NCBI RefSeq assembly: GCF_000011385.1
Contig: NC_005125.1
Span: 2,418,001-2,482,000 of the forward strand
From: Gloeobacter violaceus PCC 7421
GTDB taxonomy: Bacteria; Cyanobacteriota; Cyanobacteriia; Gloeobacterales; Gloeobacteraceae
Length of the DNA: 64,000 nt
Direction: 5' to 3'
The notes beneath the pieces were generated by a model, which saw only the letters and a list, made by a program, of their open reading frames with translations, searched no databases and was not told the DNA's origin. Shown piece by piece: positions 1 to 64,000 of this stretch; the first letter of the stretch is position 1, and every line of letters starts with the position of its first letter. The position numbers and the translations under genes are program-made.

Positions 1-1128
1 AACGCCTCGGTCGCGGCGGACGCCGGGTTCGTGGTGCTCATTCCCCTGGGGGCGGTGCTGTACCTCGGGCTTGGCCGCCACCCGCTCGCGGGGCTCTGTG
101 CCGCCTTCGCCGGGGTCTCCGGCGGCTTCTCGGCCAATTTGCTCATCACCTCGCTCGATCCGCTACTCGCCGGATTCACCCAGTCGGCGGCCCAGCTGTT
201 TGATCCGGCCTACCAGGTGGCGCCGACGGCCAACTACTACTTCATGGCCGCCTCGGTCTTTTTGCTCACCGGCCTGGGCTGGTTTGTCACCGAGCGGATC
301 GTCGAGCCGCGCCTGGGGGTGTGGCAACGCCCGACCGGCTTTCCCGACCCACCGAGCGCGGATCTGAGCGCCCGCGAGCGCCGGGCCGCCTGGATTGCCC
401 TGGTGAGTTTCGTTGTGATCCTGGCGGTGTTCGCCTGGCAGGGACTGGCGCCAGGAGGGCTGCTCAACGGCGAAAACGGCGATCTGAAGCCCCTATTTCA
501 GTCGCTCATTCCGATTATTGCGATTGCTTTTTTGGTGCCGGGTCTTATCTACGGCGCACTCACCGGCAGCATCCGCGACGATCGGGCGGTGGCTGCGATG
601 ATGGCCGAGACGATGGCGACGATGGGTGCCTACATCGTGCTCGCCTTCGCCGCCGCCCAATTTATCGCCTATTTCAACTGGTCGAATCTGGGGATTATGG
701 TCGCCATCGCCGGGGCGAATTTTCTCAAAGGCATCGGTCTGACCGGCATTGCGCTGCTGCTGCTGTTTATTCTGTTTGCCGCCCTGTTGGACCTGTTCAT
801 CGCCTCGGCTTCTGCGAAGTGGGCGGTGATGGCCCCGATCTTCGTGCCGATGCTGATGGGTCTGGGCTACAGCCCCGAACTCACCCAGGCGGCCTACCGG
901 GTGGCCGATTCGTTTACCAATGTGATTGCCCCGCTACTGCCCTATTTCCCGCTCATCGTCGTCTTCGCGCGCAAGTACGAACCCGATCTGCGCCTAGGAT
1001 CGCTGCTTGCCGCGATGCTTCCGTACTCGATCGCCTTTGGCCTCGGCTGGTCGGGATTGTTCGTGCTCTGGTACCTGTTCAACCTGCCCCTCGGACCGGG
1101 GGCACCGCTACTGTACGTTCCCCGATGA
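1..1128 (+). CDS. AbgT-family transporter, 5' end outside window
   Basis: The reading frame is open from base 1, so the gene begins upstream of the window and only the C-terminal 375 residues are seen. The stretch DAGFVVLIPLGA followed by GRHPLAGLCAAFAGVSGGFSAN is typical of the AbgT family (p-aminobenzoyl-glutamate and related substrates, proton-coupled). It is followed by several hydrophobic segments consistent with an inner-membrane carrier. Known AbgT members are about 500 residues, so roughly a quarter is missing. The substrate cannot be read from sequence; some family members export sulfonamides rather than import aminobenzoyl-glutamate. It ends with TGA at 1126-1128, and the next gene on the strand starts 158 bases later, so no operon is implied. 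Confidence 0.85.
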   Translation, partial: NASVAADAGFVVLIPLGAVLYLGLGRHPLAGLCAAFAGVSGGFSANLLITSLDPLLAGFTQSAAQLFDPAYQVAPTANYYFMAASVFLLTGLGWFVTERIVEPRLGVWQRPTGFPDPPSADLSARERRAAWIALVSFVVILAVFAWQGLAPGGLLNGENGDLKPLFQSLIPIIAIAFLVPGLIYGALTGSIRDDRAVAAMMAETMATMGAYIVLAFAAAQFIAYFNWSNLGIMVAIAGANFLKGIGLTGIALLLLFILFAALLDLFIASASAKWAVMAPIFVPMLMGLGYSPELTQAAYRVADSFTNVIAPLLPYFPLIVVFARKYEPDLRLGSLLAAMLPYSIAFGLGWSGLFVLWYLFNLPLGPGAPLLYVPR

Positions 1129-1286
1129 GGCCTATTGCATCCGGTTCGCCCGTCACTTCTTCTAACCAAGCACGCTTGACTTTTGCAACGCAATCGGCCA
1201 TGTTCACCCCGAATCTCCTTCGCAAAGCCGACGCGGAGGGCACCCCCTGTCCAGTTACCGTGTCCACATATACTGTTTTGTGCCCC

Positions 1287-1670
1287 ATGAGTTGCCGCAA
1301 TCCCCGGGTTCTCGTCGTCGACGATCAGCCCGACAACGTGATGTTCCTGATGCTGGCCCTGGAGATGGAGGGTCTGGAAGTGGTGGCTGCGGGCGGCGGC
1401 CGGGAGTGCCTGGAATTGGTGCACCGGCAGGCCCCGCAGCTGCTGGTGCTCGATGTGATGATGCCGGACCTCGACGGAAGGCAGGTGCTGGCCCGGTTGC
1501 GCTCGGACCCTGAATTGCCGCACTTCCCGGTGATGATGCTGACCGCCGACCGCTCGCCGTTGGAGTCGTACTCGCCCAGGCCGGACCGGCTCCTGCACAA
1601 ACCCGTGGCCCTCGATGAACTGACGGCGGCGGTGCGCGAGTTGCTGCACGCCGCCGGCCGGCCTTCGTAG
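1287..1670 (+). CDS. Single-domain response regulator
   Basis: A 127-residue protein consisting of one receiver domain. It opens with RVLVVDDQPDN, which holds the acidic pocket, and carries the phospho-acceptor aspartate in LLVLDVMMPDLDG. It ends with the conserved Thr in MMLTADRS and Lys in LLHKPVAL. There is no output domain, so it probably passes phosphate or binds a partner. The ATG at 1287 places the receiver fold at the N terminus; the frame is open far upstream, but that part overlaps the AbgT gene and has no recognisable content. A sensor histidine kinase follows 170 bases downstream on the same strand and is the likely partner. Confidence 0.85.
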   Translation: MSCRNPRVLVVDDQPDNVMFLMLALEMEGLEVVAAGGGRECLELVHRQAPQLLVLDVMMPDLDGRQVLARLRSDPELPHFPVMMLTADRSPLESYSPRPDRLLHKPVALDELTAAVRELLHAAGRPS

Positions 1671-1842
1671 GCGACTGGGGGCGGCACCGTTGCCGAACCG
1701 CTGCGATTATCCGCAGGACTTGCGGATGCAAAGGCCGTTGGTCCTCTACAATCGTGAGCATTCACGGGTGCTTGGAAGGTGCTGGGGGCGGAAGTGATTC
1801 GTCGGAACCGGTTCCTTCCACTCCACTATTGACTCGCCAGCC

Positions 1843-3054
1843 ATGGACTTCAGCAAACTACTTGCAGACCGGAGCGATGCGATCATCGAGCAGTGGATCG
1901 CGGCCGTCCGCTCCGACCGCCGGATCAGCAGCGACGACGGACTGCCCTACTCCGCCGTGCGCAACAGTTTGCCCGATGTGCTCAGGGCAATGGTCACCGT
2001 CCTTTCCCAGACGGAGAAGAGCGACACCGGACTGCTGGTGAGCAAAAGCCTGGTGCACGGTTCCCTGCGGGCCAGCCAGGGTTTCAACCCCGCTGAAATT
2101 GCCCAGGAGTATCGGTTGCTGCGCCGGGTGATCTTCACGGTCCTGGATGGGGAAATGACGCGCGGTTCAATAACCGGGGTGGTGCGGGCCGTCCATCTGA
2201 TCAACGAGGTGGTGGACGAGGCGATCGCTTCTTGCTTCCAAAGCTACGTGGATGAGCGCCTGCGCGAACTGGCGCAACTGCAAAGCCAGTTGTTGCTCAC
2301 CAATCAAGAACTTGGCCGGTTGGTGCGCGCCCACCAGGACAATCTCTCGGTGCTGGCCCACGAGTTGAAGACTCCCCTCAATTCGATCATCGGCTATGCA
2401 AATCTCTTTTTGCGCACCGGCCGTACCCGCACGGACATCGGGGACACCCTGCCCGACTTCGAACACATCGAGCGGGTGGTGCGCAACGGCACCCGGCTGC
2501 TGCACCTGATCAACGATGCGCTGGAGTTTTCGCGCTCGGAGGCCGGGCAGACCCGGTTGCACCTGGAGGCGGTCGCGCTGCGCCCGACAGTCGAAGAAGT
2601 GGTCGAGACGATCCGGCCGCTGGCCGCAGCGCAGGGTTTGGAAGTTTCGCTCGATTGCGGGTTGGCCCCCCAGACCGTAGCGAGCGACAGCATGCGCCTG
2701 CAACAAATCCTCACCAACCTGCTCAGCAATGCCGTGCGCTACACCCCGAGCGGTTCTGTACGGGTGGAGTGCAAGGCTGTGGACGACAGACACTGGTCGG
2801 TCGCCGTGAGCGACACTGGTCTGGGCATCGCCCCCGAAGATCAACCCCACATCTTCGAGCCCTACTCGCGTTTCAGCTGCAACGAGCGCAGCCGGACCGA
2901 AGGCACCGGGCTCGGGCTTGCGATCGTCTCCCAACTGGTGAACCTGCTGCAGGGCAAAATCGCGCTGGTCTCTGAACCCGGTGTCGGCTCGACATTCACT
3001 GTGACCTTCCCTGTGCAAGTCCAATCTCTCACAGCCCAGAACACACCGATTTGA
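1843..3054 (+). CDS. Sensor histidine kinase with RsbRD-like N-terminal domain
   Basis: A 403-residue cytoplasmic kinase with no membrane segments. Residues 1-135 resemble the RsbRD_N helical sensor domain found before STAS or kinase modules. A helical linker follows to about residue 165. The HisKA domain has its H-box in LAHELKTPLNSIIGY, with phospho-acceptor His173. The HATPase domain carries the N-box (LQQILTNLLSNAVRYT), G1 (VSDTGLGI) and G2 (GTGLGLAIV). All catalytic motifs are present. It probably phosphorylates the single-domain regulator encoded just upstream; that pairing is inferred from position only. The start is the ATG at 1843, directly before the helical sensor. Confidence 0.9.
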   Translation: MDFSKLLADRSDAIIEQWIAAVRSDRRISSDDGLPYSAVRNSLPDVLRAMVTVLSQTEKSDTGLLVSKSLVHGSLRASQGFNPAEIAQEYRLLRRVIFTVLDGEMTRGSITGVVRAVHLINEVVDEAIASCFQSYVDERLRELAQLQSQLLLTNQELGRLVRAHQDNLSVLAHELKTPLNSIIGYANLFLRTGRTRTDIGDTLPDFEHIERVVRNGTRLLHLINDALEFSRSEAGQTRLHLEAVALRPTVEEVVETIRPLAAAQGLEVSLDCGLAPQTVASDSMRLQQILTNLLSNAVRYTPSGSVRVECKAVDDRHWSVAVSDTGLGIAPEDQPHIFEPYSRFSCNERSRTEGTGLGLAIVSQLVNLLQGKIALVSEPGVGSTFTVTFPVQVQSLTAQNTPI

Positions 3055-3091
3055 GCATAGGTAGCTGAGCTGCAGCAGCCAGCCGAACTGT

Positions 3092-3150
3092 CCGGCGCAG
3101 GAAAACCCACTCACTTCAGAGCATGAAGTGAGCGGATATCCTTGCGCCGG
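3092..3150. other. Nested two-stem hairpin after the kinase gene
   Basis: An outer stem CCGGCGCA (3092-3099) pairs with TGCGCCGG (3143-3150). Inside it lies a second perfect stem, CTCACTTCA (3110-3118) with TGAAGTGAG (3124-3132), around a 5-base loop. It lies between the histidine kinase end and the convergent secreted-protein gene. No T-run follows, so it is not a classical terminator. It may be a structured 3' UTR or a small repeat element. Confidence 0.45.
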
Positions 3151-3253
3151 TCGGCAAAAGCGACGGCTTCGCCAATGGTCAAGCGAAACGCCTGGCCGCC
3201 GCATCGCCTCCGGTTTTACTGGCTCTGCTCAACTGAGGTTGAAAGGGCAGACC

Positions 3254-3826
3254 CTACAACTGGGCGCACTGGTCTTCTTTGTTGCCCTGGACGACATTCT
3301 CCCCGCCGACCGGGGCAGGGTTGTTCTCTTTGCACTGCAGGTTTCCGTCGATGTTGTTGGCGGTAATCGTGAGGCCGCCGTTGTTCTGGAAAGCCTGGAG
3401 ATTTCCCCCGATGGTGTTTTTGTAGGCGATCAGACTTTTGGAGTTGCTGTCGAACAACAGATCCCCTGCAATCTGGACGCTGTCGATCCGGGCCGCACCG
3501 CCCTGGACGATCTGGATGCTGCCGCCGACGGTGGAGCGCGGTAGGACGTTGACCCGGGCGGCGTTTTCAGCCTGGACGTTGCCCTTGACCTGCACCTTGC
3601 TCGCTTTGAGCGTGGCGTTCGCTTCGACGTAGATGGTCCCCTCGACGCGGGTGCCGTTGAGGGTGCAGGTGGCGCCCTGGGGTACCCGGAGGTTGTCCAC
3701 GGTGGTGGCGCCGAGGGAGCCGGTGCAGGTCGTCTCCTCGGCGCGGGCCGGGGCGATGGCCGCGAGATTGGCAACGGTCAAAGCCGCGAGGGCAAGGCCG
3801 ATCGCCCGCTTTTGTGGGTAATGCAT
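3254..3826 (-). CDS. Secreted protein, beta-helix-like, function unknown
   Basis: A 190-residue protein with a clear Sec signal peptide: a basic start, a hydrophobic core (IGLALAALTVANLAAI) and an ARAEE cleavage region near residue 29. The mature part alternates short beta-type strands with Gly/Asn turns, such as GTIYVEANATLKASKVQVKG and GNLQAFQNNGGLTITANNIDG. That pattern resembles a right-handed beta-helix or bactofilin-like stack. Three cysteines remain in the mature chain (the CTGS and ATCTLNG regions near the start, and one near residue 186). No enzyme motif is visible. It faces the histidine kinase convergently and stands alone. Export to periplasm or surface is supported; the role is unknown. 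Confidence 0.75.
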   Translation of the reverse strand: MHYPQKRAIGLALAALTVANLAAIAPARAEETTCTGSLGATTVDNLRVPQGATCTLNGTRVEGTIYVEANATLKASKVQVKGNVQAENAARVNVLPRSTVGGSIQIVQGGAARIDSVQIAGDLLFDSNSKSLIAYKNTIGGNLQAFQNNGGLTITANNIDGNLQCKENNPAPVGGENVVQGNKEDQCAQL

Positions 3827-4094
3827 GAATGCGTGCTCCTTTTAGAAAAAGTTGTGCGAACGGAACAGAGTGCTCCTGCCGAATCGGCAAAAACACTCGC
3901 TTTGCGATGGTCTGGTGACTGGAATGCCTTCCGGTGCCGCTTCGAGCGGACTGAAAGCCCAGCGGGACAGGCCGGGCAAATCCGACTCGCCGTCACCGGG
4001 GGCCAAAACCCTATGGGTAACTTCGGTAGTTTATGTTACCCAATGCGCTCCGTCCATCGGCCCAAAGTTTGGAGCGTGAGCCCCGCGCCGTCGC

Positions 4095-5108
4095 TCAAAA
4101 TCCTTCCAAAACGATCTTGCCTTTGGCCTGACCGCTCTCGATCAGGGCATGGGCCTTGCGCAGGTTTTCAGCGCAAATCCGTCCGAAATGCTCGCCCACG
4201 GTGGTCTGGATCACCCCGGCCTCCACCATTTGGGCCACCTCGTCCAACAGACGGTGCTGTTCGATGAGGTCGGCGGTCGTGAAAAGTGAGCGGGTGAACA
4301 TCAATTCCCAGTGCAGCGACAGGCTCTTGCGCTTGAGCAGCGTCACATCGAGCGGCCCGGGATCGTCGATAAGAGCGAGCCTGCCCTGGGGCGCGAGCGC
4401 TTCGACCAGCTGGGCGTAGTGCGTGTCGGTCTGCGTCAGGCTCGCCACATAGGACACTTGCGGGATGCCGAGGCGCTGCAGTTGTTCAACCAGGGGTCTG
4501 GAGTGGTCGATGACGTGGTGGGCACCCAGATCCTGGACCCACTTTCGGGTTTCGGGCCGCGAGGCGGTGCCGATCACCGTGATCCCGGTCAACTGCCGCG
4601 CCAGTTGGGTGAGGATCGAACCTACCCCCCCGGCAGCCCCGACAATGAGCAGCGTCTCGCCCCGCCCGGTCCTGTCCCGGGCCACTTGCAGGCGATCGAA
4701 CAGCAACTCCCAGGCGGTGATCGTCGTGAGCGGCAAAGCGGCGGCCCGGGCAAAATCGAGGCTCGCAGGCTTGCGGCCCACGATGCGCTCATCGACGGTG
4801 TGCAGTTCGCTGTTGGTGCCGGGGCGGACGATCGAGCCCGCATACCATACCGCATCGCCCGGTCGAAACAAACTCACCTCGGGCCCCACCGCGCGCACGA
4901 CGCCGCTCGCATCCCAACCGAGCACCTTGATCTGGCCCTCCGGCGGCGCGGTGCCGCGGCGCACCTTCGTATCCACCGGATTGACGGAGATAGCCTTGAC
5001 CTCGACGAGCAGATCGCGCCCGGCCACTGCCGGTTCCGGCAAATCGACATCGAGCAGCGCGTTCGGGTCGTCCACCGGCAGCGGCTGTCTGTAGCCCACG
5101 GCTTTCAT
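4095..5108 (-). CDS. Zinc-type alcohol dehydrogenase-like / quinone oxidoreductase family protein
   Basis: A 337-residue medium-chain dehydrogenase/reductase. The N-terminal GroES-like half contains ISVNPVDTKVRRG and VLGWDASGVV. The Rossmann half carries the nucleotide-binding LIVGAAGGVGSILTQLA near residue 155. The catalytic and structural zinc cysteine clusters of classical alcohol dehydrogenases are absent, so it fits the zinc-independent NADPH:quinone oxidoreductase branch. Reduction of quinones or enones with NADPH is the family role; the substrate is unknown. The ATG at 5108 was preferred over a TTG two codons upstream because GAGGAG lies 7 bases before it. It is monocistronic, divergent from the sugar dehydrogenase gene. 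Confidence 0.85.
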   Translation of the reverse strand: MKAVGYRQPLPVDDPNALLDVDLPEPAVAGRDLLVEVKAISVNPVDTKVRRGTAPPEGQIKVLGWDASGVVRAVGPEVSLFRPGDAVWYAGSIVRPGTNSELHTVDERIVGRKPASLDFARAAALPLTTITAWELLFDRLQVARDRTGRGETLLIVGAAGGVGSILTQLARQLTGITVIGTASRPETRKWVQDLGAHHVIDHSRPLVEQLQRLGIPQVSYVASLTQTDTHYAQLVEALAPQGRLALIDDPGPLDVTLLKRKSLSLHWELMFTRSLFTTADLIEQHRLLDEVAQMVEAGVIQTTVGEHFGRICAENLRKAHALIESGQAKGKIVLEGF

Positions 5109-5294
5109 AAACAACTCCTCAAAAAATTGTGGTCACTGATCGATTTTGACGGAAGCACCGATCGCACTACAGATGATCGATAATTCGAAGCCAACGGCTC
5201 CACGCTCAATCTGAAGGCTGATGGAAAAGCCCGCCGCGTTCTGCACCGTAGTGGCAAGCCCCGGATTTCCCTCCCACCGGCAACAGCAACAACC

Positions 5295-7160
5295 ATGGAC
5301 ATCAACCACCGCATAGCGTCGATTCAGCTTGGCAGTGCCTGTGCTCTGATACTGCTCGGCGGTTCGCCCGCCCTTGCCCAGATCCCGGCCGGTTTTCAGC
5401 AAAGCCTGGTAAGCAGCGGTCTTGACGGCCCAACAGCGATGGAATTTGCCCCCGACGGCCGGCTGTTCGTCTGTGAAAAAGGGGGTGCCCTACGGGTGGC
5501 GGCGAACGGCAGCCTGCTGCAGGAGCCATTTTTAACCGTGGACGCTGCCACTGAGAGCGAGCGGGGACTGTTGGGGATTGCCTTCGATCCCGCCTTTGCC
5601 TCCAACCGGTACCTTTACGTCTACTACACCCGCGCGGCGGAGCCGATCAAAAACCGGATCAGCCGATTCACCGCCAGCGTTGCCAATCCGAACGTGGCCG
5701 AGCCGGGCAGCGAACTGGTCATCCTTGACAACATCGCCTCCGACGCCGGCAACCACAACGGCGGGGCCATCCACTTCGGGACCGACGGCAAACTGTACGC
5801 GGGCGTGGGCGACGGCGGGGCCAGTTCCAGCAACTCCCAATCGCTCTCGAACCTCTCGGGCAAACTGCTGCGCGTCGATCCGGGCGCTTACCCGAACATC
5901 GTCCCGCCGGACAACCCCTTCGTGGGCACCAGTGGGGCACGCGGTGAAATCTGGGCTCTGGGGCTGCGCAACCCGTTTACCTTCGCTGTCCAGCCGGGCA
6001 CGGGCACCATCTTCATCAACGACGTCGGTTCAAACGCCTGGGAGGAAGTCAACCGTGCGGCCAAAGGCGGCAATTACGGCTGGCCCGCAGTGGAAGGGAA
6101 CGCGGATGATCCCGATTTTATCGATCCCGTCTACAGCTACCCACGCGGCAGCAGCGCCTCGATCGCCGGCGGGGCATTCTATCAGGCCACCCAGTTTCCG
6201 GGGGCCTACACCGGCAACTACTTTTTTGCCGATTACATCCAGGGCTTCCTCCGCCGTTTGCTACCCGCCGACTACACCCAGGTGCGCGAGTTCGCCGGGG
6301 GGCTAGACGGCGTGGTCGATCTCAAAGTCGGCCCCGACGGGCAGTTGTACTGGCTGTCGATCAATAGCGGCGAGGTGTACAAAATCGGCGCGCTGCCCAT
6401 CCGGGGCGATTTCAACGCTGATCGCACCTCTGAAATTCTCTGGCGGTTACCTGAGACGGGGGCCAATCTTCTCTGGCTGATGAGCGGCACCACCCAGACC
6501 GGCGTCGCCTATCTGCCGGCGGTGGCTGATCCCAACTGGCAGATCGGGGGCACGGGCGATTTTGACGGCGACGGCAAGACCGATATACTTTGGCGCAACA
6601 GCGCGACCGGCGCCAATACCCTCTGGCGGATGAACGGCACGGTGTTTGCAGGAAGTGTTTCCCTGCCGCCGATGGGCGACAGGAACTGGAGCATCGTCGG
6701 CAGCGGCGATTTTAGTGGCGACGGCAAGAGTGATATTCTCTGGCGCAATGCACTCAGCGGGGCCAACAGTGTCTGGACGATGAACGGCACAGTCTACACC
6801 GGTGCGGTCGCGCTGCCGGCGGTGGCCGGTCCCGACTGGCAGGTGGTGGGGACCGGCCACTTCGACGGCGGCGGCAAACTGGACATCGTCTGGCGCAACC
6901 GGGCCACCGGCGCCAATACCGTCTGGCTCATGAACGGCACCACTTTTGCCAAATCGCTTTCCCTACCGAGCGTCGGGGATACCCGCTGGGAAATAGGCGG
7001 GGTAGGCGATTACAACAACGACGCCGCCCCCGACCTGGTCTGGCGCAACATCGCCACCGGCGAGAATGCCGTCTGGCTGATGAACGGAACAGTGTTTCTC
7101 TCCCGCCAATCCCTGCCGCTCGTCGCCGACGCCCGCTGGCAGGTGCGCGGCCCGCGCTGA
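5295..7160 (+). CDS. Secreted PQQ-type sugar dehydrogenase with C-terminal FG-GAP/VCBS-like repeats
   Basis: A 621-residue exported protein. Residues 1-28 form a signal peptide ending ALAQ. Residues 30 to about 365 are a glucose/sorbosone dehydrogenase beta-propeller: EFAPDGRLFVCEKGG, ERGLLGIAFDPAF, and NHNGGAIHFG, which supplies the His expected as catalytic base in PQQ glucose dehydrogenases. From about residue 370, five units of about 50 residues repeat the pattern GDFDGDGKTDILWRN, TGANTVWLMNGT, LPAVAD, W. The DxDGDGxxD loops are calcium-binding in FG-GAP/VCBS-like repeats. Family knowledge predicts periplasmic aldose oxidation with PQQ and Ca; whether this host makes PQQ cannot be seen here. 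The same 50-residue repeat style recurs in the gene at 47786. Confidence 0.88.
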   Translation: MDINHRIASIQLGSACALILLGGSPALAQIPAGFQQSLVSSGLDGPTAMEFAPDGRLFVCEKGGALRVAANGSLLQEPFLTVDAATESERGLLGIAFDPAFASNRYLYVYYTRAAEPIKNRISRFTASVANPNVAEPGSELVILDNIASDAGNHNGGAIHFGTDGKLYAGVGDGGASSSNSQSLSNLSGKLLRVDPGAYPNIVPPDNPFVGTSGARGEIWALGLRNPFTFAVQPGTGTIFINDVGSNAWEEVNRAAKGGNYGWPAVEGNADDPDFIDPVYSYPRGSSASIAGGAFYQATQFPGAYTGNYFFADYIQGFLRRLLPADYTQVREFAGGLDGVVDLKVGPDGQLYWLSINSGEVYKIGALPIRGDFNADRTSEILWRLPETGANLLWLMSGTTQTGVAYLPAVADPNWQIGGTGDFDGDGKTDILWRNSATGANTLWRMNGTVFAGSVSLPPMGDRNWSIVGSGDFSGDGKSDILWRNALSGANSVWTMNGTVYTGAVALPAVAGPDWQVVGTGHFDGGGKLDIVWRNRATGANTVWLMNGTTFAKSLSLPSVGDTRWEIGGVGDYNNDAAPDLVWRNIATGENAVWLMNGTVFLSRQSLPLVADARWQVRGPR

Positions 7161-7170
7161 ATGTCTGCCG

Positions 7171-8580
7171 TCAGGCTTTTTTCTGGGCAATCGAAGCGCC
7201 CACGGCCTTTTTGACCGGGCCGCTCAGCAGCCACATCGCCCCGCCCGCGGCAAAGCACATACAGGCCATACCCAGGAAGAACGTCTCCTTGGGTATGCGC
7301 TCGATGTAAGTCCCCAGAAAGCCGCCCAGGTAGTTGCCCGCGAAAATCGCCAAAAACCACATGCCCATCAGCAGCGAGACCATCCGCGCCGGGGCGACCT
7401 TGGTCACCAGCGACAGACCGATGGGCGAAAGGTACAACTCCGACACCGTCAGCAGCGTAAAAAAAGCAAGCAGCCACCAGATGCTGGTCGTGCCGGTCTG
7501 GGCGTACTCGCGCGCCCCGCCCACCATCACCAGAAAGGCCAGCCCGAGGAGCATGCAGCTGAAGACCATCTTGGCGATGGTCGAAAGTTCTTTGCCGCGG
7601 CCGGCCTGCCAGGCCCACAGGCCGACGATCACCGGGGTCAGGGTGAAGATCAAAAACGGGTTGATGGACTGCACCCAGGTGGCCGGAAACACCCAACCGT
7701 TGCCGAACAGCTCGCGGTTGGTAAATTTGTCCGCCCAAAAGGCGATCGTGTTGCCGCTTTGCTCGTAGGCCGCCCACCAGAAGACGTTGATGACGCACAG
7801 GGCTACCAGCGCCAGGATGCCGCTGCGTTCGGTGGAATCGAGGGGGATTTTCTCGGTGTGGTTGGCGCGGGTCTGGGCGAGCTGGTCCGGCGCCAGATAG
7901 CGCTGACCGAACAGGTAAACCATCAGTCCAATCACCATGCCGACGCCTGCGGCGCTAAATCCGTAGTGCCAACCCACCGTCTCGCCCAGGGTGCCGCACA
8001 CCAGCGGCGCTGCGAACGCCCCCAGGTTAATGCCGACGTAAAAAATGCTGAAGGCCTGGTCGCGGCGCGGGTCACCCGGCGGGTACAGCCCGCCCACCTG
8101 GGTGGAAATATTCGGCTTAAAAGCGCCGTTACCGAGGATGATCAGCCCCAGGGCCGGGAAGAACAAACTCTCGAAGGCCATCAAAAAGTGGCCCATCGCC
8201 ATCAGCACGCCGCCAATCACCACCGTGCGGCGCTGTCCCCAGACCTGATCGGCCAGGTAGCCGCCCAACAGGGGCGTCAGGTACACCAGCGCCGTGTAGA
8301 TGCCGTAAATTTGCGAGGCGAACGCCTGGGCGGCGAGCGGCCCGAATACCCCCTCCAGCGCACCGCGCACCGCGCCGTAGCCCAGCACACCGGCTGCGAC
8401 CCCCGGCTTCTCGAGATAGTTGATCATGTACAGCACCAGCAGGGCGCGCATCCCGTAGTACGAGAAGCGCTCCCACATCTCGGTGAAAAACAGCACATAT
8501 AAACCGACCGGATGGCCGAAAAACGTCCTTGAAGAGGCCGGACCGGCGGTGAGGGGGATTTCGGCTTGGAAATTGCTCAT
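7171..8580 (-). CDS. POT/PTR2-family proton-coupled peptide transporter
   Basis: A 469-residue membrane protein of the major facilitator superfamily with about 14 hydrophobic segments. The POT signature is visible near the N terminus: TEMWERFSYYGMRALLVLY contains the ExxERFxYY motif used for proton coupling. The central FSIFYVGINLGAFAAPLV matches the second PTR2 signature. The family imports di- and tripeptides with protons across the cytoplasmic membrane. It ends 10 bases past the convergent sugar dehydrogenase gene. Length is normal for the bacterial branch. Substrate specificity is not determinable from sequence alone. Confidence 0.93.
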   Translation of the reverse strand: MSNFQAEIPLTAGPASSRTFFGHPVGLYVLFFTEMWERFSYYGMRALLVLYMINYLEKPGVAAGVLGYGAVRGALEGVFGPLAAQAFASQIYGIYTALVYLTPLLGGYLADQVWGQRRTVVIGGVLMAMGHFLMAFESLFFPALGLIILGNGAFKPNISTQVGGLYPPGDPRRDQAFSIFYVGINLGAFAAPLVCGTLGETVGWHYGFSAAGVGMVIGLMVYLFGQRYLAPDQLAQTRANHTEKIPLDSTERSGILALVALCVINVFWWAAYEQSGNTIAFWADKFTNRELFGNGWVFPATWVQSINPFLIFTLTPVIVGLWAWQAGRGKELSTIAKMVFSCMLLGLAFLVMVGGAREYAQTGTTSIWWLLAFFTLLTVSELYLSPIGLSLVTKVAPARMVSLLMGMWFLAIFAGNYLGGFLGTYIERIPKETFFLGMACMCFAAGGAMWLLSGPVKKAVGASIAQKKA

Positions 8581-8770
8581 GGGTTAACCGGATTGAAAGC
8601 GGCAAGAAGTGGGCCGGGGGCGCCCGCCGCATTGCTGTGGGGGGCCAGCGATTTTTCAATTTCCTACCATACTCGCAATCGCTTTCAACTGAGTAGGTGC
8701 GCCAATGCACAATTCTTCGCCCGCCATGGCAAAAGCCGGGAGCTTGCGCCCCCGGCCAGTCTTTCTAGAC

Positions 8771-8792
8771 GCGTCGAGCAATTGCTCGACGC
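8771..8792 (-). terminator. 22-bp perfect palindrome, possible terminator
   Basis: GCGTCGAGCA and its reverse complement form a 22-bp uninterrupted palindrome centred on AATT, just past the stop of the stress-protein gene on the minus strand. There is no strong U-tract after the stem, so termination is only likely. A dimeric-regulator binding site is the alternative. Confidence 0.4.
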
Positions 8793-8804
8793 TTCACGGT
8801 TTTG

Positions 8805-9548
8805 TTACTTGCGGTCGCGCAGATCGGCCGAGCGGTCGTTGATGTCGGCCTGGCGCTGCTTGGCATCACCCTCGATCACATTGGTCGGGTCGTTGGTGAC
8901 GCGACCCAGGGTCTCCTGGGCCGAACCCTGCACGCGGGTGCCCAGGTTGCCGGCGCGCTCGCTGAGGGTGGGACGGTTGCGGTAGCGCGCTTCGTCGTAG
9001 CTGCCGGCCGGAGCGTCGTAGACGCCGTAGTCGCGGATGCCCTGGCCGTTGAGGATGCGCTCGGCTTCGTTGATCTCTTCGGCGGGGCCGTCGATTACCA
9101 CCAAGTAGTCGCCGCGGGTCACCGCCGCGTTATACACTTCGGCGCGCTCCTTGGGAATGCCGAGACCGACGAGGGCACCCACCAGGCCGCCCGCCGCCGC
9201 ACCGATGGCGCCGCCCGCCAGGGTGGTGGCGAGAGCGGTGCCCAGGGCACCTGCGGTGATCACCGGGCCGATGCCCGGGATGGCCAGCGCGCCGATACCG
9301 ACCAGCAAGCCGGTCAGCCCGCCCACGGCCGCCCCGGTGGTCGCCCCGGTGGCCGCCCCTTCGCCGGCACGGTTGCCGACTTCGTCTTTAACCTCGGCAC
9401 CGGCAATATCGCCACTTTCTTCGTGCTTGCTGATCACGGAGACGTCGTCCATGTCAAAACCGGCATCGCGCAGCCGATAGAGGGCTTGCTCGGCCTGGGC
9501 ACGATTGGAGAAAGTCCCTACAGCGCGACGGATATGTGTGTCAGCCAT
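8805..9548 (-). CDS. General stress protein (YflT/17M-like domain) with CsbD-like tail
   Basis: A 247-residue protein. Residues 1-45 (VGTFSNRAQAEQALYRLRDAGF, then DVSVIS) and residues 130-170 (DYLVVIDGPAEEINEAERIL) form the split alpha/beta domain typical of YflT / general-stress-17M proteins. Between them lies a long Gly/Ala-rich, glycine-zipper-like hydrophobic stretch (residues 65-125), which could insert in a membrane. The tail GSAQETLGRVTNDPTNVIEG resembles CsbD-type stress proteins. Family members are induced by desiccation, salt or heat; no regulation is visible here. It stands alone between the POT transporter and the ABC exporter. The CsbD similarity is my reading and should be tested. 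Confidence 0.75.
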   Translation of the reverse strand: MADTHIRRAVGTFSNRAQAEQALYRLRDAGFDMDDVSVISKHEESGDIAGAEVKDEVGNRAGEGAATGATTGAAVGGLTGLLVGIGALAIPGIGPVITAGALGTALATTLAGGAIGAAAGGLVGALVGLGIPKERAEVYNAAVTRGDYLVVIDGPAEEINEAERILNGQGIRDYGVYDAPAGSYDEARYRNRPTLSERAGNLGTRVQGSAQETLGRVTNDPTNVIEGDAKQRQADINDRSADLRDRK

Positions 9549-9637
9549 GTTCTTATGCCTGTCTCGATTGGGATCATCTGCAATCTAAAAAGTATCGCCC
9601 GTCTGCGCCTCCTCCCTGCGACAGGAAAATCCGCTTC

Positions 9638-11455
9638 TCATTCTCGGTAGCCCTCTGCCTGAAGGGTGAACAGCTCGGCATAGCGCCCGTTGCGGGCGGC
9701 AAGTTCGCGGTGGGTTCCCTGCTCGCCGACCCGGCCCCCCTCCAGCACGACGATGCGGTCGGCGGTCAGCACCGTCGAGAAGCGGTGCGAGATCAAAAGG
9801 GCCATTTTCCCCTGGCGCAGCTCCCGGAATTTGCTGAACACTTCGTGCTCGGCGCGCGCGTCGAGGGCGGCGGTGGGCTCGTCGAGCACCAGCACCGGCG
9901 CGTCGCGCATGTAGGCCCGGGCGAGGGCGATTTTTTGCCACTGGCCGCCGGAGAGCTCCTGGCCTTCGCGGAACCATTTGCCGAGCATCGTGTCGTAGCC
10001 GCGCGCGAGGCCGGTGATGAGCGCGTCCGCCCCGCCCCGCCCCGCCGCCGCTTCGATGCGCTCGAAATCCGTGAGGGCGTCCACCCGGCCGTAGCCGATG
10101 TTGTCGCGGGCGGTGGCATGAAAGCGCACAAAGTCTTGAAAGACCACCCCCACCAGTTTGCGCAGCTGCTCGGGTTCGTACTCGGCCAGATCCCGGCCTT
10201 CGAGGAGGATGCGTCCGCCGGTCGGTTCGTACAGGCGGGTGAGCAACTTGACCAGCGTCGTCTTGCCGGAGCCGTTTTCGCCCACCAGCGCCACCGTCTC
10301 GCCGGGCCGGATTTCGAAGCTCACACCGCTCAGCACCTCGCGCTCGGAACCCGGGTAGCGAAAAGAGACATTTTCGAAGCGGATGCCCTGCTCGATGCGC
10401 TCGGGTACCGGCCGAGGTGCGGCGGCCACGGCCCTGCGGGGCTCGAGATCCAGAAACCTGAACAAATCGTCGATAAACAGCGCATTTTGATAAACGCGCG
10501 CCCCGCTCTCGCTGAGCGACTGCAACTGGTTGTTGAGCTGCAGCACCGCCCCGGCATAAAGGGTCAGATCGCCGATGGTCAGAAGCCGCCGAAGCGCCAT
10601 CCAGATCAAGTATCCGTAAAGTCCCGCGTAGCAGACGGCGTTGAAGACGCTGCTTCCTACCCGCGCCGCCCCTTTGCGCAGGGCCAGATCGACCGTCTCG
10701 CGGTGCACCTTTGTAAACAGGTTGCGAAAACTTTCGATAAAGTACGGCCCCAGGTTGAACAGTTTGATTTCCTTGGCGGCCTGGTCGGTGCCCATCAGCG
10801 TCTTGATATAGCTCATCTGGCGGGCCTCCGGGGTGCGCGCCCGCACAAGCAGGTAACCCATGCGCACGAAGCGCACCGTCGTGACCAGCAGCGGCACCGA
10901 GGCGAGCACCAACACCGGCAGCACGAACGCTCCCAGGCGGGCGAGCAGGACCACCAGCGCCCCCATCGAGACGACGCTCTGGGTAATCGACAGGCTCTGA
11001 ATCAGCAGACCCAGGGGCCGGTAGCCCGCCTCGCGCTGGGCGCGCTGCAGCGCGTCGTAGAACTTCGAATCCTCGAAGTAGGCCAGTTCGAGCGCGTCTG
11101 CCTTGTGCAAGATCCGCTCGTTGATCTGGAAGGTCAGTTTTTCGCCGAAGACCTCCTGGAGGATCGATCCGGCCGTCTGAACGGCGGCGGAGAGCACCAG
11201 CAGCCCCAGTTCCAGACCCACCAATCCGAGCGCCCGGCTGGTGAAGATTTCACCGTCCGGCCGCGCGGAGGCGGCCACCACCGTGTCGATGATCAGCTTG
11301 CCGACGTAGAGTTGCACGGCAGGTAACACTCCGCCTACCAGCGTGAGCAGGAGTAGACCGACGCAGGCGAGCGGGCCGCTCTGCCAGACCAGTTCCAGAA
11401 CGCGGCGCAGGCGGACGAACATCGATAAACCGAACCGGGTGGATGAGATCTCCAT
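9638..11455 (-). CDS. ABC transporter, fused permease and ATPase (exporter type)
   Basis: A 605-residue half-transporter. The N-terminal about 320 residues hold the transmembrane helices of a type I exporter. The C-terminal ATPase has Walker A (GENGSGKTTLVKLL), the signature LSGGQWQKIALARAY, Walker B (VLVLDEPTAALD) and the H-loop (LISHRFSTV), so it should hydrolyse ATP. It would act as a homodimer in the cytoplasmic membrane; the cargo (lipid, peptide or drug) is unknown. I chose the ATG at 11455 because AGGTGG lies 5-10 bases upstream; the longer GTG-started frame (11518) adds 21 residues with no family support. A TauE/SafE gene lies upstream, about 400 bases away. Confidence 0.88.
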   Translation of the reverse strand: MEISSTRFGLSMFVRLRRVLELVWQSGPLACVGLLLLTLVGGVLPAVQLYVGKLIIDTVVAASARPDGEIFTSRALGLVGLELGLLVLSAAVQTAGSILQEVFGEKLTFQINERILHKADALELAYFEDSKFYDALQRAQREAGYRPLGLLIQSLSITQSVVSMGALVVLLARLGAFVLPVLVLASVPLLVTTVRFVRMGYLLVRARTPEARQMSYIKTLMGTDQAAKEIKLFNLGPYFIESFRNLFTKVHRETVDLALRKGAARVGSSVFNAVCYAGLYGYLIWMALRRLLTIGDLTLYAGAVLQLNNQLQSLSESGARVYQNALFIDDLFRFLDLEPRRAVAAAPRPVPERIEQGIRFENVSFRYPGSEREVLSGVSFEIRPGETVALVGENGSGKTTLVKLLTRLYEPTGGRILLEGRDLAEYEPEQLRKLVGVVFQDFVRFHATARDNIGYGRVDALTDFERIEAAAGRGGADALITGLARGYDTMLGKWFREGQELSGGQWQKIALARAYMRDAPVLVLDEPTAALDARAEHEVFSKFRELRQGKMALLISHRFSTVLTADRIVVLEGGRVGEQGTHRELAARNGRYAELFTLQAEGYRE

Positions 11456-11715
11456 TGTCGCCACCTGTCCACCCCTTCGGCAGCCGCCCATTTGTCCGGG
11501 TGGCTCGTCCTCGGCCACATTGCCCGAGTCCCACGCGCAGCTGTATCGGCCGGAAGTCTACGGTCGGGACGGCAGCGACCGGGTGACGATCCGTGAGCGA
11601 TCCCCAGGCTGCAGTCAAAGTTTGATCGTCACGCCATAGAATCAATACCGTCTTCCCCTGAAACTGAACGTCTACATCGATGGAGTTGCCCTTGCCCAAT
11701 CGAATGCGAAGGTGA

Positions 11716-11850
11716 CCGTCGAGATCCTCGTACTCCCAACTGCACGAAAACATCCGCGACTGCTGCCAGGAAGCGGGCATCCAAGTTTTTGCCCCGGGTT
11801 ACGAGGCGGATCCCAACGAATTTGGCCCGGCTGCCGGTAAGTTGAACTGA
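11716..11850 (+). pseudogene. C-terminal remnant of an MscS-type mechanosensitive channel
   Basis: From 11728 the plus strand reads SYSQLHENIRDCCQEAGIQV followed by FAPGYEADPNEFGPA and a stop at 11848. This matches the cytoplasmic C terminus of MscS-family channels, where LHxxIRDxxxEAGI precedes a P-H/G-Y segment. The same frame has a stop at 11713 and nothing channel-like upstream. The rest of the gene is therefore gone. It lies in the gap between the ABC exporter and the TauE/SafE gene. A minus-strand ORF over the same bases (11753 leftward) is less convincing. Confidence 0.6.
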
Positions 11851-11852
11851 AT

Positions 11853-12230
11853 TTATTCGGTCGTCAGATAGCGCAGGGCGATCACGATCAAGAACACCCC
11901 GAAGGCGCGCTTGACGACGATATCCGGCAAACCCAAAGTCAATTTGGCGCCAAAATACGAACCGACGAACAGCCCCGCCACCAATAACAGCGCCGCCGGG
12001 ATGTTCACCTGGCCGTTTTTGTAGTACTCAAGCACGCCAAACAACCCAAAAGGCAGCAGCAGCGCCGCAAGCGAAGTGCCGGTGGCCAGCTTGGTGCTGA
12101 AGCCGATCAAAAACATCATCGCCGGCACCATGATCGCCCCGCCGCCGATGCCGAACATACCGGCCAGCACCCCGGCCACCAGCCCCAGGCTCAGCAGCGA
12201 GGCGATCTGCACCGTGCCCAAACTACCCAA
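11853..12230 (-). CDS. Half-length TauE/SafE (TSUP) family permease
   Basis: A 125-residue protein with four hydrophobic segments. The N-terminal VAGVLAGMFGIGGGAIMVPAM is the hallmark of TauE/SafE permeases, which move sulfite, sulfonates or other anions. Full-length members have two such repeats in about 250 residues; only one is present here. No second half follows in any frame. Short one-repeat members are known in bacteria and could act as dimers, so this need not be a pseudogene. The start ATG at 12230 gives a complete first helix. It lies divergently from the SNF2 helicase gene, 71 bases apart. Confidence 0.8.
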   Translation of the reverse strand: MGSLGTVQIASLLSLGLVAGVLAGMFGIGGGAIMVPAMMFLIGFSTKLATGTSLAALLLPFGLFGVLEYYKNGQVNIPAALLLVAGLFVGSYFGAKLTLGLPDIVVKRAFGVFLIVIALRYLTTE

Positions 12231-12301
12231 GCGCCACCCCCAGAAGTGCCATGCCCAATTATTTCACCCAGCAGCCAGTCAGCGAAGCATAAAATGTCAG
12301 C

Positions 12302-15300
12302 ATGGCTATCTTGCACGGTATCTGGGTTCACCAACCCCCCCGGGCCGGGCTTTTCCTTTGGGGAGAAACCTGGAGGCAGGTCGCAAAGCGGCGCAAGCGC
12401 TCCGAAGCACCCGCTCCGCATCCCTATGTCCAGCAACCGGCCGAGTTGTCCCCCCGCCTGGCTGCCCAGTTTCCCCAGATACCGCTCAGCTTGCTGGTAC
12501 CCGAGACGCTTGCACTCCAGTTGCCCGCCACGGTCGAAAACGTGGTCTACTCCGCAAGCATTGCTCCCGAGGGCAAGCTTTTGGAGTTGGAACCGTGGCT
12601 GGTGGAAGGTTTCTGGCTCGACGGTCACCAGGCTTTTGAACTGTTGCTCGGGGTACCCCTGGGCGGCGGGGACGCATCGATTGGCGACGACCTGCGCTTC
12701 TGGTCGCAGTGCGCCCGCTGGGTGCTTGACTTGCTGGTGCGCGCCAAGTACCTGCCCGACCTGGAGAGCGGCGACGGCCAGGAAATCCCCACAGCCCGCT
12801 GGGTGCCCCTGCTCGACAGCGCCGTCGATCAAGCCCGCCTCAAAGAATTTGCCGCCCGTTTGCCGGGCGCCTGCCGCGCCGCTACCCCCGAACTATCTCC
12901 GCACCAGATTCTCAAGAGTTTCCTGAGCGCCATGCTCGACGCGCGGGTGCGCACGCTGCTCGCTTGCGAGCCTCCCGATCCGCGCACGCTGCCTGCCGGA
13001 GCGGTGCGCCCCTGGCTTCTGGCCCTGGCCCATGCCCAGCCCCAGCTCAAATCTCCGGACCCGGAGACGCCGGCTCTGGCGGAAGCCCTGGCCACCTGGC
13101 GCGCCCCCCTGAGCTATCAGGTTCGCTCGCGCACCTGCTTCCGTCTGCAGCCGCCCGAGGAGAGCCAGGGCGAGTGGAAGCTGCACTTTCTATTGCAAAC
13201 AGGCGACGATCCCGATTCGCTGATGGCTGCCCAGCAAGTCTGGAGCAGCGCGGGTGAGCTGCAGGAGGTGTTTCTCGCGGGCTTGGGCCTCGCCTCGCGT
13301 ATCTTTGTGCCCGTCGAGCGGGGATTGCTCGTCCCCCAGCCCACCTGCTGCACCATGAGCACCGTCGAGGCGTTTCAGTTTCTCAAAGCCGCCACCTGGC
13401 GGTTGCGCGACAGCGGCTTCGGGGTGTTGTTGCCCGAGAGCCTCGCGGACGCGGGCAGCCTGCGCAACCGCCTGGGCCTCAAACTCGAAGCGAACGCGCC
13501 GGGGCGCAACGGTTCGGGCCTCGGCATGCAGAGCTTGCTCGCTTTTAAATGGGAGCTGTCGCTCGCGGGCAAGACCCTGAGCCGCGCCGAGTTCGACCGC
13601 CTCGCCGCTAGTTCTGAACCCCTGGTCAAAGTCAACGACAACTGGGTCGAATTGCGCCCCCAGGACGTGCGCGCCGCCCACAGCTTTTTGCAGTCGCGCA
13701 AAGATCAGGTCGGACTCTCGTTGGAGGATGTGCTGCGCCTCAACTTCGGCGACACCCCCAAAATCGACGGTCTCCCCATCGTCAACTTCGACAGCTCCGG
13801 CCCCATTCAGCAACTGCTGGAGACCCTCACCGATCAGCGCAAACTCACCCCCATCGACGAACCGCCGGGGTTCAAGGGCACCCTGCGGCCCTATCAAAAA
13901 ATTGGCGTCGGCTGGCTCGCCTTTTTGCAGAAGTGGGGCCTGGGTGCTTGCCTAGCCGACGACATGGGACTCGGGAAGACCGTAGAGTTGATAGCATTTC
14001 TTCTTTTTCTCAAATCCAAAAATGAGCTGGACGGCCCTATATTGTTAATTTGTCCGACTTCAGTGATGGGAAACTGGGAAAGAGAAATAAAGAAATTTTC
14101 TCCTAGTTTATCTGTACATGTCCATCATGGGGCGCGGCGGCCGAAGGGGCGCAATTTTGTCGAGACGGCCCAGAAAAAGCAAATCATCGTCAGCAGCTAC
14201 GCCCTGGTACAGCGCGACAGCAAAGATCTCAAGCGCGTCGAATGGTTGGGCCTGGTGCTCGACGAAGCCCAGAACATCAAAAACCCCGACGCCAAGCAGA
14301 CCCAGTCGATTCGGGAACTGACAGCGCGCTTTCGCATCGCCCTCACCGGCACACCGGTCGAGAATCGCCTCGCGGAACTGTGGTCGATCCTCGATTTTCT
14401 CAATCCCGGCTATCTGGGGGCGCGCAACTTCTTTCAGCGCCGCTTCGCAGTTCCGATCGAAAAGTACGGGGATCGCTCCTCGGCGAACGCCCTCAAAGCT
14501 CTGGTGCAGCCGTTTATCCTGCGGCGGCTCAAATCCGACCCGCAGATTATTCAAGATCTGCCCGAGAAGCAGGAGACGAATGTCTTCTGTCCGCTCACAC
14601 CCGAGCAGGCGGCCCTCTACGAGCGGGTGGTGAACGAATCGCTCGCCAAGATCGAGCAGAGCACCGGCATCCAGCGGCGCGGGACGGTGCTGGCCACCTT
14701 GGTCAAACTCAAGCAGATCTGCAACCACCCGAGCCACTACCTGGGTGACGACGGACCGCTCGCCAACCGCTCGGGCAAACTCAGCCGCCTGGGCGAGATG
14801 CTCGAAGAAGTGCTCGCCGACGAGGAGCGGGCGCTGATTTTTACCCAGTTCGCCGAGTGGGGCCACCTGCTGCAGGCGCACCTGAGCCGCCAGTTGGGTT
14901 CAGAAGTGTTTTTCCTCTACGGCGGCACCAGCAAAAACCAGCGCGAGGCGATGATCGAGCGCTTCCAGAGCGATCCGCAGGGGCCGCGGATTTTTATTCT
15001 TTCGCTGAAGGCAGGGGGTGTCGGCCTCAACCTCACCCGCGCCAACCACGTCTTCCACTTCGACCGCTGGTGGAACCCGGCGGTCGAGAATCAGGCCACC
15101 GACCGCGTCTTCCGCATCGGCCAAACCAAGAACGTACAAGTCTACAAGTACGTGTGCACCGGCACGCTCGAAGAGCGCATCAACGCCCTGATCGAAAGCA
15201 AAAAGGCCCTGGCTGAGCAGGTGGTGAGCGCCGGTGAGAACTGGCTGTCGGATCTAAATACCGATCAACTGCGGCAACTGTTGGTACTCGATCGCTCGGA

Positions 15301-15328
15301 GATTATCGACACGGAGGACACCGCGTGA
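12302..15328 (+). CDS. SNF2-family DEAD/DEAH helicase-like ATPase
   Basis: A 1008-residue protein. Residues 1 to about 500 form the large N-terminal region seen in bacterial SNF2 proteins paired with SWIM partners. The ATPase core carries motif I (LADDMGLGKTVELIAF, near residue 555), motif II as DEAQ in GLVLDEAQNIKNP (near 653), motif III (ALTGTPVENRL), and the C-terminal helicase lobe with motif V (LKAGGVGLNLTRANHV) and motif VI (ATDRVFRIGQTKNVQVY). It should be an ATP-driven DNA translocase. The next gene, a SWIM zinc finger protein, overlaps by 4 bases, so the two are co-translated and likely form a complex. The stretch 13982-14128 is markedly AT-rich compared with the rest of the gene. 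Confidence 0.92.
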   Translation: MAILHGIWVHQPPRAGLFLWGETWRQVAKRRKRSEAPAPHPYVQQPAELSPRLAAQFPQIPLSLLVPETLALQLPATVENVVYSASIAPEGKLLELEPWLVEGFWLDGHQAFELLLGVPLGGGDASIGDDLRFWSQCARWVLDLLVRAKYLPDLESGDGQEIPTARWVPLLDSAVDQARLKEFAARLPGACRAATPELSPHQILKSFLSAMLDARVRTLLACEPPDPRTLPAGAVRPWLLALAHAQPQLKSPDPETPALAEALATWRAPLSYQVRSRTCFRLQPPEESQGEWKLHFLLQTGDDPDSLMAAQQVWSSAGELQEVFLAGLGLASRIFVPVERGLLVPQPTCCTMSTVEAFQFLKAATWRLRDSGFGVLLPESLADAGSLRNRLGLKLEANAPGRNGSGLGMQSLLAFKWELSLAGKTLSRAEFDRLAASSEPLVKVNDNWVELRPQDVRAAHSFLQSRKDQVGLSLEDVLRLNFGDTPKIDGLPIVNFDSSGPIQQLLETLTDQRKLTPIDEPPGFKGTLRPYQKIGVGWLAFLQKWGLGACLADDMGLGKTVELIAFLLFLKSKNELDGPILLICPTSVMGNWEREIKKFSPSLSVHVHHGARRPKGRNFVETAQKKQIIVSSYALVQRDSKDLKRVEWLGLVLDEAQNIKNPDAKQTQSIRELTARFRIALTGTPVENRLAELWSILDFLNPGYLGARNFFQRRFAVPIEKYGDRSSANALKALVQPFILRRLKSDPQIIQDLPEKQETNVFCPLTPEQAALYERVVNESLAKIEQSTGIQRRGTVLATLVKLKQICNHPSHYLGDDGPLANRSGKLSRLGEMLEEVLADEERALIFTQFAEWGHLLQAHLSRQLGSEVFFLYGGTSKNQREAMIERFQSDPQGPRIFILSLKAGGVGLNLTRANHVFHFDRWWNPAVENQATDRVFRIGQTKNVQVYKYVCTGTLEERINALIESKKALAEQVVSAGENWLSDLNTDQLRQLLVLDRSEIIDTEDTA

Positions 15329-16149
15329 ACAGCGATCCGGCCAAAGCTTCTCAGGAGGCGGCACCGAAGGTGTTCGCGAGCCAATGGTGGGCGCAGCGGT
15401 GGATCGACGTACTCGAATCATTCGGCTGGACGCAGCGGCTCGCGCGGGGCCGCAATTACGCCCGCGGCGGCAATGTGCTCGCCATGGAATTTCAAGGCTC
15501 CAAGGTCAAAGCCAAAGTCCAGGGCACCGCCCCCGTCCCCTACGACGTGACGCTGTTTCTCGACCGCTTCAGCGACGAGCAGTGGGAAGAAGTGATCGAA
15601 ACACTCGCGGGCCGCGCCATCTTTGCCGCCAAATTGCTGGCGGGCGAGATGCCCCAGAATATCGAAGAGGCCTTTATTGCAAGCGGGCTGAGTTTGTTTC
15701 CGTTTAACAAATGGGACATCCACAGCCAGTGTTCCTGCCCCGACTCGGCCAATCCCTGCAAGCACATTGCCGCCGTATACTACCTGATGGGCGAGCGCTT
15801 CGATCAAGACCCGTTCGTGCTGTTTGCCCTGCGCGGACGCAGCCGCACCCAGATCCTGCAGCGCCTGCGCGAACTGCGCGGCAGCGGTGCCCCTTTACAG
15901 AGCGAACCCGCCGAAACCGAATCGGCTGCCCCGCCCGTGCCGCCCCTTAAAGCCCAGGGTTTCTGGCAACTGGCAGGCGATCTCGACCCGTCGCTGGTGG
16001 CAATTTTGCCGCCGCCGTCGCAGGAGACGGTACTCGACGTGCTGGGGCCGCCGCCCATCGAAGGGGCGGAACCGGTGGTCAACTACTTCAAAGGCACTTA
16101 CGCCCAGGTGCGCAACTGGGCGATCACTGCGGCGCTCGGGACGGAGTAG
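15325..16149 (+). CDS. SWIM zinc finger protein, partner of the SNF2 ATPase
   Basis: A 274-residue protein starting with GTG at 15325 inside the helicase stop codon (GTGA overlap), indicating translational coupling. The SWIM motif CxCx(n)CxH is seen as CSCPDSANPCKHIAAVYY near residues 133-150. The N terminus (SQWWAQRWIDVLESFGWTQRLARGRNYARGG) and the segment KVKAKVQGTAPVPYDVTL match the usual bacterial SWIM protein that accompanies SNF2 helicases. The zinc finger probably binds DNA or protein. Known roles of the pair are poorly defined. Complete, with no odd features apart from the coupling. Confidence 0.92.
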   Translation: MNSDPAKASQEAAPKVFASQWWAQRWIDVLESFGWTQRLARGRNYARGGNVLAMEFQGSKVKAKVQGTAPVPYDVTLFLDRFSDEQWEEVIETLAGRAIFAAKLLAGEMPQNIEEAFIASGLSLFPFNKWDIHSQCSCPDSANPCKHIAAVYYLMGERFDQDPFVLFALRGRSRTQILQRLRELRGSGAPLQSEPAETESAAPPVPPLKAQGFWQLAGDLDPSLVAILPPPSQETVLDVLGPPPIEGAEPVVNYFKGTYAQVRNWAITAALGTE

Positions 16150-16189
16150 CCGCGGCGACGCAACCGTGCACAAAAGTCGAGGATGTGAT

Positions 16190-16483
16190 ATGAGTGCTTT
16201 GAAGCTGATGATTGCCAAAAATCCGATGTCTTCACTTCAAAAGGGCCATTTTTCCGCCGGACAGCCGGTTTCAGAACACGACGTGGTGCTTCAGCACCTG
16301 CGCGAGCGAGGCAAGCTGCCGCCCGTTGCGGTGGGCGACTGTGAGAATCTCGACAGCAAGTACTTGTTCCCCGATGAGCCAAGCACCCGACCCACCGAGT
16401 ACAACGTCGTCACCGAGTACCAGCGGCGGCACCTTTCTGCGGACGACCGAGCTGCCTCTACAGTCGCCAAAGTACTGGGTTAA
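16190..16483 (+). CDS. Small hypothetical protein overlapping the Clp-fold protease gene
   Basis: An ATG at 16190 with a GAGG sequence 6-9 bases upstream opens a 97-codon frame. It contains ALKLMIAKNPMSSLQKGH, DVVLQHLRERGKLPPVAVGD and a Gln/Arg-rich tail ending AKVLG. I recognise no family. The composition looks coding: balanced charges, and none of the Arg/Ser bias of shadow frames. Its 3' part overlaps the following protease frame by about 110 bases in a different frame. Either the two are translationally coupled or a frameshift joins them. The protease N terminus is ambiguous for the same reason. Confidence 0.5.
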   Translation: MSALKLMIAKNPMSSLQKGHFSAGQPVSEHDVVLQHLRERGKLPPVAVGDCENLDSKYLFPDEPSTRPTEYNVVTEYQRRHLSADDRAASTVAKVLG

Positions 16484-17252
16484 AGAAAAAGACCGCTACC
16501 TGCGGCAGCTTTTGATCCGAGATATCCAACTGGAAACCGGCCGGGAGCTTGTGGTGTATTTCACCAACCTCAGCACCCCGGCGATGATCTCGGATCCGGA
16601 TGCTTATGATTTATCCGAAGTTCTGGGGGACTGCACCGCCGACAATGTCGATCTGCTCATCCACACCCCCGGGGGTGTCGTCGACGCGTGCGAACAGATC
16701 ATCAGCGTCCTCAAGCTGCGCCTGCCGGGAGGGTACAGGGTGGTGATCCCTGGCATGGCTAAGAGCGCCGGTACCGTCGTGGCACTGTCTGCAACGCAAA
16801 TCGTCATGGGGGTGAATTCGGAACTCGGTCCCATCGATCCTCAATTCGGCGGTGTGCCTGCCGAATTCATCGCAAACGATCCCGAAGCGCCCCACCAGGT
16901 TCAGCAAATTGCCCAAAGCGCCATTTTGCGGATGCGCAAAATGGCCAAATTTGTGCTTGAAACGGGCATGCTGCATGACCAAACTCCAGACAAGATCGAT
17001 GAAGTGGTTGTGCAACTTTCCTCAGCGCAGAGCTATCTGTCCCATGGGGCAGTGATCAACGCGGTGGAGGCGGAGGAACTGGGCTTGAATATCAACTACC
17101 TCGGCCCCCAGGACAGGCTCTGGCAAAAATTTTGGTTTCTCTTCTGCATGTACGATTACGACTGCAGACAGCTGGGCTACTCGAAGATTTTTGAAGGGGC
17201 ACGCATCAGTTTGGCCAAACCCGTTCCCTCCCGGTCGGGGGGGGAAGGCTGA
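16374..17252 (+). CDS. SDH-type Clp-fold serine protease (SppA-like)
   Basis: The frame encodes a ClpP/crotonase-fold serine protease of the SDH (serine dehydrogenase proteinase) family. LLIHTPGGVVDACEQII provides the oxyanion region, VIPGMAKSAGTVVALSA holds the nucleophile Ser in the conserved A-K-S-A-G context, and SELGPIDPQFGGVPAE is the family's third signature. The lysine expected for a Ser-Lys dyad is plausible within these motifs. The first possible ATG of this frame that is not in the upstream gene's unique part is 16374, but residues before about WVKEKDRYLRQ do not look authentic, so the true start is uncertain. No signal peptide is seen. The protein may act at the cytoplasmic face of the membrane. 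Confidence 0.78.
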   Translation: MSQAPDPPSTTSSPSTSGGTFLRTTELPLQSPKYWVKEKDRYLRQLLIRDIQLETGRELVVYFTNLSTPAMISDPDAYDLSEVLGDCTADNVDLLIHTPGGVVDACEQIISVLKLRLPGGYRVVIPGMAKSAGTVVALSATQIVMGVNSELGPIDPQFGGVPAEFIANDPEAPHQVQQIAQSAILRMRKMAKFVLETGMLHDQTPDKIDEVVVQLSSAQSYLSHGAVINAVEAEELGLNINYLGPQDRLWQKFWFLFCMYDYDCRQLGYSKIFEGARISLAKPVPSRSGGEG

Positions 17253-17265
17253 GGGGCGAAAGCGC

Positions 17266-17922
17266 TCAAGCTTCCAGTTGCAGCCAATGCACTGGTACAT
17301 CCTGAAGCTGATCGGTGCTGCTTAAGAAAGCGGGGGTAATCTCGCCCGAGCGTGGGTTCTGCAGCACTTTGCCGGTAATCGGGCTATAGGCGTCGGCGTA
17401 CAATTGCGAACAGATATATGCGCCCCTTTTTGGCCTTACCGCGTTCGAGACGCTGTTGAAGCCTACCCGCGAGAGCCAGAACAAATCAAATATTGAAGCG
17501 ATGGAGTAGGGCGTTTTGAGTTTTGTCAGAGCGCGCAGGGCGATTCTCCAGCGTTGGTCCATCTCGAGATCTAGATCCCTACGCACACGGATGAAGTGAC
17601 GACCGTCTATGTAGATATCCATGCTGGTGTGGCGTACACCGACCGGCATGGCCTCGCAGATGTCGCCGTCGCCGACGTAGATGGCGGCGTGGTGCCACCG
17701 GGCGTCCTTCTGCTGGTAACCTCCGTCGGTATGGCCAGCAATAATCAAACTCTGGGTGAAGTCCGGCTGCAAGGGGCTGACCAGTACCAGATCGCCAGGC
17801 AGCCAATTGCCTATGTTGGCGTAAAGACCGAATCTTCGTACGCGCAGAGGAATTGGCCCCCCGAAGTGATAAACGCCCGCAGTGGTTCTGTCGCGGGGAT
17901 CAAGAAACAGTTGGGGCGGCAT
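17266..17922 (-). CDS. Permuted papain-like (YiiX/NlpC-P60 type) protein
   Basis: A 218-residue protein with the circularly permuted papain order: GDLVLVSP, then His in HHAAIYVGDGDICEAMP (about residues 76-92), then Cys in AYICSQLYADAY (about residue 172). This arrangement is shared by YiiX/YaeF-like amidases and lipid-hydrolysing relatives. Substrates could be peptidoglycan, peptides or acyl lipids. There is no signal peptide, so a cytoplasmic role is likely. It is convergent with the Clp-fold protease (13-base gap) and is followed upstream on its strand by the cold-shock-like gene. Full length for the family as far as I can judge. Confidence 0.7.
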   Translation of the reverse strand: MPPQLFLDPRDRTTAGVYHFGGPIPLRVRRFGLYANIGNWLPGDLVLVSPLQPDFTQSLIIAGHTDGGYQQKDARWHHAAIYVGDGDICEAMPVGVRHTSMDIYIDGRHFIRVRRDLDLEMDQRWRIALRALTKLKTPYSIASIFDLFWLSRVGFNSVSNAVRPKRGAYICSQLYADAYSPITGKVLQNPRSGEITPAFLSSTDQLQDVPVHWLQLEA

Positions 17923-17939
17923 GGAAAGGGATGTGGGGC

Positions 17940-18164
17940 TTAGTGGACCAGTTCGAGGTATGCCACCCTGTCTCCGACAGCCCTGAAATGGACCTCGGTC
18001 CCTTTGCGCAGCGCCAGCTCGCCCACACTTTCGCCCCGATAGTTTTGCAGGGCGGTTACCGAAAAAACGTACTGATACTTCGAGGCCACATCCTGTACGA
18101 AGCCATGGCCGTCAGGAAGCACCCGGTAGACTGTTCCCTTCTTGAGCTGCTCAGTAGTATGCAC
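17940..18164 (-). CDS. Small cold-shock-domain-like protein
   Basis: A 74-residue protein. GTVYRVLPDGHGFVQD resembles the first strands of cold-shock domains (GxVKWFNxxKGFGFI), followed by YVFSVTALQNYRGES and a final strand VHFRAVGDRVAYLELV. The RNP-like aromatic residues are only partly kept. I placed the start at the GTG at 18164 because GGAGG lies 8 bases upstream; an in-frame ATG at 18179 would overlap that site and has no ribosome-binding sequence. It probably binds single-stranded RNA. It sits 17 bases downstream of the papain-like gene's start and could share a promoter with it. Confidence 0.65.
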   Translation of the reverse strand: MHTTEQLKKGTVYRVLPDGHGFVQDVASKYQYVFSVTALQNYRGESVGELALRKGTEVHFRAVGDRVAYLELVH

Positions 18165-18257
18165 AGAACTGTCCTCCATCGACCACAAAAGATCCAGGCA
18201 AAACGTTTTGCCAACTTTTTCTCCATGCTAGCAAGTCAGGGCGTCGAGAAAACCAAC

Positions 18258-19340
18258 CTACCAGCGGTGCGGTTCGTCCTCGGCCTGCATCACCTGGCAG
18301 AGGTGGTCGCTTGCGGCCTGTACCGAAGCGATGGCCCGGTCGTAGGGTAGCCGGGTGGGGCCGAGAACGCCCACCGAACCCACCGGCACCTCGTTGAGGT
18401 AATAGGTGCTGCTGACCAGCGAGCAGAACTGCATCGGCCCCAGCGGGTTTTCAGCGCCGATGCGCACGACGATCTGCCGGCTGTGGCGCTGGGTCGGGGA
18501 GATGAGCGGCCCGAGCCGTTCGCGCTCGACTTCGAGCAGCTGCACGATGGCCTGGATGCGCTCGGGTTCGGCAAATTCGGGCTGCTTGAGGATTTCACCC
18601 ACGCCGCTCACGTAAAGCTGGCCCGTGGGCGGCTGCAGAACCCGCTGCAACAGCGCAATCAGGCCGCGCAAAAAGTCGGTGTACCAGTGAAACTCGCCGC
18701 CCATCGCCTCCACGGCCGCCGCATTGAGATCGTCCAGCCGCCGATTCTGGAGCTGGAGGTTCAGGAAGTTGTTGAGCGTCTCGAGTTGCTCGGCCATCTC
18801 CGGCTGGGGCAGATCGAGCAAAAACGAGCGCGTCTGCAGCGCGTCGGTGACCACGATCACCAGCGCCCGCCCCTCGCCGATGTGCACGATCTGCAGATGA
18901 CGGACACTCACAAAGACGCTCTGGGGGGCGGTGATCAGCGCTACACAGCCGCTCAGGGTGGCTAGAAGCCGGGTCGCCCCCTGCAGAAGGCTTTCTAAGT
19001 CCTGTCGCTCCCCCAGGTTCTCAGCGAGGGCGGCGCGCATCTGCTGGATGAGTTCGGTCGGCGGCGAAATCAACTCATCGACGTAGACCCGGTAGCCCGA
19101 ATCCGACGGGATGCGACCGGCGCTGGTGTGGGGCTGGAACAACAATCCCCAGCTCTCGAGCACCGCCATGGCGTTGCGGATCGTGGCCGAGCTGAGGCCG
19201 AAGTTGTATTGCTGGGTGAGCATCTTCGAGCCGACCGGCTCGGCGGTATCGATGTAGCTTTTGACCGTCGCGTGCAAAATCTGCTTGAAGCGCGGGTTCA
19301 AGGGCAATCTTGCGGAGGATTCGAACGAAAAACTGCTCAC
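18258..19340 (-). CDS. hrcA: Heat-inducible transcriptional repressor HrcA
   Basis: A 360-residue protein of the HrcA family. The N-terminal winged helix contains RFKQILHATVKSYIDTAEPVGS, LSSATIRNAMAVLESWGLL and HTSAGRIPSDSGYRVYVDEL, all diagnostic. The GAF-like middle and the C-terminal VGVLGPTRLPYDRAIASV region are present. HrcA binds CIRCE elements upstream of groESL and dnaK operons and releases them on heat shock. I saw no CIRCE palindrome in the flanks and no chaperonin gene nearby, so it is unlinked from its targets. The gene stands alone, divergent from a response regulator. Confidence 0.95.
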   Translation of the reverse strand: MSSFSFESSARLPLNPRFKQILHATVKSYIDTAEPVGSKMLTQQYNFGLSSATIRNAMAVLESWGLLFQPHTSAGRIPSDSGYRVYVDELISPPTELIQQMRAALAENLGERQDLESLLQGATRLLATLSGCVALITAPQSVFVSVRHLQIVHIGEGRALVIVVTDALQTRSFLLDLPQPEMAEQLETLNNFLNLQLQNRRLDDLNAAAVEAMGGEFHWYTDFLRGLIALLQRVLQPPTGQLYVSGVGEILKQPEFAEPERIQAIVQLLEVERERLGPLISPTQRHSRQIVVRIGAENPLGPMQFCSLVSSTYYLNEVPVGSVGVLGPTRLPYDRAIASVQAASDHLCQVMQAEDEPHRW

Positions 19341-19515
19341 GACGACTGCCTATCTCGCTTCTGGGATCAACACCAGCATTCTAACGGGGACACGGCCCGG
19401 GGTCGCCGGGCCGGGCCCGCCCGCACTGTGATACATCTTGCCAACCTGGCCGCGCCGACGGGCGTGTCCCATGATACCCTTGAAATCGAGCCTGTGTCTG
19501 GGCAATCCCCACGGT

Positions 19516-19887
19516 ATGGCGAAAGTTCTGGTCATTGAGGATGTACCGATTAGCCGCAATCTGCTGCGCCGCGTGCTGCACCTCGCGGGTCACCAGGTGC
19601 TGGAGGCCGAGGACGGTCCCGGTGGCCTGATTGCCGCCCTCGCGGGCGAGCCGGACTTGATTTTGATGGATTTGTCTTTGCCGCTTTTGGACGGCTGGTC
19701 GGTGTTGCCCCGTCTGCGCGAACAGGGGGTCGGCGTGCCGGTGGTGGCCTTGACGGCCCACGCCCTGGTGGGGGATCGCGAGCGGGTGCTCGCGGCGGGC
19801 TTCGACGGCTATATGAGCAAACCGATCGACGTGAGAACCTTTCACCGAGATCTAGAGAGCTACCTAACATGCCCGAAGACGCGATAA
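19516..19887 (+). CDS. Single-domain response regulator
   Basis: A 123-residue receiver domain: KVLVIEDVPISRNLLRRVL, phospho-acceptor Asp in LILMDLSLPLLDGWSVL, Thr in VVALTAHAL, and Lys in GYMSKPID. There is no output domain. The ATG at 19516 starts exactly at the fold; the longer open frame upstream adds unrelated sequence. Its last 19 bases overlap the next small gene, and that gene in turn overlaps an OmpR-type regulator, so the three are one transcriptional and translational unit. Confidence 0.88.
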   Translation: MAKVLVIEDVPISRNLLRRVLHLAGHQVLEAEDGPGGLIAALAGEPDLILMDLSLPLLDGWSVLPRLREQGVGVPVVALTAHALVGDRERVLAAGFDGYMSKPIDVRTFHRDLESYLTCPKTR

Positions 19888-20093
19888 AACCCGTCCCGTT
19901 GCGGGATTTGCGCCACGACATCGGTGAGCCGCTGACGGCGATTCGTCTGTACGCCGAGGTACTGCGCACAGAGACACAGATGGACAGCGGCCTGCGCCAG
20001 GAGTTGCTGGAGGCGATCGAAGGTCAGGCCATCCTGCTGCAGCAGCGCTTAGAGGAGATCCTCGGTGAAGCCGTATCAAATTCTCATCGTTGA
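19869..20093 (+). CDS. Mini-protein resembling an isolated HisKA dimerisation domain
   Basis: A 74-residue protein. DLRHDIGEPLTAIRLYAEVL closely matches the H-box helix of histidine kinases, with a potential phospho-acceptor His at residue 16. A second helix follows (LRQELLEAIEGQAILLQQRLEEIL), completing a two-helix hairpin like the HisKA dimerisation domain. No ATPase domain follows; the next gene starts within its last codons. It overlaps the upstream receiver gene by 19 bases and the downstream regulator by 29. It could act as a phosphotransfer relay or dimerisation adaptor between the two regulators; this is inference. Confidence 0.65.
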   Translation: MPEDAIKPVPLRDLRHDIGEPLTAIRLYAEVLRTETQMDSGLRQELLEAIEGQAILLQQRLEEILGEAVSNSHR

Positions 20094-20769
20094 AGACAAC
20101 CACCAGCTGCGCGCGCTGCTTAACTGGCAACTGGAGCAGGACGGCTATCGGCCCCACGCCGTGGGCACCCTCAAGGACGGACGCGACTGGCTGAGCGGTC
20201 ACCGGCCGGATCTGGTGGTGCTCGATTTGCAGTTGCCCGACGGCGACGGCATCGACTTTTGCCGCTGGCTGCGCCAGCAGGTCGAATCGTACATTCTGAT
20301 TTTGTCCTGCCGGGGCACCGAAGGCGAGAAGGTCGTGGGCCTCAGGGCAGGGGCGGATGACTACCTGGCTAAACCCTTCGGCATGCAAGAATTTCGAGCG
20401 CGCATCGAGGCCCTGGCCCGACGGCTCAGGCAGCGCTCGATGCAGTTCGGGCCGCTGACCATCGACCCGGTGCAGCGCCGGGTGCTGCTCGACGGCCACC
20501 TCATCGATCTGACCCCGCAGGAATTCAGCCTGCTCTACGTGGTGGCCAAAAGCCCGGGGGTGCCCTTCACCCGCGAGGAACTGCTCAAACTCGCCTGGCC
20601 CGAGCAGGTGGACAACCCCCGCACCGTCGATACCCACGTCCTCACGTTGCGCAAAAAAGTCGAATCGGACCCGCGCCACCCGCGCTTTTTGCAGACCGTG
20701 CGCGGCATCGGTTATATGTTCCTCCTTGAGGAGCCTGGTTCCCAGGCGCGCTCACCCCTAAAATCTTGA
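20065..20769 (+). CDS. OmpR-family response regulator
   Basis: A 234-residue transcription factor. Residues 1-118 are a receiver domain (ILIVEDNHQLRALL, Asp in LVVLDLQLPDGDG, Lys in DDYLAKPFGMQEF). Residues 135-228 are a winged-helix DNA-binding domain with LTPQEFSLLYVV and VDTHVLTLRKKVE, ending in TVRGIGYMF. The GTG start at 20065 lies inside the upstream HisKA-like mini-gene, implying coupling. It should bind direct repeats upstream of target genes when phosphorylated; the targets are unknown. The gene for glutamate-cysteine ligase starts 21 bases downstream, so the regulator may be co-transcribed with it. Confidence 0.92.
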   Translation: MKPYQILIVEDNHQLRALLNWQLEQDGYRPHAVGTLKDGRDWLSGHRPDLVVLDLQLPDGDGIDFCRWLRQQVESYILILSCRGTEGEKVVGLRAGADDYLAKPFGMQEFRARIEALARRLRQRSMQFGPLTIDPVQRRVLLDGHLIDLTPQEFSLLYVVAKSPGVPFTREELLKLAWPEQVDNPRTVDTHVLTLRKKVESDPRHPRFLQTVRGIGYMFLLEEPGSQARSPLKS

Positions 20770-20790
20770 CAGGGAATCAAAAGGCGCAGC

Positions 20791-21939
20791 ATGGCCCTAC
20801 TGACCAAAGGCTTTGAAGTCGAGATGTATACCGGTACCGCTGCCGGGGATGTTGTCGGTTTGTCGCACCGCATCGTGCGGGACCTGCCCGGGTTCATGCT
20901 CGAACCCGACCGGCGCAATGTCGAGTACGCCACCGAACCGCTCACCGGCTACGACGACCTGCTCTGTGCGCTGGTGCACCCGCGCTGCCAGCTGCGGCGC
21001 TATCTCAAGACGCTGGGGGACTACACGCTTATCCCGGGCAGCGCCCTGGCCCTGAAGCACGACACGGCCCGCTTCTTGCGTTCCGACCCCGACAATCCCT
21101 ACCACACCCGCATCGAAGAGCAGCACGGCACCCGGGTGGTCACTTCGAGCATCCACATCAATTTCGGCATCGCCGAGGCCGAGGACATCATCAAAGCTTG
21201 CCGGCTCCTGCGCCTCGAAGCGCCGGTGGTGCTGGCCTTGAGCGCTTCTTCGCCCTTTTTTAATGAAGAAGCGAGCGGGGCGCACTCGACGCGCTGGCTG
21301 CGCTTTCCGCGCACCCCCGAGCAGGTGCCGCTGTTTTTGAGCCACGCCCATTACATCGACTGGGTGGAGGAGCAACTGCAGTTGGGGACGATGTTCAACG
21401 TCCGGCATCTGTGGAGTTCGGTGCGCCCCAACGGTGCGGACCGGCCCTACCGCATCAACCGCACCGAGCTGCGCATCGCCGATCTGATCGCCTCGCCGCC
21501 GGTGCTGTTGGGGATCACGGCCCTGGTGGAGACGCGGCTGTTGGCGCTGCTTGCAGGCGAAATCCCCGACCCGCTCGCCGGTGCGTTTACCCCCACAGAA
21601 CTGGTCGAGATGACCGATCGCAACGAGCGGGCGGCGGCGGCCGACGGCCTCGATGCGCGCCTGATCGATTGGCAGACCGGCCGCGAGTCGAGCGTGCGCG
21701 AGTGGACCGAGCGCTGGCTGGTGCAGGCGGCACCGGTGGCTGCCGAGCGCGGCTTCGAGCGCTATTTGCCGGCGGTCGAATCGGTGCTTGCCTACGGCAA
21801 CGAGGCGGACCGCTGGCTGGCCGCCTACCGCTCCGGGGTCTCGATACGGACGATTTTGCAGCAGGCCGCCCGCAGACTCGAAGCCGAGGAAGCCGAATTG
21901 CGCGCGCGGCTTTGCGTCGGTGCTCCTTTGCCTTGTTAG
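20791..21939 (+). CDS. gshA: Glutamate-cysteine ligase, cyanobacterial type
   Basis: A 382-residue enzyme catalysing the first step of glutathione synthesis, the ATP-dependent joining of glutamate and cysteine. It resembles the cyanobacterial GshA family, which is only distantly related to the E. coli enzyme. Recognisable segments are KGFEVEMYTGTAAGDVVGLS at the N terminus, TRVVTSSIHINFGI and RLEAPVVLALSASSPFFN. It starts 21 bases after the OmpR-type regulator, so redox-linked co-regulation is possible. The partner gshB is not in the window. A second enzyme of the wider GCS2/YbdK family is encoded at 38889. Confidence 0.85.
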   Translation: MALLTKGFEVEMYTGTAAGDVVGLSHRIVRDLPGFMLEPDRRNVEYATEPLTGYDDLLCALVHPRCQLRRYLKTLGDYTLIPGSALALKHDTARFLRSDPDNPYHTRIEEQHGTRVVTSSIHINFGIAEAEDIIKACRLLRLEAPVVLALSASSPFFNEEASGAHSTRWLRFPRTPEQVPLFLSHAHYIDWVEEQLQLGTMFNVRHLWSSVRPNGADRPYRINRTELRIADLIASPPVLLGITALVETRLLALLAGEIPDPLAGAFTPTELVEMTDRNERAAAADGLDARLIDWQTGRESSVREWTERWLVQAAPVAAERGFERYLPAVESVLAYGNEADRWLAAYRSGVSIRTILQQAARRLEAEEAELRARLCVGAPLPC

Positions 21940-22031
21940 ATGCCGCGCTCTCCTGCCTATCGGGGGACAGAGCGAGTCCGGGCGACGGGTTGGTTAGATT
22001 GGAATTCAAGGTTAGTGCAAAGGAAACTTCC

Positions 22032-22526
22032 GTGAAAAAAGCCCCCGTATCCTTCGCGATTGCTCTGGTGGTATTGTTGAGCGCCTGTGGCGGTGGTGAG
22101 ACGACCACCACGACCACGACCACCGAAACCACCCCCGCTCCCACCGAGCCCAGTGCCACCGCTCCGGCAGAACCCACCGCCTCGGCGCCTGCTGAGCCCG
22201 CCGTCCCTGCCCCCGGCGAGGGTCTTGTCGTCAAGATGGGTTCAGATACGGGCCAACTGGTCTTCGTGCCGGCAAAGCTCACCGTCAAGCCCGGCGACAA
22301 AATTGTCTGGCTGATGAACAAAGCCGGTCCCCACAACGCCGTTTTTGACGCAAACGTCCCCGACCCGGCTGCCGCCAAGGCGATGGCGCTCACCAAGCTG
22401 CTCAACAAGCCCGGCGACAAACTCGAAGTGACCGTACCGGCAAACGCCAAACCCGGCGACTACGCCTTCAACTGCACGCCCCACAAGTCGGCGGGTATGG
22501 TCGGGGTCCTAACCGTCCAGCAGTAG
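22032..22526 (+). CDS. petE: Plastocyanin with lipoprotein-type signal
   Basis: A 164-residue blue-copper protein. The type I copper ligands are His101 (GPHNAVFD), Cys148, His151 and Met156 (FNCTPHKSAGMVG), in the plastocyanin/amicyanin arrangement. The N terminus has a short basic start, a hydrophobic core and LLSAC, a good lipobox with Cys19, followed by a Thr/Pro/Ala-rich linker of about 45 residues. It would carry electrons from cytochrome b6f to photosystem I, probably tethered to the outer face of the cytoplasmic membrane. The GTG start at 22032 has AAAGGA upstream. Ordinary plastocyanins have a cleavable signal and no linker. Confidence 0.82.
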   Translation: MKKAPVSFAIALVVLLSACGGGETTTTTTTTETTPAPTEPSATAPAEPTASAPAEPAVPAPGEGLVVKMGSDTGQLVFVPAKLTVKPGDKIVWLMNKAGPHNAVFDANVPDPAAAKAMALTKLLNKPGDKLEVTVPANAKPGDYAFNCTPHKSAGMVGVLTVQQ

Positions 22527-22566
22527 GAGCCCACCAATCTTCAGGAGTGCCGCAGGCATGTGAACT

Positions 22567-22720
22567 TTGGCTGTCCGGTTCAGAGGACAAGAACTGAGGC
22601 GCGAAGTGATGCCTTCGTATTTTGTCTGGATCAAAGCCTGGATGGAGAATCTGAGCGATGTCGAGAAGCAAACTTTGATTGAACTGCTGACAAAGCTACG
22701 TTCAGGCCTCTGCGCGATAC
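22567..22720 (+). pseudogene. Possible MarR-family C-terminal remnant
   Basis: This short stretch reads YFVWIKAWMENLSDVEKQTL followed by IELLTKLRSGL. It resembles the last helices of MarR-type regulators, where LSxxExxTLxxLLxKLR is typical. No DNA-binding helices precede it, and the frame merges into an FAD-oxidase remnant. It is probably a scar of a deletion that joined two genes. The match is weak because so little remains. Confidence 0.4.
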
Positions 22721-23051
22721 AAAAATCGAAGTTCAACAGCTTGATGGAGCACTCGTCCATGGCGCCGCCGAGCGGGGCGCGTTCCAACCCTCGGCGGCGC
22801 CGTATCTACTGCATCTTGTGACACCGGCCATCAAAGCGCCCATGGCGCAGATCACAAAAGCGACGCAGCAAGCCTTCGCGTCATTCGGGGACACCTACAC
22901 CGGCGAGGCTTACTACAACTTCCTGCGCGGCGATGAGCAGCAGCGGGTAACGCGGGCTTTTGGCGACGCGAAACACGGGCGGTTACGAGAGATCAAAGGC
23001 CGGTTCGACCCGGCCAATGCGTTTCACCTCAACCTCAACATCGAACCTTAG
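22701..23051 (+). pseudogene. C-terminal remnant of a BBE-type FAD-linked oxidase
   Basis: From 22701 the frame reads RPLRDTKIEVQQLDGALV, then FGDTYTGEAYYNFLRGDE, and ends with LREIKGRFDPANAFHLNLNI. The last part is the berberine-bridge (BBE) signature that closes FAD-linked oxidases, where the FAD-binding half lies upstream. That half is absent, and a MarR-like fragment abuts instead. Only about 115 of 450 or more residues remain, so this is a pseudogene. Confidence 0.6.
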
Positions 23052-23182
23052 TGCGACGGTTAAGGCTGAGATTTTTGGTAAAACGACAGCAGAGAGTCGC
23101 CGTGAGCGCACATCACCTGCTTCACGACCGTCATGCAAACTCGCAACCTTGGTTGGCTAACCAGTTTACAAAGGAGACATCA

Positions 23183-24058
23183 GTGGAAAAGTCGAATCAA
23201 ACTATTCTCGTTACCGGCGCAACCGGTCACCAGGGCGGCGCGGTGTCCCGTCATCTTTTGCAACGCAAATTTATGGTTCGCGCTCTGGTGCGCGACGAAA
23301 ACAAGCCCGCCGCCCAGGCACTCAAACAAGCGGGCGCAGAACTCATCGAAGGAGATCTCGACGAGCGCGCTTCACTTGAGCGCGCTCTGCAAGGCGTCTT
23401 CGGTGTTTTTTCAGTTCAAAGCTTCGACGACGGGTTGGACGTCGAAATCCGCCAGGGCAAGGCTCTCGTAGACGCGGCGAAAGCGGTGGGCACCCAGCAT
23501 TTCCTCTACAGCTCGGTGGGCAGCGCAGAACGCAAAACCGGCATTCCGCATTTCGACAGCAAGTTTCAAGTCGAAGGATACCTCCGAGCCAGCGGTTTGC
23601 CGTACACGATTTTGCGTCCGGTTTTCTTCATGTACAATTACAGCTCCATGCGCCCGATGATTGAAACCGGAACGCTCTCCCAGCCGCTCAGCCCCGAGCG
23701 GAAATTGCAGCAACTTTCTGAAGACGATTACGGAGAAATGGTCGCCGAGGTTTTCGAGCGACCCGCAGATTTCTTGAATCGCGAGGAGGAAGTCGCAAGC
23801 GTGGATCTGACGATGACGGAAGTCGCTGCCGCGTTCAGCCGCGTTTTGGGAGAAAACGTCGCCTACCAACAAATTCCTTTTGAAGCGTTCGAACAGCAAG
23901 CCGGTGAGGAAATGACCACGATGTATCGCTGGTTTGAGGAGGTCGGCTACGGAGCGGATTTGGTGAAGTTGAAACGCGATTTTCCGGAGCCGACCGACTT
24001 GGAAGCCTATTTGCGCGACCACGATTGGGCAAAACCCACCGAAAGCGCGTCCGATTAA
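23183..24058 (+). CDS. NmrA-like NAD(P)-binding protein
   Basis: A 291-residue Rossmann-fold protein. TILVTGATGHQGGAVSRHLL gives the nucleotide-binding GxxGxxG motif, followed by MVRALVRDENKPAAQAL and VGTQHFLYSSVGSAERKTG. The active-site Tyr/Lys pair of short-chain dehydrogenases is not obvious, as in the NmrA subfamily, which senses NADP or acts as an atypical reductase. The GTG start at 23183 has AAAGGAG at good spacing. Codon use is more A/T-ending than in neighbours such as livG, which hints at recent transfer. It directly follows two gene scars. Confidence 0.85.
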   Translation: MEKSNQTILVTGATGHQGGAVSRHLLQRKFMVRALVRDENKPAAQALKQAGAELIEGDLDERASLERALQGVFGVFSVQSFDDGLDVEIRQGKALVDAAKAVGTQHFLYSSVGSAERKTGIPHFDSKFQVEGYLRASGLPYTILRPVFFMYNYSSMRPMIETGTLSQPLSPERKLQQLSEDDYGEMVAEVFERPADFLNREEEVASVDLTMTEVAAAFSRVLGENVAYQQIPFEAFEQQAGEEMTTMYRWFEEVGYGADLVKLKRDFPEPTDLEAYLRDHDWAKPTESASD

Positions 24059-24145
24059 TCCTGCCATGTTCTACTTGGGGCAGTTCACTGTTTCAAAATA
24101 TTTCGCCAACGGTATCGTACCCCGGCCATACCCCAAGGGTGATAA

Positions 24146-24181
24146 GGTGTCGGGTGCCAGTACGCTCTGACACCTGACACC
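24146..24181. repeat. Hairpin of the GGTGTC/GACACC repeat type upstream of livG
   Basis: Two 15-base arms, GGTGTCGGGTGCCAG (24146-24160) and CTGACACCTGACACC (24167-24181), pair at 13 positions around a 6-base loop. It sits 6 bases before the livG start codon. Related GGTGTCAGG/CCTGACACC sequences occur at 59805-59830 and near 45490, which suggests a small dispersed repeat; it might also control translation of livG. Confidence 0.45.
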
Positions 24182-24187
24182 CGCTCC

Positions 24188-24949
24188 ATGCCTCTGCTTG
24201 TCGTCGAGAACCTCACCAAGCGCTTCGGCGGTTTGGTGGCCGTCAACAACGTCTCTTTCAGTGTCGAGCCTGCCGAAATTTTGAGTGTGATCGGACCGAA
24301 CGGCGCGGGCAAGACGACACTCTTCAACATGCTCACGGGCATTCACCAGGCGAGCGAGGGAAATGCAAGCCTCGCGGGCAGGCCGCTCACCGGTCTCAAG
24401 CCCCACCAGATTGCCGAGGTCGGTCTGGCGCGCACATTTCAAAACATCCGCCTTTTTGGCAGCATGACGGCGCTCGAAAACGTGATGATTGGCCGCCACA
24501 GCCGCACCCGCGGCGGCTTCTGGTCCGCCCTCCTCCCTGGCAAAGCCGGGATCGAAGAAGAGCGGCAAATTGCCGAGCGCGCCCACGCAGAACTTGCCTT
24601 CGTGGGTCTTACCGCCCGCGCCTCCCAGAGCGCCGATCGCCTGCCCTACGGCGATCAGCGCCGATTGGAGGTGGCCCGCGCCCTCGCCACCGATCCGCAA
24701 ATGGTGCTGCTGGACGAACCCGCCGCCGGTATGAATCCCCAGGAGACCGCCGCGCTGGTGGGTCTTATCCGCAAAATCCAGAGCCGTGGCGTCACAGTCG
24801 TGCTCATCGAACACGATATGAACCTGGTGATGAGCCTGTCCGACCGCATTGTCGTTATGAACTTCGGCCAGAAAATTGCCGACGGCAAGCCCGCCCAGGT
24901 GCGCTCCAATCCTCAGGTGATCGCCGCCTACCTGGGCGGCGCAGTTTAA
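24188..24949 (+). CDS. livG: ABC transporter ATPase, LivG-type (branched-chain amino acid uptake)
   Basis: A 253-residue ATPase with Walker A (GPNGAGKTTLFNMLTG), signature (LPYGDQRRLEVARALA), Walker B (MVLLDEPAAGMNP) and the LivG-specific C-terminal region (DLxMSLSDRIVVMNFGQKIADG-like). It would power uptake of branched-chain amino acids or a similar substrate together with LivF, LivH, LivM and a binding protein. None of these partners is in the window, so it is an orphan that must be assembled from components elsewhere. A repeat-like hairpin lies immediately upstream. Confidence 0.9.
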   Translation: MPLLVVENLTKRFGGLVAVNNVSFSVEPAEILSVIGPNGAGKTTLFNMLTGIHQASEGNASLAGRPLTGLKPHQIAEVGLARTFQNIRLFGSMTALENVMIGRHSRTRGGFWSALLPGKAGIEEERQIAERAHAELAFVGLTARASQSADRLPYGDQRRLEVARALATDPQMVLLDEPAAGMNPQETAALVGLIRKIQSRGVTVVLIEHDMNLVMSLSDRIVVMNFGQKIADGKPAQVRSNPQVIAAYLGGAV

Positions 24950-25002
24950 TGCCCCGGCAGGGCACAATAGAGAAAGTGTGTAAATTTCCGTAAAGGATTT
25001 TC

Positions 25003-25923
25003 ATGGCGGATCAACTGGTACGGGCGACGGCGGCACAGGGCAGGATCCGGGCCGTGGGCGTGCTCTCGACGCGCCTGACGGAGGAAGCGCGCGGCCGGCA
25101 CAAGCTCTCGTATGTGGCGACGGCGGCTTTGGGGCGGACGATGGCGGCCGGTTTGCTGATTGCCTCCAACTTCAAGCAGACCGAGGCGCGGGTGAACCTG
25201 CGCCTCCAGGGAGATGGACCCTTGGGCGGCATTCTGGTGGACGCGGGGGCCGACGGCACCGTGCGCGGCTACGTCAAAAACCCCCAGGTGGAACTGCCCC
25301 CTTCCCCCAAGGGCAAGCTCGACGTCGGCCGGGCGGTGGGAGCGAACGGTTTTCTCTATGTGGTCAAAGATCTGGGCTATGGCTACCCGTTTTCGGGCAC
25401 GACCGAACTGGTGAGCGGCGAAATCGGCGACGATGTCACCCATTACCTGGTCACCTCCGAGCAGGTGGCCTCGGCCCTGATGCTCGGGGTGTTCGTGGGC
25501 GCCGACGGGGTGGATGCGGCCGGCGGGCTGCTGTTGCAGGTGATGCCCAGTGCCGATGGCCAGGAGGACGAGGAACTGGCCGCTACGCTTGAGAGGCGAC
25601 TGGCGAGTGTAGAAGGTTTTACGCCCCTGGTGCGCTCGGGCAAGCGCATCCCCCAGATTCTCGAGGAACTGCTGGGGGATATGGGCCTCGAAATTTTTCC
25701 GGAGGTGCAGTTGGTGCGCTTCCACTGTCACTGCTCGCCGCAGCGGGTCCTGGGGGCACTCAAAATGATGGGCGAAGCCGAACTGCTCGATATGATCGAA
25801 AAAGACGGCGGGGCTGAGGCCACCTGCCACTTCTGCAACCAGGTCTACCAGGTCAAAGCGAGCGAGCTTGAGACCCTGGTCGAGCAACTGCGCTCCGAGC
25901 GCGAGGTCAGTTCGCAAGAATAA
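25003..25923 (+). CDS. hslO: Redox-regulated chaperone Hsp33
   Basis: A 306-residue protein of the Hsp33 family. The N-terminal substrate-binding part is complete (SYVATAALGRTMAAGLLIAS and GGLLLQVMP). Near the C terminus lie the four zinc cysteines, CHCSPQ and CHFCNQVY, in the CxC...CxxC pattern, so the oxidative switch is intact. Oxidation releases zinc and activates holding of unfolding proteins in the cytoplasm. AAAGGA lies 6 bases before the ATG. A strong terminator follows the stop codon. Confidence 0.95.
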   Translation: MADQLVRATAAQGRIRAVGVLSTRLTEEARGRHKLSYVATAALGRTMAAGLLIASNFKQTEARVNLRLQGDGPLGGILVDAGADGTVRGYVKNPQVELPPSPKGKLDVGRAVGANGFLYVVKDLGYGYPFSGTTELVSGEIGDDVTHYLVTSEQVASALMLGVFVGADGVDAAGGLLLQVMPSADGQEDEELAATLERRLASVEGFTPLVRSGKRIPQILEELLGDMGLEIFPEVQLVRFHCHCSPQRVLGALKMMGEAELLDMIEKDGGAEATCHFCNQVYQVKASELETLVEQLRSEREVSSQE

Positions 25924-25926
25924 AAA

Positions 25927-25950
25927 AGGGGAGGCCGTCTGCCTCCCCTA
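25927..25950 (+). terminator. Intrinsic terminator after hslO
   Basis: An 8-bp stem GGGGAGGC / GCCTCCCC around a 5-base loop directly follows the hslO stop codon and is preceded by an A-run, so it may serve the convergent gene as well. Confidence 0.75.
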
Positions 25951-25971
25951 TCGTTCAATGTTTCGAACGTT

Positions 25972-27027
25972 TTACGAACGGCCGGTCATCTGCTGCTGCC
26001 GGATGTCCTGGTAACGGCTTTTGGCCATCTGGAACTGTTTGCCCATCTCGCGCAGCTGCTCATCGCTGAAGTGCTGGCGCAGCTTGGCAAAAAGCTCGGC
26101 CTCCTCGTAGTTGACGTGGCTGGTCACCTTCTGCTGCAACTGGGCCAGGCGCGAGTCAAATTCGGCAGAATCGATGCCGCTGGTTTTAACTTGTTCGAGA
26201 AGGGCCACCAGTTCGTCTTGATCTTTGTAGGCGAACTCGGCTTTCTCGATGCTGTCGTCGAAGCGCTTGAGGTCGGCGTACCAGGTCTGGTCTTCGGCCT
26301 CGGCGTGGGCGCTTAGATCGCCGTAGAGCTGGTTAAAAAATTCCAACTTCTTGGCCGGGTCGTTCGTGCCCTGGATCTGGCCGAACAGCATATTGACCTT
26401 CTGGTGGTCCATGCGCACGATGTCGGTCACTTTCATGTCCGCACCGCCCTCGCCGTGGGAGATGACCGAGCCGAAGACGCCGGAAAGGGCCGCCAGCGAA
26501 TCTTGCACCCGTGCCCACAGACCCTGGTCGGCCTCTTTGCCGGTCAGCTCGCGCGTGCCGAGCACCTCCAGGATGCCCTTGAGCTGCTCTTGGTGGGCGC
26601 GGTTCTCGAAGTTGACCGTATTGAGCGGGGCGATGGCCGCATCGATGTCGGCACCGACCAGCTGGGCCGCCTTGTGGACCAGGATGCCGGCCATCGCCGC
26701 CTGGTGCTTGAGCAGTTCGAGTTGGCTGAACTTGTCGTAGAGGCTCAGCTTGCTGCTTTGCATCAGGTCGTTCAGCTTGTCGGTCATCTCGACGACGGTG
26801 TCGCGCGGTTCGCCCTTGACGCCGTACTGGATGATCGTGTTCTCGATGATGGTGAGATTTTTCTGATCGTCTGCGAGCATGTCCCCCAGCCGCTTGCGGA
26901 TGTCCGGGTCGTCGGACAGGGTGACCAGGCGCTGCTCGATGGTGATCAGCAACTCCTGAAGGGCCTTGATGTCGGCCAGTTTGACGGCAATCGCCAGGCG
27001 TTTGTCATCGGCAATGATAGGTACCAT
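25972..27027 (-). CDS. Hemerythrin-like HHE domain protein
   Basis: A 351-residue largely helical protein. Residues 1-190 form a helical bundle of unknown type ([36 protein letters not shown]). From about 195 a hemerythrin HHE domain begins: [34 protein letters not shown] and [16 protein letters not shown] provide the His/Glu positions for a diiron or oxygen-sensing site. The ATG at 27027 has GAGGA upstream; the frame extends further but with Arg/Ser-rich non-family sequence. Oxygen sensing or iron handling is the family theme. It is divergent from rpoB. Confidence 0.75.
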
Positions 27028-27221
27028 GCGGGTGTCCTCTCGTCTCGTCCTATACGGAACGATCGTCGCCGCTCGGCCGCGGACCCGGGAGTGCCGCGAG
27101 GACGAAATGCTGGCGGTTCGTACTCCGTCTGAAGTATGATGGAAAACCTGTCGGGCGCCTTTGGCGTCCCTGCTGTCCTGTGCCCGACTTTCGCTATGCT
27201 GACGCCCTGCCTGAGGTACGC

Positions 27222-30518
<3,297 letters not shown>

Positions 30519-30543
30519 CCCGGTAAATCCGCAGTCTCAATCC

Positions 30544-30578
30544 AACCCCGTTCTGGCTTCCAGGGCGGGGTTGTTTTT
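30544..30578 (+). terminator. Intrinsic terminator after rpoB
   Basis: The stem AACCCCG / CGGGGTT with a 15-base loop is followed by GTTTTT, 26 bases after the rpoB stop. This supports rpoB as a single-gene unit. Confidence 0.85.
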
Positions 30579-30587
30579 ATGATGCAG

Positions 30588-32321
30588 TCAGAAACTGGTG
30601 TTCACCAGCTTGATGAAGTTGCGCTTGGCTTTGTAGGTTTTGCGCAGGTGTGCAAGCCAATCCTCGAACTGTTCGTGTCGGCCGAGCCGGTCCATCAGCA
30701 GGTGCACCTTCACCAACAGCCGCACCGCCTGGGCGTAAGCGTCGTTGTTCGTCTGCTCGATGAGTGCATCTACCGGACGCCGGTAGATGGGCAACGCTTC
30801 TTCAGGGTGCTCCAGTTCCAGCGCTTCGGCCAGTCTTAGCCACAGTCTTTGATCGCAGCCGAGGGCTTTAGCCTCGCGTAGGGCTTGATCGACATCACCT
30901 TCGCTCAAGAAAAATTCGACCAGCAGTGAGCCGTCGGTCAGGTGCGCGCCGTACCGGCCGCTAGAATAATCCTGCTTTTTCCCAATCAGCGCACGGATGT
31001 GGGCGAGGGCACTCTCGCGGTACTGAGGCCACAGGCCGTATCCCTCGGTAAACTTCCTGAGTTTGGCAAAGGTGGTCATGTAGGGAGATTCGTTAAATTC
31101 GGTCCACACCAGGTTTAACGCTGCGTCGAAGCGGTCGCGCCGCTGGTATTCGTCGACCAGAAAATCGCGCAGCCGACCGTCGGGGCGCTCGTTAAAAGCC
31201 TGCCAGCCCCGTTCTGCCCACTCGAGCGCCTCGTTATCCCGACCGGCCGTGCGGCACAGTTCGGCAATTTGCAAAAAAGCATAGGCCGAGGACAGATCCC
31301 GGCTCTTGACGGCAATCAGGGCGTCGATGTCGCCCAATTGCTCCGTCAGGCGCTCCATGATCCGGGTCAGACGATAACGATTTCCCTCAAAGCTGCGCTG
31401 ATCCCCGGGTTTCAAAGCCGGCAGCCGCTGCCATTCAGCCTCGGCCAGGCGCCGGTAGAGGGCGGTACCGGCTTCGCCCAGCACTTCGGCGTAGCTGTCC
31501 ATCGCGTCGAAGAACGTGTCGAACTCGGCGCGCATCTCCCAATCGAACAAGTAGCGGGCCAGTTCCTCGGGATCGGGCCTGGCCAGGTGACAGGCTTGAT
31601 GGTGCAACTCCTGGGCGCGCATGAGTATACCGCCCACATGACCTTCAGAATCGTCGACGCCGTGGGAGAGCACCTCCTCCAACCGCTCAAGCGCTTCTTC
31701 GGCCAGGTCGATTACCGCTTCGGCCTGACCGGCATCGAGCAATTGGGCGATCGAATCGAGGACCATATCGATCCGCTGGGCGTACCCCCTGGCTTCGCCG
31801 TATTCGACGTAGCCGTCCGTCGCGAGTGCCCGCTGTAAACTCTGCCGGAATGTCGCCACATCCACTCGCTCAGCGGTGGCCGCCGCTTTCAACTGCAATC
31901 GCTCGCCGAAGTCGACATCTTGGGCGGCCTGCTCCAGCAGAAGCCGCACCAGTTCTGTGCGGTCGAGACCCTCCAGGTAGGTGCGCAGCTTCGACTCGGC
32001 CGTCCGGTGCTGCGCGGTTTGCTCCTCGACCGCTTCGGGATCGTCGAGCCAGGCCAGGGCCACCGCCACGCAGTGTTTGCAGAAGATCCCGTCGCTGCCG
32101 ACCGGACAATCGCAGGCATAAGCCAATTCGCCATCCTCTGCCCACAGCTGCACCTGATAGAGCTGCGCGCCCTCGACGACGGCACGGAGTCTCCCCTCGC
32201 GCTCGATGAGCGAATGCACGCGGCCGGAGCGGCAATACTCCCGACCGCGCGCAAAGGTACGGCTACCGGCTATCTCCGACAACAGTTCCTCGTTCAGCAA
32301 GTTGCCCAGTTCCTGCTCCAT
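30588..32321 (-). CDS. Long SWIM zinc finger protein
   Basis: A 577-residue protein. After the start (MEQELGNLLNEELLSEIAGS) comes the SWIM domain: YACDCPVGSDGIFCKHCVAVALAWL gives the CxC...CxH zinc site near residues 70-90. The remaining 450 residues are helical and resemble tetratricopeptide-like repeats (AELCRTAGRDNEALEWAERGWQAF, EALELEHPEEALPIYRRPV). Such proteins occur across bacteria and are usually annotated only by their SWIM finger. I set the start at the ATG at 32321; the frame extends upstream without similarity. It has no SNF2 neighbour, unlike the pair at 12.3-16.1 kb. Confidence 0.85.
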   Translation of the reverse strand: MEQELGNLLNEELLSEIAGSRTFARGREYCRSGRVHSLIEREGRLRAVVEGAQLYQVQLWAEDGELAYACDCPVGSDGIFCKHCVAVALAWLDDPEAVEEQTAQHRTAESKLRTYLEGLDRTELVRLLLEQAAQDVDFGERLQLKAAATAERVDVATFRQSLQRALATDGYVEYGEARGYAQRIDMVLDSIAQLLDAGQAEAVIDLAEEALERLEEVLSHGVDDSEGHVGGILMRAQELHHQACHLARPDPEELARYLFDWEMRAEFDTFFDAMDSYAEVLGEAGTALYRRLAEAEWQRLPALKPGDQRSFEGNRYRLTRIMERLTEQLGDIDALIAVKSRDLSSAYAFLQIAELCRTAGRDNEALEWAERGWQAFNERPDGRLRDFLVDEYQRRDRFDAALNLVWTEFNESPYMTTFAKLRKFTEGYGLWPQYRESALAHIRALIGKKQDYSSGRYGAHLTDGSLLVEFFLSEGDVDQALREAKALGCDQRLWLRLAEALELEHPEEALPIYRRPVDALIEQTNNDAYAQAVRLLVKVHLLMDRLGRHEQFEDWLAHLRKTYKAKRNFIKLVNTSF

Positions 32322-32481
32322 CGCCCTCACCCCGACGGTACCTCTAGATTCCCCTCTGAGCGTTTGGTCCGCAACCCCGTGCGGCGACCCAGTCGCGAGG
32401 TTTTCAGGTTCGTTGCGATCCAAGTCTTGGTTTTGCTACCTGCAATGGCAACCAAGAAGCAGATTATGCAATGCTAAACTC

Positions 32482-32832
32482 ATGTTTCAACAAAAAAGAC
32501 GCAAACTGAGCATCAAGTACGCCCTCGATCGGGGAAACATCGCAATCATCGACGAGCTGGATGCAGACCTCCATCCTTTGCTAATACCGGAGGTATTTCG
32601 CTAGTTCCATGACCCCGGGCGCAATCCTCACGGAGCTCAACTATTTCTCACAGCACACAATGCCGGACTGATGGACTTTCTGGAAAAAGAAGAGATCTAC
32701 TTTACAGAAAAAGACCGTGAAGGTGGAACGCAGATCTTTGGTGCCCAGCACATTCAGGGGTTGCGTCGGGAGCCCAGCCTTGCCCGCAAATACCTGGGCG
32801 GTGTGCTGAGCGCCATACCGCGGATTGGCTGA
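32482..32832 (+). pseudogene. Remnant of a RloA-type AAA ATPase
   Basis: Only the C-terminal part of an ABC-like AAA ATPase is left. It reads GNIAIIDELDADLHPLLIPE, a Walker B plus the downstream His of the AAA_21/RloA type, then an in-frame TAG at 32602-32604. After it the same frame resumes with NPHGAQLFLTAHNAGLMDFL and ARKYLGGVLSAIPRIG. The Walker A half is absent. The stop at 32830-32832 overlaps the ATG of the next gene, preserving the operon join typical of rloA-rloB. Confidence 0.7.
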
Positions 32833-33225
32833 TGCAAATGCCCAGAGGTGAACGGCAATTCAGACGTGTTCGCAAGCGTCTCTTCTTTGCTGTTGAGGGG
32901 GATGGGGAACAGGCCTTCTGTCGGTGGTTGCAGGAGTTGTGCGACGAGGCTGACAGGTACCTTCACCTTGATGTACACAATCTTTGTGGGGGCGACCCCC
33001 TTAAAATGGTGCACCAAGCGCTCCAGCGCCGCGAGCGAGGGCTGCAAAGAGGAGAATACGGCACTTCGGTTCTACTGATTGACGGAGACAGGCTCGAAGA
33101 AGGCAATTCAAGAACAGTAAAAACTCTACAAATTGTGGCACAGGAAGGATTGCAACAGGTATTGAACGGTTTAGGGAGCTTTGGGAGTTTTTTCCTTGTA
33201 TTGGCCGAGTATCCATTCCCGTTCC
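32832..33225 (+). pseudogene. Truncated RloB-like gene
   Basis: The frame starts with an ATG overlapping the preceding stop. It encodes KRLFFAVEGDGEQAFCRWL and, further on, TSVLLIDGDRLEEGN, which fit the RloB family (a TOPRIM-like E...DxD arrangement). RloB proteins are about 200 residues and end with an FExWLLxHF-type segment; that is missing. After about 33200 the frame turns into arginine-rich, non-family sequence and runs into the terminator of the next gene. The likely cause is a 3' deletion. RloA/RloB pairs are linked to restriction loci and phage defence. Confidence 0.6.
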
Positions 33226-33255
33226 CAAAACGGCGGCGCGCGGGCTTGCGATGCC

Positions 33256-33280
33256 AAAAAACAGCCCGCCCAAGGCGGGC
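33256..33280 (-). terminator. Intrinsic terminator of the small secreted protein gene
   Basis: On the minus strand GCCCGCC and GGCGGGC form a stem with a 4-base loop, followed by TGTTTTTT. It lies 45 bases past the stop of the gene at 33325. Confidence 0.85.
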
Positions 33281-33324
33281 GGGCGTCACCTTTAGGTGGC
33301 AGGAAACTGGTCTGAACCGGGCCA

Positions 33325-33615
33325 CTAGCGGCAGGCCACCAGACCGGCGGTCGCAGTGCCGACGTAGGGGGTCGAATCGCTCCAGGACTCCGAGGCGCGC
33401 GGGCCGTTCTCGTCGTTGTCCGGGTTGAAGCGCGGGTTATCGACGCACTTTTTCTCGTCACCGAAGACGATGCTGCCCGAGGCGGCCTGCTTGTCGGCCT
33501 GGACTTCCTGACGGGGCGACTCGGATTTTTGGGCGTCTTTGTCCGCGGCGATGGCCGGAACGCTCAGGGCAACCAGGGCGAAAGCGGCGAGCATGGGGGC
33601 GAAACGGGTGATCAT
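33325..33615 (-). CDS. Small secreted protein, unknown function
   Basis: A 96-residue protein. Residues 1-23 are a signal peptide (MITRFAPMLAAFALVALSVPAIA) cut before ADKDAQ. The mature 73 residues are hydrophilic with two Cys (CVDN near residue 57 and the penultimate residue), which could form a disulfide. There is no recognised domain. A good ribosome-binding site (GGAGGAAC) precedes the ATG, and a terminator follows, so it is an intact single-gene unit located between the Rlo remnant and a toxin-antitoxin pair. Confidence 0.75.
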   Translation of the reverse strand: MITRFAPMLAAFALVALSVPAIAADKDAQKSESPRQEVQADKQAASGSIVFGDEKKCVDNPRFNPDNDENGPRASESWSDSTPYVGTATAGLVACR

Positions 33616-33803
33616 GACGGGTTCCTCCGGGGCTGAAAGTTGGTAATTGAGCGCTTCAAGCTCATATCTTCAGAGTCCCAAAGGACCGTGAGCCGAACGT
33701 GAGGGTTATGTGAGAAAAACTTTACATTGCGGGCGGCCAGGCCGGAGACAATGCAAGTAGGATAAACTGGTATGATAAATGCGCTCTAAGGTCACTCACG
33801 CCC

Positions 33804-34037
33804 GTGAAACGCAAGATAGCCGTCACTCTGGATGAGGAAGCGTTGGCCTTTTTGGACGCCCAGGCCGGGGGCAACCGCAGCGATTACCTCAACGCCCTGT
33901 TGCATCGGCAGCGCAGCGCGCAGCGGCGAGCGGAATTGATCGCCTCGCTCAAGCACGATGCCGAAGATCCGGAGTATCTTGCGGAGCTTGCCGCCTGGGA
34001 CGGCGTCGCAGGAGACAGCATCGGTGCCGAACGATAA
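33804..34037 (+). CDS. MazE-like antitoxin
   Basis: A 77-residue protein. RKIAVTLDEEALAFLDAQAG with NRSDYLNALL is a ribbon-helix-helix DNA-binding core; the acidic C-terminal half would wrap the toxin. It starts with GTG. Its last 14 bases overlap the toxin start, the usual type II arrangement. The antitoxin should autorepress the pair together with the toxin. Confidence 0.82.
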   Translation: MKRKIAVTLDEEALAFLDAQAGGNRSDYLNALLHRQRSAQRRAELIASLKHDAEDPEYLAELAAWDGVAGDSIGAER

Positions 34038-34383
34038 ACTGACTTACCGGCGCGGCGAAATCCGCTGGATGCGGCTCGATCCGACCCTTGGAGCCGAAAT
34101 TCAGAAGACCCGATCTTGGCTTATCGTGCAGGACGACGTGATGAATCAGTATGGGCTGTTGACGGTTGTGATGCCCTTTCGGCCGGGCTCCAGAAAAGCC
34201 CCCTACGTGGTCAACGTGCAGGCGTCGGCGCAGAATGGCCTGGACCAAGATCGCTTTATTGATGTGGGGCAGATCCGCAGTATCGATCACAGCCGTGTCC
34301 TCGAACGGATCGGGGTGCTGGAGGCGCAGTACTGGCCTGCCGTCCGCTCGGCCCTGGACCTGGTATTGGGGTTTGAGCCGTAG
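34024..34383 (+). CDS. MazF/PemK-family toxin
   Basis: A 119-residue toxin. YRRGEIRWMRLDPTLGAEIQK contains the GEI(x)WxxLDPxxGxE-type start of MazF/PemK ribonucleases, followed by RSWLIVQDDVMNQ and TVVMPF, then the RFIDVGQIRSIDHSRV block. The family cleaves mRNA at short sequence motifs. The GTG start at 34024 has GGAGA upstream. It overlaps the antitoxin gene by 14 bases. Confidence 0.9.
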   Translation: MPNDKLTYRRGEIRWMRLDPTLGAEIQKTRSWLIVQDDVMNQYGLLTVVMPFRPGSRKAPYVVNVQASAQNGLDQDRFIDVGQIRSIDHSRVLERIGVLEAQYWPAVRSALDLVLGFEP

Positions 34384-34413
34384 TGCTTGTCCGATACCAA
34401 AAGGCTTGAGCGC

Positions 34414-34976
34414 TCAGGCAGGTTGCAGGTAGAAAGTGTAACTGCCGGATAGCGGCCCTGCGCTTTGAATATCGGAAGCGAGGTTCAAAAGCAAAGACGG
34501 GCGAAATAGAAAGTCTCGCTCGTTGAGCGCTGCGCCGGGGAAGTACAGCTGGGTGGTGAGCGGCCGGTGGCCGGGGGCGCTCACGGTGAGGTGCAGGTGG
34601 GGCGTACGGCCCGGGTAGCGGCCGGGTACAAAGGTGACAAGCCTGACGCCTGGTCGGTCGGAGGCATGGCGGGTGCGAAAGCGAAAACCTTCAAGGTCGT
34701 AGTTGCCCCGCGGGTCGGCGTGCCACAGATCGATAAGGACCGGAAAGACGGGTTTGCAGTCCTGGCCGCGCACCGTTAAATCGAGCACCAACTCGCGTCC
34801 TGCCACCCCCGAGAGCCTCAGATCCGTGCTGTCCGGGGCACCCCGCCGGTAGAACGGCCCGGCAGTCAGGCTCTCGGTGCGCGGGCAGGCGGCGGCCCGC
34901 GCACCGGCAGGCAGCCACAGTGCCGCCGCCCCCGCGAGGCTTGAGCTGACAAAGTGGCGGCGGGAGAGGGCGACCA

Positions 34977-34977
<1 letters not shown>
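34414..34977 (-). CDS. Intradiol ring-cleavage dioxygenase family protein, Tat-exported
   Basis: A 187-residue protein with a twin-arginine signal (SRRHFVSSSLAGAAALWLPAGARA). The mature domain carries the intradiol dioxygenase pattern: AGPFYRRGAP, LIDLWHADPRGNYD, the FRFRTRHASD and PGRYPGRTPHLHLTVSAPG segments, supplying Tyr and His iron ligands (RYPGRTPHLH). Family enzymes cleave catechols with Fe(III); exported members may act on aromatic compounds or have lost activity. Its ATG overlaps the leuA stop by one base (TGATG), so it is translated after leuA although the functions seem unrelated. Confidence 0.8.
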
Positions 34978-36593
<1,616 letters not shown>

Positions 36594-36684
36594 TGCGTTG
36601 TAGCCTCTCAGGCGAAACGTCAGCCATTCTATCTTGCTTGCCGATGCATCCGAGAGGCAGAACCGGTCCGGAAGTGCCTACGAT

Positions 36685-37749
36685 TTAGGGGTCATAGGAC
36701 TCCGCCGCATCGCCATCGAGAAAATCCATCGCCAGCGGCTTGAACGGCTTCTCTTGCTTTTGCGGGGAATCCGCCTGGGTAGCCCTCTGGGCCGGTTGGG
36801 CGGCGGCAATCTGGGCTGAAAGCCGGGTCTGGCTCTGGGGTTCGGCGGCCAGTTGCGCGACCGTCGGCTCCTGGGGCTCGGAGGCAAAAATGTCCACGGT
36901 CGGCTCAGGGAGCTCGGGGAGCTTCTGGGCTACGACCACCTCGGGCTGCGCTTCGGCACCGACTTTCTTGTCGTCTGTCGCCTCGGCCTGCCTGGGTGCC
37001 GCCGCCATCTCGTCGATGTCGAAGCCGATGTTGAACAGCAGACAGTGTTTGACATCGTCGAAGGTCGTATCGCGGTTAACCCAATTGTGCTGGTAGCCGA
37101 ACTCGATACCTACCCCCGGCGCCACCTTGGTCTTGAATCCTGCGATGGCGCGGTTTTCGCTGAGCCCGCCTCTGAGGTTGTTGACCCCGGCGTCATTGAG
37201 GTTGAAGAAAATCTCGTCGTTGAGAATAAACGACCAAATCTTGTCCGGGTCGAGGGGAACTTCGATGCCGGCGCGCGCCCGCAAGCGCACCGACAAACTT
37301 GGGGCGTTGGGCAAAATGCGCTCCTCGACGCGCAGGCGGGTCGAAATCGTCCAGTCTCCCGCCGGATAAGCCCCCACGTGCTGCTGCAAAAACCGGGTCT
37401 CGGTCTGCTCGCTGCGGCCGGCCGGGTAATTCAAAATCGCCGCCGCCCCCAGCCAGACACTGTTGCTCTCATCGACCCGAAAAGCGACCCACGGGCGCAA
37501 AAAAATCCGATCCAGGGCAAAGGTCGGGCGGGAGCGAAAGCGCGGCCAGATCTCCATAATCCCCTTGATGCCCGGCGCAAAGGACTTGGCCACCGCCACC
37601 TGGGTCCAGAGTTGAAACTGCTCGACCGCCCCCGGTGGCCCCGCCTGCGCCCGTGCGGCCACAGGTGCCAGAAGGCTTGCCGCCACTGCCGAAGCGGCGA
37701 GTAGTGCTCGAAAATAGACGGGTCTGCGGCCTGTGGTGGCGCAATGCAT
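36685..37749 (-). CDS. DUF2490-type outer-membrane beta-barrel protein with Pro/Gln/Ala-rich tail
   Basis: A 354-residue exported protein. The signal peptide covers about residues 1-34 (RALLAASAVAASLLAPVAARAQA). Residues 40-240 alternate strands such as EQFQLWTQVAVAKSF, ERILPNAPSLSVRLRARAGI and GVGIEFGYQHNWVNRD, matching DUF2490 barrels. The last 110 residues are low-complexity, rich in E, P, Q and A, with FKPLAMDFLDGD at the end; this tail is unusual. The ATG at 37749 has a perfect GGAGGT; the longer open frame is non-coding. Its function is unknown. Confidence 0.75.
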   Translation of the reverse strand: MHCATTGRRPVYFRALLAASAVAASLLAPVAARAQAGPPGAVEQFQLWTQVAVAKSFAPGIKGIMEIWPRFRSRPTFALDRIFLRPWVAFRVDESNSVWLGAAAILNYPAGRSEQTETRFLQQHVGAYPAGDWTISTRLRVEERILPNAPSLSVRLRARAGIEVPLDPDKIWSFILNDEIFFNLNDAGVNNLRGGLSENRAIAGFKTKVAPGVGIEFGYQHNWVNRDTTFDDVKHCLLFNIGFDIDEMAAAPRQAEATDDKKVGAEAQPEVVVAQKLPELPEPTVDIFASEPQEPTVAQLAAEPQSQTRLSAQIAAAQPAQRATQADSPQKQEKPFKPLAMDFLDGDAAESYDP

Positions 37750-38079
37750 AAAATACCTCCCAGATTCGGACGATGTGATTCGGTGCGTCAGCAAAAATTT
37801 GCTGCGCAATCTTCGACATGCGACAAAGCCAAACAGTCCTGAGACTCCACGCTTACAGGTAAACTCACCTGCCGCGCGCACCGGAAAAACAAAGCGCTTT
37901 TCCAGCTTGTCTGTGCTTGCATTTAACTTACCGTTACAAGCAACCGGAAACAAGTCAATGATTATTTCAAAAATAATAGACTTTGATCTATGAATTTATT
38001 TTGCGCGACTTGTATTGCGCTAGTTTTTGGGTGGCCAGACCGGCTTCGAGAGCAGCGCTCACCGCCACCGGCGAGCAGT
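37750..38079. other. Intergenic region, AT-rich
   Basis: About 330 bases between two minus-strand genes. It becomes markedly AT-rich toward 37960-38010. It should hold the promoter of the DUF2490-type gene near its left end. I see no gene, no T-rich terminator with a clear stem, and no repeat. Confidence 0.5.
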
Positions 38080-38520
38080 TTATAGCTCATTACTGTTGAT
38101 GAAGTTGGCTGTCACTGCAGAGGGCAGCAGATTTAGTACGAGTCTGTAGATAGTTCTCGCGTCATTCATTGCCCGCTCAAAAATTTCCAATTCCGGTTGC
38201 AGTGCGTCGAAAGAGAGGTCATCGGGATACCGGAAACGTGTTGCAAAAGGACTGAGTCTAATCGCTTCTTCGCGCAGAGTTAATATTTGAGGTTCGTAGG
38301 TAGACAGTTCAACAACCAGGGCCGTTAGGTCATGCGTACGCAAGGCTTGGCCGTGAACTGCCAACAACGCTTTCATTATTTTCTCCGCACACTGCTGGCA
38401 ATGGTACGTAGCACTACTTAACAGCGGAGGACTGCATTGTGAGAGTACTTCAGCAGCATCAAGATCTTCACTCGCTTTATACACCCAGGATTGAACGAAC
38501 CGAAGGGTTTGTTCATCCAT
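38080..38520 (-). CDS. HEPN domain protein (MNT/HEPN toxin-antitoxin pair)
   Basis: A 146-residue helical protein. WVYKASEDLDAAEVL and YHCQQCAEKIMKALLAVHG, then LRTHDLTALVVEL, are the HEPN (PF05168-type) helices. Together with the upstream nucleotidyltransferase it forms a common type II-like pair in which the HEPN protein is the RNase toxin and the transferase neutralises it by AMPylation in studied cases. Its start overlaps the partner's stop by 8 bases. The catalytic R(x4-6)H motif is not clear-cut here, so activity is uncertain. Confidence 0.85.
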   Translation of the reverse strand: MDEQTLRFVQSWVYKASEDLDAAEVLSQCSPPLLSSATYHCQQCAEKIMKALLAVHGQALRTHDLTALVVELSTYEPQILTLREEAIRLSPFATRFRYPDDLSFDALQPELEIFERAMNDARTIYRLVLNLLPSAVTANFINSNEL

Positions 38521-38842
38521 AGATGATTTTTCCTTGGTACAATACCCGGTAAGTTAGAGAACCTCGAATATGCGCTGTTTTTTCAACGTGAGCGCGATTA
38601 GAAAGAACGATATCTTTAGATATACCTAAATCAAACAATGCTGCGTACGCCTCAGCCTGCAAATCCAGGGTGATTTTTGTCTCGCCGGGCATAATCAAGA
38701 ACAAATCAAAGTCGCTGTCCTGACGGGGCGTACCCCAGGCACGGGATCCAAACAGAATGATTTGTTCGGGATGGAGAGCATCGACCAATCTTTGCACGAT
38801 AAGGGTGAGCGTTTCTGCCGAAGGAGATGGCACCATCCTCAC
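38513..38842 (-). CDS. Minimal nucleotidyltransferase (MNT), partner of the HEPN protein
   Basis: A 109-residue protein with the NTase signature IILFGSRAWGTPRQDSDFDL (GSxxxG...DxD), which binds Mg and ATP. The third acidic residue lies in DIVLSNR. In MNT/HEPN modules it acts as antitoxin. It is the first gene of the two-gene unit. Its codon use includes more A/T-ending codons than flanking housekeeping genes, fitting acquisition by transfer. Confidence 0.87.
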   Translation of the reverse strand: MRMVPSPSAETLTLIVQRLVDALHPEQIILFGSRAWGTPRQDSDFDLFLIMPGETKITLDLQAEAYAALFDLGISKDIVLSNRAHVEKTAHIRGSLTYRVLYQGKIIYG

Positions 38843-38888
38843 ACCCTCCCAATTGTGCCCAGGAGCTGCGGTCGCTCACCAAGTATAC

Positions 38889-40007
38889 CTAGGTGGCAAG
38901 GCCCGCTTCGAGGTCGGCGACCACCGCCACCAGCGAGCGGGACTGGGAGTAGATGCGCCGCTGGCGCGTGGCACCGTTGCCGGATGCGAGTATGGCGGGA
39001 ATTGCCGCCAGATAGGCGCTGCAGCCCAACTCTGCCGCCAGAGACTGCATCTCGCCCACGGTCTGCTCAATCAGTTTGCGGGTGGGAACACCTTTGAGGG
39101 TGAGGGGGTCGATCAGTTCGCCCTCCAGGCCCCAACGGCAGGCGCGCCACTTGTTCTCGCGGATGATGCCGGGGTGCAGCAGGCGGATCTCCTCGCCGTT
39201 CTCGTAGAGTCGCCGGAAATACACCGCCAGGCACTGCACCAGGGCGGTGAGGGCGAGCACCTCGGCCAGGGTGCGGGTGGCGTCGCAGATGCGCACCTCG
39301 ATGGTGCCGAAGTCGGAGTGGGGCCGGATATCCCACCAGATTTCGCGCTGGCTGCCGATCGAACCGGTCTCCAGCAGCACGTTGATCAGATTTTCGTAGC
39401 CTTCCCAGTTCTCGAAGCGAAACGGCAGACCGGCGGAGGAGAGATTCTCGAAAACTTTGGTGCGGCAGCTATCCAGGCCCGTGTCGTCACCCTCCCAGAA
39501 GGGCGAATTGGCCGAGAGCGCCAACAGCATCGGTGCGTACTGGGTGATCTGGTTGATCACCTGGATGGCCGTGTCGCCGTCGGGCATGCCGACATGGACG
39601 TGCAGGCCGTAAATCTGCATCCGCCGGGCCGTCCAGACGTGTTTGTCGACCAAGGCGCGGTAGCGGGGGGTCTGGGTGTAGCGCCGCTCGCGCCAGCGGG
39701 CAAAGGGGTGGGTGCCGGCCGAGAGAAAGCTCACGCCGCGCTCGCGGCAGACAGAGCGCAGCAGCGTAAGCTGCGTGGTCAGATCCCGCTCGACCTGGGC
39801 GACATCTTTGCAAATGCCCGTGTTGATCTCGATGGTGGCCTGCACCAGTTCAGGCTTGACGACCAGTCCGACCTCCGGGTGTTCCTCGCAAAAAGTGACC
39901 AGCTCCGGCCCGCGCGGGGTGAGGTTGCCCGTCGCGGGGTCGATGATTTGTAGTTCCATCTCGACCCCAAGGGTCGGAGCGGTGGAGGACTGGAAAGGAA
40001 TGGTCAC
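38889..40007 (-). CDS. YbdK-type carboxylate-amine ligase (GCS2 family)
   Basis: A 372-residue ATP-grasp-like ligase of the glutamate-cysteine ligase family 2. TLGVEMELQIIDPATGNLTP starts the fold; METQ-type metal residues follow, with GLHVHVGMPDGD, LSANSPFWEG and HSDFGTIEVRICDATRT matching the family. Relatives ligate glutamate to cysteine weakly or act on other substrates. It begins with GTG one base after the petH stop, so both are in one operon. Its link to ferredoxin-NADP reductase is unexplained; a redox-buffer role is possible. Confidence 0.88.
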   Translation of the reverse strand: MTIPFQSSTAPTLGVEMELQIIDPATGNLTPRGPELVTFCEEHPEVGLVVKPELVQATIEINTGICKDVAQVERDLTTQLTLLRSVCRERGVSFLSAGTHPFARWRERRYTQTPRYRALVDKHVWTARRMQIYGLHVHVGMPDGDTAIQVINQITQYAPMLLALSANSPFWEGDDTGLDSCRTKVFENLSSAGLPFRFENWEGYENLINVLLETGSIGSQREIWWDIRPHSDFGTIEVRICDATRTLAEVLALTALVQCLAVYFRRLYENGEEIRLLHPGIIRENKWRACRWGLEGELIDPLTLKGVPTRKLIEQTVGEMQSLAAELGCSAYLAAIPAILASGNGATRQRRIYSQSRSLVAVVADLEAGLAT

Positions 40008-40008
40008 A

Positions 40009-40899
40009 TTAGTAGGTTTCGACGTGCCAAAAACCGGATTGCTTGAGATTGTAGCGGTAATCTTTCCAGACGGTGTCCTTGGCGGCGGCGGCGGCGGTAA
40101 ATGCGTCGTCGATGCCGTCTTCCATGCCCTTGAGGCCGCAGATGTACGTGTAGGTGTTGCCGCCTGAAATCAGTTCCCACAGCGCCGCAGCGTGCTCGGC
40201 GATGCGGTGCTGGACGTACATGCGACCGCCCTGGGCGTTCTTTTGCTCGCGGCTGATCGCTTCGACGATCTCGAAGTCGCCCTTGGCGGTGTAACCGGCC
40301 AGTTCATCCTGGTAAAGGTAGCTGTTGGAATTTTGCATCCCGAAGAACAACCACACCTTGCCCTGCCAGGGAGTGTCCATTTCGTCGTAGATGCGGCGCA
40401 GGAAGGCCCGGAAGGGCGCAATGCCGGTGCCGGTGGCGATCAAAACCAGATTGGTGCTCGGATCTTCGGGCAGCAAAAAGGTCTTACCGGTGGGGCCGGT
40501 GATCGACACATCGTCGCCGGGAGCCAGATCGCAAATAAAGTTCGACGCGACGCCGCGCACAATTTCACCGGTCTCGGGGTGCTTGTAGACGACGCGCTTG
40601 ACGCACAGCGAAACGGTCTTGCCGTCTTTGTTGTCGCCGATGCGGCTGGAGGCGATCGAGTAGAGCCGCAACTTGTGGGGCTTGCCCTGGGCGTCGGTGC
40701 CCGGGGGAACGATGCCGATGCTCTGGCCTTCGAAGTAGCGCAGATCGCCCCCGCTCAAGTCGAGGACAACGTGGCGCACATCGTTGTCCGGGTCGTCGGG
40801 TGTCAGGTTAATGTTTTGAAGCGCCTTGCCCCGGAACGGACTGGCCGGGCGGTAAATGTTGACGGGGACCTCGAAGGTACGTGTGGCGGCGTGGGCCAT
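40009..40899 (-). CDS. petH: Ferredoxin-NADP+ reductase, short form
   Basis: A 296-residue FNR. RLYSIASS binds FAD, GVASNFICDLAPGD and LIATGTGIAPFRAFLR bind the flavin and NADP, LFFGMQNSNSYLYQDEL and YICGLKGMEDGIDDAF follow, and the chain ends in Tyr as in plant-type FNR. It transfers electrons from ferredoxin to NADP for carbon fixation. Many cyanobacterial FNRs have an extra N-terminal CpcD-like domain that docks on phycobilisomes; here the protein starts directly before the FAD domain. AGGAG precedes the ATG. Genes for the Calvin cycle lie divergently next door. Confidence 0.95.
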   Translation of the reverse strand: MAHAATRTFEVPVNIYRPASPFRGKALQNINLTPDDPDNDVRHVVLDLSGGDLRYFEGQSIGIVPPGTDAQGKPHKLRLYSIASSRIGDNKDGKTVSLCVKRVVYKHPETGEIVRGVASNFICDLAPGDDVSITGPTGKTFLLPEDPSTNLVLIATGTGIAPFRAFLRRIYDEMDTPWQGKVWLFFGMQNSNSYLYQDELAGYTAKGDFEIVEAISREQKNAQGGRMYVQHRIAEHAAALWELISGGNTYTYICGLKGMEDGIDDAFTAAAAAKDTVWKDYRYNLKQSGFWHVETY

Positions 40900-41271
40900 G
40901 ATCGGCTATCTCCTGAAGACGGCGAAACAGCAGCGGGTAACGATCGACAGATTATGCCCAGTGTAAAACCTCACCGGCAAAGCTCGGCACATTGCATCGG
41001 ATCCGGCAAGCGCATCCGTGGGGAGCGGGACACGGGGAGGACAAAATTTCAAGAATTAATACGCGATGTTTAGATTTACCGATAGGTATTTTTACCTTAC
41101 TATAGATAGCAAAGAAAGTAACCATCGCCACACTCGGGCTGGAGCCTTGTTGCCCCGGTACCGGTGCTCTGTTACCATTGGGGGGCATTTTTTGCTTGCC
41201 CCGTGGGCATTTGAGCTTGGTGGGCGAGTGGCGGGTGGTCCAGTCAGGGAAGCCAGTCCAAGGAGAACGCG
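40900..41271. promoter_or_regulatory. Divergent promoter region between petH and prk
   Basis: This 372-base gap separates two divergent photosynthetic genes and should hold promoters for both. Around 41050-41105 it becomes AT-rich (TTTAGATTTACC, TACTATAG), and a short palindrome AGGTA/TACCT lies near 41082-41095. The TACTATAG sequence would suit a -10 element toward prk. LysR-type CbbR sites are expected from family knowledge but I cannot define one. No gene is visible. Confidence 0.4.
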
Positions 41272-42267
41272 ATGGTCAGTACGTTGGACCGAGTGGTCCT
41301 GATCGGTGTCGGTGGGGATTCGGGTTGCGGCAAGTCGACATTCCTCAGGCGGCTTAAAGATCTGTTCAGCAAGGAGCTTGTCACGGTCATCTGCCTCGAT
41401 GACTACCACTCGCTCGACCGCAAGCAGCGCAAAGAAACGGGTATTACCGCCCTCGACCCGCGCGCCAACAATTTTGATCTAATGGCCGAGCAGGCGACCG
41501 CCCTCAAGGTCGGCCAGTCGATCATGAAGCCCATCTACAACCACGAGACGGGCAAAATCGACCCGCCCGAGCTGATCGAGCCCACTCCGATCGTCATTCT
41601 CGAAGGGCTGCATCCTTTTTACGACGCGCGCGTGCGCAACCTATTTGACTTCAAGATCTACTTCGACCTATCCGATCCGATCAAGATTCAGTGGAAGATC
41701 CAGCGCGACATGGCCGAGCGCGGCCACACCTACGAAGATGTCCTCAAGCAGATCGAATCGCGCCGCCCGGACTTTTCGGCCTACATCGACCCGCAGAAGC
41801 AGTACGCCGATGTGGTGCTGCAGATTCTGCCCAGTGAGCTTCCTGAAAAAGCAGGCGGTATCAAGCGCGTCAAAGCCTGCATGGTGCAGGTGGACGGCAT
41901 CCCCAACTACGACGCGCCCTACCTGTTCGACCGGGCCATTTCCGATGTGTGCTGGAAGCCCAATTTTCCCAACTCGGATGAAGAGCTGACCTTCTGCTAC
42001 GGCACCCAGGATTACTTCGGCCGCCCGGCGTCCTACCTGTCGATCGACGGCGAGTTTGCTCCGGAGGATTCTCCCGAACTGGAGGAGAAGCTGCGCAACA
42101 CCAGCGAGACGCGCTACGGCGAACTCGCCTCGCTCATCCTCAAGCACACCGATTACCCCGGCTCCCGCGACGGCACCGGCTTTTTCCAGGTGCTCATGAG
42201 CCTCAAGTTCCGCGCCATCTACGAAGCGCTTACCGCCCAATTGCTGACGGCTTCCAAGGCCAAGTAG
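41272..42267 (+). CDS. prk: Phosphoribulokinase
   Basis: A 331-residue enzyme that phosphorylates ribulose 5-phosphate to ribulose 1,5-bisphosphate, the committed Calvin-cycle step. [17 protein letters not shown] is the P-loop; Cys residues at the P-loop and in [12 protein letters not shown] correspond to the pair used for thiol regulation in cyanobacterial [27 protein letters not shown] matches the family signature. AAGGAG lies upstream of the ATG. Transketolase follows 35 bases downstream, so both form an operon. Confidence 0.96.
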
Positions 42268-42302
42268 CGCGCCGCGCCCACCTTTCGCGACAGGAAGTAT
42301 CC

Positions 42303-44315
42303 ATGACTGGCACTTTGCTTGACAAGACCGCCGCCCAGTTGGACGAGTTGAGCGTCAATACCATCCGTTTTTTGGCCGTTGATGCTGTCCAGAAGGCCAA
42401 CTCCGGTCACCCCGGCCTGCCGATGGGGGCCGCCCCGATGGCCTACGTGATCTGGACGAAGTTCCTCAAGCACAATCCCACCAACCCGAAGTGGTTCGAC
42501 CGCGATCGGTTCATCCTTTCGGCGGGTCACGGTTCGATGCTGCTCTACGCCCTGCTGCACCTGACCGGTTACGACCTGGCCATAGATGATCTCAAGCAAT
42601 TTCGCCAGCTGCACTCGAGAACCCCAGGCCACCCGGAGAACTTCATGACCCCGGGGGTGGAGGTGACCACCGGCCCCCTCGGTCAGGGCCTCGGCAACGG
42701 CATCGGTATCGCTGTCGCCGAAGCGCACCTCGCGGCCCGTTACAACCGTCCCGGCCACGAGATTATCGACCATACCACCTACGCCATCGTCTCCGACGGC
42801 GACCTGATGGAAGGGGTAGCTTCCGAGGCCGCTTCGCTCGGGGGCCACCTGGGTCTGGGCAAGGTCATCTATCTCTACGACGACAACCACATCTCGATCG
42901 ACGGCGAGACCGAGTTGTCCTTTACCGAAGACCGCATGCAGCGCTTCGACGCCTACGGCTGGCACACCCAGGCGGTGGCCGACGGCAATGATATCGCCGC
43001 CATCGAGCAGGCCATCCACAACGCCCGCGCCGTCACCGACAAGCCTTCGATCATCGCCGTGCGCACGATCATCGGTTACGGTTCACCCAACAAAGCCAAC
43101 AGCCACGACGTGCACGGCTCGCCCCTGGGTGGGGACGAAGTCAAAGCGACCAAAGAAAACCTCAAGTGGCCCCTGGAGCCCGAGTTTTATATTCCCGAGG
43201 AGACCCTCGCCCAGTTTCGCAAAGCCGTTGAGGCGGGCAAAGAAGCCGAAGCGGACTGGAATGCCCGCTTTGCCGCCTACAAAGCCGAATTTCCAGAACT
43301 GGCCGCTGAACTCGAATCGCTCATCGAAGGCCGTCTGCCGGAAGGCTGGGAGTCGTCCCTGCCCAGCTTCAGCCCCGCCGACAAGCCGCTTGCCACCCGC
43401 GCCGCCTCAGGCAAAGTGCTCAATGCCGTCACTGCCGCCCTCCCTGGCCTGATTGGCGGCTCGGCGGACCTGGCGCCCTCCAACAACACCTACGTCAAAG
43501 CCTTCGTAGACTTTCAAAAAGCGACTCCCGAGGGCCGCAACTTCCACTTCGGCGTGCGCGAGCACGGCATGGGGGCGGTCATGAACGGCATGGCCATGCA
43601 CGGCGGACTCAAAGTTTACGGCGGCACCTTTCTCATCTTCATGGACTACATGAAGGGGGCTGTGCGCGTTGCGGCGCTTTCGCACTCGCCGGTGGTCTAC
43701 GTGTTCACCCACGATTCAATCGGCCTCGGTGAAGACGGTCCCACGCACCAGCCGGTCGAGCAGATTCTCACCCTGCGCGCCACACCGCAGCTCACGGTCA
43801 TCCGCCCCGGCGACGCCGTCGAGACGGTCGGTGCCTGGAAGGTGGCCATCGAGAGCAATCGCGACCCGGTCGCCCTCATCCTCACCCGCCAGAATCTGCC
43901 CATCCAGCCCGGCTCTACGGTCGAGGCGGTGGCAAAGGGCGCCTACACGCTGGTGGAAGCCGACAATCCCGAAATCATCCTGATTGGCACCGGCTCCGAG
44001 GTGCAACTGGTGGTCGAAGCCCAAAAGCAACTGGCCGAGCAGGGCATCGCTGCCCGCGTCGTCTCCTTCCCGAGCTGGGAACTGTTCGAAGCCCAGCCCC
44101 AGGAGTATAAAGACAGCGTCCTCACCCCCGGCGTCAAGCGCCTGGCGGTGGAAGCGGGCACCAGCCTGGGCTGGCACAAGTACGTCGGCCTCGAAGGGGC
44201 GGTGATTGGCGTCGATCGCTACGGCGCTTCGGCTCCGATCAAAGCGGTCATGCCCGAGTACGGATTTACGATCGACAATGTCGTCGCCCATGCCCTGAAG
44301 GTGCTGGGCCGCTAG
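42303..44315 (+). CDS. tkt: Transketolase
   Basis: A 670-residue thiamine-diphosphate enzyme of the Calvin and pentose-phosphate pathways. Signatures: [20 protein letters not shown] at the start, [38 protein letters not shown] (ThDP-binding GDG...), [18 protein letters not shown] and [17 protein letters not shown]. Full length. AGGAAG precedes the ATG. Encoded right after prk, which makes metabolic sense: it regenerates ribulose 5-phosphate precursors for PRK. A strong terminator follows. Confidence 0.97.
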
Positions 44316-44335
44316 TCGACGAGTACTGCCGATCG

Positions 44336-44373
44336 ACCGGGGGAGTGCAGGCCACTCCCCCGGTTTGTTTTTG
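44336..44373 (+). terminator. Intrinsic terminator after tkt
   Basis: A 12-bp stem (ACCGGGGGAGTG with its complement) around a 5-base loop is followed by TTGTTTTT. It closes the prk-tkt operon. Confidence 0.92.
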
Positions 44374-44426
44374 CAGCCTGTTGGATGCGCCCGTGGCACA
44401 ATCGACTCTCAATAGCGATTGTGCCG

Positions 44427-45428
44427 ATGAGCAAAGCTCCCCCCCGTACCGTTCTGCTGGGCATTGTTCTACTGACCGTCTCCGTCGGTTCGTGCGCCCC
44501 GGCTAAGAAGCAGCGCTTCCGCTGCGCCGACTTTACTTTGCCCCAGCAGGTGATCGACGCCTACCGCGGCGGTGCCACTTACCTCGACAACGACGGCAAT
44601 GGCTACGCCTGCGAGGACAAATTCGATGTCTACGTGGGCAAGGGCAAGCCCAAAAACCGGGACAACATCGCCGCCCTTCCCCCTGCAGACAAGGCTGGCA
44701 CCGCTGCAGAGCAGCTGCTGTTAGGCAACCCGAGCCGGGCGACAGCCACCCCCGGCAGTGTCAGTAACTATCTGCTTCTCAAGCCGCAGTACGCGCTTTC
44801 GTACAACGCGGCCAAAGGGATTCCCAACTGGGCCAGCTGGCAACTCAACCGCTCCTGGCTGGGAAGGACCGATCGCCAGAACGACTTTCGCCCGGATGAG
44901 AGCCTGCCGGTAAGTTTTTACCGGGTAAATCCCGCCGACTACACTGGCAGCGGCTACGACCGGGGCCACCTGGTGCCCTCGGCGGACCGCACGGTAACTG
45001 CGGCGGACAACTCGGCGACTTTTTTGATGACCAATATGACTCCTCAGGCCCCGGATCTCAACCGCGGCCCCTGGGAAAAACTCGAAAGCTACTGCCGCGA
45101 ACTGGTCGCGGCGGGGAAGGAACTTTACATCGTGGCCGGGGGTAGCGGGGAACTTGGGAAAATCGGCGGGGGCAAAATATCTGTTCCCGCGCGCCACTGG
45201 AAGGTGATCGTCGTGCTCGATGCGCCGGTGACAAGCCTCGCAAGTGTGACCGGACGCACGCGGGTGATCGCCGTGGACATGCCCAACACCTCCGGGATCA
45301 AAGAAGTGGGCTGGCGCGAATTTCGGGTGAATGTCGACCGCATCGAAGCGGCCACCGGCTACAACCTACTCTCGGGCGTGCCAAAGAACATCCAGGCGTT
45401 ACTCGAAAGCCGCTTGGACAATCGGTAA
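44427..45428 (+). CDS. NucA-like DNA/RNA non-specific endonuclease, lipoprotein with Excalibur-like motif
   Basis: A 333-residue exported nuclease. The N terminus has a hydrophobic stretch ending in the lipobox-like VGSCAPA. Residues 30-65 (FRCADFTLP ... YLDNDGNGYACED) form an Excalibur-type calcium motif with the DxDxDGxxCE pattern. The catalytic beta-beta-metal nuclease domain follows, with YDRGHLVPSADR (DRGH, His as base) and FLMTNMTPQAPDLNRGPWEKLE holding the metal Asn. Anabaena NucA is the known relative. It would degrade RNA and DNA outside the cytoplasm. The ATG at 44427 was chosen over upstream in-frame starts because it begins the signal. A NuiA-type inhibitor gene lies convergently downstream. 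Confidence 0.85.
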   Translation: MSKAPPRTVLLGIVLLTVSVGSCAPAKKQRFRCADFTLPQQVIDAYRGGATYLDNDGNGYACEDKFDVYVGKGKPKNRDNIAALPPADKAGTAAEQLLLGNPSRATATPGSVSNYLLLKPQYALSYNAAKGIPNWASWQLNRSWLGRTDRQNDFRPDESLPVSFYRVNPADYTGSGYDRGHLVPSADRTVTAADNSATFLMTNMTPQAPDLNRGPWEKLESYCRELVAAGKELYIVAGGSGELGKIGGGKISVPARHWKVIVVLDAPVTSLASVTGRTRVIAVDMPNTSGIKEVGWREFRVNVDRIEAATGYNLLSGVPKNIQALLESRLDNR

Positions 45429-45509
45429 GTTTTCAGTTGCACAGGCAACGCCAGGCGAGCGGGAAACCCTTGCGATCAATCGTTTTCACCCTGACACCCG
45501 GCACCTGCT

Positions 45510-45932
45510 CTAAGTTTCGACGATCCGGGTTTTGAGGCCGCTCAGGGTGCCCTCCTGGTTGAGGCCGACGATGTAAACATCAGCTTCGACACCGCCCACC
45601 CGATAGACTTTGATCTCGTCCAAAGCGTTTTTGAGGGTGCCAAGCAGTGCCTGGAACCGTTGGGCGGTGGCCCGCTGCCGAGGCTCCTGCCAGTCCGCCT
45701 CGCGGCAAGCTGGTGCAAAGAACGCATCGAGATCCAGTGCGCTGACGGCCATATCCGGAGGGTGACCCGTGTTTTCCAGCAATTGCTCTGGGTTCAACTC
45801 GAAGACGGGCCACTCGAACGCTTCGAAGGGCGCATCGGTCTCGCTTGGAAACAGTAATCCGTGGGCGGCGCGCTCCAACTCGGCGGCGGCACCCTGCGGC
45901 GGGAAGGTGGGCTGGGAAAAGTCTGGTTCCAT
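45510..45932 (-). CDS. nuiA: NuiA-type nuclease A inhibitor
   Basis: A 140-residue acidic protein. EHAAHGLLFPSE-like start (ERAAHGLLFPSETDAPFEAF), NTGHPPDM, ALDLDAFFAPA and the ending VYRVGGVEADVYIVGLNQEG then TLSGLKTRIVET match NuiA of Anabaena closely, including the terminal T-x-x-V-E-T, whose Glu and Thr reach the nuclease's metal in the known complex. No signal peptide, so it protects the cytoplasm. It is convergent with the NucA-like gene, 81 bases apart. The ATG at 45932 begins the family similarity. Confidence 0.85.
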   Translation of the reverse strand: MEPDFSQPTFPPQGAAAELERAAHGLLFPSETDAPFEAFEWPVFELNPEQLLENTGHPPDMAVSALDLDAFFAPACREADWQEPRQRATAQRFQALLGTLKNALDEIKVYRVGGVEADVYIVGLNQEGTLSGLKTRIVET

Positions 45933-45985
45933 GGGTTCAAGTTGGTGCTGATGCCAGGATACCGAAGTCTTCCAACAACGAAGAT

Positions 45986-46399
45986 TTAAACACTCGCAAG
46001 CAATACCGCCGGGAGAATCGCCCGCACAGGACTGGCTGCATAATCTTTTAAGTCGCGGGTGCAAACGAATTGGGCATTGACCCCCACGGCCGCCATCGCT
46101 GTTACTGCATCTTTGAAGTCCTCAAAAGGGGAAACGAGTGCACCCCGGATACCGGCGTCATCAACGGCCGCCACCGTCAGGTGGGCCAGGAGATGGGCGA
46201 TAGACCGCCGGGCTTGAGGCGCTCCTACTTGCTTTTTGAGCACGTAGAACAAAGTAGTCGGTGCATGTCCGGCAATATAGCCTGAAATACGCTCGCTACT
46301 GGCAGCGTCCACGGCGAGCAGCGAATCGCGATAGTAGGGCTGACGCACCAACACGATATCCAGAAGGACATTGGTGTCATACAGAACTACAACGGCCAT
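45986..46399 (-). CDS. PIN-domain toxin (VapC-like)
   Basis: A 137-residue PIN ribonuclease. VVLYDTNVLLDIVL carries the first catalytic Asp, SPFEDFKDAVTAMA the acidic pair and VCTRDLKDYAAS the last Asp. All acidic positions are present, so it should be active. Its ATG overlaps the antitoxin stop (one shared base). VapC toxins cut tRNA or rRNA. Confidence 0.87.
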   Translation of the reverse strand: MAVVVLYDTNVLLDIVLVRQPYYRDSLLAVDAASSERISGYIAGHAPTTLFYVLKKQVGAPQARRSIAHLLAHLTVAAVDDAGIRGALVSPFEDFKDAVTAMAAVGVNAQFVCTRDLKDYAASPVRAILPAVLLASV

Positions 46400-46680
46400 C
46401 AGCGATACTTTTCTTCGAGGTAGGTACGGTAGTTCTCCTCAACCTCTGCGTCCGTCCAGCTGACCACATCTTTGCCCAGCGGGGGCTTGACCATTTGCTG
46501 GAAGGTTTCCATCCAGGGGCTTAGCCCCATAGTCAGTTTGTCGCGCGCTGTGACGGCAGCAAAAAACTGGCTGATCGCCTGGCTCAAGGAGACATTTTCT
46601 TTGCTTGCCCATGCCTTGGCTTGCTGAATCAGCTTTTCATCGACCCGTACAGTGAGCTTGCGTTCCATGGCTGTGTTCAA
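46399..46680 (-). CDS. Antitoxin of the PIN toxin (ribbon-helix-helix type)
   Basis: A 93-residue protein. ERKLTVRVDEKLIQQAKAWA followed by NVSLSQAISQFFAAV is a ribbon-helix-helix core like DUF6364 antitoxins. The C-terminal half (WMETFQQMVKPPLGKDVVSW) would bind the toxin. It precedes and overlaps the toxin gene, a standard vapBC-like order. Confidence 0.82.
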   Translation of the reverse strand: MNTAMERKLTVRVDEKLIQQAKAWASKENVSLSQAISQFFAAVTARDKLTMGLSPWMETFQQMVKPPLGKDVVSWTDAEVEENYRTYLEEKYR

Positions 46681-46739
46681 CGCCGTACGAATTTATTTCT
46701 ATGATACGGCAAGCCTGTTTCCTTGGGCAGCAGGCCGTG

Positions 46740-47340
46740 CAGCTTGGGTGACGATGACCCTCAAGCGCAACCTGCAACCAACCGACACCAGCAGGGGCAC
46801 ATAGACGCCCGGGCGCAGGCCGATCGTCTCGGGCGCGAGCAGCGGCACGCCGAAGCTCCCCAGAGCCGGACACCCAGGCCATTGAGCGAGAGCAGCGCGC
46901 CGCCGGCGATCACCACCGGACCGCCGCAGGCCCTCGGCGAGCCCGAAAGTGGCCCCCGCAGAGAGCCGCCGAGGAGCAACCCGTTCGCGCAGCTGCTGCG
47001 GGTCACCGCCTACCTGCCGCCGAGTTGGCGTGTGCGGCTGGAGGCCCGTGCCCGGTCGCTACTCCCGCCTGCAGGAGCACCCCCGCCTTCACCCGGCGAG
47101 GACAGCTCAGCATCATCGATCTGGGCGCACTGTTCGCCAAGATGACTACACGGTGACGGCCAAGGACGGGCATGGAGTGATCTGCCAAGTCGAGCAGGGG
47201 CGGGTGCAGACTTTCGAGCTGAGCGAGGAGGACGTGGATCGCTTCGGGACAACCCTTCAGAAGTGGGAAAGCAGGTAGCCGAGCGTCAAAGGAAAAACGA
47301 GCGGGACCGGGGCATGGAACGCTGAACGGCCGTCTTATTC
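46740..47340 (+). pseudogene. Decayed coding region, several frames
   Basis: This GC-rich stretch shows gene-like pieces in different frames. One reads FAQLLRVTAYLPPSWRVRLE near 46985-47060; another reads TVTAKDGHGVICQVEQGRVQ then TFELSEEDVDRFGTTLQKW near 47148-47270; a third carries KQVAERQRKNERDRGMER just after. Joined by two or three frameshifts they could be one protein tail. The Gln/Arg-rich ending is reminiscent of mobilisation proteins, but I cannot name a family. After 47340 I see nothing coding up to 47785; the region turns AT-rich from about 47560 and carries the promoter of the next gene. Confidence 0.35.
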
Positions 47341-47785
47341 CCAGAAACCGCCCGAGCTGTACCCGGAGGGCATCGATGCGGCCCTAGCCAACGCCTGCGG
47401 CCTTGGCGGAGTCTCATCACCTCTCTCGGCTGCTGGCGGAGTACCGTCGGCACGGGGATTGAGAATCAGCCAGCGTCGGCTCCCGCGGCGCGACGGGCGG
47501 TGCAGTGCGAATCGCGGATACGTGGACGGCCCAAAAGCAATACCCCCCATGCGGGATTCTCAGATCATTTCCGCAAATAGAACCTTCGGGAAAAATGCTT
47601 TGCAGTTCTTCACGTTTTTGTATCTTGAATTACTTCAATATGTACTTAATGTGTGATAAGAATTGCTATGCCTAAAGAAGAAGTGGAACTTCTTTAGCCA
47701 TCATCCGTGAGTAAAATCGCTCAGTTGTTTCAACAGAGTTTGTCACTAAGTTGGAAATCATTGAAATAAGGAGTCGTGAGTTGTC

Positions 47786-49543
47786 ATGAAAAACATTGAA
47801 CGCACATCTTTTTTGATCTTTTTTGCGACTTCAATAGTGATATCAACGCCCTGCATGGGTGAGCCATTATTAGGAAATGAGAATCAAGAAGTTTATCAAT
47901 TTCCGATGGGTAGCATAATTAAATTAGGCAATCCTCCCTCTTCGTTAGAGAAGGGCAATGATACAGAAGATAACAATAGTTTTGTTACTGATGCAATGGA
48001 ACTTGATACCGTGCCCGATATAAATTGCCCAAGCGGGCTAACATTAACAAAAACAGAAATTGAGCAGAGGGCTCGTGATCTAGGACTTCTCACTGACACT
48101 ATGTCCAGCGGTCAAGTGACCCAAGCACTAGGAATTATATTTCAAAACATGGCTGTAAAAAGCATTAATGCAGTTGAAAACAAGAAAAAAGTCTTTACTT
48201 CGTCAGGTGCTGGATCAGTGCCTGATGTACTGCAATCGATAACTTATACGATTCCTCCTAATCCTCCAAAATCATATGTGGAAAGCTACTTTGGTGATGC
48301 GAAAGCGATTAAAGAAGGCTCCACGATTACGGAAAGTTCTGGGTCGTCTCCAAAACAAGTTTCCAATTTTTTAGGAGCGCTGCTGGTATCAGAAGCTGGC
48401 AAAGCAGCAACAAGCACGAATATTATTCGCCCGGCAATGGTGTTTTACACTCCTGGAGGTATCGCAATAGGTTCATCTTTGGTGAACACAGCTACAACCA
48501 ACAAAACCCTAATGCTTCAAACTAAAGCTTGTACTAATCCAGGTGGAACGCCTGGAGTAAGTGACATGTTATTAGGTAAAGCAGTTCTCCTTAACCCTAA
48601 TGTACTTCCTGCTGGCTCAATTTTTATAACTACAACGGGTCTTTCAGCAAGTGGACTTTTCCGCGTGGTGAAAACGTCTTATGAAAACTTTGTCAACTTT
48701 ACTCGTTATTTTACGGGCACCAATACTGCAGAGCTTGCAACATATCGTAGTGGCAATTGGTATTTTGCCGACTCGTTGTACGGTGATCAAAGTTCGACAG
48801 TATATGGTGTGTCCGGAGACATGCCGTATCCAAGGGATTTTGATGGCGATGGGATACCAGATCTGGCAGTTTGGCGACCCTCAAACCAGCATTGGTATGT
48901 GAAATATAGCTCGACAAAAGCCAGCAAGGATTTGGGAGTCTACGGAATCCCTACAGCCCCCTATTATGATTGGCTTGTGCCTGATGATTTTGATGGAGAT
49001 CGAAAAGCAGATCTGGCAACTTGGCGATCGTCAGACGGACACTGGTACGTTAAGTACAGCTCATCAGGGGTCAGTACCGATTTGGGGGTTTATGGAGTGC
49101 CTGGGAGTCCATACTACGATGTAGCTGTACCTGGCAACTATGATGGAGACGCAAAAACTGACAGAGCAGTTTACAGAACTTCATCTCAAGAATGGTATAT
49201 CAAACAAAGTTCTACGGGTCAACAGGCAACTGTTGTAAAATACGGTATTGCTGGCGATAAACCAGTTCCTGCCGATTATGATGGCGATGGCAAGACCGAT
49301 AGAGCAGTATGGCGCCCTTCAAATGGACGCTGGTATGCAAAGTACAGTTCTACAGGTGATAGTGTTGATTTAGGAGCAAACGGAATATCGGGAGATATAC
49401 TTGTGCCTAGAGATTACGACGGTGACGGTAGGGCCGATAGAGCTGTGTGGCGACCTTCAAACGGTTATTGGTATATCTACTTTAGTTCGGATGGGGCGTT
49501 CTACTCCAAGCAATGGGGTCAGTCCAGCGATATACCTCTGTAA
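47786..49543 (+). CDS. Secreted protein with FG-GAP/VCBS-like calcium repeats
   Basis: A 585-residue exported protein. The signal peptide covers about residues 1-26 (FLIFFATSIVISTPCMGE). Residues 30-310 have no recognised domain; IIRPAMVFYTPGGIAIGSS and ASGLFRVVKTSYENFVNFT are the most regular parts. From about 345, five units of about 50 residues repeat DFDGDGIPDLAVWRPSN, HWYVKYSS, DLGVYGIP, with calcium-binding DxDGD loops, like FG-GAP/VCBS propeller blades. The gene is AT-rich with A/T-ending codons, unlike the rest of the window, so recent acquisition is likely. AAGGAG lies upstream of the ATG. Confidence 0.8.
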   Translation: MKNIERTSFLIFFATSIVISTPCMGEPLLGNENQEVYQFPMGSIIKLGNPPSSLEKGNDTEDNNSFVTDAMELDTVPDINCPSGLTLTKTEIEQRARDLGLLTDTMSSGQVTQALGIIFQNMAVKSINAVENKKKVFTSSGAGSVPDVLQSITYTIPPNPPKSYVESYFGDAKAIKEGSTITESSGSSPKQVSNFLGALLVSEAGKAATSTNIIRPAMVFYTPGGIAIGSSLVNTATTNKTLMLQTKACTNPGGTPGVSDMLLGKAVLLNPNVLPAGSIFITTTGLSASGLFRVVKTSYENFVNFTRYFTGTNTAELATYRSGNWYFADSLYGDQSSTVYGVSGDMPYPRDFDGDGIPDLAVWRPSNQHWYVKYSSTKASKDLGVYGIPTAPYYDWLVPDDFDGDRKADLATWRSSDGHWYVKYSSSGVSTDLGVYGVPGSPYYDVAVPGNYDGDAKTDRAVYRTSSQEWYIKQSSTGQQATVVKYGIAGDKPVPADYDGDGKTDRAVWRPSNGRWYAKYSSTGDSVDLGANGISGDILVPRDYDGDGRADRAVWRPSNGYWYIYFSSDGAFYSKQWGQSSDIPL

Positions 49544-49722
49544 TTCTACTTATCCATAGGACAGTGGCTAACTGCATCCTACAGCTAGCAATGTATCAAC
49601 ATGTTATATTGATGAAAAGTGGGAAAGCATTATTTGCTTTCCGAAGTAGATGTACAAGCCTACAGTCGTATTGCTATGAGTGGGTTCTGAATGGTCGCAG
49701 TTGACGGAATCGTACTATCTAA

Positions 49723-49813
49723 CCCTGATCTGTCAAACACGGGCGAAACGTTGAATCTTCGTGAGCTGAAAGGCCGTGCTTTCGTTGAAAAATCCCTATG
49801 TGACAGATCAGGG
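49723..49813. mobile_element. 91-bp MITE-like element with 13-bp inverted repeats and CTAA duplication
   Basis: Perfect 13-bp terminal inverted repeats, CCCTGATCTGTCA at 49723-49735 and its complement at 49801-49813, bound a 91-bp segment without coding capacity. CTAA flanks it on both sides (49719-49722 and 49814-49817), a 4-bp target duplication. CTAA fits the YTAR target of IS5-type elements. It is probably a non-autonomous derivative moved by a transposase elsewhere in the genome. The rest of the 49544-50027 gap holds no gene that I can see; it is AT-rich and should contain the promoter of the WG-repeat gene. Confidence 0.8.
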
Positions 49814-50027
49814 CTAAGTAGGCGGAGCTAATTAAACGTCAGGTTGTGGAGGATGCTAAAAAGCTTTAGCCTGAGACTCAGCCGCAGCACCTTATGTTTA
49901 TTCAGCTTCGGCTACTTAGTAAAATCTACAATAGTATCTAGGTGAGATATTGATTTAACTGTGTTTTCAAATCACGCGGAAACACAGCTTTCCTCTGCTG
50001 CTTCCCATTAATGATGAGGCTTCGAGT

Positions 50028-50957
50028 TTGAATAACTTGTTTCCAGTGCAGCGAGAAGGTGTTTGGGGCTTTATCAACAACATTGGTAAAATAACGATTG
50101 AATTAAAATTTAATGAAGCTCAAAACTTTTCTGAAGGCATTGCCGGAGTGCTCACCGATGAAGGATGGGGTTTTATTGATGAGTCTGGACGCTATCTTTA
50201 TCTTCCCCAGTTTAATGGAGCAGAACCGTTTTTCGAGCAAGTTGCACGTGTAAGGCTTGAAGACTGTTGGGGCTTCGTTGATCTAGTTGGTAATGTTTAT
50301 AGTCTCCCCTCAGAATACATAGAAGTTGGAAGGGCGTTCTCTCAAGGGTTGGTGCTTATTGGCACATCTGAAGAAAAGTATGGCTACATTAATAAATTGG
50401 TAGAAGAAGTGATCCAACCTCAGTATGATTATGGAGACCCATTTTCCGAGAATTTAGCAGCTGTTCATATAGGTGGGTGGCCTGGAGGTAGATGGGGCTT
50501 CATCGATTTTAGTGGCCAGCTAGTGATAAAGCCAAGCTTTGACAAGGTTTTGGAGGGTTTTCGTCAAAGTTTGGCAAGAGTTTCTTACAGAGACGAAGTT
50601 ATTTACATTGATAGGACTGGCTCAAGAGTTGATGACATAAAAGCTGTTTGCTCTAGAAATTCATCTGAGGGCTTAGCAACTATAAGCGTTCGCAATAGAT
50701 GGGGATATGCCTCTATACATGGGGATGTGGTTATTGAACCGATTTTTGAGTCTGCATATCCCTTTTGTGAAGGACTAGCAGCTGTACAAGTAACTAATAG
50801 AAAATGGGGCTATATTAATAAAATGGGAGAGACAGTTATTGATCCGAAGTTTGATCATGCTAGCTGCTTCTCACATGGTTTAGCTCTTGTAGATGTCGGC
50901 AACTCAGAAGGCTACATTGATAAACGCGGAATTTATGTGTGGAAGTCATTTGTATGA
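50028..50957 (+). CDS. WG-repeat protein
   Basis: A 309-residue protein made almost wholly of WG/KWG repeats: units such as EGVWGFINNIGKITIELKF, DEGWGFIDESGRYLYLPQF and NRKWGYINKMGETVIDPKF recur about every 38-45 residues and would fold into a beta-propeller-like structure. There is no signal peptide. The start is TTG at 50028, supported by GAGG 8 bases upstream; no in-frame ATG lies nearby. It is AT-rich like the neighbouring repeat-protein gene. WG-repeat proteins are often scaffolds in bacterial signalling or contact systems; the role here is unknown. Confidence 0.85.
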   Translation: MNNLFPVQREGVWGFINNIGKITIELKFNEAQNFSEGIAGVLTDEGWGFIDESGRYLYLPQFNGAEPFFEQVARVRLEDCWGFVDLVGNVYSLPSEYIEVGRAFSQGLVLIGTSEEKYGYINKLVEEVIQPQYDYGDPFSENLAAVHIGGWPGGRWGFIDFSGQLVIKPSFDKVLEGFRQSLARVSYRDEVIYIDRTGSRVDDIKAVCSRNSSEGLATISVRNRWGYASIHGDVVIEPIFESAYPFCEGLAAVQVTNRKWGYINKMGETVIDPKFDHASCFSHGLALVDVGNSEGYIDKRGIYVWKSFV

Positions 50958-51066
50958 ATGAGGATGCGGGTTTGGTTATAGAAGTGCTTACTGGATCAAA
51001 AGAATAACCCCCGGCTGTTTGGTGTCGGGGACTTCCTCTTTGAGAGCTTTCAGGAAATTTAGGTAA

Positions 51067-51564
51067 TTATAGGGGCAACTTGGCAATGTAGTCGGCCAGG
51101 TCCGAGCGGCGCACCCGCCAGGCGCGGCCGATTTTCCCCGCACGCAGCTCCCCGGCGGCGATAGCCCGCTTGAGCTGATCACGGCTTAGGCCAGTGAGCG
51201 CCTGGGCCTCGCCGAGAGTGAGCAAAATTTTCTCCCCGAGAGCGGCGGCCGGACGCTCCGTCTTGCGCCGGTACCCCAATTGATCGAGAAGCCCCACCAA
51301 GCCGACGAGTGCTTCGCCAGGGCTCGCCAGTGGCGCTAATGCTGTGTCGGAGCCTGTCGGAGCGGCTGTCGGAGAGACGGTAGCCGACTTGGTGAGAGAA
51401 GTGCCTAAAGTGGAGCGAAACCCGGCCAGTTCTTTAGGATCGTAGGTGGCCATCTGGCCCGCTGACCCGCGTTCGTAGGTGACGCCGAGCTTACCCTACT
51501 GCGTGTAGCGCTCCAAGGTGCGCAGGCTCACACCGAGAAAAGCCGCCGCTTGTTCTTTGTTCAC
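51067..51564 (-). pseudogene. Double HTH (excisionase/MerR-type) regulator with one in-frame amber codon
   Basis: Starting at the GTG at 51564, preceded by a strong GGAAGG, the frame reads VNKEQAAAFLGVSLRTLERY, a MerR/excisionase-type HTH, then meets TAG at 51498-51496 (codon 23). After it the same frame continues GKLGVTYERG and reaches an ATG at 51453, giving an intact second HTH: LTLGEAQALTGLSRDQLKRA with KIGRAWRVRRSDLADYIAKL. Readthrough or a lysine-to-stop mutation would explain it; restart at 51453 yields a 128-residue single-HTH protein. The perfect palindrome at 51573-51610 lies directly upstream and probably is its operator. Confidence 0.72.
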
Positions 51565-51572
51565 TGTCCTTC

Positions 51573-51654
51573 CTCGCCAAGGTTCGCCAGCCGTGGCGAA
51601 CCTTGGCGAGAATATACCACGACAGCCCTCGCCAACCGTGGCGAACCTTGGCGA
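51573..51654. promoter_or_regulatory. 17-bp perfect inverted repeat operator plus second half-site array
   Basis: A 17-base arm (51573-51589) and its exact complement (51594-51610) flank a GCCG spacer. The half TGGCGAACCTTGGCGA recurs at 51639-51654, 45 bases from the first copy, next to another TCGCCA half. The sites cover the leader and likely promoter of the double-HTH gene and face the divergent HTH gene at 51847, so one regulator could control both. Iterons of a plasmid origin are the alternative. Confidence 0.7.
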
Positions 51655-51846
51655 CACTCTGCAAAAGCTGAAATTCGAAGTCACCCAACACGCCCGACAC
51701 CATATACAGCGTCGGGGGAGATCCCGTAAACTATTCGCAATTGATAAGCCAAGCCAGGGCTTTGCCCTGGCGGGAGATTTCGAGAGATACGACCCTCTCT
51801 AATCTCGAAGCTTTCAAGTGAGACCGCCGCTTGGAGCCCACCCATA

Positions 51847-52910
51847 GTGTACGCGACTTCAAATAGGCTTGAAAGTTCAGAAGATTACTCAAATCGCCAG
51901 TCCCGAGGCTGGATAGGCCAGGCCCGCGAGCAGACGAGGAACCAGACCCGCGCGTTGGTGGAGGAGTTGGCCGCCACCCACCGATGGATCGGTCTGGTGC
52001 ACGAGCGAATTAGCCGCAGCCGGGCGCACACAATCGGCCGCATCGTCGAAGCGGTGATCGGCCTGGTGGATCGGGCGGGCTACTGCTGGGCGAGTGCCGA
52101 GACGATCGCCGGCTACGCAGGGTGCGACCGCTCGACGGTGTTTCGGTTGTGGCCTGAGATCGAATTTGCCGGGCTGCTGGTGTCGGTTCGCCAGGCGCAC
52201 GGCCCCAACCGGGTCTACCTGGACGCGGCACTGATCGATCGGGTGCTGGCGCTGGATACACCGAGATGGGCGGCGAACCCCACGAGCCCGTTTTGGCTGC
52301 GCTACCGCCAATGGCTGGGGCAGTCGATCGCCTATCGTCACAGCCGCGCTGCACTTGAGCCGAGTGCACTCAAGAGCCGTCTCAATTTGACACCCAATTA
52401 TCTAGAAGACTCTGATCAACAAATTCAACGTTCCAAAGGCTTGGCTGAGCCCAGAGCATTCCCCCCCCAAGCCGCAGACGATACCACGGCCACTCCTACA
52501 GGCAAGGGTGCGCTTCGTCCTCCGCTTTGCTCCGGCCCTTGCCCTCCGTCACTCGGCCGTGAAACCGAAAAGCTTTCGGAGGGGGGAATGTCTCTCACAC
52601 AGACGGCGGCTCGGCAGAGCAACCACAACCACCCGAAACAATCGTCACCCCCGGCCGGGCGCGAGTGCCCGAGGCGCTGCAGGCCGTGCTCGACCGCTGG
52701 CCAGAGGTGGCCGCGCGCCTCGACGAGCGCTGTTTGCGCAATCTGGTCGCCTTCCGCCACGCGTTGCGACGCATCGACCAGGTGCTGGCGATGGCCGACG
52801 CCCAACCCGCCAGGTCGTTCTGGCGTGGGGTTGCAGCCAGGCAGTTTCGGTCGCTTCGAGGGTCGGGAAACCTAGAGAAATCGGCCTGCCACGCGCACCA
52901 TGTCGCCTAG
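51847..52910 (+). pseudogene. HTH replication-initiator-like protein with frame break at a G6 run
   Basis: The N-terminal about 150 residues hold a winged-helix domain: IVEAVIGLVDRAGYCWASAE then TIAGYAGCDRSTVFRLWPEI, as in plasmid replication or satellite regulators. The frame runs on to 52875, but the real C terminus lies in another frame: VPEALQAVLDRWPEVAARLD and CLRNLVAFRHALRRIDQVLA, ending at 52910. The join is at GGGGGGA (52581-52587), where losing one base or a -1 slip links SEGG to NVSHTDGG. It is either a 1-base mutation or programmed frameshifting. The start GTG is at 51847. The gene is divergent from the double-HTH gene and shares its operator region. Confidence 0.6.
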
Positions 52911-53384
52911 ATCCACGTCGCCGTCGTTGTCGGTGTCCAAGAACGTACCCAGCAGGGGATTGCCCTGCTGGGGATTACGACTGTTGGTGCCGCCCTGCAA
53001 CAGCTGCAAGATCAAAGGTATGACGACGGGCAAGAGCGCCTGGATGGTGGAAGCGTCGATGCCGGTGCGGTTGGCGGTGTCCTGGACCACCTGCGGTTGC
53101 CGCGCTCCAAAGAGCGCCTGGACGGCCTGCGGATTCGCTTCGGTGCCGCTGTACTGCTGCACGGTGGCCTCGGCCTGCTGCGGCCCGGCGCCGGCGCGCT
53201 GTTGCTGGAGGGCGCCGCGCACCTGTTGCCCCACCACCGAGAACAACTGGGTCATCGCCTGAGTGTCGGCGCCGTGGGCCTGCCCCTGCTGTTGAAGAGT
53301 GCCCAGAACCGAGGCCACCTGACCCTGGCTCGCTTGCTGCTCGGGGTTGGCGATGGCGGCAAGGATTTGATCGAACAGTCCCAT
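52872..53384 (-). CDS. DUF937-type protein with calcium-loop tail
   Basis: A 170-residue protein. MGLFDQILAAIANPEQQASQ begins the DUF937 fold, rich in Gln and Ala, followed by IDASTIQALLPVVIPLILQL and a short linker. The end TDNDGDVDLGDMVRVAGRF contains a DxDxDGxxD dockerin or EF-hand-like calcium loop. There is no signal peptide. The ATG at 53384 begins the family similarity. Its 3' end overlaps the tail of the convergent HTH gene by about 39 bases. Function unknown. Confidence 0.75.
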   Translation of the reverse strand: MGLFDQILAAIANPEQQASQGQVASVLGTLQQQGQAHGADTQAMTQLFSVVGQQVRGALQQQRAGAGPQQAEATVQQYSGTEANPQAVQALFGARQPQVVQDTANRTGIDASTIQALLPVVIPLILQLLQGGTNSRNPQQGNPLLGTFLDTDNDGDVDLGDMVRVAGRFL

Positions 53385-53477
53385 AGAAGCCTCGACGCGG
53401 GAGGAACGCCTGGATCCTACGCCTTGTTCCCGGGCGGGACAAGCCACCCGGGTATGTTGGCAAGTTCAGGGCACCAT

Positions 53478-54401
53478 TCAGGCCGTCTTACGTACGTAGG
53501 ACGACTCGGGCGCCTCGGGCGCGTCCGCCTTGGCGGCGCGGCCCAGGCCCAGAAATGCAGGCAAAAACTGCTGCATGAACTGCACCGGATCGCGCTGGAA
53601 GGCGATCTGAACGAGGCTCAGCCGGTGCATCTGGGTCTCGGGCAAAATGCGCGGCAGGTGCTCCATCAGGTAGCCCGGCCGCTCCCATACCGGCAGCGTC
53701 TCGGAGATCTCAAGCAGCCACTGGGCACGGCGCAACTCGGCTCCAAGGGTGATATCCATGCTCGTCTCGAAGGCTGCCTGCTCGATGGTCGTGTAGCGGC
53801 GCTTGGCCGCTTCGACCCGCTCGGCGTTCTGGGGCGAGGTGCGGGCCATCTGGGCGAGCCAGCGGTTGCCCCAGCGCACATGCCCCGCCTCCTCCGGCAA
53901 AATTCGCTCGATGCACGCGCGGATCTGGAGGTTCTCAGGCGTCTGGGGCGCGTTCTTGAGCGCGTGGATGTGGGCGGAAAAATACAGGCAGCCGCGCTTC
54001 TCGGTGACGTTGATGGCAGCGAGGCTCTCGATGAGATAAAAATCGAGGTCGATCTCTTTGCCGGGCTTGCCGCCGGTGTCGTGGACAAGGCGCTCGAATT
54101 CGTCGATATACGAAAGCCCCGGCGGCACGTTGAGTTCTGCCCCCAGATCGTAGAGCAGCTCGGTCAGCCAGTTGGCGTGGCGGGCTTCGTCGTGGATATG
54201 GCGCGAGAGGTCGCGGATGAGTTCACGCTGCTGACCGTCGAGGCGCTCGATCACCTCGGTGAGATCCTTGCAGGCGCGCTGCTCGGAGTAGCGGTAGCGG
54301 TTGAGCGTAATGTTTTGAATTTCGCGGTCCCGGACGACAATGGCGAGAATTTCGCGGGCTCCGAACTGGTCACGGAACTTCCGCGGGTATGTAACAGTCA
54401 T
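53478..54401 (-). CDS. Ferritin-like diiron protein
   Basis: A 307-residue mostly helical protein. RDLSRHIHDEARHANWLTEL and IERILPEEAGHVRWGNRWLA each give an ExxH-type motif about 100 residues apart, and upstream glutamates complete a four-helix diiron site. The length exceeds ferritins; it resembles the DUF455-type ferritin-like oxygenases. It may be a hydroxylase. It stands alone, with the RNase-H-fold gene 53 bases upstream on the same strand. Identification beyond the superfamily is not possible from sequence alone. Confidence 0.7.
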   Translation of the reverse strand: MTVTYPRKFRDQFGAREILAIVVRDREIQNITLNRYRYSEQRACKDLTEVIERLDGQQRELIRDLSRHIHDEARHANWLTELLYDLGAELNVPPGLSYIDEFERLVHDTGGKPGKEIDLDFYLIESLAAINVTEKRGCLYFSAHIHALKNAPQTPENLQIRACIERILPEEAGHVRWGNRWLAQMARTSPQNAERVEAAKRRYTTIEQAAFETSMDITLGAELRRAQWLLEISETLPVWERPGYLMEHLPRILPETQMHRLSLVQIAFQRDPVQFMQQFLPAFLGLGRAAKADAPEAPESSYVRKTA

Positions 54402-54454
54402 CTTGAGTGGCTCGTCACGACTTCATCAATTTTAACTAGACTTTCGGGGATTGA

Positions 54455-54865
54455 TTAGCGCCGGTCGGCGTCGATCAGCCCCACCAGGTAGCGCTCCACC
54501 AAAATGAGGGCCACCACGTCGTCGTAGGCTTCCGGGGGCACCCGAAAATCTTGGGGCAACAGACGGTTGAGCCCCCGGGGCGGGTTGAACTGCCAGTAGC
54601 GGGCGCGGGCCTGCTCGCTGGAGCGGCGCTCGGGTACCGCCACCAGGCGCACCTCGGGAAAGGCGGCGCGCAGTTGGGCCTGCCAGTACTCGGATGTCGT
54701 CTGATCACCGATGACCAGGGCGGCCACCGGAAAGTCCTCCAGCAACCGCTCCACCTGCTTGAGCAGCTGGTCGCTCGCTACGACCGAGCGAAAGTAGAGC
54801 TTGCGGTCGAGGCCCACCAGCGCCAGACCGCACTTGGAGCGACCGGGATCGATACCCAGGATCAT
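54455..54865 (-). CDS. RNase-H-fold nuclease (YqgF/RuvX-like)
   Basis: A 136-residue protein. MILGIDPGRSKCGLALVGLD has the first Asp of the RNase-H/RuvC fold; ALVIGDQTTSEYW and YDDVVALILVERYLVG supply later acidic positions. It resembles the YqgF family (16S rRNA maturation or Holliday-junction resolution) but is a divergent cyanobacterial form. It ends 3 bases downstream of the DUF3084 gene stop, so the two are co-transcribed. Confidence 0.72.
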   Translation of the reverse strand: MILGIDPGRSKCGLALVGLDRKLYFRSVVASDQLLKQVERLLEDFPVAALVIGDQTTSEYWQAQLRAAFPEVRLVAVPERRSSEQARARYWQFNPPRGLNRLLPQDFRVPPEAYDDVVALILVERYLVGLIDADRR

Positions 54866-54868
54866 CGC

Positions 54869-56227
54869 TTACCCGGCCTTGCTGAGAATACGGCCGTTTT
54901 GCATCGCTACGAGTTTGAGGCTGAGGGGACCAAGGGTGTAGACATCCTGCTTGGAGACGGCCTGGAGGGTGACGGCGCCGTTGCCGGGTTGCGAGCGCAG
55001 CTCTTCGATCATCCGCTCCAGGTCTCTGTACAAAAATTCGCCCACCTTGGCGTCGCGACCGCTGGTGAGGATACCGGCGTCGCGGGCCTGGCGGTTCGCC
55101 TCGTTGAAGAGATCCACCAGCGTTACGCGCAGTTTTTCTTCGTCGTTCAGAACATTACGATCGATCTGGCGGGCGGCGATCACCCGTCCTTCCTCGAACA
55201 ACAGCTGGTTGGGGCGGACCTGTCCGAAGACCCAGACCGGCTCGCCTTTGAGAGAGTTGTCAATCGAAATCAGCTGCAGGGCGTGATCGCCGGGGGCGGC
55301 GAGTTGCTGCAGGATGCGGCGGGCCTCTTCGGCGCTCATGCACACCGCACTTTTGCAGCCCGCCTCCGGTTCCGGCTGGGCGCCGGCTTTGAGGGCTTGC
55401 TTCTGGACTTCGCTGAGAAATTCGTCGAAGATGCGCTGGGTCTCAGCCATACCCCGCCCGCCCGGTACCTTCGCCTTGGCGACCGCCTCTTCGGCTTCGA
55501 AAATCAGTTCGGTGCGGCTGCGCAGGCGATTGGTCGTCGCCTGGGAGGCCGCCACTTTTTTGGCCAGTTCGGCGGCGATATAAAAAAGCGTCTCGTTCTC
55601 CCGCTCCAGTTTCTTTTTCTGGCGCGCCAACTGGACCAGGTCTTTGCGGCTGCGCTGCAAAGAAGTAGCCAGCCGCCTTTGCTCGCCATTGAGCGTCTGC
55701 ACCGCCTGTCGCAGCACCTGAGCATTTTTTTGGACGGCGGCTTTTTGGGTCTCGAGGGTGGCAAGCAACTTCTGGTTCTGAGCAAGCTTGCGTTCGCTTT
55801 GTTCTTGCTGGGAGCGCGCCTCGGTCAGTTGCCGGTTGATGCTCTGCAAGTTCGTCTCCGCCTGACGGCGCTCGGCAAGGGCCGATTGGAGGGCACGGCG
55901 CTCTTCGGTGCGCTGACTTTGGACGGCCAACAGTTCTTTTTCGGCCGCTGCCTGTTGGCGGGTCGCATCGCGCAGGCGCGACTGCACCTGGTCGTAGTTA
56001 AAGAGCGCGAACTGCACCCGGTCGGAGACCAGCAGCACCAGTGCCAGTGAAACCCCGGCGATCATCACCCCGGTAAAGACGGTCACCAGCGTGGCGGTGT
56101 CCCGGGGCCGCAGCTTGAATAGACTCAACCGTTTTTTGCCCACCATCGAGCCGATGCGGTCGCCGACGGTGGCAATCCCGCCTCCAAGAATCAGCACGGC
56201 CAGAATGAGCAAAAAACCAGCTACCAT
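54869..56227 (-). CDS. DUF3084 coiled-coil membrane protein
   Basis: A 452-residue protein. Two hydrophobic helices (residues 2-20 and about 48-68) flank a conserved GDRIGSMVGKKRLSLFKLRP loop, typical of DUF3084. Residues 80-225 are a long coiled coil (QQAAAEKELLAVQSQR, ARQKKKLERENETLFYIAAE). The C-terminal 200 residues form a globular domain. The family is common in cyanobacteria and related to cell-envelope organisation, with unclear function. Encoded with the RNase-H-fold gene and divergent from a glycosyltransferase. Confidence 0.85.
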   Translation of the reverse strand: MVAGFLLILAVLILGGGIATVGDRIGSMVGKKRLSLFKLRPRDTATLVTVFTGVMIAGVSLALVLLVSDRVQFALFNYDQVQSRLRDATRQQAAAEKELLAVQSQRTEERRALQSALAERRQAETNLQSINRQLTEARSQQEQSERKLAQNQKLLATLETQKAAVQKNAQVLRQAVQTLNGEQRRLATSLQRSRKDLVQLARQKKKLERENETLFYIAAELAKKVAASQATTNRLRSRTELIFEAEEAVAKAKVPGGRGMAETQRIFDEFLSEVQKQALKAGAQPEPEAGCKSAVCMSAEEARRILQQLAAPGDHALQLISIDNSLKGEPVWVFGQVRPNQLLFEEGRVIAARQIDRNVLNDEEKLRVTLVDLFNEANRQARDAGILTSGRDAKVGEFLYRDLERMIEELRSQPGNGAVTLQAVSKQDVYTLGPLSLKLVAMQNGRILSKAG

Positions 56228-56277
56228 CGATCCCGCAGCGGTCGAACGGAAAGTACGGCAATTCTAGCAGAGCCTTT

Positions 56278-56910
56278 GTGAAGCATCCTGCCTTGATCGT
56301 CTTTGCTAAAACCCCAGTTCCAGGGCGGGTCAAAACTCGTCTATGTCCGCCTTTGACTCCTGAGCAAGCCTGTCGGCTCTACGCTGCGTTTTTGAGCGAT
56401 ATCCTGGGCGAAGCTGCCCGCCTTACCCAGTGGCGGCGGGTGATCGCCTACGCGGGCGATCCAGACTGGTTCGCACCCTGGGGTGGGGATTTTGAACTGT
56501 TGGAGCAACAGGGGGCGGATCTGGGTGAGCGCCTGCTCCATGCCTTCGAGGCGGTGGGCACCCCGGCGGTGGGCATCGGCAGCGACAGCCCCCACCTTGA
56601 TAGTGAGATTTACCGTGTCGCTGCCGAACGTCTGGAGCAGGTGCCGGTGGTCATTGGACCCTGTACCGACGGCGGTTATTACCTGATCGCCCTCGCCCGG
56701 CCGGTGGATTTGTTTACAGCTATGCCCATGGGCACCGATCGGTTGCTCGCAGCCACCCTTGGGCGCGGCCGGAATCTGGATCTGGCGATGGAGTTACTTG
56801 GCGAAGATAGCGACATCGACACCTGGGCCGATGTGCAGGCGGTGCGCGCCAAGCTGCCTGCCCACTCGCGCCGGACCCTCGCCGCCATCGAGGCGGAACT
56901 GGCCCGGTAA
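56278..56910 (+). CDS. DUF2064 / TIGR04282-type glycosyltransferase
   Basis: A 210-residue nucleotide-sugar-transferase-like protein. LIVFAKTPVPGRVKTRLCPP is the N-terminal signature, then IGSDSPHLDSEI (DxD-like metal site) and VIGPCTDGGYYLIAL. It matches the family often found near arsenosugar genes, though no arsenic gene is seen here. The GTG start at 56278 begins exactly at the fold. It is divergent from the DUF3084 gene. Confidence 0.85.
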   Translation: MKHPALIVFAKTPVPGRVKTRLCPPLTPEQACRLYAAFLSDILGEAARLTQWRRVIAYAGDPDWFAPWGGDFELLEQQGADLGERLLHAFEAVGTPAVGIGSDSPHLDSEIYRVAAERLEQVPVVIGPCTDGGYYLIALARPVDLFTAMPMGTDRLLAATLGRGRNLDLAMELLGEDSDIDTWADVQAVRAKLPAHSRRTLAAIEAELAR

Positions 56911-57009
56911 GACGAGCCGAAGCAGTAGCACGTCAAGGCCAAAGCAGTGTACTATCAGCGATTGGGTCAGGCACAGCCGGGCCGAACAATATGCACTTTA
57001 GAGGCAGGA

Positions 57010-57258
57010 ATGAACGAAGTGGAAGTTTATCAACGCGTCAAGAAGATCGTCGTGGAGCAACTGTCCGTCGAGGAGTCGGAGGTGACTTCCGAATCGAGCT
57101 TTGCCAACGACCTCGGTGCCGATTCCCTCGACCAGGTGGAACTGGTCATGGCACTTGAACAGGAGTTTGAAACCGAAATCCCGGACGAAGACGCCGAAAA
57201 GATCACCACCGTCGGCGACGCCGTCACATATGTGCTCAAGCGCGGCAGCGAAGTTTAA
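57010..57258 (+). CDS. acpP: Acyl carrier protein
   Basis: An 82-residue [23 protein letters not shown] contains the DSL motif whose Ser carries the 4'-phosphopantetheine arm; [19 protein letters not shown] completes the fold. It serves fatty-acid synthesis in the cytoplasm. The ATG at 57010 follows GAGGCAGGA. Unlike many bacteria, no fabF or other fatty-acid gene is adjacent. A terminator follows. Confidence 0.96.
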
Positions 57259-57331
57259 AGCGTCTCTATGGCGGCAGGCCGCCACCGTCCGCCGATTCGG
57301 GTCTCTGCCTCCAGCCCTGGACATTCTGGTT

Positions 57332-57368
57332 AAACCCTCGTCCACCGGTTTGGGCGGACAAGGGTTTT
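57332..57368 (+). terminator. Intrinsic terminator after acpP
   Basis: AAACCCTCGTCC pairs with GGACAAGGGTTT around a 13-base loop and ends in TTTT. The rest of the 57259-57630 gap holds an AT-rich stretch with an imperfect direct repeat (CAATCGTTAAGAAAAA and CAATCATTAAAAAAA, near 57482-57534) that may be promoter DNA; no gene is seen. Confidence 0.8.
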
Positions 57369-57630
57369 AGCTGAGCAGCCTCTGGGGTTGCTTTCGACCC
57401 CCGGATTTTTGACCTGTCTTTCGTCCCATCGAGGGGTTTCTCTTGTTTCCGTCACAAATTGCACGATATTGGGGAGAGCAAACAATCGTTAAGAAAAACC
57501 GAATTCACCTTCGGCAAGCAATCATTAAAAAAATCTCTAATCCTTGCCGATAGAGCGATCCCCGCATCGATACTTGAATGACGCTGCTGTTTGCATCGGC
57601 TTTGCACCTTTCGGCGTGTCGCACTTACCT

Positions 57631-58491
57631 ATGAATATGTCCATCGCCATTCAGCCCGTTGCTCAGCGCACACCGGGCCGGTTGCATCTTGCAATTCGAG
57701 GACTCGAAGCCGACCCCGCCTGGGACACGCGGCTTGAGTCGCGCTTGGGCGAGTTGCCCGGCTTGCACGCTATCTGCGCGTCTATCGCCAGCGGCAGCCT
57801 CCTGCTGCGCTACGACCCGCGCTGCTGGAACACCGAGAGCCTGGTGGAGGCGATCGGTCGGGCGATCGGTCGGCCCTGGCGCTTCGAGGCGCCCGCCGGC
57901 GTGCCTGGCACTGCGAGCGGCCGGTTGGTCATAGTCGCGGAGGCCGCACCGGTCATCCGGCAGATTTGCGGTGGCGACACGTGCGTGGACCTCAGCCGCT
58001 CCCGCCCGATGCCCAGCCGCCACGCCACACCGCATCCGTTCGAGGTCGATCCGCTCTGTTGCACGCTGCGCATCGGCGCACTGTGCTACCCCGACGCCCG
58101 CCCCGACGCCATTGCGCTTGCTTTTGCGGCGGCAGCCCGCCGCAGTGGGCTGCCGGTCGATGCCTGGCTTCAGCAATATCAACCTATCGGGGCGCCGGTG
58201 AGCGGGCCGTTTTTGACCTGTTTTCGCCGCCGGGGCAGCCAGGTGCTGGCCCTCGCCCGTGGCCGGATGGCACCGGTGCTCGATCGGTGTGCGTTCATTC
58301 AGGATCGGCAGGGTTGCCATCCCCTCGACGATACGCTGCGCCACCGGCTTGAGGGTGAAGAATGCCGTACATCCCACCTTGTCGCCTTTGCCTATCGGCC
58401 GCTGCTGTTTCAACAGAGTCCCCAGACCCCAGTGGGCGACTGGATCTTTGCCGGTTTTGCCACCCTCGACTGGCCCGGCGGCCAAAACTGA
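57631..58491 (+). CDS. HMA-like domain fused to an orphan P-type-ATPase N-domain
   Basis: A 286-residue soluble protein. Residues 13-80 (PGRLHLAIRGLEAD, LPGLHAICASIASGSLLLRY) fit the ferredoxin-like HMA fold but lack a CxxC metal site. Residues 137-280 read like the nucleotide-binding domain of cation P-type ATPases: IGALCYPDARPDAIALAFAA, ARGRMAPVLDRCAFI in the place of KGAPExxLxRC, LVAFAYRPL and finally DWIFAGFATLDWP, which resembles the LxFLGLxGLxDPPR segment. The DKTGT phosphorylation site and membrane helices are absent. A regulator or ATP sensor is possible; function unknown. I chose the ATG at 57631. Confidence 0.65.
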   Translation: MNMSIAIQPVAQRTPGRLHLAIRGLEADPAWDTRLESRLGELPGLHAICASIASGSLLLRYDPRCWNTESLVEAIGRAIGRPWRFEAPAGVPGTASGRLVIVAEAAPVIRQICGGDTCVDLSRSRPMPSRHATPHPFEVDPLCCTLRIGALCYPDARPDAIALAFAAAARRSGLPVDAWLQQYQPIGAPVSGPFLTCFRRRGSQVLALARGRMAPVLDRCAFIQDRQGCHPLDDTLRHRLEGEECRTSHLVAFAYRPLLFQQSPQTPVGDWIFAGFATLDWPGGQN

Positions 58492-58562
58492 TTCGCGCCG
58501 TCTTTGACTCCGGGGCGGGCTGTACCGGAAAATAATCGCGAAGGACGTTGGGAGAACGGACG

Positions 58563-59786
58563 GTGGCGAAGAAAACGGTTGAGGCCCTGGGGGCGGCGGA
58601 CCTCAAGGGTAAGCGGGCTCTGGTGCGGGTTGATTTTAATGTTCCCCTCGACGAGAGCGGCCAGATCACAGACGATACGCGCATTCGCGCTGCGTTGCCC
58701 ACCATTGGAATGTTGACCGGTGGGGGGGCGCGGGTAATCCTGGTGAGCCACCTGGGGCGTCCCAAGGGTTTTGACGATCAGTTGCGCCTCACGCCGGTGG
58801 CCAAGCGCCTGGGCGAACTGCTCGGCCAGACGGTCTACAAAGCCGACGACGTGATTGGCCCGGAAGTCGAAGAAGCGGTCAAGAAGCTCGAAGACGGCGA
58901 TGTGCTGCTGTTGGAGAACGTGCGCTTCTACCCGGAAGAAGAAAAAAACAACCCCGAATTTGCCCAGAAGCTCGCGGGCCTCGCCGAACTTTATGTCAAC
59001 GACGCCTTCGGCACCGCCCACCGCGCCCACGCCTCCACCGAAGGCGTGGCGCGCTACTTGCGCCCGGCGGTGGCGGGGCTGCTTTTGCAAAAAGAACTCG
59101 AATACCTGGGCAAAGCCCTCGAAAGCCCGGAACGGCCGGTGCTTGCCATCATGGGCGGCGCCAAAGTGAGCGACAAGATTCAGCTTATCCAGAACATGCT
59201 CACCAAGGTCGATTCGATCTTGATCGGCGGGGCGATGGCCTACACGTTCCTCAAAGCCCAAGGCGTGGATGTGGGAGCTTCCCGCTGCGAGACGAGCACC
59301 ACCAAAAAGGACGGCACGACCGTCGATTTGCTCCAGCTGGCCCTCGACCTGCTTGCCGAGGCGAAGGAACGGGGCGTCACCTTCTTGCTGCCGGTCGACC
59401 ACCGCACCAACGATAAGTTTGGTGACCTTGCCGACCCGCCGGTCACCCCCGATGCCAACATCCCGGAGGGCCAGATGGCCCTGGACATCGGTCCCAAGAC
59501 CGAGGAACTCTACGTGGCCGAAGTCCAAAAATCGGGCACGGTGATCTGGAACGGTCCGATGGGCGTCTTCGAACTGCCGGGATTCAGCAAAGGCACCTTC
59601 GCGGTGGCCCATGCCCTGGCTGAGAGCGACAACCTCTCGATCGTGGGCGGCGGCGACAGCGCCTCGGCGGCCGAGAAAGCCGGTGTGGTCGACAAGCTCA
59701 GCCACGTGAGCACCGGTGGCGGTGCCTCGCTCGAATTTCTCGAAGGCAAGACCCTGCCCGGGGTAGCGGCCCTCGACGAAGCCTGA
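58563..59786 (+). CDS. pgk: Phosphoglycerate kinase
   Basis: A 407-residue glycolytic and Calvin-cycle enzyme interconverting 1,3-bisphosphoglycerate and 3-phosphoglycerate. [15 protein letters not shown] is the signature; [40 protein letters not shown] and [16 protein letters not shown] (ATP site) are present. The GTG at 58563 gives a start close to VAKKTVEAL as in other cyanobacteria, with GGGAGA upstream. A hairpin terminator follows the stop. Confidence 0.96.
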
Positions 59787-59804
59787 GGGGGCTTGCCAGA
59801 TGTC

Positions 59805-59836
59805 CGGTGTCAGGGGATATCCTGACACCGAATAGC
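59805..59836 (+). terminator. Hairpin terminator after pgk, repeat-like
   Basis: CGGTGTCAGG and CCTGACACCG form a perfect 10-bp stem around a 6-base loop, with a T-rich tail beginning within a few bases (GCTTTTT). The stem sequence resembles the repeat upstream of livG. Confidence 0.65.
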
Positions 59837-59859
59837 TTTTTGCAACCAAGGAGGCCCCT

Positions 59860-61473
59860 GTGAGCCCATCTGCCGCCGCCCAGGCCGATCGCCGCACGCG
59901 CTATCGCCCGCGCCACACCCGGCGGATCCTCTGTGTCTTCCCGGCCTACAGTCCTTCTTTTGGAACCTTCGAGCACGCCTATCCGCTGATGGGGTCGGTG
60001 CGCGCCTTCATGCCTCCGCAGGGGATTCTGGTGGTGGCGGCCTACCTGCCCGCCCAGTGGGAGGTGCGCTTTATCGACGAGAATATGCGCCCGGCCCGCT
60101 CGGAGGACTACCGTTGGGCGGACGCGGTGATCGTCAGCGGCATGCACATCCAGCGTCCGCAGATCCGCAAGATCAACGAACTGGCGCACCGCTGGGGCAA
60201 GATCACCGCCCTGGGCGGCCCCTCGGTCTCCGGCTGCCCGGAGTACTACCCGGATTTCGACTTGATTCACATCGGCGAACTGGGCGACGCCACCGACCGG
60301 ATGATCGAGTACATCGACATGCACACCGAACGGCCGGCAAGTCAGATGCGCTTCGAGACGGCCGAGCGCCTGCCCTTGGACCGCTTTCCGATTCCCGCCT
60401 ACGACAAAATCAACCTGGGTAACTACTTTTTGGGCAGCGTCCAGTTTTCGAGCGGCTGCCCCTACGCCTGCGAATTTTGCGACATCCCGGCCCTGTACGG
60501 CCGCAATCCCCGCCTGAAGACCCCTGAGCAGGTGACGGCCGAACTCGACGCGATGCTGCGCTCGGGCAACCCGGGGGCGGTCTACTTCGTAGACGACAAC
60601 TTTATCGGCAACCGCCGCGCGGTTGCCGACCTGCTGCCGCACCTCATCGACTGGCAAAAGCGCAACGGCTATCCAGTCCAGTTCGCCTGCGAAGCGACCC
60701 TCAACATCGCCCAAAGCCCCAAGATTCTGGAGATGATGCGCGAGGCATACTTCTGCACGGTCTTCTGCGGCATCGAGACCCCCGAACCCGACGCGCTCAA
60801 ATCGATCTCCAAAACCCACAACCTGAGCATGCCGATCCTGGAGGCCATCGGCACCCTGAACAGCTACGGCATGGAGGTCGTCTCGGGGATCATCATCGGT
60901 CTTGACACCGACACCCCCGAGACTGGCGAGCGCATCCTCGAATTTATCCGCCTCTCGCAGCTGCCGATGCTCACGATCAATCTGCTGCACGCCCTGCCGC
61001 GCACACCGCTGTGGGATCGGCTCCAGCAAGAAGGCCGCCTGGTGAGCGAGGTCGAGGGCCGCGAGTCGAACGTCGAATTTTTGCTCCCCCACGATCAAGT
61101 GGTCGAGATGTGGCGCCGCTGCATCACCGCCGCCTACAGCCCCGAATTTCTCTACGAGCGATTCGCGTACAACTGCGAGCACACCTACCCCAACCGCATC
61201 GCTGTGCCCAACAGCCCCGAGCGCACCAGTTGGGCGAATATCCAGAAGGGACTGACGATCCTGGCCAACCTGCTCATCAAAGTCGGTGTGCTGAGCGATT
61301 ACCGCGAGACGTTCTGGAAGATGGCGGTCCCTGCCCTGCGCTCCGGCCGCATCGAGGAGCTGATCCACGTCGGCCTGGTGGGTCACCACCTGATTTCTTT
61401 TGCCCAACAGTGCGCCGTCGGCAAAGAATCGGCGTCGTTCTATTCGCAGAAAGTCCGCACCGCAAGCCACTGA
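59860..61473 (+). CDS. B12-binding radical SAM protein, HpnP-like (hopanoid C-2 methylase)
   Basis: A 537-residue enzyme. The B12-binding N-terminal part reads ILCVFPAYSPSFGTFEHAYP and later ALGGPSVSGCPEYYPDFDLI. The radical SAM motif is SSGCPYACEFCDIPALYG, with the CxxxCxxC cysteines for the 4Fe-4S cluster. The C-terminal DUF4070 domain (YRFAY-like RFAYNCEHTYPNR) completes the HpnP architecture. HpnP adds a methyl group at C-2 of hopanoids; Gloeobacter is among the cyanobacteria I recall as carrying hpnP-like genes. The GTG start has AAGGAGG at ideal spacing. Other radical SAM methylases share this layout. Confidence 0.75.
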   Translation: MSPSAAAQADRRTRYRPRHTRRILCVFPAYSPSFGTFEHAYPLMGSVRAFMPPQGILVVAAYLPAQWEVRFIDENMRPARSEDYRWADAVIVSGMHIQRPQIRKINELAHRWGKITALGGPSVSGCPEYYPDFDLIHIGELGDATDRMIEYIDMHTERPASQMRFETAERLPLDRFPIPAYDKINLGNYFLGSVQFSSGCPYACEFCDIPALYGRNPRLKTPEQVTAELDAMLRSGNPGAVYFVDDNFIGNRRAVADLLPHLIDWQKRNGYPVQFACEATLNIAQSPKILEMMREAYFCTVFCGIETPEPDALKSISKTHNLSMPILEAIGTLNSYGMEVVSGIIIGLDTDTPETGERILEFIRLSQLPMLTINLLHALPRTPLWDRLQQEGRLVSEVEGRESNVEFLLPHDQVVEMWRRCITAAYSPEFLYERFAYNCEHTYPNRIAVPNSPERTSWANIQKGLTILANLLIKVGVLSDYRETFWKMAVPALRSGRIEELIHVGLVGHHLISFAQQCAVGKESASFYSQKVRTASH

Positions 61474-61488
61474 GCGTCCTGACCCCTG

Positions 61489-62397
61489 CTACAACACCGC
61501 CAGCACCTCGGCCATGGTCGGCATCGAGGCGGCGGCCCCGGGCCGCTCCACGCAGATCGAAGCGGCGGCGTTGGCGAAGACGAGTGCCTGTGCAAAAGGC
61601 TCACCGGCGGCCAGCCGGGCCGCCAACGCACCCACGAAGCCGTCCCCCGCCCCGGTGGTATCGACCACGACTTCCACCCGCCGCCCCGGTACCGTCTCGC
61701 TCACCGGCCCGAGGCAGGCCACCGCTCCCCGCCCGCCGAGGGTGACCACGACATTTTCGATTGCAGGTTGCAACGAACGGGCGGCGGCGATCACCGTCCC
61801 GGCATCCTCGGCATCGACAGCCGCACCAGTGAGGATGGCCAGTTCACTCTCGTTGACAACCAGAACATCCGCCGCCGCCGCCAGGGTCGGGGCTAAAGGC
61901 CGGGCAGGGGCGGCGTTGAGAAGCGTGCGCGCCCCCAGCCGTTTTCCCCGGACAAAAAAATGTTCGATCGTCTGGGCGGGGATCTCGCACTGGCTCACCA
62001 GCACATCGCCCGGCTCGATATCCACTTCGACATCCACCGGGCTCAGCGCGTCGTTGGCGCCGGGAACGACGACGATTGTGTTCTCACCGCTATCGGCTAC
62101 GGTGATGAGCGCCGTGCCGCTCGCTCCTGCCGTCGCCAGTACCCGTTGCGTATCCAGGCCTTCCTGGCTTACGAAGGCGCGCAGACTTCCACCGAAACCG
62201 TCGTCTCCCACCCGGGCGATCAATATGACCGGCGTCCCCAGACGGTAGGCCGCGATTGCCTGATTGGCGCCTTTGCCGCCCGCGAAAAACTGCACCGATT
62301 GGCCCAGGAGCGTTTCGCCCGGCTGTGGATGACGCGCGGCGCGCACGACGATGTCCATGTTGATGCTGCCGGCTACGACCACCTTCGCGCTGCCCAT
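61489..62397 (-). CDS. rbsK: Ribokinase
   Basis: A 302-residue PfkB-family sugar kinase. NMDIVVRAARHPQPGETLLG and FFAGGKGANQAIAAYRLG form the N-terminal signature, and VDTTGAGDGFVGALAARLA is the second signature with the catalytic Asp. It phosphorylates ribose or another sugar or nucleoside at the 5 position. The ribokinase-like GGKGAN motif favours ribose. It is convergent with the HpnP-like gene and divergent from murC. Confidence 0.87.
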   Translation of the reverse strand: MGSAKVVVAGSINMDIVVRAARHPQPGETLLGQSVQFFAGGKGANQAIAAYRLGTPVILIARVGDDGFGGSLRAFVSQEGLDTQRVLATAGASGTALITVADSGENTIVVVPGANDALSPVDVEVDIEPGDVLVSQCEIPAQTIEHFFVRGKRLGARTLLNAAPARPLAPTLAAAADVLVVNESELAILTGAAVDAEDAGTVIAAARSLQPAIENVVVTLGGRGAVACLGPVSETVPGRRVEVVVDTTGAGDGFVGALAARLAAGEPFAQALVFANAAASICVERPGAAASMPTMAEVLAVL

Positions 62398-62430
62398 GCT
62401 TTCCTCATAAGCGAATGCCTGTCATTTATA

Positions 62431-62465
62431 GCCCTCCGCGTCCGGATAGGACGGACGCGGAGGGC
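62431..62465. other. Perfect 14-bp hairpin in the rbsK-murC divergent region
   Basis: GCCCTCCGCGTCCG and its exact complement flank a 7-base loop. It lies between the starts of two divergent genes, so it is not a terminator for either. It might be an operator, a leader structure of rbsK, or a small repeat copy. Confidence 0.6.
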
Positions 62466-62583
62466 CGCTGCCTTTTCGGTAGATTGAAGAGCACAGAGAA
62501 CAAAGCACCAGCGAAAAGCAGCGCACCTGGATTGTGAATGGCGATCCCGCAAGTCTTGGGGAAAAAAACTTAATCCCCAGGGC

Positions 62584-62612
62584 TTGACATGGTAGATTAT
62601 GGCCGTCATGAT
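62584..62612 (+). promoter_or_regulatory. Sigma-70 type promoter for murC
   Basis: TTGACA (62584-62589) and CATGAT (62607-62612) are 17 bases apart, a consensus -35 and a fair -10, about 55 bases before the murC start. Confidence 0.6.
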
Positions 62613-62666
62613 CTCGCGGGTCGTGATGTTTCTGTCTACAACAACCGGTGTGAAACAGGAGTGAAT

Positions 62667-64000
62667 ATGTCGCTGGACCCGCTGGTAACGGGTGAGGTTT
62701 CTCATTTTGTCGGTATCGGTGGCATCGGCATGTCCGGCCTGGCTCTGGTATTGCGTTCGCAAGGAAAGCGCGTCAGCGGTTCGGATCTCAAGCCCAACCT
62801 GCAGACCCAGCGCCTGGAAGCCTCGGGCATCTCGGTGTTCTACGGCCACCGCGCCGAAAATCTGCAGGGAGTGACGCGGCTGGTCTATTCGAGCGCCATC
62901 CAACCCGACAACCCGGAACTGTTGGCGGCGCGCAGGGGAGGCGTCGCCGTCCGCCACCGCGCCCAGGTGCTCGCCCAACTGGCGGAAGGCTACCGGATGA
63001 TCGGCGTGTCGGGTACCCACGGCAAGACCACCACCAGCAGCTTGATCGCGGTGATGCTTTACCACTGCGGCTTGGACCCGACGGTGGTGGTGGGAGGCGA
63101 AGTGGACGAACTGGGTGGCAACGCCCGTTTGGGATCCGGCCCGCACCTGGTGGCGGAGGTGGACGAATCGGATGGGTCGCTGGTGCTCTTTTCGCCGGAG
63201 GTGGCCGTGGTCACCAACATCGAGGGCGACCACCTCGACCATTACGCCAACCTCGAACAGATCGTCGAAGCTTTTCAGCAGTATGCCAATCAGGCGCGGG
63301 TGGTCGTAGGCTGCCTCGACTGCCAGGCGGTGCGCGACCGGATGCCGTTGACTGTGAGCTACAGCCTGGATGGTCACCCGCAGGCCGACTACACCGCCGA
63401 CCGGGTGAGTTTCACCGCCCAGGGCACCACCGCCCGCGTCCTTGAGCGCGGCGAGGTATTGGGAGAATTGAGCCTCAAATTGTTGGGCCGCCACAATCTG
63501 GCCAACGCCCTGGCGGCGGTGGCGGTGGGCCGCTATCTGGGCCTCAGCTTCGAGCAGATTGCCGCCGGGCTGCGCGAATTTCGCGGTGCCCACCGCCGCT
63601 TTGAGCGGATCGGCGAGCGCGACGACATTGTCTTCGTAGACGATTACGCCCACCATCCGAGCGAAGTGCGTGCCACCCTGGCCGCCGCCCGCCTGCAGGG
63701 CCGCCGGGTGGTGGCGGTCTTTCAGCCCCACCGCTACAGCCGCTCGCAGCTGTTGCTCGACGAATTCGGTACGGCCTTCGGCGATGCCGACGCGGTGGTG
63801 GTCACCGAGATTTATGCCGCCGGGGAGGCAAACACCCTCGGTGTGAGCGGCGAATTGGTGGCCCGCAGGATTGCCGCTCACCACCCGGACGTGCACTTCG
63901 AGGCGACCAGCGACAGTCTCAAGCGCCACCTGGAGGCCCATCTGCGCCCCGGGGATCTGGCGCTATTTTTGGGGGCGGGCAACCTCAACCGGATCATTCC
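62667..64000 (+). CDS. murC: UDP-N-acetylmuramate-L-alanine ligase, 3' end outside window
   Basis: The first 444 residues of MurC are present. HFVGIGGIGMSGLALVLRSQ binds the UDP-sugar, GVSGTHGKTTTSSLIAVML is the ATP P-loop with GTHGKTTT, AEVDESDGSL and NIEGDHLDHY supply metal and substrate ligands, and DYAHHPSEV is the MurC-specific signature. It attaches L-Ala to UDP-MurNAc in peptidoglycan synthesis. The ATG at 62667 has ACAGGAG upstream. The frame is open at 64000, so about 20-30 residues are missing. Confidence 0.94.
   Translation, partial: MSLDPLVTGEVSHFVGIGGIGMSGLALVLRSQGKRVSGSDLKPNLQTQRLEASGISVFYGHRAENLQGVTRLVYSSAIQPDNPELLAARRGGVAVRHRAQVLAQLAEGYRMIGVSGTHGKTTTSSLIAVMLYHCGLDPTVVVGGEVDELGGNARLGSGPHLVAEVDESDGSLVLFSPEVAVVTNIEGDHLDHYANLEQIVEAFQQYANQARVVVGCLDCQAVRDRMPLTVSYSLDGHPQADYTADRVSFTAQGTTARVLERGEVLGELSLKLLGRHNLANALAAVAVGRYLGLSFEQIAAGLREFRGAHRRFERIGERDDIVFVDDYAHHPSEVRATLAAARLQGRRVVAVFQPHRYSRSQLLLDEFGTAFGDADAVVVTEIYAAGEANTLGVSGELVARRIAAHHPDVHFEATSDSLKRHLEAHLRPGDLALFLGAGNLNRII

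Follow-up and report, generated by a model that had tools for sequence, protein, structure and literature searches.

Lipobox plastocyanin in Gloeobacter violaceus, a candidate lipid-tethered electron carrier, and lipoboxes on PsbO, PsbV, and PsbV2 in the Gloeobacterales

The window analyzed here is a stretch of 64,000 nucleotides from Gloeobacter violaceus PCC 7421 (NC_005125.1, positions 2,418,001 to 2,482,000 of the forward strand), whose genome (G000) is a single contig of 4,659,019 bases. It contains a plastocyanin gene whose product has a lipobox at the end of its leader. The gene, its parts, and its upstream neighbor are as follows.

20791-21939, plus strand: glutamate-cysteine ligase gene (GCS2), upstream neighbor of the lipobox plastocyanin gene
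22020-22026, plus strand: Shine-Dalgarno-like AAGGAAA, 5 nt before the GTG start, read from the sequence
22032-22526, plus strand: lipobox plastocyanin gene, GTG start, TAG stop, 164 amino acids
22032-22085, plus strand: predicted type II (lipoprotein) signal peptide, residues 1 to 18, V(M)KKAPVSFAIALVVLLSA
22077-22088, plus strand: lipobox L16-S17-A18-C19, with the Cys invariant in 8 of 8 Gloeobacterales orthologs
22086-22088, plus strand: codon of C19, the predicted lipidated N terminus of the mature protein
22089-22223, plus strand: linker of ~45 residues, low-complexity Gly/Thr/Pro/Ala/Glu by composition, with low pLDDT and no secondary structure
22224-22523, plus strand: plastocyanin (cupredoxin) domain, residues 65 to 164, from TIGR02656, the structure model, and Foldseek
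22332-22334, plus strand: copper ligand His101, from sequence and alignment
22473-22499, plus strand: copper loop C148-T-P-H151-K-S-A-G-M156, from sequence and alignment

The G005 ortholog has an ATG start at the equivalent residue. The glutamate-cysteine ligase gene also lies directly upstream of the lipobox plastocyanin gene in G005, G003, and G006. On the 3′ side, positions 22567 to 23000 of the window contain nothing but short or interrupted frames, which may be remnants of a mobile element, and an NAD-binding gene (NmrA-like by eye) lies beyond them at 23051.

The window gene encodes a genuine plastocyanin. Its product scored 118.7 bits against the plastocyanin equivalog model TIGR02656 (cut-off, 87.85) and 78.3 bits against PF00127 (cut-off, 21.2); the models for halocyanin (TIGR03102, 31 bits versus a cut-off of 93.8), amicyanin (TIGR02657, 24.2 versus 110.2), and pseudoazurin (TIGR02375, 35.5 versus 109.85) all gave scores below their cut-offs. 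The match to auracyanin B had an E value of 5.4e-5 versus 3.7e-27 for plastocyanin, so auracyanins are not the closest relatives. A sequence-only reading of this DNA had placed all four copper ligands, and alignment bore this out: His101, Cys148, His151, and Met156 (CTPHKSAGM) follow the type 1 copper pattern His...Cys-x2-His-x4-Met, are invariant in a 19-row alignment, and are shared with other cyanobacterial plastocyanins. In an AlphaFold2 model, pLDDT was mostly 95 to 97 for residues 65 to 164 and ~50 to 63 for the leader and linker. In Foldseek, plastocyanins were the best matches (TMt, 0.87 to 0.91), with Anabaena plastocyanin (2gim; TMt, 0.87) at the top. The protein thus resembles canonical PetE (TIGR02656; Anabaena 2gim and 1fa4) in its fold, copper ligands, equivalog-level score, and ~50% identity to 2gim, but PetE is soluble and has a signal peptidase I leader, whereas the leader of the window protein ends in a lipobox and is followed by a 45-residue linker. 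It also has Lys after the His ligand, where Anabaena plastocyanin has Arg. Residue 147 (22470 to 22472), directly before the copper Cys, is Asn, where plastocyanins usually have the Tyr83 equivalent; Tyr is retained in the soluble paralog of G. violaceus, and His, Asn, or Phe occurs in some other Gloeobacterales copies. Docking or rate could differ in the window copy.

The leader has the hallmarks of a lipoprotein signal. We looked for a basic n-region, a hydrophobic h-region, and a lipobox Cys at position 15 to 35. The leader KKAPVSFAIALVVLLSA-C19, with KK in the n-region and LLSA immediately before C19, conforms to the PS51257-type rule, whereas all five soluble paralogs tested fail it. The LLSAC ending picked out by the sequence-only reading therefore stands, as do the roughly 45 low-complexity residues that it had noted after Cys19: T/P/A/S/E/G make up 96% of the segment that runs from Gly20 to around residue 64, which was modeled without structure. 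Both Lgt (E value, 2.5e-77) and signal peptidase II, LspA (6.5e-37), are encoded in the genome. In an alignment of eight Gloeobacterales lipobox plastocyanins, L16, A18, and C19 are invariant and the linkers do not align. Because the Cys is invariant in eight orthologs despite unalignable linkers, and the lipobox is absent from the five soluble paralogs and from 173 of the 176 distinct plastocyanins surveyed outside the order, we take the lipobox to be more than chance. At the level of sequence, the canonical lipobox, the presence of Lgt and LspA, and conservation across the order give strong support to the earlier prediction that this plastocyanin is lipid tethered.

The tethered copy is not the only candidate carrier in this cell. 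A second plastocyanin, encoded 62 kb from the window gene (G000:C1:2501814-2502113), has an ordinary AxA signal, as expected of a soluble protein, and two c6-like cytochromes that score just below the NCBIfam PetJ cut-off likewise have ordinary signals. These three proteins rule out the idea that every carrier in G. violaceus is tethered and make the tethered copy an additional carrier. The gene for the soluble plastocyanin is ~2 kb away from psbV and psbV2, and a number of other families in the class (e.g., G058, G043, G056, G022, G070, and G039) share this petE-psbV neighborhood; going by position, therefore, the standard petE is the soluble gene, with the window gene as an extra copy. The genome also encodes a third small cupredoxin of 111 amino acids (L003:1495-1830, minus strand, at ~172.5 kb), which scores below the plastocyanin cut-off and adjoins a gene for a 203-amino-acid protein with a twin-arginine-like leader. 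Other Gloeobacterales have small cupredoxins like it.

Plastocyanin was present in all nine Gloeobacterales genomes surveyed. Eight carry the lipobox form: G000, G001, G002 (Candidatus Cyanaurora vandensis), G003, G005, G006 (ES-bin-141), G007 (ES-bin-313), and G008 (PMM_0068). Eight of the nine genomes carry an intact plastocyanin with an ordinary signal; in G008, the second copy is cut by a contig end and its leader is unreadable. In Aphanocapsa lilacina (G004; assembly 94% complete), we found the soluble plastocyanin only and no lipobox copy. A tree placed the soluble proteins of the Gloeobacteraceae inside the lipobox group, a topology suggesting that the soluble copy descended from a lipobox copy. 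We did not retain this interpretation, since with ~100 alignment columns neither a single lipobox clade (p-AU, 0.115) nor a single soluble clade (p-AU, 0.239) was rejected, and since the soluble gene sits in a petE-psbV neighborhood seen elsewhere in the class; either form may have come first. Residues shared before the copper Cys suggested that the two plastocyanins within a genome had undergone gene conversion, but permutation of the genome pairing did not support this (16 of 120 permutations were as extreme for the C-terminal part and 7 of 120 for the rest).

Lipoboxes were not confined to plastocyanin in this order. PsbO has one (LTGC and similar) in 9 of 9 Gloeobacterales genomes (L338 to L347, including L343, G000:C1:3899666-3900304), as does PsbV; for PsbV2 the count is 8 of 9, the exception being G008. 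In G. violaceus, the two cytochrome genes are adjacent, at ~2.4996 to 2.5007 Mb.

L244:4588-5139, minus strand: PsbV2, lipobox LLAGC
L244:5173-5697, minus strand: PsbV-like cytochrome, lipobox AVAGC

Elsewhere in cyanobacteria, PsbO is generally known as a signal peptidase I protein. PsbV had ordinary AxA signals in 26 genomes outside the Gloeobacterales. For the Gloeobacterales PsbV proteins, whose scores fall short of the NCBIfam c550 cut-off, the name is based on similarity, on a PsbV2 neighbor that scores above its own cut-off (in G. violaceus), and on matches in the PDB to cytochrome c550. Matches to PsbU in the order were weak, and those that we read had no lipobox; one, over its first 121 residues, had no Pfam match, and PsbU was accordingly kept out of the lipobox set.

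Outside the Gloeobacterales, we read the N termini of 176 distinct plastocyanins, at loci taken from a named collection and from a sample of 388 genomes; this survey drew on the best-scoring matches listed, so that low-scoring families such as the marine picocyanobacteria are thinly sampled. Among the matches listed, 3 of the 176 combine a lipobox with a long linker, and all three (G326, G388, and G390) belong to one family, which by its relatives (the Halothece MAG L072, and L066) is Halothece-like. A further pattern match, L241, was discounted by eye because its lipobox lies upstream of the likely true start of the protein. A tree of 121 plastocyanins grouped the three lipobox proteins of the Halothece group in a single clade (100/98) within the family's soluble proteins, far from the Gloeobacterales. 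The sequences thus point to an independent origin in this family, the lipobox plastocyanin having apparently evolved twice. The lipobox gene of G388 and of G390 stands in tandem with the soluble one, immediately after it. In G326, only the 3′ part of the soluble gene is left (L243:6260-6540, minus strand), lacking the first His ligand, as a pseudogene directly upstream of the intact lipobox gene; searches of that genome gave no further match to the plastocyanin family. G326 thus appears to have the lipobox protein as its sole intact plastocyanin, and the lipobox form therefore seems able to serve as the only plastocyanin of a genome. The Halothece-like family, which we take to be thylakoid-bearing, on that assumption contradicts the notion that tethering is exclusive to thylakoid-less cells and suggests that the absence of thylakoids is not a requirement. 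Two other loci came up in the survey: a MAG named Chloroflexaceae (L065, JAAUTE010000068.1) has an ordinary cyanobacterial plastocyanin and is probably a mislabeled or mixed bin, and Spirulina subsalsa FACHB-351 (L095) has two adjacent plastocyanin genes, both with ordinary signals.

The Gloeobacterales are the deepest photosynthetic cyanobacteria, and their photosynthesis takes place on the cytoplasmic membrane. We think it probable that the window protein is a plastocyanin turned lipoprotein, leashed at the periplasmic face of that membrane as part of a wider anchoring of lumen-side photosynthetic proteins. From features of the sequence and the model (the Sec-type signal, lipobox, linker, copper site, fold, and conservation), we infer lipidation, an inner-membrane location, a leash function, and the partners. 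Lgt would attach diacylglycerol to Cys19 and LspA would cut before it, leaving the mature protein on the periplasmic face with its copper domain on a leash of ~45 residues. Such a flexible linker could span some nanometers, and the domain could swing between neighboring membrane complexes, carrying electrons from cytochrome b6f to photosystem I, to a terminal oxidase, or to both, within reach of the membrane. It would work alongside the soluble plastocyanin and the two soluble c6-like cytochromes, giving one leashed and one free pool. Since the soluble carriers persist, the leashed copy would add a function or a place and not substitute for soluble transport.

Retention was the reason that the sequence-only reading offered for the tether, namely, that it would keep the carrier from being lost into the periplasm. 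Part of this argument gained ground: the lipoboxes on PsbO, PsbV, and PsbV2 of the same order give it unexpected support, and their simplest reading is that they would hold proteins at the photosynthetic membrane where the periplasm is open and there is no closed thylakoid lumen. As a full explanation it fell short. Soluble carriers coexist in the same cell, so a tether is not required for a carrier to exist there, and a lipobox plastocyanin arose separately in the presumably thylakoid-bearing Halothece-like family. Retention is a plausible cause of tethering, and the rationale is incomplete.

In another reading, the two plastocyanins divide their labor by pathway, with the tethered copy serving one branch (e.g., respiration and a terminal oxidase, or a segregated membrane domain) and the soluble copy and c6 serving photosystem I, much as has been proposed for the two auracyanins of Chloroflexus. 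Both paralogs are retained in nearly all Gloeobacterales, the Tyr83-equivalent residue differs between the two in G. violaceus, and Chloroflexus offers the precedent of a tethered blue copper protein beside a soluble one (PMC3150298). However, a later Chloroflexus proteome study assigns the auracyanins in reverse (PMC9316378), so that the auracyanin split is itself unsettled, and the window has no oxidase or respiratory gene near the lipobox plastocyanin gene, whose neighbor encodes glutamate-cysteine ligase. We regard such a division as unlikely, though less so than the alternatives that follow.

The position of the gene, apart from photosynthesis genes, would fit a different proposal, in which the protein is a cupredoxin anchored in the outer membrane for copper buffering, oxidative defense, or electron transfer across the periplasm, like Laz of Neisseria, a lipidated azurin that also has a long low-complexity linker. 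An outer-membrane location of the lipobox plastocyanin is possible, but the proposal as a whole is improbable: the protein exceeds the plastocyanin equivalog cut-off, the one intact plastocyanin found in G326 has a lipobox, and the co-anchored PsbO, PsbV, and PsbV2 belong to the photosystem II of the inner membrane. We give hardly any credence to a fortuitous lipobox, with signal peptidase I freeing a soluble protein that has a disordered N-terminal tail. Lipidation is a prediction, and the Ala at −1 would suit signal peptidase I, but Leu is at −3, the Cys is invariant in 8 of 8 orthologs while the linker diverges completely, the soluble paralogs do not conform to the lipobox rule, and the Halothece-like family has lipoboxes in parallel.

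Among known proteins, the closest parallels to a leashed plastocyanin are partial. Chloroflexus aurantiacus has a pair of auracyanins (AuraA and AuraB), one water soluble and one membrane tethered (PMC3150298), and so is likewise a thylakoid-less phototroph with one soluble and one tethered blue copper carrier; auracyanins, however, belong to another cupredoxin family and serve alternative complex III and a type II reaction center. In halocyanin of Natronomonas pharaonis, a plastocyanin-like blue copper protein, mass spectrometry supports lipid modification of the N-terminal Cys (PMC2945643), a modification only predicted for the window protein; halocyanin is archaeal, its lipid is diphytanylglycerol, and the window protein reaches only the 31 bits noted above on the halocyanin model. 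CyanoP, CyanoQ, Psb27, and Ycf48 are lumenal photosystem II lipoproteins (PMC8038367) and thus also lumen-side cyanobacterial photosynthesis proteins held by a lipobox lipid, but they are assembly or extrinsic factors known from thylakoid-bearing cyanobacteria, whereas the window protein is a candidate electron carrier. The papers searched, mainly open-access main texts, did not describe plastocyanin, PsbO, or PsbV of Gloeobacter as lipid anchored and yielded no experimental localization of the G. violaceus lipobox plastocyanin. Provisionally, we consider the order-wide cyanobacterial lipobox plastocyanin, apparently evolved twice, and the lipobox PsbO, PsbV, and PsbV2 to be new; the principle of a tethered blue copper protein is itself known.

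The lipobox set supplies concrete, testable candidates for how the Gloeobacterales hold soluble lumen-side proteins near the cytoplasmic membrane, and the lipobox plastocyanin would be the natural leashed-carrier counterpart to the soluble plastocyanin. We tentatively suggest, at somewhat less than even odds, that thylakoid-less cyanobacteria anchor PsbO, PsbV, PsbV2, and one plastocyanin by lipid to the cytoplasmic membrane, in an arrangement either ancestral to the closed lumen or a substitute for it, with the Halothece-like leash an independent development. The set raises the possibility that lipid anchors were lost as the thylakoid lumen originated.
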